Below are positions 1-32,018 of a DNA stretch of 32,018 nt, piece by piece (the first letter of the stretch is position 1; each line of letters starts with the position of its first letter). This stretch comes from Planctomycetota bacterium (GTDB taxonomy: Bacteria > Planctomycetota > Planctomycetia > Pirellulales > Pirellulaceae). The stretch spans positions 1 to 32,018 of the forward strand of contig JAQBZB010000080.1 in NCBI GenBank assembly GCA_027622275.1, written 5' to 3'. The notes under the pieces were generated by a model, which saw nothing but the letters and a program-made list of their open reading frames with translations, was not told the DNA's origin and did not search any database. Both the position numbers and the translations under genes were made by a program.

Positions 1-646
1 TGTCCAGCAGCGTCGCCGCGCGGTCACAGTAGATGCCGGTCTCGCCTCCCATCCCGTCCCGCCAGTCGGGATCGTTTCCCAGATAGTACAGACAGGCGAT
101 GGCCCGCGCCGTTTTGATCGCGTCGGGCTGGCGGTCGCGGGAATCGTCGGAGTAGTGGGATGGCGACCCAGGATAGGTGAAGCGAAAGGGCCCCACGTTG
201 GGCGGCTCGCGGGGATACGACACCACCGCAAAATCGGTATGCGGCCAGCCGGCTTTCGATGGCGGCTGGTGCCGGTGCATGCCGATCATCATGTTCTCGT
301 CGACTTGCAAATCGAACAGCCCCGCCAGGAACGTCCGCAGTTCCGGCGACGCAAAAACTCCCAGCGGCGAGTTTCGCAAGTCCCACAGCGTCGGCGTGTA
401 ATTGATCGCGTCGTAAATCAGTTCGCCAACCTCGCCCACTTTCCCAATCGAATTGCCCCCGGCAATCACTTTCTCGAACACCAACTCCAACGCCGTCGCA
501 ATGTGCTCATGAAACACGTCCCGAATGACCACGTAGTCATACGGAAAACTGTTCACATGGAATTCCGCTGCGGGATTCAAGAAGCTGCTACCCAAGCACG
601 GCTGGGAAGCCTGCCCTGCGTTGTAGTCAAGTTGAAGTTGAGACAT
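1..646 (-). CDS. 2OG-Fe(II) oxygenase-like protein, 3' end beyond the window
   Basis: The minus-strand frame opens with ATG at 646 and stays open to the left edge, giving 215 residues of a truncated protein. The text HTDFAVVSYP at about residues 136-145 carries an H-x-D pair, and CLYYLGN followed by GGETGIY lies about 50 residues later. That order is typical of prolyl-4-hydroxylase-like 2-oxoglutarate/Fe(II) dioxygenases, where H-x-D binds iron. The second iron-binding His would lie off the window. There is no signal peptide, so a cytoplasmic hydroxylase is expected; the substrate is unknown. The gene starts 7 bases after the stop of the SHD1 gene upstream, so the two are probably cotranscribed. 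The reading frame is firm. The family rests on motifs alone and is moderately secure. Confidence 0.65.
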   Translation of the reverse strand, partial: MSQLQLDYNAGQASQPCLGSSFLNPAAEFHVNSFPYDYVVIRDVFHEHIATALELVFEKVIAGGNSIGKVGEVGELIYDAINYTPTLWDLRNSPLGVFASPELRTFLAGLFDLQVDENMMIGMHRHQPPSKAGWPHTDFAVVSYPREPPNVGPFRFTYPGSPSHYSDDSRDRQPDAIKTARAIACLYYLGNDPDWRDGMGGETGIYCDRAATLLD

Positions 647-653
647 GAAAGGG

Positions 654-1439
654 TTACTCTCGTTGCTTGAGGAAATCACGGTCCTCGGCGCTCAATCGGG
701 CCAGGGGCACGACGACTTCACTGCCGTCCTCTTTGCGAAGCGTGACTTTGCCGTCCGCGACCACCACCAGCGTGCCGCGGACTTGAAAGTTGCCCGTGTT
801 GTCCGTCCATTTCCGCACCTCGGTTGCGGCGGTTGGTGTCTGGGTTGCTTCCGTCAGCTTGAGGGTGACCCGGTTACCCCTCCCCTGCTTTATGCGTTGG
901 ACGATGAGCCCCATCGCATCGTAAGACGAGATCTGCAGAATCATGCCCGACTTCTGGTATTTCTTGTCCACCTTGCGGCTGCTGGCCGGCCCCAGGAACT
1001 TTTCGACAAACGCCGAGGGCCTTTCAGCATCGGCCTCCTTGAATAGACGCTGGAGGTTCGGAGTCAGCAATTCCGCACAGTGGTCGGTCAAGGCGATCAC
1101 CGGCGACTGAGGCCCTGACTCCCAATTCAAACTGAACAGCGTATTCTGAAACGTATGTTCGCCCGGCCCTTTCTTGAAGACGAGGATGAACGGATTCTGT
1201 GGATCCTTTTCCGCGACCAGGCTGTCGTGATTTTGCAGTACCTGCCAGGCTTCCTCCTGGGTCATGCCCAGTCGCAGCCCGTAGATCGTCAAGCGATCCG
1301 ACGTCGTGCCGATCAGCGTTTCGGGGTTGTCTGTAGTGAGTTCGATCGTCTTTTTTTCGTCGCCTGCTCCGATTTCGGCGTGGACCACGGTCCAAGGTGT
1401 CAGAGCCGCGAAGAACACAAAGCAATAAAATGGTTTCAT
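654..1439 (-). CDS. Exported SHD1-domain protein
   Basis: A 261-residue protein. I chose ATG at 1439 because the longer frame begins with TTG at 1448, and because an AAGG lies 9 bases before the ATG. Residues 1-22 (MKPFYCFVFFAALTP...VVHA) form a signal peptide with cleavage expected after VHA. The middle (about 30-190) is an unrecognised alpha/beta region. The last 55 residues, from RKWTDNTGNFQVRG to AEDRDFLKQ, match the SLA1 homology domain 1 (SHD1) pattern. That small beta domain is common at the ends of exported planctomycete proteins. The function is unknown; a periplasmic location is inferred. It lies 7 bases upstream of the oxygenase gene in a probable operon. Confidence 0.75.
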   Translation of the reverse strand: MKPFYCFVFFAALTPWTVVHAEIGAGDEKKTIELTTDNPETLIGTTSDRLTIYGLRLGMTQEEAWQVLQNHDSLVAEKDPQNPFILVFKKGPGEHTFQNTLFSLNWESGPQSPVIALTDHCAELLTPNLQRLFKEADAERPSAFVEKFLGPASSRKVDKKYQKSGMILQISSYDAMGLIVQRIKQGRGNRVTLKLTEATQTPTAATEVRKWTDNTGNFQVRGTLVVVADGKVTLRKEDGSEVVVPLARLSAEDRDFLKQRE

Positions 1440-1502
1440 GAGGATCAACCTTAAGCAGGATGAAGTGGGTCGTTGTTTTCCCAGCCCGCCTTCGCCGGCT
1501 GT

Positions 1503-1508
1503 GGATTA
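1503..1508 (-). promoter_or_regulatory. Possible -10 box for the SHD1/oxygenase operon
   Basis: The minus strand reads TATAAT at 1508-1503, 63 bases before the ATG at 1439. No convincing -35 lies 16-18 bases upstream and there is no TG extension, so this is only a candidate promoter. Confidence 0.3.
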
Positions 1509-1534
1509 TACTTCGCGCGGTGGCGAGTGAGGCA

Positions 1535-1653
1535 TTTGGACTGCGGCGACTTGTCACCGCTTTCTTTCGCGGCGGAGCCGCTTTCCGTGCGTGATGCCGA
1601 AAGAAAGTGGCTTCGCCACAGACCACAGCGGCGACAAGTCACCGCAGTCCAAA
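1535..1653. repeat. REP-like palindromic element, copy A
   Basis: Its 26-base ends are inverted copies with two mismatches: TTTGGACTGCGGCGACTTGT... on the left, and its complement ending CGCAGTCCAAA on the right. The interior has TTTCTTTCG facing CGAAAGAAA, plus two small hairpins (GCGGCGGAGCCGC and GTGGCTTCGCCAC). The element begins 4 bases after the stop codon of the transposase remnant at 1658-1900. A related element lies at 23413-23562. It looks like a non-autonomous REP/MITE-type repeat mobilised by RAYT transposases; mobilisation is inferred. Confidence 0.75.
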
Positions 1654-1657
1654 TGTG

Positions 1658-1900
1658 TCATTGCTTCCCGCGTTGAGTAGATGTGGCTTTCTTCGACCAC
1701 CCCCGTCGATGCAGTGTGGATTCGAGGCCGAGTTCGTGGGCGGTTGCTTGGGGACAAGAGTCGCTTCCGCAGGGCTCCTCGAGGATCTCTTCGAAGGCTT
1801 CGTAGTCGCGATCCTTGGTGCATCGCGGCATCCGCCCCGCGCCACGACCGAGTAGGTGAAACACCATCCCTCCGGGAGTGACGCGAGCAGTTCTGAGCAT
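1658..1900 (-). pseudogene. REP-associated tyrosine transposase (RAYT), internally deleted
   Basis: An 80-residue frame with an ATG at 1900. Residues 1-43, including VTPGGMVFHLLGRG and DRDYEAFEEILEE, follow the N-terminus of planctomycete RAYT transposases (IS200-like Y1 family), whose usual form is 'ARxAPGGMVxHVxNRGxxR...D..YxAFxxxLxE'. From about residue 52, ATAHELGLESTLHRRGWSKK matches the C-terminal tail of the same proteins. The roughly 150 residues that normally lie between, carrying the HxH metal site and catalytic Tyr, are missing. This is therefore a collapsed, inactive copy joined in frame. It sits against a REP-like palindrome, as RAYT genes normally do. Assignment is from remembered family sequence, not a search. 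Confidence 0.65.
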
Positions 1901-1915
1901 GCAGCAAGATTTTCA

Positions 1916-2881
1916 TCAACATCGCCTCTCGTCCATAATTAGACCTGTCCCGTTTTCATCCGTCAGCCTTTCAATCGGGGCCGCCTGGCGACGGGCTGGA
2001 ACCGGTGACTTTGCACCCGGAGCACCACCTTCTCGTTTAGCCGGCTGTGCCTGATTCCCTGGCAGCCCACGTACAACAGGGTAGATTCTGCAGTTGGGCA
2101 ACGCCTGTTGGAGTTTCGTGATTTGTTCTTCGCTGACCTGCGTCCCCCAAAGGTCCAGCTGTTTAAGGCTCTTCAGATTCGCCAGAGGAACTAAGTCGCT
2201 GACCGACATGTCGCCGAGCGAAAGTTCCTGAAGGTTCGTCAAATTCGCTAGAGGAGCCAGATCGTCGGCCTGCATTTGCCTGAGGCCCAGCTCACGAAGG
2301 TTCTTCAGATTCGCTAGCGGCGTCAGATCGCGAATCGACGAGCCGTGGAGGTTAAGTACTTGAAGGCTCTTTAGATTCGCCAGCGGCGTCAGGTCACGAA
2401 TCGACGAGCCCTGGAGGTAAAGTTCTCGAAGGCTCTTTAGATTCGCCAGCGGCGTCAGGTCGCCGTCCGACGTGCCTGAGAACAAAAGCGTGTGAAGGCT
2501 CTTTAGATTCGCCAGCGGCTTTAGGTCGTGAACCTCCGTTTGGCTGAGGAAAAGTACTTGAAGGCTCCTTAGATTTGCGAGTGGCGTCAGGTCGCAGACG
2601 GGATTGTCATTGATGTAAACATGCACCACTTGATGGTAATAGTCCCGCAACCACTCAGGCCCCGTCGCCTTGGCACTTGGCACCTCGACTCCATGTTCGT
2701 TGACTTCGTAGTCGTAACGCACCGTGCCCCCCATTTTCAACACCCAAGCCACCGCCTGCCGTTGTTGGTTGACTCGATTCGCCTCCCCGCCGAACCACAC
2801 ACAGCCGAGCAACAGCATCACGAGGAACGTGTACAAACTGAATTGCCGATAACGGCGGCGACGTCTCTTTGTATCGCTCAT
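1916..2881 (-). CDS. Membrane-anchored leucine-rich repeat protein
   Basis: A 321-residue protein. The frame extends upstream to 2998, but ATG at 2881 gives a natural N-terminus: MSDTKRRRRRYRQFSLYTF, a basic stretch followed by one membrane segment (about residues 17-32). The rest would face the periplasm. Residues 90-280 carry about eight repeats of 22 residues built on DLTPLANLKSLxxLxLxG, a regular leucine-rich repeat solenoid expected to bind a protein or other ligand. The tail (about 285-321) is Pro/Ala-rich and low in complexity. The middle repeats are nearly identical as DNA, which suggests recent expansion. The gene lies downstream of the giant hydrolase on the same strand. Ligand unknown. 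Confidence 0.8.
   Translation of the reverse strand: MSDTKRRRRRYRQFSLYTFLVMLLLGCVWFGGEANRVNQQRQAVAWVLKMGGTVRYDYEVNEHGVEVPSAKATGPEWLRDYYHQVVHVYINDNPVCDLTPLANLRSLQVLFLSQTEVHDLKPLANLKSLHTLLFSGTSDGDLTPLANLKSLRELYLQGSSIRDLTPLANLKSLQVLNLHGSSIRDLTPLANLKNLRELGLRQMQADDLAPLANLTNLQELSLGDMSVSDLVPLANLKSLKQLDLWGTQVSEEQITKLQQALPNCRIYPVVRGLPGNQAQPAKREGGAPGAKSPVPARRQAAPIERLTDENGTGLIMDERRC
2299..2585. repeat. 66-base tandem repeats inside the LRR gene
   Basis: The string GGCTCTTTAGATTCGCCAGC recurs at 2365, 2431 and 2497, with close variants at about 2299 and 2563. The spacing is exactly 66 bases, or 22 codons, matching one leucine-rich repeat. Near-identity at third codon positions points to recent duplication or gene conversion. 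Confidence 0.85.
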
Positions 2882-2894
2882 GACATGTATTATC

Positions 2895-3083
2895 TCAACG
2901 TGCCGTTCGCATGTCACTTCCTGCCAGTCGTTCCTGAACGTCCGGGTGATCGGTCGAGGGAGGCTTTGCCTCGGCTTGCGCAACGCCGTCTCCCTCAATC
3001 GGCTGCGCCTGATTCATCGGCGGGGCAGCACGATCACCTTCATCGACGGTCCATCCGGCTACGCTTTGCGCTAACGCGATCAT
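2895..3083 (-). CDS. Possible small ORF coupled to the giant hydrolase
   Basis: A 62-residue frame whose ATG (3083-3081) overlaps the TGA of the giant hydrolase gene (3082-3080) in an ATGA arrangement typical of coupled translation. It has no recognised domain. Its text [20 protein letters not shown] resembles the low-complexity tail of the neighbouring LRR protein (GNQAQPAKREGGAPGAKSP), so it may be a stray copy or remnant of such a tail. It ends 13 bases before the LRR gene's ATG. It could equally be a chance frame. Confidence 0.3.
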
Positions 3084-6000
3084 GGGAACGGGGGCGGGGG
3101 ATAGTTAATGCCTATATCAAGGATACCATTGTCGAACGCGTTCCAACCAGTTGCGTCATCGTGCAGCATTCCGTACAGGACCGAATCCATTAAGTGCGAG
3201 GCCACGAGCTCGTCGAGGGCACGGGTGGCAACAATAGGAGCAGCCGCCAAAAACACATTTAGCCAATCAGCGAATGTATTCACGCTTTGGAGCTGACTAG
3301 AGGCAAGATCTACCGCTACGCGTTGTGCGAACGTCAGGTTACGCAGCCCTTCTATATGGACAAACCCATTATGGGTCGCTGATGAATCCGCGATGATCGG
3401 AGCGGCGGCCTGTGCCCAGGTGAGTAAATCCGGCGCGTCCGTGGTTCCGTTCGGCCGGTGGGCGAGAGCCCCTGGTTTCTTTAAGGAAGCTCCAGAATAA
3501 CCCGGATGGACAAAGTAAGAGGTAATCGCCTTCTGGGTCTGGGGAGCGGTTCCGTCGAATCGCGCGAGGGCACCTGAATTTTTGACAATGTCCAGGCACC
3601 CATGGATGACTCGATGTATTCCAGATCCGGCATTGGTGATGTTGATTGGCGCGCCTCCGGGTGTCAACGACAACTGGAACTCGTCTCCCGCCACGTGGAC
3701 CACATAGTACGTCGTATTGATTGACAAGGGATCCGGAAGTGTGCCAAGCGTCGTCACTGTAACTGCCTGACCAACGCTCAAGCCGTGATCGGTCGCCGTC
3801 AAGATGTCGGTCATAAAGTCGGCCGTGAACACCGGCGGCTGTGGATTCGGCTTGCACAATGATTCCCGACGAAGGCCGGCGGCATTGAACGTAAGAGCGC
3901 GAATGTCGCCGCCATAGGCGGCTCCACTCGCCAAGCCTCCACCCAGAGAATGGCCCGTCGTCGTCAGGTCATCGCCCAACGCCGCATCGGTGTAATAGCC
4001 GAGTTCGATTGCATTCTTGTACTGTGGTTCCGCAGGCGAAAAAGCCTGATAAATGTTTGTTAGCAGATCCTCCAAGCTATTAAACGCTGTTCCCCCGAAG
4101 GCGAGTATGTGCGTGCCATTTACATACTCTCGATACAAGGAAGCATTAAGTCCACCGGTGGTAAAGGAAGAACATCCGGCACTACTGTAAAACAATCTAC
4201 AAATCACTTCCTTGTGCTTGATGGGATCTAGCGGGCTGTTGTCAAGTAGTTTTTGCACATCCGCCTTACTTTGACGTTGCAGTGTAAAGTTCGGCTCCTG
4301 GGTAGGTCCGTAAGCGGCGTCTGAAGCGAGTGCATTTCGCAATGCGTGACTGCCGTGCAGAGTCGGATAGAACGAATTTGGCTCGACCACCATGTACTTG
4401 ACCTCGTCGGAGAGTTCGCCTCCGACAAGCTTGGGTACGGAGGTTTTGTCGATAAAAGGTGATGCTTTTTTAACTTTAACATCGAGCGGGGTCGACACTT
4501 TGAAGCGATCGTTGGGCTTTCCCTTAGCTCCGGGAAAGTTAGTGTAGGGAGTTTTACCACCCACTTCGACCAACTTGTCATGATCTGGCTCTAGGGCGAT
4601 CGCATCCATCCACAATGTGATCCCCCCACTCCCAGGATCGTACTGCAGCTCCTTCAATGTGTACCTTCGTAGATCCTCCCATGAATGCATTACGCGGTGT
4701 TCGACTGCGGGGCGGCTGCCTTCGCCGTCCCAAGGCACATTCCATAGTTCTACATATCCCGATTGATTGCCGCCTGTTCTCGTGAGTCTCACTTCGATGG
4801 TGGGATCGTCCACATCGAACCCTGGCGGCAACCGCAGTCGCATGGGCGTGAAATGCACATTTTTCTCGAGCATCTTGCCAATCGCATATTCGTGATCCTC
4901 CAACTCCTCTTCCCAGGGACTGTTGTCCGGAAAGCCGAAATCGGTGGGATGGCTATCATCAGTGTAGACGCCCATATGGCTATTGTCGCTATCGACGTCC
5001 AGATCCAGCTTCCAGACACGAGTCACCACCGCGCCGCCGTAGATCGGGGTCTTCCCACCCGCGACTGGCATGCCCATCCAACCATCCGGGAACCACGCTA
5101 GAGTGATCGTGGTCTGGCCGATGTTTACGCCTTCAACCCAAACCGTGCTCTGGCCTTCGTACTCGATCGTCGGCGGGTCGTCGGGTCCGCCTCCGCCAGA
5201 AGGCGTCGGCGTCGGAGTTGGGCTTGGAGTCGGAGTGGGACTCGGTGTAGGACTCGGAGTCGGTGTCGGCGACGGGCTCGGCGTCGGAGTTGGTGTCATG
5301 CCGCCCGGAACGTAGAGATTGTCCTTTTTCTGCGAATCCCAAAGCTTGATGTTCGAGCCGAAATTCAATTCAAAGTATCCCTCTTTCTTGTCCATCCCGC
5401 TGGTGACCAGGTCGCTGAGGTCCAAAGGGCGAATGTCCAAGTCGGTGTATCCCCGCTCGTCGCGGTCATCCACTTCATTCCCATTGTCGTCGTTGTAGTT
5501 CACCATCACGTCATGTTTCTTGATCTTGTACTCCGCCTCTCCCGTATCGTCGTCTTTCAGCGTAATGGTGATCGGGTAGATCTGTGCAAAGTCAGTTCCG
5601 AAGACCCGCTCAGCCCTGATCGTCTCGGACCCAGACGGACATGGATTTAGTACTTCTTCGCAATTATCTTGACCGGTTGTTTTCTCCGGGATGTCGGCCC
5701 ACTTGACCTCGATCGTATGGTTGTCGCGCTGGCCCGGGTCATCGTAACTGGAAACTGTGATCACACCCATCGAATCCCCATTTGACTTTTCTTCGAACGT
5801 CAAACTCGGGTGATCGGTGAGCCTTGGAGCGACGTTGTTGATCTTAACTTTTTTCGTTTGGGGGGGGAGACCGGCGAACTCGACCTTAAAATCGATATTG
5901 TCGAAGGCACTGCCATTCCCTAGCCACTCGCCATCGTCTTCCAAAGTGTACGACCGCGAAAACATTTGGTCCGGCATGACGCCTTCTATCACCTCGGTTT

Positions 6001-8320
6001 CGCCCGGATCATCGGTGTCGTTGTCTTGATTCAGGTTTACGGTGATGGTGACGGCCTGGGACGGATCGAACGCCCCCATCGAATTCGTGGGGCCACAAAC
6101 CGAGAAGGAGAGGAAGACTTCAACACCCTCGTCCACTTCGGCTACATCAGTAGTGCCGCCCACCTCAGCGGTAACTTTAAAGTCCTGGATTTCGTAGGCC
6201 GTTGAACAGGAAGTTGGCGTCGGACTTGGCGATGGTGAAGGACTCGGGCTCGGCGTTGGGGACGGTGAAGGACTTGGTGAAGGAGTTGGACTCGGGCTGG
6301 GGGTGGGTGATGGACTTGGTGAGGGCGTCGGACTAGGTGATGGGCTTGGCGTTGGCGACGGACTTGGCGACGGACTTGGACTGGGAGTTGGCGAAGGAGA
6401 CGGAGTTGGTGAAGGACTTGGGCTCGGCGACGGTGATGGCGATGGTGATGGGCTCGGAGTCGGTGTCGGGCTGGGCGATGGTGATGGGCTCGGGCTTGGT
6501 GAAGGCGAAGGACTGGGCGAAGGACTGGGCGACGGCGATGGGCTAGGTGATGGACTCGGCGTCGGCGACGGCGATGGGCTAGGCGATGGTGAAGGACTCG
6601 GCGACGGCGATGGCGATGGGCTAGGCGATGGCGAAGGGCTAGGCGATGGCGAAGGACTTGGACTCGGTGACGGCGATGGGGTCGGCGATGGTGACGGTGA
6701 TGGCGACGGGCTGGGGCTCGGCGATGGCGACGGACTTGGACTCGGGGATGGGCTAGGACTCGGCGATGGTGACGGTGATGGCGACGGACTGGGCGACGGC
6801 GAAGGGCTCGGCGATGGTGAAGGGCTGGGTGATGGTGAAGGGCTGGGTGATGGTGTCGGTGACGGACTTGGACTCGGGCTCGGCGTGGGTGACGGACTGG
6901 GTGACGGCGTCGGGCTCGGTGATGGACTCGGCGAAGGTGAAGGACTGGGCGACGGTGATGGCGACGGACTGGGACTCGGACTCGGACTGGGCGATGGTGA
7001 CGGACTTGGTGAAGGACTGGGACTCGGCGACGGGCTGGGCGATGGCGTCGGCGAGGGACTCGGCGAAGGTGAAGGCGAAGGTGACGGAGTGGGACTGGGC
7101 GACGGCGTGGGGCTGGGTGACGGGCTCGGGCAGTTCACGGCTTGCCACATGGCGATCAGGTTGTTGAGGTAGTCAATGGTTGCTGGCGATGCGCCCGTGG
7201 CGATCGCGAAGGCCAATTGCCCGTTCAGTTGAGCGATGTTCCAGGCTTTCATATCCTCGCAGTATTGTGCAATCATTTCTTCCGGCGTGCCGGGATCGAC
7301 GATGATGCCGTTGGCCAGGCCGTCGGCGTCGCCGCGGCCGCCGTCTTGCAAGAACAAGTGGATGCTGGCCCCCACGACGATCGCGCCGGTCGTGCCGTCG
7401 AATGGGAACGGCACAAGAACGCCGGTGACCGGGTCCTCTTTCAAATAGCCCGTCGGCTGGCTGCCGTCCGGCATGATCACCACCACCTCGGCGACACCGC
7501 CCGGTTTTACATCGTGTACTTCAAAGTCGATCAGTCCGTATTTCGGTTGCCCACGCTGGGCCGGAGCCTGCTCGGGGCGGACATCGAGACTGCGCACGCG
7601 GACGAGCTTATGCTCGCCGGCGTCCAGCGTGATGGAGTTACCCGTACGGCGATCGCGAAAGCTTCCCACGCCCGCCTGATCCTTGTCCCGTGTGCCATCC
7701 CGATTGCCGTCCCCTTGGTTGGGCGCGGAATCTTCCTCGTCGCCGTCGATGCCGTCGACATCGGCGTCGCGCTCGCGCTGCGTCGCGCGAGCGTCGGCCC
7801 GCAGCAACTCGCGATGGTCGCTCGGGGCGGAGTTCTGCGAGTCGGAATTCCCCGCGCTGAAGTTTGCCGCGCTGGCGGCGGTCAGATGTTGCGCGATGAC
7901 GACGGCATCGGCGGTCGTGACCGCGCCATCGCCGTTGAGGTCCAGCGTCACGAGTTGCGCGTGCGACAACTGGCCGCCGCGTGTACTGTCGTTGGCGACG
8001 TTGACGACGATTAAGACGTCTATCGGAGAGAATACGCCGTCGGCGTTGATGTCATACGAGGAGATTTGGGATTTGGAATTCTGGATTTCAGATCTGAAAG
8101 CCGGACTTCCGAATTCCGCAATCGCAATTCCGACTTGCTCCGTGTTGGCCAGGAGTCCAACCTCCGGGAGGAGTTCGGCGGCGAGGACGACGCGCGCGTC
8201 GAGGTGTTCGAGATGCAGACGCCGCGTGCGCGTCTTCGCTGGCTTACGCCGCTTACGCCCCCCCCCCAGAATCCACAATCTAAAAGATTCCCACGTCCAA
8301 AACTCGATCGGCTTATGCAT
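3080..8320 (-). CDS. Giant surface protein: LEPR-like motif, dockerin-like repeats, Ser/Pro tract, C-terminal lipase-like domain
   Basis: A 1746-residue protein. ATG at 8320 is preferred over 8392 because GAGGGG lies 9 bases before it and a LEPR-like N-terminus ([13 protein letters not shown], residues 35-47) follows. Residues 88-148 hold two EF-hand loops ([25 protein letters not shown]) as in type I dockerins. Residues 240-375 resemble a 'choice-of-anchor' domain. Residues 396-702 are an almost pure Ser-Pro/Thr-Pro tract. Residues 705-1000 look like Calx-beta/Ig-type beta domains. A second Thr/Ser-Pro linker covers 1007-1039. The C-terminus resembles a class 3 lipase, with LAFGGT and the nucleophile elbow GHSLGGG (Ser about 1458). 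A likely His lies near 1652. A 75-residue beta domain (about 1497-1573) interrupts this fold. The protein is expected to be exported and to hydrolyse an ester; the substrate is unknown. Confidence 0.8.
5202..5298. repeat. Second Thr/Ser-Pro coding repeat
   Basis: About 32 codons of alternating Pro with Thr or Ser, followed by GGGG (residues about 1007-1043). It acts as a flexible linker between the beta domains and the region leading to the hydrolase domain. Confidence 0.85.
5860..5867. repeat. Run of eight G (C on the coding strand)
   Basis: Eight consecutive G within the giant hydrolase gene, encoding part of GLPPQTK. Together with the ten-base run at 8258-8267 it is a potential slippage site. 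Confidence 0.7.
6213..7133. repeat. Ser-Pro/Thr-Pro coding repeat tract
   Basis: About 307 codons encode almost unbroken (Ser-Pro)n with scattered Thr. On the plus strand it appears as GGCGATGGCGACGGACTTGG-type text. Several synonymous codons are mixed for both Ser and Pro, so the DNA repeats less exactly than the protein. It probably forms a long extended linker, possibly O-glycosylated, between the anchor and the catalytic part. Confidence 0.9.
8258..8267. repeat. Homopolymer of ten bases near the start of the giant gene
   Basis: Ten consecutive C on the plus strand are ten G in the coding strand, covering codons 18-21 (LGGG) of the giant surface protein. Slippage here would shift the frame before any folded domain. 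Confidence 0.75.
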
Positions 8321-8855
8321 GGCGCGGTTCCCCTCGTGTCTTCCTCGGATCGATCTGCGACTGAAAGAATTCCAGTCAGTCGAACACGCCACCGACGTCC
8401 ATGTAGGCGAAGGCCATTCGTCTGATTGTCGGCAGCAGGCGGAATTCTAACGGTGCGAGATATCGTTTGTCAAATTTTTGGAAGCAAGATTTATTCGGGC
8501 GGGCCAGGAAGTGCGCCGCCAGGGCGAGCTTTCCGCGTCACTGGAAGCGCCCACGTCGCTGGCGTTGGGGTTAAACCAAGGCTGGGCTAGACAGCCTTGC
8601 TCCAACGGCTGCATGGAGCAGCGGCGCGTCGGCCTCACCGGCGCTCCGTCACAGCCACCAAGTGATTGTGCCTGGGCGACGAGTCGCGGTCAGTACAGGC
8701 CACGGCGACCGAACTGGTAGCAGATCTGTCCGGTTCGGTTTGAACGCCTTGCTTGTCTCACGCGAGCGGCGGAAGACAACGTCCCAAAACCAGTGAAAGC
8801 GGGCTCGCGTTGGTACGAGCCGACGGAACTGCACACGCGGCTGCCCTAATAGTTG
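8321..8855. other. Gene-poor stretch
   Basis: No coding region is convincing here. Short frames such as 8478-8720 (plus) and 8649-8834 (minus) have repetitive or low-information translations and no start signals. A 23-base hairpin at 8577-8599 (CAAGGCTG facing CAGCCTTG) could end minus-strand transcripts from the Rpn gene, but it has no clear T-run. The first bases hold the ribosome binding site and probable promoter of the giant gene. Confidence 0.5.
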
Positions 8856-9845
8856 TCATCCCTCGCCACGCGAGCGGAGCAGGTCTTGCAAGTCGGCGAG
8901 CTGTGAAGAAAGTTCTTCCACCGTTTTACTTATCGATTCCATCGAGGATGTTTCCGTCTCGCCAAGCAGTTGCTGTAGTACTTGAATTTTGCCAGCGATG
9001 ACTCCCTTGCCAACCCCTTCCACGAGGCCCTCATTTCGTCCTTGCTCAAGCCCTTGCTCAAGCCCTTGCTCAAGCCCTTGCTCAAGCCCTTGCTCAAGCC
9101 CTCGTTCAAGCCCTTCCTCAAGGCCCTCGCTATGAGCACCTTCAATCGCCCACTGATAATCGCGTTGTGCCTTGTCTCGCTGATCGTACATTATTCGGTC
9201 CTCGGTTTTCTGAGCAATCTGTTCAATCGCCGATATCGCTTGTTGAAATTCCACGGCGGGAAGCAACTCACGCAGACGGTCAGGTTCATACTGGTCGGCA
9301 AACAATAAGAAAAACGACCACTGTTCAATCTTGCTCGCTCGGCTGATCGTTGCTTCGTCTAAATTGTACTTCGTTAGTTCGACCGTGTGTACTTCAATCG
9401 CGTTGCGTAGCTCCCGGCGTTGGTCGGGATCATACAGTCGGAAGCGATGGTGCGCCGTCTCTGATTCGCGGAACAGTACATTATTTAAGAGACAGATCGA
9501 GATGGCTGGCCTCAGTGATGCGTAATTTTGACCAGCTTCCAGTTGGTCCACATACAAGCTGCAGGCGTAGTACACCAGTCGCTGAATGAGGCCGCTATGG
9601 ACAGAAACTTGCATCTCGATATTTAGGCAGCGACCTACCGAGTCTTCCGCACGAATGTCGAGGATGATCAGCTTGTCGCCAGAGAATTCCTCATAGCTGA
9701 ACGGATTGACCACGTTCACGTCCGTGATCGGATGCGGCAAATTGAGAATCGCATTCAGCAACCCGACCAGGGCTTTGGCATTCTCCGGACTGCCAAATAT
9801 TTTCTTGAACGCAAAGTCGACGGTCGGTTTAATTCCCAGCGGCAT
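8856..9845 (-). CDS. Rpn-family PD-(D/E)XK nuclease / putative transposase
   Basis: A 329-residue protein starting at ATG 9845, with GGCAGGAG about 6 bases upstream. The opening (MPLGIKPTVDFAFKKIFGSPENAK) and the segment LIILDIRAEDSVGRCLNIEMQ are hallmarks of the Rpn/PDDEXK_2 family. The Asp of LDIRA and the Glu/Gln of IEMQ fit the metal-binding D...ExQ core. Members in E. coli (RpnA and relatives) are DNA endonucleases that promote RecA-independent recombination. Residues 235-275 hold a (E-Q-G-L)n run from a 12-base tandem repeat, followed by a coiled-coil-like tail; both are usual in this family. It is probably mobile or accessory. There is no clear partner gene nearby. Confidence 0.85.
   Translation of the reverse strand: MPLGIKPTVDFAFKKIFGSPENAKALVGLLNAILNLPHPITDVNVVNPFSYEEFSGDKLIILDIRAEDSVGRCLNIEMQVSVHSGLIQRLVYYACSLYVDQLEAGQNYASLRPAISICLLNNVLFRESETAHHRFRLYDPDQRRELRNAIEVHTVELTKYNLDEATISRASKIEQWSFFLLFADQYEPDRLRELLPAVEFQQAISAIEQIAQKTEDRIMYDQRDKAQRDYQWAIEGAHSEGLEEGLERGLEQGLEQGLEQGLEQGLEQGRNEGLVEGVGKGVIAGKIQVLQQLLGETETSSMESISKTVEELSSQLADLQDLLRSRGEG
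9045..9128. repeat. 12-base tandem repeat in the Rpn gene
   Basis: Four exact copies of CTCAAGCCCTTG (9045-9092) followed by three degenerate copies. They encode repeated EQGL residues. Unit length is a multiple of three, so copy-number change alters length but not frame. Confidence 0.85.
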
Positions 9846-9965
9846 GACGAACTCCTGCCGCGCGAACGATCAGGCGGCAAGCGGGATTGTACCCAATCCT
9901 GCGAGTCGCAACCACAACACTAAGTCTCGTAGCAAGCGACTGCTTGCGCGATCCGACGTGCCTAC

Positions 9966-12038
9966 TTATGAGAACGCCCGAGAACTACGAAACGGTGGTT
10001 TTTGTGGAATGCAGACTGGCTGCTTTGCCAAGCCCCGCTGCTTCGCGGTGCAAGGCCAGTTGGTTTGCACGGGCGACGACTCGCTGGGAAGGGCCAGGAA
10101 GCGAGCGCACAGAAGAACAGTCGTTACCGTCGCGGACAGAATAAGTGTCAAGCTCAAGACGATTCCGCCAATCGCCAGCCAAGGTGTGAACGCAAACGAC
10201 TTGTGAGACGACGAATAGTAAACCGGTCTCGGCGCGTAATAGCTGACGGCGGGAACAGAAGGTGCCGGGCGAACAACGCTTGGTGCCTGCCACTTGCTCG
10301 CGGCGAGTGGTTCGCCAGCGAGGCGGCCGGCGGCCGTTACCATCTCGATGAACTCGCGGCGGTAGCCGTGTTTGTCTTCGCCCCGAGTGGAGTTAGCGAT
10401 TTCGAGGATCAAGCCGTAGTTCGTGTTCTGCAGATGTTCGGACTTTCGCAAGAGCATCCCGAAGGCCGCGACGGCGGAGGCGAACTGAAAGTCGCCGGTC
10501 GCTTGGCCAAACTGAACGGGAGTGTTTTTGACCGGAGCAACGATCAACTGACTCGTGTCGCCATCGGGTTGCTTGTAGCGAAGTTTCACCGTCATCAGTT
10601 CGTCGCCGCCCGCACCGTCCCGCTGTGTCTTCTGGTACTTCAGCGGATCGATCGTGGCGATGCCTGTGTCACTTGCTTCTCCGGCGGGAATGATCTCGTA
10701 CAAGGCGGTGACCGTGTGCCCCGCGCCGATCTCGCCAGCGTCTTTCTTGTCGTCGTTGAATTCGTGGGCTTCGAGGTGCCGGTTCTCGTATCCGATCAAA
10801 CGATAGGCGGCCACATGCGCGGGATTGAACTCGATTTGGATCTTTACATCCTTGGCGATCGTGACCAGCGTACTGTTGATTTGGTCGCAGAGCACCTTGC
10901 GAGCTTCGGCTTCGCTGTCGATGAAGGCATAATTACCGTTCGCCTTGTTTGACAACTGTTCCATCATCGCGTCGTTGTGGTTGCCCATGCCGAAGCCGAG
11001 TACGGACAGAAACACACCCGCTTTCGATTCGCGTTCGGCCAGCCGCACGAGTTCGCCGGTACTGGTCGTGCCAACATTAAAATCGCCGTCGCTGCACAGG
11101 ATCACGCGGTTGACGCCGCCTTTGATAAAGTTTTGTTTCGCAACTTGATAGGCGAGTTGGATGCCCTGTCCACCGTTAGTCGATCCGCCGGCATGCAATT
11201 GGTCCAACGCTTCGAGAATCTGATGCTTGTTGTCGCCGTGAGTCGGGGGCAGGACGAGGCCGGCGGCTCCCGCGTAAACGACGATCGCGACTCGGTCGTT
11301 CTCGCCCAGCTGCGACGTCAGCAGCCGCAAGCCTTGCTTCACTAACGGCAACTTATTCGGATCGTCCATGGAACCGGAGACGTCCAGTAAGAAGACGAGG
11401 TTACTCGTCGGACGCTGCTGCTGAAGCTCTCGCCCCTTCAAACCGATTCGCGCGAGCCGATGCTGCGGATGCCAGGGAGCGTCGGCGACTTCGACGTTGA
11501 CGGAGAAGGGGTGTTCGCCGACCGGAGGCGAGTAGTCGTAGTCGAAGTAGTTGACCAACTCTTCGATGCGGACGGCATCGACGGGCGGCAGCGCGTTCTG
11601 TTGCAGTAAGTACATCCGTGTCTTGGAGTACGAGGCCGTATCGACGTCGATCGAGAACGTCGACAGCGGCTGCTCGCGAACCGGCACGAAGGACCCTTCG
11701 ACAATCAAGTCATACTTGTCGCCGCCAACTCCGGGGCCGCGCCCTTTGTCTTGCGGAACGGCTTCGCTCTCGGGGCGCGCCATGAAGCTGGGAGTCGGGG
11801 CCGGCATCGCTTCGATCGCGTCGACGTCGTGTGTGCTGCCGCTGGCCGCCGGCGCCGCCTTACTCTCGGCGTATGCGTACGACGCGTCGAGCGGTTCTTC
11901 GGCCAGTCGTGTGGCCTGCGCGTGATTCGCGGCAGCGGGGCCCGAACTAACGTCTCCCCTCTGCGATTTCGAACCGCAACCGATCAGAGTGACGAGATAG
12001 ATTCCCGGCAAAGTCCAAGCACACCATTTGCGCAACAT
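9966..12038 (-). CDS. von Willebrand factor A lipoprotein, YfbK type
   Basis: A 690-residue protein. ATG at 12038 is chosen because AAGGAG lies 7 bases upstream and it gives a lipoprotein signal (MLRKWCAWTLPG...TLIGC, lipid-carrying Cys21). The longer frame to 12107 lacks these. Residues 115-200 match the conserved N-terminal region of YfbK-like proteins (STFSIDVDTASYSKTR, RIEELVNYFDYDY). The vWA domain follows, with a complete MIDAS start DVSGS near residue 218, and then the family's C-terminal region (MTVKLRYKQPDGD..., FQFASAVAAFGMLLR). An odd addition follows: a hydrophobic helix (about 625-650) and a basic tail, so the C-terminus may be membrane-anchored as well. The role is probably metal-dependent protein binding at the envelope. 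It diverges from the permease gene. Confidence 0.88.
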   Translation of the reverse strand: MLRKWCAWTLPGIYLVTLIGCGSKSQRGDVSSGPAAANHAQATRLAEEPLDASYAYAESKAAPAASGSTHDVDAIEAMPAPTPSFMARPESEAVPQDKGRGPGVGGDKYDLIVEGSFVPVREQPLSTFSIDVDTASYSKTRMYLLQQNALPPVDAVRIEELVNYFDYDYSPPVGEHPFSVNVEVADAPWHPQHRLARIGLKGRELQQQRPTSNLVFLLDVSGSMDDPNKLPLVKQGLRLLTSQLGENDRVAIVVYAGAAGLVLPPTHGDNKHQILEALDQLHAGGSTNGGQGIQLAYQVAKQNFIKGGVNRVILCSDGDFNVGTTSTGELVRLAERESKAGVFLSVLGFGMGNHNDAMMEQLSNKANGNYAFIDSEAEARKVLCDQINSTLVTIAKDVKIQIEFNPAHVAAYRLIGYENRHLEAHEFNDDKKDAGEIGAGHTVTALYEIIPAGEASDTGIATIDPLKYQKTQRDGAGGDELMTVKLRYKQPDGDTSQLIVAPVKNTPVQFGQATGDFQFASAVAAFGMLLRKSEHLQNTNYGLILEIANSTRGEDKHGYRREFIEMVTAAGRLAGEPLAASKWQAPSVVRPAPSVPAVSYYAPRPVYYSSSHKSFAFTPWLAIGGIVLSLTLILSATVTTVLLCARFLALPSESSPVQTNWPCTAKQRGLAKQPVCIPQKPPFRSSRAFS

Positions 12039-12212
12039 GATCAAGCTCCTTGGGAGATCGTGGTGGAACGGAGGTAGTTGTTCGATAAGACGAGCAGCGT
12101 CGAACAAAGGTTTCTTGTCTGGTTGATCCGACGCTCGATCAGATTATTCCCGACGACGTCATTTACGACAGAACATCTTCGCTCAAGACCCGTTGGCATC
12201 TAAACTGATGCG

Positions 12213-13832
12213 ATGCTTGAAGGAGGTTCTAGATCGACGTGGGTTGGAGCGGTTGCGATTTGCTTCGCGGCAATGCTCGTCGTCGCCACGATGTTCCTCG
12301 ACCCGCGGGCCTGGTTACTGATCCGGAACACCGTGGCACTGGCCGGCGGAGCGGCGACGCTGGCGGTCCCAATCGGCGCGGGTTTGGCGTTCCTGCTGCT
12401 GCGAACCGACTTGCCGGGTCGAACAATTCTGCTGGTTGTCTTTGGCGCGATGCTGTTCGTTCCGCTCTATCTGCAAGCGGCGGGTTGGGACGCCGGATTT
12501 GGGAAGCAAGGTTGGTACTCGTTCGCCCACGGTTCCGCGGCGGCACCAATTCTCGATGGCTGGCGGGCCGCGATTTGGATTCACGCGATGGCTGCAGTTG
12601 CGTGGGTGATGCTGATCACTGGACTCGGGTTGTGGCTGGTGGAACCGGAATTGGAAGAGGCGGCGATGCTGGATGCTTCGGCGGTGAACGTGTTTCTCAA
12701 GATAACGGCTCGGCAGTCTGCACCATTCGTGGTCGTTGCGGCACTGTGGATCTTGGTGACCGTCGGAACGGAGATGACCGTGACCGATCTCTACCGCGTG
12801 CGAACGTTCGCGGAAGAGATTTATATCGACGTTCCCTTCGTCGGGGCGATCGATACGCTCGAGCCGTTGCGCCCGACCGGCGTCACGACGGCGTTGTTCG
12901 TGAGCAGTCTCGTGGCGATCACCTTGTCGTTGCTGTCGCGGTTAGTTCCGCCCGAGCACTTTCCCAGTCACACGCGACGTCGTGTGTTTCGACTCGGCCG
13001 TTGGCGCTGGCCGGTGGCTGCGGTCGTCGGCTTGTTGGTGTTGGTGATGGTCGGCACGCCGATGCTGAACGTCATCTACAAAGCTGGATTGGTGGTCGAG
13101 CAGGTTGACGGCACACGGATGCGGCAGTGGTCGTTGGTGTCTTTACTGCGGATCGTGTTCAACAGTCCAGGACAGTTCGCTGAGGAACACGGTTGGACGC
13201 TGCTCATCGCAGGCCTGGCGGCAACGGCGGCGGTCGTGGTGGCAACGCCGCTCGGCTGGCTGGCGCGCCGCGGGTGGCGGCGATCCCTGCCAGCTCTGAG
13301 CGTTGCCGCCATCTGTCTGGCGATTCCCGGCCCGATGATCGGATTGTCGGTGATTTGGCTCTTGAATCGTGAACAGTCTGACTTGTTCGTGTGGCTGTAC
13401 GATCGAACGATCTTTGCCCCCTGGCTGGCGATGCTTGTGAAGGCGTTGCCGATCGCGGTCTTGATGCTGTGGTACGCGTTTCGGTCGGTTGCGGACGAAC
13501 TGCTCGAGAGCGCAAGTTCCGAGGGGGCGGGGCCGGTCGTGCGGTTCATCCGGATCGGACTGCCAAGTCGCTGGCGATCGCTCGCGTGCGCATGGCTCGC
13601 CGCGTTGGCGGTCGCGTCCGGCGATTTGGCCGCGTCGATTCTTGTGGTTCCGCCGGGCGTCACGACAATCCCCGTTCGTGTGTTCGGTCTGCTACACTCG
13701 GGAGTCGATGATCGAGTGGCTGGAATCTGTTTGACAACCGTGTGGGGCTTTGGCGCGATCGGCGGCCTGTTGCTGTGGTTGATGCGTCCGGCGAAAAATG
13801 CGGCTCGGGCAATTTCCGATAACGGAGTATAA
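12213..13832 (+). CDS. Two-domain ABC transporter permease, iron(III)/FbpB type
   Basis: A 539-residue membrane protein with about 12 hydrophobic segments in two halves. Each half carries a cytoplasmic EAA-like loop: EPELEEAAMLDASAVNVFLK near residue 145 and ADELLESASSEGAGP near 427. These contact the ATPase. Duplicated-permease architecture is typical of FbpB/ThiP-type importers for ferric iron or thiamine; the substrate cannot be decided here. ATG at 12213 is the only good in-frame start, but AGGAGG lies just inside the gene and no Shine-Dalgarno precedes it, so the start is less sure. No binding protein or ATPase gene lies nearby, which is unusual. A DUF1570 gene follows 7 bases downstream. 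Confidence 0.82.
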   Translation: MLEGGSRSTWVGAVAICFAAMLVVATMFLDPRAWLLIRNTVALAGGAATLAVPIGAGLAFLLLRTDLPGRTILLVVFGAMLFVPLYLQAAGWDAGFGKQGWYSFAHGSAAAPILDGWRAAIWIHAMAAVAWVMLITGLGLWLVEPELEEAAMLDASAVNVFLKITARQSAPFVVVAALWILVTVGTEMTVTDLYRVRTFAEEIYIDVPFVGAIDTLEPLRPTGVTTALFVSSLVAITLSLLSRLVPPEHFPSHTRRRVFRLGRWRWPVAAVVGLLVLVMVGTPMLNVIYKAGLVVEQVDGTRMRQWSLVSLLRIVFNSPGQFAEEHGWTLLIAGLAATAAVVVATPLGWLARRGWRRSLPALSVAAICLAIPGPMIGLSVIWLLNREQSDLFVWLYDRTIFAPWLAMLVKALPIAVLMLWYAFRSVADELLESASSEGAGPVVRFIRIGLPSRWRSLACAWLAALAVASGDLAASILVVPPGVTTIPVRVFGLLHSGVDDRVAGICLTTVWGFGAIGGLLLWLMRPAKNAARAISDNGV

Positions 13833-13839
13833 TAGGCGA

Positions 13840-14979
13840 ATGCACCGCTTCCTCCTGCTGATAACTTGTATTATCGCTGCGCTGGCGGGCAATCTCGGCT
13901 ATGCGATCGAACATGTTTCGCTAAAGCGGGACGGCCAGTCGATTCATGTCGACGGGAAGATTATCGTCGAAGCGCAGGACGGTGGCCTGCTGGTGCAGGA
14001 CACGAGCGGAGTGCTGTGGGCCATCATGCCCGACGAGATGGTTCATCGCGAGTCCGATGCGATCCCTTTCAAACTAGCCGATCATGACGAGATGAGCGAG
14101 CGGCTGCTGAAGGAGTTTTCCGACGGCTTCCGCATTCACAAGACGGCTCACTACGTCATCTGCTATAACACTTCGCCCGCGTATGCCGAATGGTGCGGCT
14201 CGCTTTACGAACGACTCTTTTTGGCGTTCAACACGTACTGGAAGAATCGAGGATTCAAACTGAGCGAGCCCGAGTTGCCGCTGGTCGCGTTGGTGTTCAA
14301 CGACCGCAGTAGCTATGTCGCGCATGGCCGGCCAGAACTGGGGGATCGAGTCCTAGAGACGATTGGCTATTACAGCCTGCGGTCGAATCGGGTGGTGATG
14401 TACGACTTGACGGGATCTCAAGCGGGAGGCGGAGGCCGCGGATCGTCGGCCGCTCAGATCAACCAGCTGCTGATGCGGCCCGGTGCCGAACGGACGGTGG
14501 CCACGGTGATTCATGAGGCGACACATCAGATCGCCTTCAACTGTGGTTTGCAAACGCGGCACGCCGACATTCCGTTGTGGGTCAGCGAGGGCGTAGCGAT
14601 TTACTTCGAGACGCCGGACCTCCGCAGCTCGAAGGGATGGCGTAATATCGGCGGAGTGAATCACGTGCGGTTGCTGGAGTTTGGCCGCTACTTACGCAAC
14701 CGGCCGGCGGATTCTCTCGTGACATTGATTTCCCGCGACGAACGCTTTCTTGACCGTCGGCTGGCGGGCGATGCGTACGCCGAGGCATGGGCGCTGAACT
14801 ACTTCCTGATCCGGAAGCATCCCAAAGAGTATCTGGCGTACATGACCGTGTTATCCGAGAAACTCCCGCTGCGCTACGATGAACCGGAGGCTCGGCTCGC
14901 GCAGTTCAAGGCGGCATTTGGCGAGGACTTGGAACAGCTGAATACCGAGTTTCTTCGCTATCTGCGCACGGTGCGGTAA
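13840..14979 (+). CDS. Exported DUF1570 zinc metalloprotease-like protein
   Basis: A 379-residue protein. ATG at 13840 is preferred over 13798 because it begins with a clean signal peptide (MHRFLLLITCIIAALAGNLGYA) and avoids overlap with the permease. Residues 225-229 are HEATH, followed by WVSEGVAIYFE with Glu near 250. This HExxH...E pattern of a gluzincin metallopeptidase is characteristic of DUF1570, a family abundant in planctomycetes. The region before it (HYVICYNTSPAYAEW) matches the family's beta core. A periplasmic or secreted zinc peptidase is inferred; its substrate is unknown. The 7-base gap to the permease suggests one transcript, although a functional link is not obvious. Confidence 0.85.
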   Translation: MHRFLLLITCIIAALAGNLGYAIEHVSLKRDGQSIHVDGKIIVEAQDGGLLVQDTSGVLWAIMPDEMVHRESDAIPFKLADHDEMSERLLKEFSDGFRIHKTAHYVICYNTSPAYAEWCGSLYERLFLAFNTYWKNRGFKLSEPELPLVALVFNDRSSYVAHGRPELGDRVLETIGYYSLRSNRVVMYDLTGSQAGGGGRGSSAAQINQLLMRPGAERTVATVIHEATHQIAFNCGLQTRHADIPLWVSEGVAIYFETPDLRSSKGWRNIGGVNHVRLLEFGRYLRNRPADSLVTLISRDERFLDRRLAGDAYAEAWALNYFLIRKHPKEYLAYMTVLSEKLPLRYDEPEARLAQFKAAFGEDLEQLNTEFLRYLRTVR

Positions 14980-15117
14980 GCCGGCACAAGGCTATGCGCA
15001 GTTCCGGCGATGGCAAGGCGTTTGGTTTATGCCTGAACAGCGAAGACTCGTTCCGGCCTACTTCTGAGTTCGCTGCATTCGGTACGTTCCAAATCGGTCA
15101 ACGAGCAAATGCCCGGA

Positions 15118-16950
15118 TCACTTGGTATGGAAGTGGAACGTGCGATAGCGTTCCAGTTCCATGCCAGCGTCTTCCCAACTGTAGCCGTAGTTGCCGTAGT
15201 GCATCAGCCGCACGCTCGTATCGGCAAAGATCTTGAAGCCCGCTTGCCGAGCCCGTTCGCAAAACGCAAAGTCCTCGGCCAAGTACCAATGGCCTCCGAT
15301 GTCCGAGCCCACAGCGTCGGGATGGCTCATCGGTTGAAAGTACGGGACCATTGGTCGCCCGCCGAAACGCTCGTTGCATAGCGGCAATTGCAACTCGCGC
15401 CGGATCGTTTCATAAGCCTCGCGGCGCACCAGCAGGAAGCCGGTCCCGGCATACAGGATCTCGGTCAGGCCACCTTCGTCGCCAAAGATCAGTTTCTCCG
15501 TGCCGGGCAACACGTGACACGCCAGCACACGCCGCCCCTTTTGCGGATAGATGCCGCAGACGATCGGCACATTGTGTCGCCGCAGCTTGTCGATATCGTT
15601 CGGATCGAAGCCGACATCCGAGTCGATCCACATCGTCTCGTCAAAGCCGTCGGCCAGTGCGTCCGTCGCCATCTGATTGCGGCCTTGATCGATGGCCGAG
15701 TAGCCGCGCACGCGTCGCACGGGATATCCGCGACGTTCCAACTCGGCCAATGCCTCTTCACAAGCCGGCACCACCTGCCCGCCAATCGGCACCAGCACCA
15801 CGCAGCGTGCCGGATCGAGCGATGGCTCGTCACTCCGTTCGTAGGACGGGCAATCCTGCCCGTCGCTGCCTGCTCTTTCATCACGACGGCCTTGGAAGGC
15901 CATCGTACTTTCTGCATATCCCAGCGTCGCCGCCAACTCATGCAACTCATCGCCAAGTTCATCGTATTCCGCCTGCGGGATCACATCGATCGGCGGCGGC
16001 CCGTCCGCAGGGCGGATCTGGGCGGCATCGCGATTGAGCGTAAAGCCAAGATACGATTCAATCGGCTCATACTCCCCGGCCTGCAACGCTTCATAGCGAA
16101 TAACGTGCGCGTCGAGCGTTTCCACTTCGGCAACAAAACTCCCGGCCAGTTCGCACCACAGCCGTCCAAACAGTCGAGCCGTCACCGGCTGATCGGGCCA
16201 GCGATAAAACCATTTCCAACCCGCGTTACGTCTCGCCGCCCAAGACCGATAGGCATCGTAAGGATTGCGGATCAGGAACAGGAGCTTTCCTTTCGGATAC
16301 AGCAGTTTCAAGTAATGTGCGTAATCCGCCGACAACCGCACTTCCTTGAACCCCCAGCGTTCAATATTGGCTTCGCGAGTGGGCTTTGCGAACAATGTGT
16401 CGAAGTACGAGCGATGAGCGTCTAGCAAAGTTGCCACACTTGGATACAAGTTCGCAATAAAGCGTTCGCTTAACCCATCGCGCTCCGCAAAGTGGCCATC
16501 ACGCTCCGTCGTGATGAGCCTCCCCGCATCACCGTCACCCCGCAAACAACCATCCGCCACTTGCTCCTTATCCGCGCCCAACCCATTCGATTCACACTCT
16601 TCATGACGAACCGAGTCCAACTGAGATTTGACGTCCAACGTCGCAGGCTCGTCACGGCGGAGCGTGACGGCGACATTTCGTTCATAAAAGAAATGCCGCT
16701 CGGGCCAATCCGCCGTCATGCATCGCAGCGGATCGGCCAAGCTCTGCAACATGCCCGAGTGCCCATACGGCTCACCCCAGATGAAACATTCCGGCATCAG
16801 CATTCGCTGCAACAGTGTCGATCCCGATCGCCAGCCGGCGGCAAGGACGAAGACCGGACATTCGGTCGAAGTTCCATGCTTCAAGTCGGGCCAGCGGGCA
16901 TGGATGGTTGCGATTGCAGCGGCGAGCGAGCGATGGTTGACAGTAGTCAC
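15118..16950 (-). CDS. Sulfotransferase fused to a GT-A glycosyltransferase
   Basis: A 610-residue protein. GTG at 16950 overlaps the TGA of the upstream FkbM gene by 4 bases (GTGA), with GGAAGG about 6 bases upstream. The longer frame to 17055 runs inside that gene. Residues 25-330 are a PAPS-dependent sulfotransferase: the 5'-phosphosulfate loop is AAGWRSGST (about 36-44) and the 3'-phosphate motif is LIRNPYDAYRS (about 222-232). Residues 382-610 form a GT-A type glycosyltransferase with a metal-binding DSD (MWIDSDVGF, about 440) and a late acidic motif AEDFAFCERA. Two repeat-derived segments interrupt it: residues 93-153 inside the sulfotransferase domain, and about 348-369 in the linker. 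The likely role is adding sulfate and sugar to a surface or exported glycan. The interruptions may impair the first domain. Confidence 0.8.
   Translation of the reverse strand: MTTVNHRSLAAAIATIHARWPDLKHGTSTECPVFVLAAGWRSGSTLLQRMLMPECFIWGEPYGHSGMLQSLADPLRCMTADWPERHFFYERNVAVTLRRDEPATLDVKSQLDSVRHEECESNGLGADKEQVADGCLRGDGDAGRLITTERDGHFAERDGLSERFIANLYPSVATLLDAHRSYFDTLFAKPTREANIERWGFKEVRLSADYAHYLKLLYPKGKLLFLIRNPYDAYRSWAARRNAGWKWFYRWPDQPVTARLFGRLWCELAGSFVAEVETLDAHVIRYEALQAGEYEPIESYLGFTLNRDAAQIRPADGPPPIDVIPQAEYDELGDELHELAATLGYAESTMAFQGRRDERAGSDGQDCPSYERSDEPSLDPARCVVLVPIGGQVVPACEEALAELERRGYPVRRVRGYSAIDQGRNQMATDALADGFDETMWIDSDVGFDPNDIDKLRRHNVPIVCGIYPQKGRRVLACHVLPGTEKLIFGDEGGLTEILYAGTGFLLVRREAYETIRRELQLPLCNERFGGRPMVPYFQPMSHPDAVGSDIGGHWYLAEDFAFCERARQAGFKIFADTSVRLMHYGNYGYSWEDAGMELERYRTFHFHTK
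15845..15909. repeat. Palindromic repeat segment translated in the fusion linker
   Basis: Contains a hairpin (GACGGGCA at 15845-15852 facing TGCCCGTC at 15857-15864) and the 20-base string CCTTGGAAGGCCATCGTACT at 15890-15909. That string recurs exactly at 26911-26930. It encodes part of AFQGRRDERAGSDGQDCPSY between the two enzyme domains, so a dispersed repeat has supplied coding sequence. Confidence 0.7.
16492..16674. repeat. 183-base inverted-repeat element inserted in frame in the sulfotransferase domain
   Basis: The first 30 bases (GTGGCCATCACGCTCCGTCG...) and last 30 bases are inverted copies with four mismatches. The length is 61 codons. The translation (residues 93-153, rich in Arg, Glu, Asp and Gly) has no place in a PAPS sulfotransferase. 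The whole looks like a palindromic element tolerated as coding sequence, as with Rickettsia palindromic elements. Confidence 0.65.
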
Positions 16951-17698
16951 ACGTTCCCTTCCCCAAGTTGTCCACCGGCCGCGGTTGCTTGCGGCCTTTC
17001 CGCATAGAGGACGGTAAGCTGATTCGACACGAGGGCCGGAGTATGAGGCAGGCACATGTCGTAGAGCGAGAAACCGAGGTCGCGCAGCAAGCGGCAGACT
17101 TCGACGGGGCTGGTGCCCAGATACGGATGCAGGTCCATCAGCAACACGACGCGCTCGTTGCGGGTCAGCGTATCGCGCGCGCCGGCGAGGACTTGCAGTT
17201 CCGCGCCCTCGACGTCGATCTTGATCACGTCCACGCGCTCGACGCCGAGTTCGCCGAGCACGGTATCAAGGCACCGCTGCCGAACTTCGATCGTGCCTTG
17301 AGCGCGTTGCGGCAAGCCCGGCAGCAGTGTGTGCCAGCCGCTCTTTTCGCCCAGGTGTAACAAGGCCGTTCCGTCACTGTCGCTCAAGGCCAATTCCAGC
17401 AGCGTGACGTTGGTGTAGGCGTTGGCCTGACGCTACGTCGAATGCACTGGCAATTCCAAGGTTCCGGCTCGAACACCAGCACTCGTCCCGTCCCGCGCAG
17501 CAGCTTGGCCGCCAACAGCGCGAAATAGCCCTTGTTGGTTCCCACATCGACAAAGGTCATGCCCGGTGTGAGCAGACTTTGCAACGCGCGAGTCTTCAGC
17601 GGCTCGTAGGTTCCTTCGACGCGCGCCCGCATCATCGGCGACTCGTCGATATCGAGAAAAATCTTGCCGCCAAGGTAGTCGTGCAGTTGGTGTGGCAT
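16947..17698 (-). pseudogene. FkbM-family methyltransferase, broken by a one-base deletion
   Basis: Two minus-strand frames (17698 to 17384, and a frame entered near 17430 that ends at 16947) make one FkbM-family SAM-dependent methyltransferase of about 250 residues. The first part has the SAM-binding motif FVDVGTNKGYF and VFEPEPWN. The second has LELALSDSDG and the family signature DVIKIDVEGAE. Restoring one base at about 17428-17432 (GTC-AG to GTC-GAG) joins them as RRSVEANAYTNVTLL, so a single-base loss is the simplest cause. FkbM enzymes O-methylate sugars or related small groups, which fits the glycan enzymes downstream. The start lies 21 bases after the LRR gene stop. A sequencing error is possible. 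Confidence 0.8.
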
Positions 17699-17719
17699 GG
17701 CCCAAGCAAGAACCGCCGC

Positions 17720-18962
17720 TCAGTTCAACGGCTGCATCTGTGGCGGAACTAACAGCAACGGTCGTGATTTGAAATGTTCTTTCAGTCTATCAATGCCATC
17801 CTTCGAAATGCCGGTACTATCGAGTGTCAAGTCATTGAGATGAGTGAATTTCATCAGGACTGGAATTGCATCGTCGTTCAATCCGTTCGTCACCGTGAGT
17901 CCCCGCAGTTTAGGCAGTGCGAGCAACCGTTCGAGTCCTCGGTGAGAAATCGTGCCTGGAAAGTAGAGGGAGTTCAGATTCGTCATACGAACGAGCGAAT
18001 CGAAGCAGGCGTCGGTCACTTTCGTTTGCCGCAAATCAAGCAGCGTGAGGTGAGGCATCGATTCCAGGTGTCGAATCCCCGCGTCCGTCACACCCTCTCC
18101 CAGGTACAGCCCGGTCAATCCTCCCATTTTGCTGTCGTGAATTAGACCAGCATCCGTAACCCCAGGACACGCCGCGATATTCAGAATGTACAGCTTCTGA
18201 AAGGGAACGAGACAAGGCATCGACTCGTCATTGAATCTCGCGGGAACCAGCAGATTGGTCAGCTCCGTCAATCGGCTCAAATGCTTAAATCCTTGGCCAG
18301 TGATCTGCGGCGTGAGAAAGGTGATCAGCGTTTGCATGTTGGTGAGACCGGCTAAACGCTTCAGTCCCTCGTCGGTCACTTGTGATCGGCCCAGGCTAAG
18401 CTTTGTCAGGCTGGTCGACCACTGCAAACGCTCGATTCCGGCATCCGTGATTCCCGGCGGAAGTGTGAGGTCCTCGATGTGTTTCAACTCGCCGACGTAG
18501 CGGAACCCTTCATCCGTGATCGCGTTGGCTGTGTCGGCGAAGTGGAGCCACCGCAGATCGGAAAAGTGTCTCAAAAGGGAAAAGGCTTGCGTCGCTAATA
18601 TGATCGTTTAGATCCAAGCTGCGGAGCGAGCGCAATTCCTTGGTGTGGGCGAGCCCGACATCGGTTACCCGAGTCCCCCACAAGCCAAGACCTTCAAGCT
18701 GTTTCAACTCGCCGACAGGCGGCATGTGCTGGTCGGTGAAGCCAGCGCGCGCGTTGTCGACGCGCAGAAATCTCGCAGCCCCGCCGGGCCATTCGACGAT
18801 CGTCGCGCCCGACTCGCGCAGTGCCGCGATCGCGGCAGCCTCCGCAGTCGTAGGTGCTCGCTTCGCGGCCTCTTCACGGCTGGCGATGTCGCTTGCGAAC
18901 GCAGGGAGAGACACTGACATCATTGCCAACGCGATCAAACGGAGAAAAACGTGGTACGTCAT
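17720..18962 (-). pseudogene. Exported leucine-rich repeat protein, frameshifted
   Basis: ATG at 18962 opens a frame with a signal peptide (MTYHVFLRLIALAMMSVSLPAFA) and the first leucine-rich repeats (LGLWGTRVTDVGL). It runs off after HISDASLFP. The repeats resume in another frame at 18574 (LRHFSDLRWLHFAD) and continue to 17720 with about eight more ITDAGL-type units. Removing one base from the AAAA at 18573-18576 (TTTT in the coding strand) restores SLFPLRHFSDL, so one extra base in a homopolymer is the lesion. The intact protein would have about 413 residues and be periplasmic or surface exposed. It begins 5 bases after the previous LRR gene. Either early decay or a homopolymer error. Confidence 0.75.
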
Positions 18963-18967
18963 GGGGC

Positions 18968-20191
18968 TCACCAAAATCGTGGGTTGCGTCCATCTAGCTC
19001 ACATACGCAGCCCGAAACGTTCGGGAAGAGACTTTGAAATCGTTGCAGACCTTCTTCGGTGACCTGGGTGCCTTCCAGCGTGAGCATACGGAGCCGTTTG
19101 ACCTTGGCGACGTGTTCGAGCGCCTTGTCCGTGTAGGGACCAGTCAGCATGAGATGATCGACCGTATAAGAGTCGTCGTCGAGACAAGCGAGCCCGTCGT
19201 CGCCAACGGTGGGCGGCAAAAAAAGTTCGGCGAAAAAGCGATGGTGCAGCATCGCCAAGCCGGCGCCGGTCACGTTCGTCTTGCGGAGATCAAGGCAGAT
19301 CTGCCGCATCATGTTCGCGATGTGCTGCATCCCAGCGTCCGTGATACCCGGACCGAGCTTGACGGAGCTTAGGAATCGAAGGCCGACGATGTGGCCCAGT
19401 CCCGCGTCGGTCGCTGCGGGATAGTCCGCTAACGACAGATTGCTACAGTATTGACACTTACCAAGGATTCTCAGCGTCTCGTCGTTGCAGTCTTTGGGAC
19501 CTAGCAGAATCTGGAAGGCAGGAAGATTCGGCAGTCCGCGCAACGCAGCCGTCGTTACTAAGTCGGACTCTGCGAGATAGAGCGTTCTGAGTTTCGAGTG
19601 TTTTGTGATTAACTTCTCGATTCCACGATTGGTGACTTGAGACGCCGCCACATCGAGGTTGCCGAGCATCGGCAAGCCAATCAGATGTGCAAGCCCGTCG
19701 TCCGTGATCTGTGGAGAGAGCCGGATGCCCATGAGGTTAGTCAATTTCGCCACGTGGGGCATACATGCGTCGGTCGCTTGCAGGGGCAATTCGAAGGATT
19801 TCAGTTTTTGAAGTACCGCAAAATTCTCGATCCCTACGTCCGTAATCTGATTGGGAATCTCATGAATCCAGTGAAGGTTTGGCAGCTTTCGTAGATGAAC
19901 GAGACCCGCATCGGTGACGTGCGGACTCCGAAGTTCTACCGACAGCATCTCTGGAAACGCTGGCATTAACGCCAGTTCGGCGTCACCACAACAGTCGCGC
20001 AGTTGCATCGACCGAATCGTTCCATCCGGGTTGCGATCAATCCATACCTTGTGATCTACGAGCCTTTCCAAGATCGCAGCTCGATCCGACAAGTCGGGTT
20101 CGTCGGCACAAGATGAGACGCCAAAGAACCAAGACGCCAGTACGACCGTTGAGACGGCGCGAATCATGGTGGAGTTGAAACTAGTCGTCAT
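18968..20191 (-). CDS. Exported leucine-rich repeat protein, TDAGL type
   Basis: A 407-residue protein. ATG at 20191 has GGGAG about 9 bases upstream; a second ATG at 20167 is possible. The N-terminus holds a hydrophobic export signal (MIRAVSTVVLASWFFGVSSC) that could be either a lipoprotein signal (Cys at the end) or an ordinary signal peptide. Residues 75-395 form about 12 leucine-rich repeats of the (I/V)TDAGLxxLxxLxxLxxL class, common in planctomycetes, and probably bind a protein or glycan. The gene overlaps the upstream Calx-beta gene by 11 bases and is followed after 5 bases by a second LRR gene of the same type. The pair look like diverged duplicates. Ligand unknown. Confidence 0.85.
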   Translation of the reverse strand: MTTSFNSTMIRAVSTVVLASWFFGVSSCADEPDLSDRAAILERLVDHKVWIDRNPDGTIRSMQLRDCCGDAELALMPAFPEMLSVELRSPHVTDAGLVHLRKLPNLHWIHEIPNQITDVGIENFAVLQKLKSFELPLQATDACMPHVAKLTNLMGIRLSPQITDDGLAHLIGLPMLGNLDVAASQVTNRGIEKLITKHSKLRTLYLAESDLVTTAALRGLPNLPAFQILLGPKDCNDETLRILGKCQYCSNLSLADYPAATDAGLGHIVGLRFLSSVKLGPGITDAGMQHIANMMRQICLDLRKTNVTGAGLAMLHHRFFAELFLPPTVGDDGLACLDDDSYTVDHLMLTGPYTDKALEHVAKVKRLRMLTLEGTQVTEEGLQRFQSLFPNVSGCVCELDGRNPRFW

Positions 20192-22490
20192 CTCTTATTT
20201 CTCCCACGCCCGAGGCTTTGGTGGCGTCGATTGTAACAAACGATCCTACACCGTTGGCGGACAGGTTTCCAAGCGTAATCTGAAAGTATTCGTCGTTCTC
20301 ATTTGCGCTATCCCCGAACACTCGAACTTTCATCACTTTCGAAGCACCGTCTGTACCTCCCAGATCGAACGGCCCGGGATCCAGTACCAAGTAGTCTTGG
20401 CCAACCGGTCCTGGCGACGCGGGATTGCCAGGACCGCCTGCCACCGTCGCCGATACGGTCACTGTTCGATCGATCGACTTGTCGACGCTAATCGTGAATG
20501 AGAGATCTGTCATTGTGCCCGCGGCACCCTCGACGGTGGAAGCCGAAGGGGTAATCGAAACTTTTGCGTAGTCATCCGCTTCGATCGTTGCCGTCAGGCT
20601 GCCCCCTCCCGACACAGCTCGATCATAGGAGTCAGCGACTCCAAAGGAGAGCCCGAACGTCTCGGTGAGTTCGACGAGAGTGTCAGGTGTGACGGCTACC
20701 GGGAGAACGACAAACATATCGCCAGCCTCCAGCGTTGCCGCCCCACCGCCCGTCTCTGTGTAGTCCAGATTAATCTGCGCGGTCCCGTTGGTCGTTGTGA
20801 CGGAAAGATCGATGTCGGTATCAACAGAAACAATGTGACCGGGGAACTCTTGATGAACCAATATCGCTCTGAATTCCAGCGCGCCCCAATCATCTTCCAG
20901 AGACGTCGGAGAAACCTCCTGCAAGGTGGCGCTGATTACCGTGGCGAGCCTCATCGTGCCAATGTCGTCATTTTCGATTGTGTCGGTAAAGGGTGTTGCA
21001 GTCGGTACGACACTTCGCCCACTCGCTGCCACGGAATCGATCTTGATCTGAAACGTCTCGTTCAGTTCAATCTTCCAATCAGGAGTCACGGGTATGTGGA
21101 ATGTTTCAATCTGAAAACCCTGTGAAATCGTGACGCTTGCGGGAACATCCCCGAAGTCGTTGTCCGACTACTTTGCGGTCCCGTCAATTGTACTCAGATT
21201 CACAACGACATCGACGTCCACTTGCTTGTCAATCTGCACGGAGTACAGACGAGTGTAGTCGACGGAAGTTCCTTCCGGGCCGTTCGTATAAGTGTGACCC
21301 ACGATCGTCGCCACGGCGTGGTCATCATTGTTAATCGTGCCTGTCGCTGTCCCGCCGCCGCCCGTTGCAGTTCCGCTTCCACTCGCCGATCCGGCACCGG
21401 AGCCAATTCCAATTCCAACACTGTTTCCGCTGCCGTCATGTACGGAATCCAGGTGCAGCGTAAACGTCTCGTTTCGTTCCACGATTTGATCCCAGGTGAG
21501 GGTGATGCCCACAGTCTTAGTTCCGCCAGTACCGGGACCGAAAGGCACGTGCCCATCACCGGTCGCCACGCCCAAGTAGTCCCAGGGGTAACTCGTAGGA
21601 CTCGCGGCCACGGCCGTGCCATTTTCCGTATGATAGTCCACCGTAAACCCACAGGGGGAGCTACCCGTGAAGGACAGTGTAAACGTAATTGTTCCCGCAT
21701 CCTCATCGGCCGATGCATCCGACACCGAAACGTACCCCGAAGCGGGCATTGTGCCGCTTCCCGAAGCGCTCCCGCCGCACGTGGCCGTGGCGGTTCCACT
21801 TCCATTTGCACCGCCCGATCCGTTCCCGGATGAACCGCCGGAGCCACTTGTCGACGCTCCGCCTTCTCCTTCGCCCATCATCCAAGCCGGCATCGCAGAG
21901 GCCCCTTGTGATGTGCTACTAACCGACGAATGCGGCAATTCGGCTCCCGTAACATTGAAACCTTGGCCGGAGCCGGAGCCGACGCCGGAACCGAGTTGGC
22001 TGATCGGGGAACTGAAGGACGAACTGGGATTGGAGAGCGGAGGTGATGGGGTGACGGGGTGACTGGGTGACGGGGTGACGAGTTGGTTGCTGGTGAAGAA
22101 GGCGTCGACGAAGGAGGCCGAAACCAGCAAGTTCGTTGTGGCTCGCGAGACAGGGGCGATGTCGAGACCTTCAAAGTCTTGCCTCAGCGCGACCCGCTCT
22201 TCGTTCGGCTCAAGATCGGTATCCGGCAGCGAGAAGCCGTTTTGCAACAACGGATTCGAGGGGCGGGCTCGAAGTGTGACCGCGTCGGATTCCGCTTCGA
22301 TCTCCTGGGGAACCAATTGTTCGTCGGGCAGCAGGTCGAAGGTGGCGGCAATGGCCGCGCCGGCCAGCAGGTCCAGAAAACCGCCGGGTAGGACGCGGCT
22401 TTCGAGTTGTTCAACGCCGTTGCGGATGAAACTTCGATGACTTCGTGTTCGCTTGTTGCGGTTCAACCGTTTGCGGCGTTGCTTGCTCAT
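20181..22490 (-). pseudogene. LEPR-like/Calx-beta surface protein with an internal TAG stop
   Basis: Two frames in the same register (22490 to 21168 and 21167 to 20181) read as one 769-codon gene interrupted by TAG at 21170-21168. Sequence resumes directly after the stop (SDNDFGDVPASVTISQGF), so the lesion is a nonsense change, not a shift. The N-terminus is basic and carries VEQLESRVLPGG, a LEPR-like motif typical of large planctomycete surface proteins. A Ser/Gly-rich low-complexity stretch follows, and then at least four Calx-beta-type domains with the usual endings (TGTINNDD, TDTIENDD, TATIEADD, VGEIRDDD) and NETF motifs. Calx-beta domains bind calcium and often occur in adhesins. It heads the five-gene operon and diverges from the sigma factor gene. 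Readthrough or a sequencing error is possible. Confidence 0.8.
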
Positions 22491-22822
22491 TTGAGCGGCT
22501 CCCAGTGGGAAAGAGTTTATGGTGCATGGTCGTGGAAGAGGGGCGCTCGCCCACGGATTTCATGGATGAAGGGATCTGGAGAGTAGAGGAATTGGTACTC
22601 GACGGGCTCGGAGGCCCATCGTACGGCACGAATTCCCGCCACGGAGTGTCGGGACTACTTTGAAACGATGTTCCTCTATTAGTCCTTACGCGCGAGAACG
22701 GCGTTTGGGACATCGTGCCGAAAATTATTTCAAAAATATTTTGCGGCTAGTGGAAATCCGCGGCGCGGCTTGCTACAAAGAGCGGTGTCTTATTCAGGGG
22801 AAGCAACAAGTGGGAGATTGGC
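22491..22822. promoter_or_regulatory. Divergent control region between the Calx-beta operon and the sigma factor gene
   Basis: This 332-base gap separates two outward-facing starts, at 22490 (minus) and 22823 (plus). It includes an unusually AT-rich patch at 22720-22742 with the palindrome AAAATATTTT at 22733-22742. On the minus strand GGAAC (22674-22670) is followed after 14 bases by GTC (22655-22653), loosely like an ECF promoter. Ribosome sites are GGGAG 8 bases before 22490 (minus) and GGGAG 6 bases before 22823 (plus). No gene is visible. Confidence 0.5.
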
Positions 22823-23410
22823 ATGGGAAAGGACAACCCGTTCTGCAAATTATGGAAGCGCGCTCGTAGCGGTGATCGAGATGCGCAGGCGGACCTTTAT
22901 CTCGAGTACGGGCCGCACTTGCGGCGCGTCATTCGACTGAAGCTGCGCGATTTGAAAATCGAGTGGGCCGTTGAACCGGACGATGTGCTCGACTCGTTTT
23001 TCATCCGGCTTTACAACGGCGGTGCGAAGATCAGCTTCAACGATGCACTCCACTCCACGAACTACTGCGAGCAGGCACTCCGCAACAAGTGCGTCCAGGT
23101 TCTTCGACGAGTGATCCCGCGATTGGCGACTAGCATCGAGGACTGTCCACCTGAACTGTTGGCCGATCCGCACGCGACCACCGACGAGGGCACACTGGAA
23201 TGGGATGAGCGGCTCGAACAAGCCTACTCACGGCTGACGCATCGCGAGCGAGAGATCTGCTGGCTCGAACTGGAAGGGCTGACGTGGGAAGAGATTGGCG
23301 CGAGATTGAACATCTCCCCCGCAGCCGTCAAGAAGGCGCATCAACGTGCCACGGATCGCGTCCGCGACGAGATTCTTGACAGGGTCGGAGTTGGAATCGA
23401 GATCTTGTGA
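22823..23410 (+). CDS. ECF-like RNA polymerase sigma factor
   Basis: A 195-residue protein with ATG at 22823 preceded by GGGAG. Residues 20-95 fit sigma region 2 (EYGPHLRRVIRLKLRD, PDDVLDSFFIRLY), the part that binds polymerase and the -10 element. Residues 130-185 form region 4, a helix-turn-helix (LTHREREICWLELEGLTWEE, then LNISPAAVKKAHQRATDRV) for the -35 element. Length and layout fit the ECF-like sigma-70 group that is expanded in planctomycetes. No anti-sigma gene is adjacent, so the control mechanism is not visible. Its divergent position suggests, but does not prove, that it acts on the Calx-beta/glycan operon. A REP-like element begins 2 bases after its stop. Confidence 0.88.
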   Translation: MGKDNPFCKLWKRARSGDRDAQADLYLEYGPHLRRVIRLKLRDLKIEWAVEPDDVLDSFFIRLYNGGAKISFNDALHSTNYCEQALRNKCVQVLRRVIPRLATSIEDCPPELLADPHATTDEGTLEWDERLEQAYSRLTHREREICWLELEGLTWEEIGARLNISPAAVKKAHQRATDRVRDEILDRVGVGIEIL

Positions 23411-23412
23411 TA

Positions 23413-23562
23413 TTTGGACTGCTGTGACTCGTCACCGCTTTCGTTCGCGGCAAAGCCGCTTCTTGTCTCGACGAGTTGACACGATTCGGAAAGTAGCTGC
23501 GCAGCAAATGGGAAGGCGGCGACAAAAAATGGGAAAGCGGCGACAAGTCGCCGCAGTCCAAA
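23413..23562. repeat. REP-like palindromic element, copy B
   Basis: Begins TTTGGACTGCTGTGACTCGT and ends with the complementary CGACAAGTCGCCGCAGTCCAAA, with the same borders as the element at 1535-1653 but a different centre. It includes a small internal repeat (AATGGGAAGGCGGCGACAAA, then AATGGGAAAGCGGCGACAAG). It starts 2 bases after the sigma factor stop codon and may end that transcript. Confidence 0.75.
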
Positions 23563-23590
23563 GCGCTGAAGTGCCTGCGGAAGGTATAAC

Positions 23591-23620
23591 TTGCAGCCGG
23601 TCGCGGTTCGTGGCTATGAT
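23591..23620 (+). promoter_or_regulatory. Candidate housekeeping promoter for the oxidoreductase gene
   Basis: TTGCAG at 23591-23596 and TATGAT at 23615-23620 are separated by 18 bases and lie about 62 bases before the ATG at 23683. Both hexamers are close to the sigma-70 consensus. It lies just outside the REP-like element. Confidence 0.45.
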
Positions 23621-23682
23621 AGCGGCTACGAAACGCAACTCATTCCTCTCCCGCCAAGATCCCCCACCTCAAGGAGTTCGAT

Positions 23683-24960
23683 ATGTCGGACCAAGCTTCT
23701 CGCCGTGACTTTCTGAAGAGTTCGAGTACCGCTGTTGTGGCCGGATCGCTGGCCGCGACCTTGGGCGCAAATCGGTCGGTGCATGCGTCCGGCAGCGATA
23801 CGCTGAAGGTCGGTTTGATCGGCTGTGGCGGACGCGGGAGCGGTGCCGCTCAGAACGCGATGCGAGCGGAAGAGCACGTCGAGTTGACGGCCATGGCGGA
23901 TGCTTTTGGCGATCAGTTGCAGCACGGCCGCGATATCCTCTCGCGACAACTCGGCAAACAGTACAAGGTGGACGACGATCACTGCTTTGTCGGGTTCGAT
24001 GCGTATAAGACGCTGCTCGAATCCGATGTCGATGTCGTGCTGCTGTGCACGCCTCCTCACTTCCGGCCGCTGCAACTCCGCGCCGCGATCGAAGCCGGCA
24101 AACACGTCTTCTGCGAGAAGCCCGTGGCGGTCGATCCGACCGGCGTCCGGCATGTGCTCGAGACCGTGAAGATGGCCAAGGAGAAGAACTTGACGATCGT
24201 GTCAGGGTTGTGCTGGCGCTATGACCACGGCGTACGGGCCACGATGCAACAGATCAAAGAAGAGAAAGCGATCGGCGATATCATCGCGATTCAGGAAAAC
24301 TATCTGACGGGCACGCTCTGGCACCGCGGACGCAAAGACGATTGGAGCGAGATGGAGTACCAGATGCGAAACTGGTTGTATTTCACTTGGCTCTCTGGCG
24401 ACCACATTGTCGAGCAGCACATTCACAGCCTCGACAAGTCGCTGTGGCTGAATGACGACGTTCCGCCTCTCAGTTGCACGGGACTCGGCGGCCGCCAAGT
24501 CCGCACCGGAGAGCAATGGGGGAATATCTATGATCACTTCGCCGTCTGTTACGAATGGGCCAACGGTGTGAAGACCTTTTCCTACACCCGGCAGATGGAA
24601 AACTGTAAGCCCGATGTAGAAGATTATGTGCTTGGCACCAAGGGACGAGCCAAGGTTCTCAAGAACAGCATCGAAGGCGAGACCACTTGGGAGTACAAGG
24701 GCGACAAGCCCAGCATGTACGATGTCGAGCATAAAGAGCTGTTCGCCGGCCTTCGCTCGGGCAATATCATCAACAACGGCGAGTACATGTGCTACAGCAC
24801 CTTGCTCGCGATTATGGGCCGCGAAGCTTGCTACACCGGCCAGACGATCACTTGGGAAGAGGCCCTGAACTCGAAGCAGAATCTCACGCCGGATGCTTAT
24901 GCCTGGGGAGAAATCTCCGTGCCGGCGGTGGCCGTGCCGGGCACCACGAAGTTCGCTTAA
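23683..24960 (+). CDS. Gfo/Idh/MocA-family oxidoreductase with Tat signal
   Basis: A 425-residue protein with CAAGGAG 7 bases before the ATG. Residues 1-34 are a twin-arginine signal (SRRDFLKSSSTAVVAGSLAA, then VHA), so the folded protein, probably with bound nucleotide, is exported. The Rossmann nucleotide motif is VGLIGCGGRGSG (about 45-56), and the family motif CEKPVAVD lies near 145. The C-terminal half (residues 170-425) is the usual beta-sheet substrate domain. Members oxidise or reduce sugars and inositols with NAD(P). Tat-exported forms are very numerous in planctomycetes and are thought to act on complex carbohydrate breakdown products. The substrate is unknown. It has its own promoter candidate and is probably transcribed alone, since its downstream neighbour is convergent. 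Confidence 0.9.
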   Translation: MSDQASRRDFLKSSSTAVVAGSLAATLGANRSVHASGSDTLKVGLIGCGGRGSGAAQNAMRAEEHVELTAMADAFGDQLQHGRDILSRQLGKQYKVDDDHCFVGFDAYKTLLESDVDVVLLCTPPHFRPLQLRAAIEAGKHVFCEKPVAVDPTGVRHVLETVKMAKEKNLTIVSGLCWRYDHGVRATMQQIKEEKAIGDIIAIQENYLTGTLWHRGRKDDWSEMEYQMRNWLYFTWLSGDHIVEQHIHSLDKSLWLNDDVPPLSCTGLGGRQVRTGEQWGNIYDHFAVCYEWANGVKTFSYTRQMENCKPDVEDYVLGTKGRAKVLKNSIEGETTWEYKGDKPSMYDVEHKELFAGLRSGNIINNGEYMCYSTLLAIMGREACYTGQTITWEEALNSKQNLTPDAYAWGEISVPAVAVPGTTKFA

Positions 24961-24966
24961 TCGATC

Positions 24967-25085
24967 CTCGTTCCCAGGCTCTGCCTGGGAACGCACTGCC
25001 CGCGAGGCTCCTGCCTCGCCATCTCTGGAGGAGCAGGCAGGAGCCTGCAAGACATGGCATTCCTAGGCGGGAGCCTGGGAACGAG
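24967..25085. repeat. Palindromic repeat between convergent genes
   Basis: The ends CTCGTTCCCAGGCTC and GAGCCTGGGAACGAG are perfect 15-base inverted copies. Inside are further hairpins (TTCCCAGGCTCTGCCTGGGAA; GAGGCTCCTGCCTC facing GGCAGGAGCC). It starts 6 bases after the oxidoreductase stop and ends 18 bases before the end of the convergent DnaA gene, so it could terminate both transcripts. It looks like a dispersed MITE-type repeat. Confidence 0.75.
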
Positions 25086-25103
25086 TTGACACGAGCTGGT
25101 GCG

Positions 25104-26525
25104 TCACCCCGTCCGCAGCTGTGTCTCGATGCGTCGTATCGCGTCTTCGACGTGGCAGGCGGCTTGTCCAATCTGGATCGTGGCACCATCCGAAACCCAA
25201 CGGTTCACTTTCTTCTCGGCGGAGATGACGGTGCTGTGGCTGCGGCGGCCGAAGTGCTCGCTGATTTCGGAGAAGGCGGCCCGCGTGTACTTCCGCGCCA
25301 ACCACATCGCGAGCATACGCGGATGGCTGGCCGACTTAGCCTTGCTGCCGTCCTTCAACGTCCGCGAGTCGAGACCAAACGTGTCGCAGACCGCTCGCTC
25401 GATATCGCTCAAACGAACGACCTGGACCGTGGCGCGGAAGATGTCGGCCAAGGTTGAACGGGCGAAGTCGAGTGTGATGGACTGATCGAGCGCTTCGCTG
25501 GCCGCTTCCAACCGGTGCAACGCGCCAGCAATTCGGCGTGCGTCGCCAGTCAGCTCGGCGGCGACAAGCCGCAGGACATCTTCCGGAATCGGCCGCCGGG
25601 ACCGAACCGCCATCTGCTTCGCGATCCCAAGTCGCGTTTCGTAATCGGCATGTTCGATGCCACACAGCAAGCCGCCCGAGACGCGTGCCGCCAATTCCGG
25701 CCCCAGCTGACGGAGTTCGTTGGGTGGACGATCCGCCGTCAAAATCAACTGCCGACCTTGGCGGAGCAGCGAATCCATGGTGTGTTGCAGCTCGACCAGC
25801 GTCGCCCGCTTGCCGGCAAAGAACTGGACGTTGTCGATCGCCAGCACATCGACGTCCCGGCACTTGCGCCGAAAGCTGGGCAGACCACTTCCTTGCAGGG
25901 CACCCAGAAAGTTGCTGGTGAACTGTTCCGACGACAGCGACAACACGCGCCGCAGGCCGAGTGATTGGCGGACGGTGCCGCAGATGGTCTCTTGAAGATG
26001 GCTCTTGCCGCAGCCGGGCGGTCCATAAATGAACAACGGCGAAACGGAGCCGGGCCGCTCGCAAATCGATTTCGCGGCAGTCACCGCAATGCGATTGCCG
26101 ACCCCGACCACGAAAGTGTCCAGCGTCCGCGAGCACGTTGCCTCGCGGCGCTTCGGGCGCGTCGCCGACTCCGCCGATGGAAGCTTGCTCGTTCGCTGAG
26201 GTTGTTGCTCGACCGCGGTCGCTTCACGATGGCGTGTGCTGTCGGCGGACGGTAGCTTTGCGTTCGGCAGAAGTTGGAAGTCCAACGAGACTTCGCGCTT
26301 GACCAACTCGCGGGCAATGATCGCAATGTCCGAGCGAAACTGCTTGCGGAGACGATCGAGGGTGAACTGATCGGGTGCCCACACACGGAGCTGGTTATCG
26401 GCCAACTCGAATCGGACTTGCTTGCCAAACCAGAGATCGAAGCGATCGGCTCCGATCCGGGCGGCGAGGCAACTCCGCAAGTCTTTCATGACTTCCTGTG
26501 CGTCCCTAGTCACTTCCTGTGTCAT
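25104..26525 (-). CDS. dnaA: DnaA-family replication initiator
   Basis: A 473-residue protein. Domain I (residues 13-90) includes GADRFDLWFG, and a low-complexity linker follows. The AAA+ core has Walker A GPPGCGKSHL (168-177), Walker B VLAIDNVQFFAGK (227-239), sensor I ILTADRPP (261-268), an arginine-finger segment LAARVSGGL and sensor II GDARRIAGAL. Domain IV (about 400-445) has the DNA-binding SEISEHFGRRSHSTVISAEKK. Two deviations stand out: Walker B has Asp-Asn where DnaA normally has Asp-Asp, and domain IV has RRSHSTV for GGRDHTTV. DnaA binds origin boxes and opens DNA. This could be the main initiator or a second copy. A 21-base duplication at the start offers ATG at 26525 or 26489. Confidence 0.85.
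   Translation of the reverse strand: MTQEVTRDAQEVMKDLRSCLAARIGADRFDLWFGKQVRFELADNQLRVWAPDQFTLDRLRKQFRSDIAIIARELVKREVSLDFQLLPNAKLPSADSTRHREATAVEQQPQRTSKLPSAESATRPKRREATCSRTLDTFVVGVGNRIAVTAAKSICERPGSVSPLFIYGPPGCGKSHLQETICGTVRQSLGLRRVLSLSSEQFTSNFLGALQGSGLPSFRRKCRDVDVLAIDNVQFFAGKRATLVELQHTMDSLLRQGRQLILTADRPPNELRQLGPELAARVSGGLLCGIEHADYETRLGIAKQMAVRSRRPIPEDVLRLVAAELTGDARRIAGALHRLEAASEALDQSITLDFARSTLADIFRATVQVVRLSDIERAVCDTFGLDSRTLKDGSKAKSASHPRMLAMWLARKYTRAAFSEISEHFGRRSHSTVISAEKKVNRWVSDGATIQIGQAACHVEDAIRRIETQLRTG
26492..26521. repeat. Short direct repeat spanning the two possible dnaA starts
   Basis: CACAGGAAGT occurs twice in the coding strand, 21 bases apart (7 codons; TQEVTRD then AQEVMKD). The inner copy places AGGAAG 3 bases before the ATG at 26489; the outer copy lies just after the ATG at 26525. 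Which start is used cannot be decided here. Confidence 0.5.
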
Positions 26526-26944
26526 CCTTTATGCGCTGCACCGAAGTCACGCCGTCCAGGCGCAACCCGCCCCAATCGCTGGGGTCGGATGCCGGTAGGG
26601 AAATAGCGCAAGGTCAAAAAGGTTAAAAGCCTTGCACCCAGGCTAGTGAGTGCTGACTTTTTGAGTCTAACGATCAACGTGAGGGGCTGATTTTACGCCT
26701 GCTAGCACGCCTGTCAAACCTCTTGCCAAGGATGTGCGGAAAGTTTTTTTACCGCCTCGAATAACCGTCGCTTTATTCGGAATTAGCCAAATCGAAAAGG
26801 AGGGAAGCGATGCTCGAAGGCTCGCGAACGAGCGTGGAAAACTTGTCGCGATTGCCCTGGACGATGGCCTTCCGAGGCCGTCGATCACAGTGAATCTGCA
26901 TCGTCGACAGCCTTGGAAGGCCATCGTACTGAGTGTGTCGCCGA
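26526..26944. other. Upstream region of dnaA, no gene or origin seen
   Basis: The short frames on both strands (26667-26948, 26734-26955) run through palindromic repeat sequence and do not look like genes. I found no cluster of TTATCCACA-like DnaA boxes and no strongly AT-rich unwinding patch, so there is no evidence of an origin. The dnaA promoter must lie here but is not distinct. Confidence 0.5.
26861..26927. repeat. Hairpin repeat downstream of the GNAT gene
   Basis: Arms at 26861-26884 (ACGATGGCCTTCCGAGGCCG...) and 26904-26927 are inverted copies with two mismatches in 24. The right arm lies in the 20-base string at 26911-26930 that also occurs at 15890-15909. It lies 17 bases beyond the stop of the minus-strand GNAT gene. 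Confidence 0.7.
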
Positions 26945-27868
26945 TCACGCCGTGAAAATTTTCAGAAACACAGAGCGGCGGAGCAACTCGAAGAAGCCGG
27001 CCTTAGTGTACGCACTGACAGCAGGATCGTTCGAAGCGTCGACAGCCAGTATTAATCGCCGCCGTCCGGCCTCTTTGGCGAGCCGCTGTGCGAAGCGAGT
27101 GACTTGCCTGCCCCAGCCACTTCCACGCCTCTCGGGGACGATGCCCATATATACCAACTCCCATTGCTGCTGGCCTGGGTGATCATTCAACAGCAAACAT
27201 CCCACGTCCGCGCCGTTGCTTTGAATAAAAAACCAACGATCGGGCGAGAACTCGCCGATTTGTTCGTATCCGTCCAGGATATCGTGCATCTCGCGAATGC
27301 CGTCCAGGGCAGGAATGTCGAGTGTGTTGATGTAGGTCCGCTCGACAAGTTCGCCCAGCCGGCCGCGTTCATCGGGCGTGTACTGCACAAAATCAAGGTC
27401 GAACTCGCCTCGCCCCGCGTCGACGCGATCCAGTTGGCTGACCAGATAAAGCAGATCTGCCACATGCCTGTATCCGACGCGTTCGAGCCGCTGAGCGTCC
27501 CGATGCCCGCGATCCGGCAGTACCGCCTGTGCCATGCGGATCGCCGCGGCTTCGAGACGCGAGTCCAAGAATCGTTGCAGCTGATCGCCAACCAATTCGC
27601 TTTCATTGGCCGCCAGACGAGGTGGCCAGAGGAGCACGGTCTTGCCAGGCAGGATTTGGCCCCAGGCCACGGCCGTCAGTCGTTCGTCTCGCTCGGCACC
27701 CACCAAGGTCGAGGCGGAAACGTCGCCGGCGCGCAGTGCCGTCACAATCGTCGCAATACGTCCGGGCCGCTCGGAGGTGGGCTCCTGCGAGACGAGCATG
27801 ACGAGCGCTTCCGCGCGTTGCGCCGAGCTGATAGACACATATTTGATAGCATCGATCTCGGAGTCCAT
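26945..27868 (-). CDS. GNAT-family N-acetyltransferase
   Basis: A 307-residue protein. ATG at 27868 is chosen because the longer frame (to 27991) would overlap the divergent PDZ gene and its promoter. The C-terminal half (about 170-307) is a GNAT domain: VYMGIVPERRGSGWGRQV near residue 245 supplies the acetyl-CoA pyrophosphate loop (R-x-x-G-x-G/A type), followed by LILAVDASNDPAVSAYTKAGF. The N-terminal half (about 10-165) is probably a degenerate second GNAT-like lobe, giving a tandem arrangement. It would transfer acetyl from acetyl-CoA to an amine in the cytoplasm; the substrate is unknown. There is no operon partner, since the dnaA upstream region lies between it and the next gene. Confidence 0.8.
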   Translation of the reverse strand: MDSEIDAIKYVSISSAQRAEALVMLVSQEPTSERPGRIATIVTALRAGDVSASTLVGAERDERLTAVAWGQILPGKTVLLWPPRLAANESELVGDQLQRFLDSRLEAAAIRMAQAVLPDRGHRDAQRLERVGYRHVADLLYLVSQLDRVDAGRGEFDLDFVQYTPDERGRLGELVERTYINTLDIPALDGIREMHDILDGYEQIGEFSPDRWFFIQSNGADVGCLLLNDHPGQQQWELVYMGIVPERRGSGWGRQVTRFAQRLAKEAGRRRLILAVDASNDPAVSAYTKAGFFELLRRSVFLKIFTA

Positions 27869-27921
27869 GCGAGCAGGATATCCGAAAAGCGAGTGTTCCG
27901 CCGAGACGACTTTCGTGACGC

Positions 27922-27930
27922 TGCTATAAT
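27922..27930 (+). promoter_or_regulatory. Extended -10 promoter for the PDZ gene
   Basis: TGCTATAAT is a full TATAAT with the TGn extension, 47 bases before the ATG at 27977. No good -35 is visible, which an extended -10 can compensate for. Confidence 0.45.
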
Positions 27931-27976
27931 GAGGTTCGAGAACGGAGTTCCAAATTAAATCTGAGGAGACGAGATC

Positions 27977-28792
27977 ATGCGGCGTTGGCAAACTTGGTTG
28001 GTAGCGGGAGTATTGTGTTTCGTGAGTTCATCGGCTGTTCAGGCGCAGAACTTGTTCGAGCGGATAGGGCAGGTCTTCACCCAGGAGACGCCGCCGCCAG
28101 CGACGCCTCCCGCCAGCGAGTCAATTCCTGAAGTCGTCATCCCCGAGGCGCTCCCGGCACCCCGATCAGCACCCCAAGCCTTGACGGGACGTCCCACGTT
28201 GGGAGTCACCGTCGACCCGCTGACGGATGATATTGTTCGGCAGAGCCGATTGCCCGTTCGGAGTGGCGCGTTGATCACGGCGATTGTTCAGGGCTCACCG
28301 GCCGATCAAGCCGGCTTGCCGCTTGGAGCCGTCATCGTTGCACTAGATGGCCAGCGGATCGATTCGCCCGCGAATCTTGTGGCGGCCATTCGCACGGCCC
28401 CGACCGATCGAGCGGTTGAACTGTCTTATTACGAAGGCAATCGCCTGTACCGTAAACGTGTCCAGTTGCTCGGCGCCTCCGAGATACAGATTGCTCCGAC
28501 CGCTCCCGCGCCGGTTCGGCGCGAGCCTCAACCGTTACGAGGCGGCCTCTCGTTGGAACAACAGCTTGGCGGCCAAGGACAGCGTCCCGTTCTCGGTCGT
28601 GTTGGGCAGCTGATCGACGGACTGGTCGCTCCCGTCGCCGGTCCTGCTCCGTTCGCACAACCGGCTGTCGAGCCAAACGAAACCGCATCGCTTCGCGAGC
28701 AGGTCAGCATCCTCCAGCAGGAACTCGAACTTCTCCGCGCTCGACTCGCGGCTGTCGAGAAGCAACTCGAACAGCAAACGGGCAGAGAGTAA
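27977..28792 (+). CDS. Exported PDZ-domain protein
   Basis: A 271-residue protein starting 8 bases after GAGGAG. Residues 1-24 are a signal peptide (MRRWQTWLVAGVLCFVSSSAVQA). A Pro-rich segment follows. Residues 70-150 form a single PDZ domain (LGVTVDPL, ALITAIVQGSPADQAGLPLG, VIVALDGQRIDSPANLV) of the type found after HtrA/DegP proteases, which binds C-terminal peptides. No protease domain is present, so it is a stand-alone binding protein. The last 35 residues (ASLREQVSILQQELELLRAR...) are a coiled coil and could make dimers. It probably lies in the periplasm; the partner is unknown. It diverges from the GNAT gene and converges on the next gene with only 18 bases between stops. Confidence 0.85.
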   Translation: MRRWQTWLVAGVLCFVSSSAVQAQNLFERIGQVFTQETPPPATPPASESIPEVVIPEALPAPRSAPQALTGRPTLGVTVDPLTDDIVRQSRLPVRSGALITAIVQGSPADQAGLPLGAVIVALDGQRIDSPANLVAAIRTAPTDRAVELSYYEGNRLYRKRVQLLGASEIQIAPTAPAPVRREPQPLRGGLSLEQQLGGQGQRPVLGRVGQLIDGLVAPVAGPAPFAQPAVEPNETASLREQVSILQQELELLRARLAAVEKQLEQQTGRE

Positions 28793-28810
28793 GGCGCGAC
28801 GTCGCTCTCG

Positions 28811-29545
28811 CTACCAGCGATTTGTCAGGTGATCTAGATTCAGCGTCTCTTGTGCGTGAACGCTGAGTCCGTAGCCGATGCCCGGTTGATTTAATTCCAG
28901 CATGACTTCAAGACGCTCGTGCGGTCGTCGTGCGCGGACGACCGGAGCATGAGCGATGCGTAACACACCGGTCGGCTTGCCGTTCCAGCGAGTGATATAC
29001 AGCCCGGCGCCGAGTGCCGGTTCGGAGCGAAGCTTGAATTGCTGGGAGACGAGGTTTACGAGTTGGCGATCGTCACCCGTGAGGCCATCAAACGTGATCC
29101 GCCGCAATTGGTGCCGGTTGTCGAAGTAGTAGGTAAGTGATCCGGCGATATCTTCAACATTCGTCCCGGTCACCAGTGCGACGCGCAAGCCATCCAAGCC
29201 GGTATCCGAGCGGATCGTCGAGACGCGCGACCAACGCCGCATGATCCAATCCGGTGTGACGTTGAATTGGAGGATCTGTTCGAGTTCTCCGATTCCGCCG
29301 GTCAGAACCGAGGTGGTATCTGGAGTGGCGAAACTCACACCGGGCAGGCTGTCGTGGCGGAGAAAGGTCTTGCTTGGTTCGAGTGCCGCGTCTCCGCCGA
29401 TAGACCAATCTTTCTGTTTGAGAGCAGCCGTCCACTCTTGCAACTTGGTCTTCACGCTCGGCGCGAAGTCTTGATTGAACCACGCGTAGGGAATCCCCAC
29501 CGCGGCGCCGACGAGTACTAAAAAGCGAATTGGTCTTCCGAACAT
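28811..29545 (-). CDS. Membrane-anchored protein of unknown function
   Basis: A 244-residue protein starting with ATG at 29545. Residues 1-22 (MFGRPIRFLVLVGAAVGIPYAW) are a basic start and one hydrophobic helix that could be an anchor or uncleaved signal. The rest is soluble alpha/beta, with a conserved-looking centre (ILQFNVTPDWIMRRWSRVST, GSLTYYFDNRHQLRRITFDG) and a C-terminal part ending in LNLDHLTNRW. I do not recognise the family; the composition resembles proteins kept across planctomycetes. It is convergent with the PDZ gene, whose stop lies 18 bases away, and has no operon partner. Codon usage and length support a real gene. Confidence 0.7.
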   Translation of the reverse strand: MFGRPIRFLVLVGAAVGIPYAWFNQDFAPSVKTKLQEWTAALKQKDWSIGGDAALEPSKTFLRHDSLPGVSFATPDTTSVLTGGIGELEQILQFNVTPDWIMRRWSRVSTIRSDTGLDGLRVALVTGTNVEDIAGSLTYYFDNRHQLRRITFDGLTGDDRQLVNLVSQQFKLRSEPALGAGLYITRWNGKPTGVLRIAHAPVVRARRPHERLEVMLELNQPGIGYGLSVHAQETLNLDHLTNRW

Positions 29546-29700
29546 GTTGCCGATCTCCGAACCGGGACGAATTCCCCATCGTCATAAATCGGTTGGCGAG
29601 CCATGAAACTTCGCCATGCGTTACGATAGCCAAGCAGGTTGCGTAGCGAGGATGATCCTCACGTAAGGTATCTCCCGAACGACTGGCTCAAGCTGAATCG

Positions 29701-30117
29701 CTATGAAGCGGCCCCAAACTGATCCGTCAGTTCGTCAAGCGATACGCACAGCAGCGAAGCCGCATATTCCTCGTCGTTGTAATAAGTGTCACGTTCGCGT
29801 CCGATCTCCAAACCGAGGGAATTCAACATTCCTTCGGCGGTCTCGTGTGGATAACGACGTTCGATGTGCCGCAAGAAATGAATGAACTCAGGATCGCCCG
29901 CGGCTTGCCAGACGGTATCCCAACGCTGGATCAAGTGTTGCGGGTTGTGTTCCAGGATCCGCTGACGACAATAGGCGGCGATGCGCGGCAAGTCGGAGCG
30001 TGCGGCGAGGACGGCGGCGAGGACCAGAAAGCGGTCGCGGACGTGCATCCTGCGCCGCATTTCGCTGGCCCGTGCCAGATGCAGATAGATTGCCAGACGG
30101 TCGATTTGATCGGACAT
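29701..30117 (-). CDS. Small helical protein of unknown function
   Basis: A 138-residue protein. ATG at 30117 (MSDQIDRLAIYLHLARASEM) is preferred over 30132 because it leaves 35 bases to the divergent methyltransferase gene. It is predicted to be mostly alpha-helical, Arg/Leu-rich and cytoplasmic, with no signal peptide or metal motif. Recognisable stretches are RDRFLVLAAVLAARSDLPRI, QRILEHNPQHLIQRW and a C-terminal acidic segment DTYYNDEEYAASLLCVSL. No family recognised. It is not a shadow: the opposite-strand frames here are poorer and the translation looks natural. Confidence 0.65.
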   Translation of the reverse strand: MSDQIDRLAIYLHLARASEMRRRMHVRDRFLVLAAVLAARSDLPRIAAYCRQRILEHNPQHLIQRWDTVWQAAGDPEFIHFLRHIERRYPHETAEGMLNSLGLEIGRERDTYYNDEEYAASLLCVSLDELTDQFGAAS

Positions 30118-30152
30118 GCCACCATCATCCATTGCCCAGGATCACATGCCAA

Positions 30153-31340
30153 GTGCCTGAACCGACGATCCACGACTATCGCTGGCTTGTCGGCGAACTG
30201 GCTCAACCTTACCTCGACGATGCGACGTCATCCGCCATGTCGCTTGTTGCATTGACAACGCGATTGCGCGCTGCGTTGAGTCACGAGCGAACGCATCTCG
30301 TCTTGGAACAGGTAGAACTTCGCGAGCGGGCGCGGGCGAAGTTTTCGCAGCCCGAGAAGATGTTCTTCACGCGGAAGCTGCTGGAACAGTCCACCGACGA
30401 GCAGATCGCGCGCTACAAGGCAAGTCATTTCCCGAGCGGTCAGCCAATCGCTGATCTGTGTTGTGGGATCGGCGGAGATTCGCTGGCGCTAGTGCGGCGC
30501 GGGCCGTGTCTGGCCGTCGACCGAGACCCGGTTGCGACATTAATTGTGGAAGCGAACTGTCGGGCATTGGAGGCGGGCGAACTCTCGTGCGAGGTCGCTG
30601 ATGTTCGTTCGCTGGTCGAGCGACTCGACTGCGCGGCTTGGCACATCGATCCTGACAGGCGTGTGTCGGCACAGCGAACGTCACAAGCCATGTACTCCGA
30701 GCCAAGCCCCGATGTGATTCAGGCGTTGCGGCAACATGTCGCTGCCGGGGCGATTAAGCTTGCGCCCGGCGCTGAACTGCCGGACGACTGGAACGAAATC
30801 GCTCTGCTCGAACTCGAATGGATCGGCAGTCGTCGTGAGTGCCGTCAGCAAGTCGTGTGGCTGGGGAACTTGGCTCGTCACCCCGGCGGGCGAACGGCGA
30901 CCGTCATCGATCGGCACGAGGAATGCCACTCATTCACAGGCGATGCCGAGTTAGAGGTCGATGTTGCGGAGCCGGGTCGATATCTTTTTGTCCCCGATTC
31001 GACTTTGCTGGCGTCTCGGCTTGCCGGTGCGCTAGCCGATCAGCTTCAGCTACGAGCGACCAGTTACGGGTTGTCGTACTACACGGCCGATGAGTACCGC
31101 GAATCACCGCTGCTGGATGCATTTGAAATCGTCGAGTTGCTCAATCTTGATGTGAAACGCTTAAAACGGCTGCTTCGCGAGCGGCGAGTAGGGACGCTGG
31201 AGATCAAAGTGCGCGGCGTCGAAATCGACCCGGCGGAACTACGAAAGAAGCTACAACCTAAGGGAAGTGCGAGTGCCACGCTGCTCGTCTTTCGCAGTTT
31301 CGACGAGGTGAAGGTCGCAGTTGCCCAACGCGTGCCCTGA
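30153..31340 (+). CDS. Class I SAM-dependent methyltransferase with THUMP-like domain
   Basis: A 395-residue protein. The frame is open from 30000, but the first 50 codons run against the divergent gene and look unnatural; GTG at 30153 (VPEPTIHDYRWLVGEL) is the best start, without a strong ribosome site. Residues 1-90 are helical. The Rossmann core has motif I IADLCCGIGGDSLAL (about 99-113), the acidic strand end AVDRDP, and WHIDPDRR (about 163) in the place of the usual catalytic (N/D)PP(Y/F)-like loop. The C-terminal 90 residues (SYYTADEYRESPLLDAFEIV to TLLVFRSF) match the THUMP-like domain seen in bacterial relatives. An RNA or protein substrate is likely but unproven. It is transcribed alone and diverges from 29701-30117. 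Confidence 0.8.
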   Translation: MPEPTIHDYRWLVGELAQPYLDDATSSAMSLVALTTRLRAALSHERTHLVLEQVELRERARAKFSQPEKMFFTRKLLEQSTDEQIARYKASHFPSGQPIADLCCGIGGDSLALVRRGPCLAVDRDPVATLIVEANCRALEAGELSCEVADVRSLVERLDCAAWHIDPDRRVSAQRTSQAMYSEPSPDVIQALRQHVAAGAIKLAPGAELPDDWNEIALLELEWIGSRRECRQQVVWLGNLARHPGGRTATVIDRHEECHSFTGDAELEVDVAEPGRYLFVPDSTLLASRLAGALADQLQLRATSYGLSYYTADEYRESPLLDAFEIVELLNLDVKRLKRLLRERRVGTLEIKVRGVEIDPAELRKKLQPKGSASATLLVFRSFDEVKVAVAQRVP

Positions 31341-31615
31341 ACGCGCATCAGCTGCGCTCGGCTGTGAACAAGAGATGATCAATCGAACGTACCCAAGCGA
31401 AATCGTGAAGAGTCCCGAGTTCATCGACCTCGCTAGATCACTCGCCTGACTTTTACGTCCCGATCGATGTCTCGATTCCAGGACGCGTGTATTGAGCGAG
31501 CTGTTACTTCGTCAACATTCGGCGCATCGAATTGCTTTCTGACTGAGGTGTGAGTAGACCCAACCGCTCAGGCCACTCGAGCCGTCCAGATCGCGGAGAT
31601 AAAAAGTTCACCGCG

Positions 31616-31801
31616 CTACGGTAAGAAATCTGGCTCAAAATTGGCAAAGAATGCGTTCAGCGCGTCGATTGGATCTTCTTCATCCTTGTCATGTTCAGGT
31701 ATCGTTATTGTGTCAATGAATACCTGCGTTGCGGAAGTGTTCGGGAACGGCCTAACTTGCAGCAGCAACGACGAGATCGCTCTGCCGCAGATAGCATTCA
31801 C
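31616..31801 (-). CDS. Uncertain short frame, acidic tail
   Basis: A 61-residue frame from GTG at 31801. Its last 40 residues (IDTITIPEHDKDEEDPIDAL...) look like natural protein, but its first residues overlap the frame at 31752-32018 in a different register. It could be the true C-terminus of that protein after a frameshift near 31752-31800, a small overlapping gene, or chance. No family recognised. Between 31341 and 31615 I see no gene beyond a 24-codon frame at 31377 (MINRTYPSEIV...). Confidence 0.25.
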   Translation of the reverse strand: MNAICGRAISSLLLQVRPFPNTSATQVFIDTITIPEHDKDEEDPIDALNAFFANFEPDFLP

Positions 31802-32018
31802 AGCTCTCGATAACGCGAAAGCCTGCCTCTTTTACCGACGCCACGAACTCCTTGTGAGAGTGGACCCAGAGCGGTCCGTTCAATTGGCGCCTTCGGATGC
31901 CACGGTTGATCGCCGCGAATGGTCGACATTCGACCAATAACTTGGCGGTTCTGTGAACGGCGTTTGAAAACGCCAGCGCTGGGGCGGTTGAAAAGGCTAG
32001 CGCCCGATGTGTTGTTTG
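31752..32018 (-). CDS. C-terminal part of a protein cut by the right edge, possibly a methyltransferase
   Basis: An 88-codon frame open to the window edge and ending at TAG 31752. The text INRGIRRRQLNGPLWVHSHKEFVASVKEAGFRVIESCECY and YLRQSDLVVAAAS resembles the closing strand and helix of class I SAM methyltransferases (a helix, 'AGF', then the last strands), but no catalytic motif is present, so this is a guess. Upstream of that, the frame runs through a palindromic repeat (translation ALAFSTAPALAFSNA), so this start or junction may be artificial. The downstream neighbour is the uncertain acidic frame 31616-31801. Confidence 0.4.
   Translation of the reverse strand, partial: QTTHRALAFSTAPALAFSNAVHRTAKLLVECRPFAAINRGIRRRQLNGPLWVHSHKEFVASVKEAGFRVIESCECYLRQSDLVVAAAS
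31959..32004. repeat. Palindromic repeat at the right edge
   Basis: GGCGTTT (31959-31965) faces AAACGCC (31968-31974) with a 2-base loop, next to the 10-base palindrome CCAGCGCTGG (31973-31982). A second, similar unit GGCGGTTGAAAAGGCTAGCGC follows. It looks like part of a dispersed element that continues beyond the window. Confidence 0.55.

Follow-up and report, generated by a model that had tools for sequence, protein, structure and literature searches.

Organization of the stalk lipase gene

The window, that is the whole stretch of 32,018 nucleotides that was analyzed, contains a single open reading frame of 1746 residues on the minus strand (positions 3080–8320, with the ATG at 8320 and the stop codon ending at 3080); an alternative GTG start at 8392 would give a protein of 1770 residues. 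All features described below lie on this strand. Behind a basic stretch, an 11-residue LEPR-like motif is recognized by its pattern close to the N-terminus (residues 37–47, positions 8180–8212). Profile matches define a dockerin type I domain (Dockerin_1, residues 89–146, positions 7883–8056; E = 6.3e-8, 33.1 bits, above the Pfam cut-off of 22.9) and a choice-of-anchor U domain (residues 259–346, positions 7283–7546; E = 4.6e-14, 53 bits with the cut-off at 32). The sequence-only reading had proposed one frame of this length with a LEPR-like motif, a dockerin and a rod of about 307 residues; the frame and the profile matches agree with it, and the domain search adds the choice-of-anchor U domain that it had left unnamed. 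Dockerins and LEPR motifs are known on other exported planctomycete proteins too, and several dockerin-region matches were obtained elsewhere in the same genome. Matches to RNA polymerase alpha at the dockerin were rejected as lying far under the cut-off.

The rod (residues 398–704, positions 6209–7129), delimited by its composition, consists of 153 Pro, 135 Ser and 19 Thr. Fourteen codons are used across it, including CCG (56), CCA (48), CCT (26) and CCC (23) for proline and TCG (41), AGT (34), TCA (33) and AGC (23) for serine, so that the repeat looks to be kept at the protein level rather than to result from fresh DNA slippage. MSCRAMM matches (NCBIfam) were discarded since they fall on this low-complexity rod. 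The following region of PKD/Ig-like β-structure (residues about 705–1008, positions 5297–6208) is, by reading of the sequences, common to the relatives of the protein. It is joined by a second proline-rich linker of 33 Pro, Thr and Ser residues, again defined by composition (residues 1009–1041, positions 5198–5296), to a β-domain with an acidic DxDSDN motif (residues about 1055–1300, positions 4421–5158), possibly metal-binding. Both β-regions, already proposed from the letters to separate rod and head, are assigned by reading and have no Pfam match; the fold of the DxDSDN domain weakly resembles peptidylarginine deiminases (Z 5.8–6.8), which is to be taken as a hint only.

The remaining residues (1301–1746, positions 3083–4420) form the lipase head, assigned by profile and fold kinship. 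The nucleophile elbow GHSLGGG, with Ser1458, is found near the far C-terminus as expected (residues 1456–1462, positions 3935–3955), and the catalytic acid Asp1631 (positions 3428–3430) and His1709 (positions 3194–3196) were placed by alignment. Between nucleophile and acid lies a phage-tail-like β-module of about 78 residues (about 1495–1572, positions 3605–3838), flanked by Cys1489 and Cys1575. Judged from its sequence, the gene is one that encodes a planctomycete protein with export marks (LEPR-like motif and dockerin), a rod and a predicted C-terminal Tle6-like lipase. Directly downstream, profile matches identify a leucine-rich-repeat (LRR) gene (positions 1916–2884, minus strand), the product of which has a hydrophobic N-terminus ending in LLLGC.

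Kinship of the C-terminal head

A search of the PDB with the profile yielded a sole strong match, the T6SS lipase effector of Enterobacter cloacae (7UBZ/9CYS; E = 2.1e-19, runner-up 0.13), and the window head alone retrieved the same effector first (E = 6.5e-5, runner-up 0.93). The score of the window itself against the profile (E = 2e-192) is not independent, the window being one row of it. The head is modeled as an α/β hydrolase, for which Foldseek ranks the E. cloacae effector first (E = 1.1e-5) before a feruloyl esterase (8.7e-4); VIA-align superimposes the effector over 221 of 277 residues with an rmsd of 3.2 and a Z-score of 19.8, the next chain reaching 12.8. Matches to Lipase_3 (PF01764; 13.5 bits against a gathering cut-off of 22, E = 0.067) and to the SA1320 family lipase-like entry (28.2 bits against a cut-off of 230, E = 6.5e-7) are sub-threshold, and the feature common to the head and these families is the elbow region of α/β hydrolases. 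Sequence comparison and modeling together indicate that the window head is a Tle6-like lipase.

The alignment keeps Ser, Asp and His in all 20 stalk rows, a count that, like the tree discussed below, includes the truncated copy L028b. Together with the modeled fold this leaves standing the earlier proposal of an α/β hydrolase with a Ser/Asp/His triad. In the wider alignment of 111 rows the serine is present throughout, the acid column holds Asp in 47, Glu in 22 and Cys in one (gap in 41), and the histidine column is aligned in 22 rows with gaps in 89.

The E. cloacae Tle is a T6SS phospholipase of the Tle6 group with an ankyrin immunity protein, Tli, which is itself required for Tle activation; Tle is activated by an Arg–Lys (methylglyoxal) crosslink from the first to the last helix, and its catalytic acid is Glu393 (PMC11470151). 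The stalk head shares its lipase fold and elbow, Tle being the nearest solved relative, whereas the acid in the stalk lipases is Asp (the equivalence is by reading). Furthermore, no Lys is found 10–17 residues past His1709, and 19 of the 20 stalk rows are alike in this, so that by spacing, not by alignment to Tle, the crosslinking Lys is without counterpart there; of two non-stalk rows that could be scored, one has such a Lys and one does not.

Stalk lipase relatives and their neighboring ankyrin genes

The window head alone, used against the genome contigs, yielded 58 matches by pattern, none of which was confirmed as a relative. The alignment-based search of these contigs returned at least 593 stretches, and the best 80 of at least 246 confirmed relatives were used; a search of viral contigs added 15 distant relatives. 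The order of parts, for which the sequence-only reading knew of no described enzyme, turns out to be largely common to proteins in 14 other genomes of the family and on one further named contig; the relative in G083, a fifteenth genome, is truncated by the end of its contig. Since relatives in other genomes have the same order, the layout is more than chance. A motif of pattern comparable to the LEPR-like one is present in 17 of the 18 stalk proteins compared (excluding L032, the 5' part of which is cut by a contig end), and the rods of the planctomycete stalk lipases vary, being built of Ser-Pro, Gly-Ser or Ser-Asp. The same head also terminates PAAR-like and RHS-like proteins. Conversely, one LEPR protein with a DxDSDN-type motif has RHS repeats at its end in place of a lipase, so that carriers with these two features, alike only in parts, end in lipase, RHS or unassigned domains. 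For the C-terminus of L076 an AHH nuclease had been suspected from a motif, but no Pfam match was obtained and the idea was dropped.

An ankyrin-repeat gene adjoins all 18 other stalk lipases counted. These comprise 12 of 12 loci outside the ankyrin profile (equivalent to about 10 independent ones, L086/L087 and L095/L096 being near copies), the five loci from which the profile was built (L028a, L029, L030, L031 and L032) and L118; L115–L117, which are loci L090, L092 and L088 again, were counted once. L032 is included here, and two others are left out, namely L028b, a 5'-truncated orphan lipase with no ankyrin gene behind it, and a fragment lacking the elbow in L030 (4176–5603), past which the ankyrin gene of that locus follows, at about 1.5 kb from the lipase. 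Seen from the partner side, 24 of 28 ankyrin stretches scoring at least 100 bits in 26 genomes have a stalk lipase no more than 5 kb away (six of these 24 themselves contributed rows to the profile). Each of 19 partners tested has a hydrophobic stretch near its N-terminus (best 15-residue mean 1.58 to 2.89), and nine of them a lipobox-like Cys by a loose pattern. The stalk relatives thus resemble Tle/Tli in being paired with ankyrin-repeat proteins, here with hydrophobic N-termini. At 1e-5 the ankyrin profile hits 365 distinct PDB sequences, so that it cannot separate Tli from other ankyrins by sequence.

In the named-contig set an ankyrin frame occurs, among the matches listed, within 2.5 kb of 69 of 86 lipase frames, or 64 of 86 when five same or heavily overlapping frames (L131, L143, L159, L166 and L191) are discounted. 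For the other 17 none was found nearby among these matches, including the planctomycete L119, L140, L173 and L120, the contig of the last ending soon after. This survey also located a stalk lipase with ankyrin genes in a named strain, Rhodopirellula solitaria CA85 (L117). Duplicated, orphan and fragmentary copies of the putative toxin and partner genes were seen, as were ankyrin genes that have no lipase and others that adjoin the remnant of one.

Unlike Tle/Tli and their stalk counterparts, the window has no ankyrin gene among its 284 frames, its contig ending 3 kb downstream of the lipase, and it carries the inserted module. A candidate elsewhere in the genome was rejected, being one match of 20.8 bits in a 1118-residue frame on another contig. 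The downstream LRR protein also has a hydrophobic N-terminal stretch and is a possible substitute partner; its gene type is common in the genome, with 38 further matching stretches. As the best reading of these sequences, the ankyrin partner may have been exchanged or lost here, which is among the weakest steps of our account.

A further difference from Tle concerns delivery, as the stalk lipases ride on a LEPR/dockerin/rod stalk and TssC, the sole T6SS part sought, was not found in 11 of 16 carrier genomes. These include the one-contig genomes G215 and G216 and the window genome (96.2% complete, in 555 contigs); the other five have TssC. T6SS delivery is therefore unlikely, and scans of the window protein and of five stalk proteins gave no PAAR match.

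Possible role of the stalk lipases

The reading that we favor, with moderate confidence, is that of a T6SS-independent, stalk-borne antibacterial phospholipase of the polymorphic-toxin type, the partner of which has been exchanged or lost in the window. The N-terminus would direct export, the dockerin and anchor domains would hold the protein at the surface of the producer, and the rod would carry the lipase outwards, so that contact with a neighbor would lead to cleavage of its membrane phospholipids. In the relatives, an exported ankyrin protein encoded beside the toxin would bind the lipase and shield producer and kin, and it may also aid folding of the lipase, a task that Tli performs for Tle6. 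For the window copy it seems likeliest either that the LRR gene directly downstream replaces the ankyrin partner or that the inserted module alters lid and target and makes the old partner unneeded. Both steps are among the weakest of the proposal. An enzyme on a long stalk, as first suggested from the letters, fits the sequence, but the bulky polymers or esters then named as its target are unsupported, because the closest relative of solved structure is a T6SS phospholipase directed against bacteria and because the head also occurs on PAAR-like and RHS-like proteins and the relatives are paired with ankyrin genes.

Like RHS/CdiA polymorphic toxins, the stalk lipases combine a long carrier, a C-terminal toxin-like domain, an adjacent gene for a putative partner and orphan pieces; they differ in being carried on planctomycete LEPR/dockerin stalks, the rods of which are of Ser-Pro, Gly-Ser or Ser-Asp. 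The immunity types described for polymorphic toxins in PMC3482391 include Imm-ank and Imm-LRR, and that paper assigns many toxin types to planctomycetes, including Tox-AHH with Imm-ank; none of the terms dockerin, Rhodopirellula, Blastopirellula, Pirellula and Gemmata appears in the 300,000 characters of its text that were searched. More tentatively, these proteins could belong to a wider set of T6SS-free planctomycete surface-stalk toxins, in which LEPR/dockerin carriers with interchangeable low-complexity rods would present Tle6-type phospholipases or other C-terminal domains to neighbors, each guarded by an exported repeat protein; the window locus would then have changed its ankyrin guard for an LRR one, with the phage-tail module grafted into the lipase, where it would newly serve for capping or receptor binding.

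A secreted digestive lipase, held at the surface and acting on environmental lipids, with the ankyrin protein of its relatives as a dedicated periplasmic chaperone or safety inhibitor and not as immunity against rivals, seems to us rather unlikely. It would accommodate the LEPR-like motif, dockerin and anchor domains, which suit surface enzymes, the activating role of Tli in E. cloacae (PMC11470151), the 11 of 16 carriers lacking TssC, and the feruloyl esterases and fungal lipases that rank next by fold; however, they do so behind an antibacterial effector, which is nearest by both sequence and fold and is no nutritional lipase, the head is shared with PAAR-like and RHS-like carriers, and the lone ankyrin genes, like the lipase remnant next to such genes, match conflict systems more closely than digestion. 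Less credible still is that partner loss and module insertion have turned the window head from a toxin into a surface protein with a binding or housekeeping role. The window protein is indeed the lone stalk member without partner among those counted, and its head alone among 19 aligned heads has the insert, between nucleophile and acid, but Ser, Asp and His are intact, the frame is open over 1746 codons, and the end branch of the window lipase (0.71) is within the range of the clade, other members of which extend to 0.84, so that the 155 columns used for the tree give no sign of relaxed evolution. Delivery after all by a phage-like T6SS injector, with the stalk as passenger, would agree with the Tle6-like head and with TssC in five of 16 carriers, yet is very improbable given the TssC-less carriers (the window genome, G215 and G216 among them), the unmatched PAAR and the LEPR motif, which would presumably route the protein elsewhere.

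Literature searches found no account of such planctomycete stalk lipases. If the favored reading of a stalk-borne antibacterial phospholipase is true, a lipase–ankyrin pair familiar from the T6SS can also function in its absence, borne on a stalk that planctomycetes have made themselves. Such pairs, that of R. solitaria CA85 for example, are ready for asking how planctomycetes compete, and they bear on how large LEPR proteins exit the cell and on whether a partner alone is enough to activate Tle6-like lipases or glycation is required.

Domain architecture and fold of the window protein

The gene at 3080–8320 on the reverse strand is a single open frame of 1746 residues, whose architecture had been described correctly in the sequence-only reading: an LEPR-like motif, dockerin-like EF hands, a Ser/Pro/Thr rod, beta regions and a GHSLGGG head at the C-terminus. 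A basic stretch with the LEPR-like motif (11 residues) forms the N-terminus and is followed by a type I dockerin (E 6.3e-8), a choice-of-anchor U domain (E 4.6e-14) and the rod, 307 Ser/Pro/Thr residues in length. Between the rod and the lipase head, which has GHSLGGG at residues 1456–1462, lie in this order beta regions without Pfam match, a second linker, short and rich in Pro, and a beta domain whose acidic motif reads DLDVDSDN (DxDSDN domain).

Pfam and NCBIfam gave only lipase matches below threshold for the head. A PDB search with a profile of seven relatives retrieved one strong entry, 7UBZ/9CYS (E 2.1e-19; next 0.13), which is the T6SS lipase effector (Tle) of E. cloacae; with the window head alone as query this entry is also first (6.5e-5). 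The lipase-like nature read from the sequence is borne out by structure prediction and fold search of the C-terminal part, the E. cloacae effector 9CYS ranking first with both models. These were calculated from alignments of the window protein and its relatives' proteins and reach only intermediate confidence away from the core: the larger one (residues 1090–1746) has a mean pLDDT of 64.5, with about 92 near the elbow, and the head-only one (residues 1290–1746) a mean of 72.7. Alignment with 9CYS chain A yielded a VIA-align Z of 18.5 (rmsd 5.7, 238 residues aligned; next chain 13.0) for the former and 19.8 (rmsd 3.2, 221 of 277 aligned; next chain 12.8) for the latter, the Foldseek E-values being 3.1e-4 and 1.1e-5, respectively.

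The putative triad residues Ser1458, Asp1631 and His1709 are identical in 20/20 stalk rows of the alignment. Over all 111 rows, most non-stalk ones ceasing to align before the histidine, the serine is invariant (111/111) and the acid column has Asp in 47 rows and Glu in 22. The E. cloacae triad is given as Ser341, Glu393 and His448 in PMC11470151; by reading, the acid differs, Asp1631 in the window head versus Glu393 in the effector. Judged by spacing alone, 19 of the 20 stalk rows offer no counterpart to the lysine that takes part in the crosslink of E. cloacae Tle. It is close to certain that the window head is Tle6-like.

Stalk lipases and their ankyrin partners

Our search of open-licence papers found no account of planctomycete stalk lipases, i.e. 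LEPR/rod proteins ending in a Tle6-like lipase. Within the window's family 241 genomes were searched: 15 of them, the window's own included, contain the full DxDSDN and lipase block, and 38 give some match at 1e-5; one further full block was found in another family of the same order (genome G083) and one, among the matches listed, in the named contig L118. Beyond those, a 392-genome sample of the phylum gave partial matches only. Among the 18 stalk proteins that retain their 5' part, 17 show an LEPR-like motif in a pattern search and 16 contain low-complexity sequence, whose longest run in each protein measures 31 to 393 residues and is composed of Ser-Pro, Gly-Ser, Ser-Asp, Thr-Ser-Gly or other mixtures. 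As the position of the rod is kept and its letters are not, the rod looks like a spacer.

In a lipase-domain tree (111 rows, 155 columns, quick method; 50 of 108 inner branches open), the 20 stalk rows cluster with a single further planctomycete protein, L119 (SH-aLRT 93); the window belongs to a group of 10 stalk rows (support 98). This grouping points to the lipase having been recruited once in the phylum, though the deep branches are weak. In L119, from a planctomycete MAG (5546–7669, forward strand), the same head stands behind another N-terminal region, presumably formylglycine-generating-enzyme-like by reading, and a similar 978-residue frame follows directly.

Ankyrin-repeat proteins are encoded downstream of the first stalk relatives; the five that were scanned exceed the cut-off of Pfam Ank families. 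A profile built from six of these partner genes was tried on 12 new stalk loci, two pairs of which are near copies, and in all 12 a matching gene lies on the same strand right behind the lipase; its start, set at the first possible codon, falls between 103 bases ahead of the lipase end and 88 bases beyond it. With L028a, L029, L030, L031, L032 and L118 this makes 18/18 stalk loci, a count that excludes the truncated orphan lipase L028b, which has no ankyrin gene; at L030 the ankyrin gene comes behind a lipase-like fragment. Conversely, 24 of 28 ankyrin stretches of at least 100 bits in 26 genomes are situated no more than 5 kb from a stalk lipase, six of the 24 being rows of the profile itself. 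The remaining four (in G100, G126, G083 and G047) belong to ankyrin genes in whose surroundings no lipase was detected; two of these genomes, G100 and G126, are among the 10 in this search without stalk lipase. All 19 partners tested possess a hydrophobic stretch within 80 residues of the N-terminus, its best 15-residue mean ranging from 1.58 to 2.89, and nine of them a lipobox-like Cys. In named contigs, among the matches listed, an ankyrin-family frame distinct from the lipase frame lies within 2.5 kb for 64 of 86 lipase frames, after discounting 5, and for 17 there is none. In Providencia (L143, L166) a single frame matches both the lipase profile and the ankyrin profile, a possible natural toxin-partner fusion.

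Peculiarities of the window's copy

No ankyrin gene matched among the 284 window frames, the contig ending 3 kb downstream of the lipase, and the search of the whole genome gave one 20.8-bit match only, away from the lipase locus. Downstream of the lipase lies a leucine-rich repeat (LRR) gene (1916–2884), whose hydrophobic N-terminus ends in LLLGC and which contains 66-base tandem repeats (2295–2595; 4.6 copies, 77% matches). PMC3482391 names immunity proteins of LRR type as a class, but LRR genes like the one downstream of the lipase are common in the window's genome (38 further matching stretches). The idea that the window's copy works as a weapon and has the adjoining LRR gene as its guard is a guess. 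The succession of a stalk-type gene and an LRR gene occurs twice within the window: a second LEPR-like gene (20184–22490, reverse strand; motif LESRVLP, Ser/Gly-rich stretch, Calx-beta domains, one in-frame stop) has directly behind it an LRR gene with hydrophobic N-terminus (18971–20191).

Of the 19 stalk heads aligned, that of the window is alone in carrying an insert of about 78 residues in the interval from the nucleophile to the acid; Cys1489 and Cys1575 lie on either side of it. This insert is placed after the strand that succeeds the elbow helix, a usual cap site in this fold. It matches one PHROGs family of unknown function (E 2.4e-5) and one of tail fibres (6e-4). At E 0.01 or better it also matches 70 phage records, of which 52 come from Microbacterium phages; the records listed bear the annotation of a hypothetical or a minor tail protein. 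Modules of this type recur in long frames, up to 9582 residues, of the window's genome and relatives (L005, L017, L023 and others).

Just upstream of the lipase gene is an Rpn/PDDEXK_2 family nuclease-transposase (8856–9845, reverse strand), in whose region a 12-base tandem repeat array is found (9040–9131). The segment 9966–14979 encodes a YfbK-type von Willebrand factor A protein (reverse strand), then an ABC-permease-like gene and a DUF1570 gene on the opposite strand; dnaA is on the same contig (25107–26525, reverse strand).

Delivery and type of system

We looked for the T6SS component TssC (VipB) in 17 genomes; of the 16 that carry stalk lipases, 11 lack it, among them the genome of the window and two one-contig genomes, G215 and G216. 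The stalk, rather than a T6SS, is therefore the likely carrier of the lipase. Other carriers exist in the same phylum: the same head forms the C-terminus of a protein that matches PAAR weakly (16.2 bits versus a cut-off of 27) and has a VgrG-type gene nearby (L033), of an RHS-like protein at 20.1 bits versus a cut-off of 22 (L034), and of two proteins that are RHS-like by reading (L035, L036). The LEPR protein of L214 has a Pro-rich stretch, a DIDADN motif and, at its C-terminus, RHS repeats (RHS_repeat, E 3.4e-42).

Partner genes are repeated at six loci (L029, L032, L088, L089, L090 and L095), a pair of them adjoins a 95-residue lipase remnant at L114, and L028b is a 5'-truncated lipase. At L030 a frame between toxin and ankyrin gene (4176–5603, reverse strand) retains DxDSDN and lipase regions with GVGVGGE in place of the elbow serine motif and is apparently a dead lipase copy. 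As read from sequence, such repeated partners, remnant, truncated lipase and elbow-less fragment are pieces typical of conflict systems. We infer that the stalk lipases are a polymorphic-toxin type of system, of which the unassigned C-termini of L210 and L211 are no proof, and the family is likely to constitute a toxin-partner system without T6SS.
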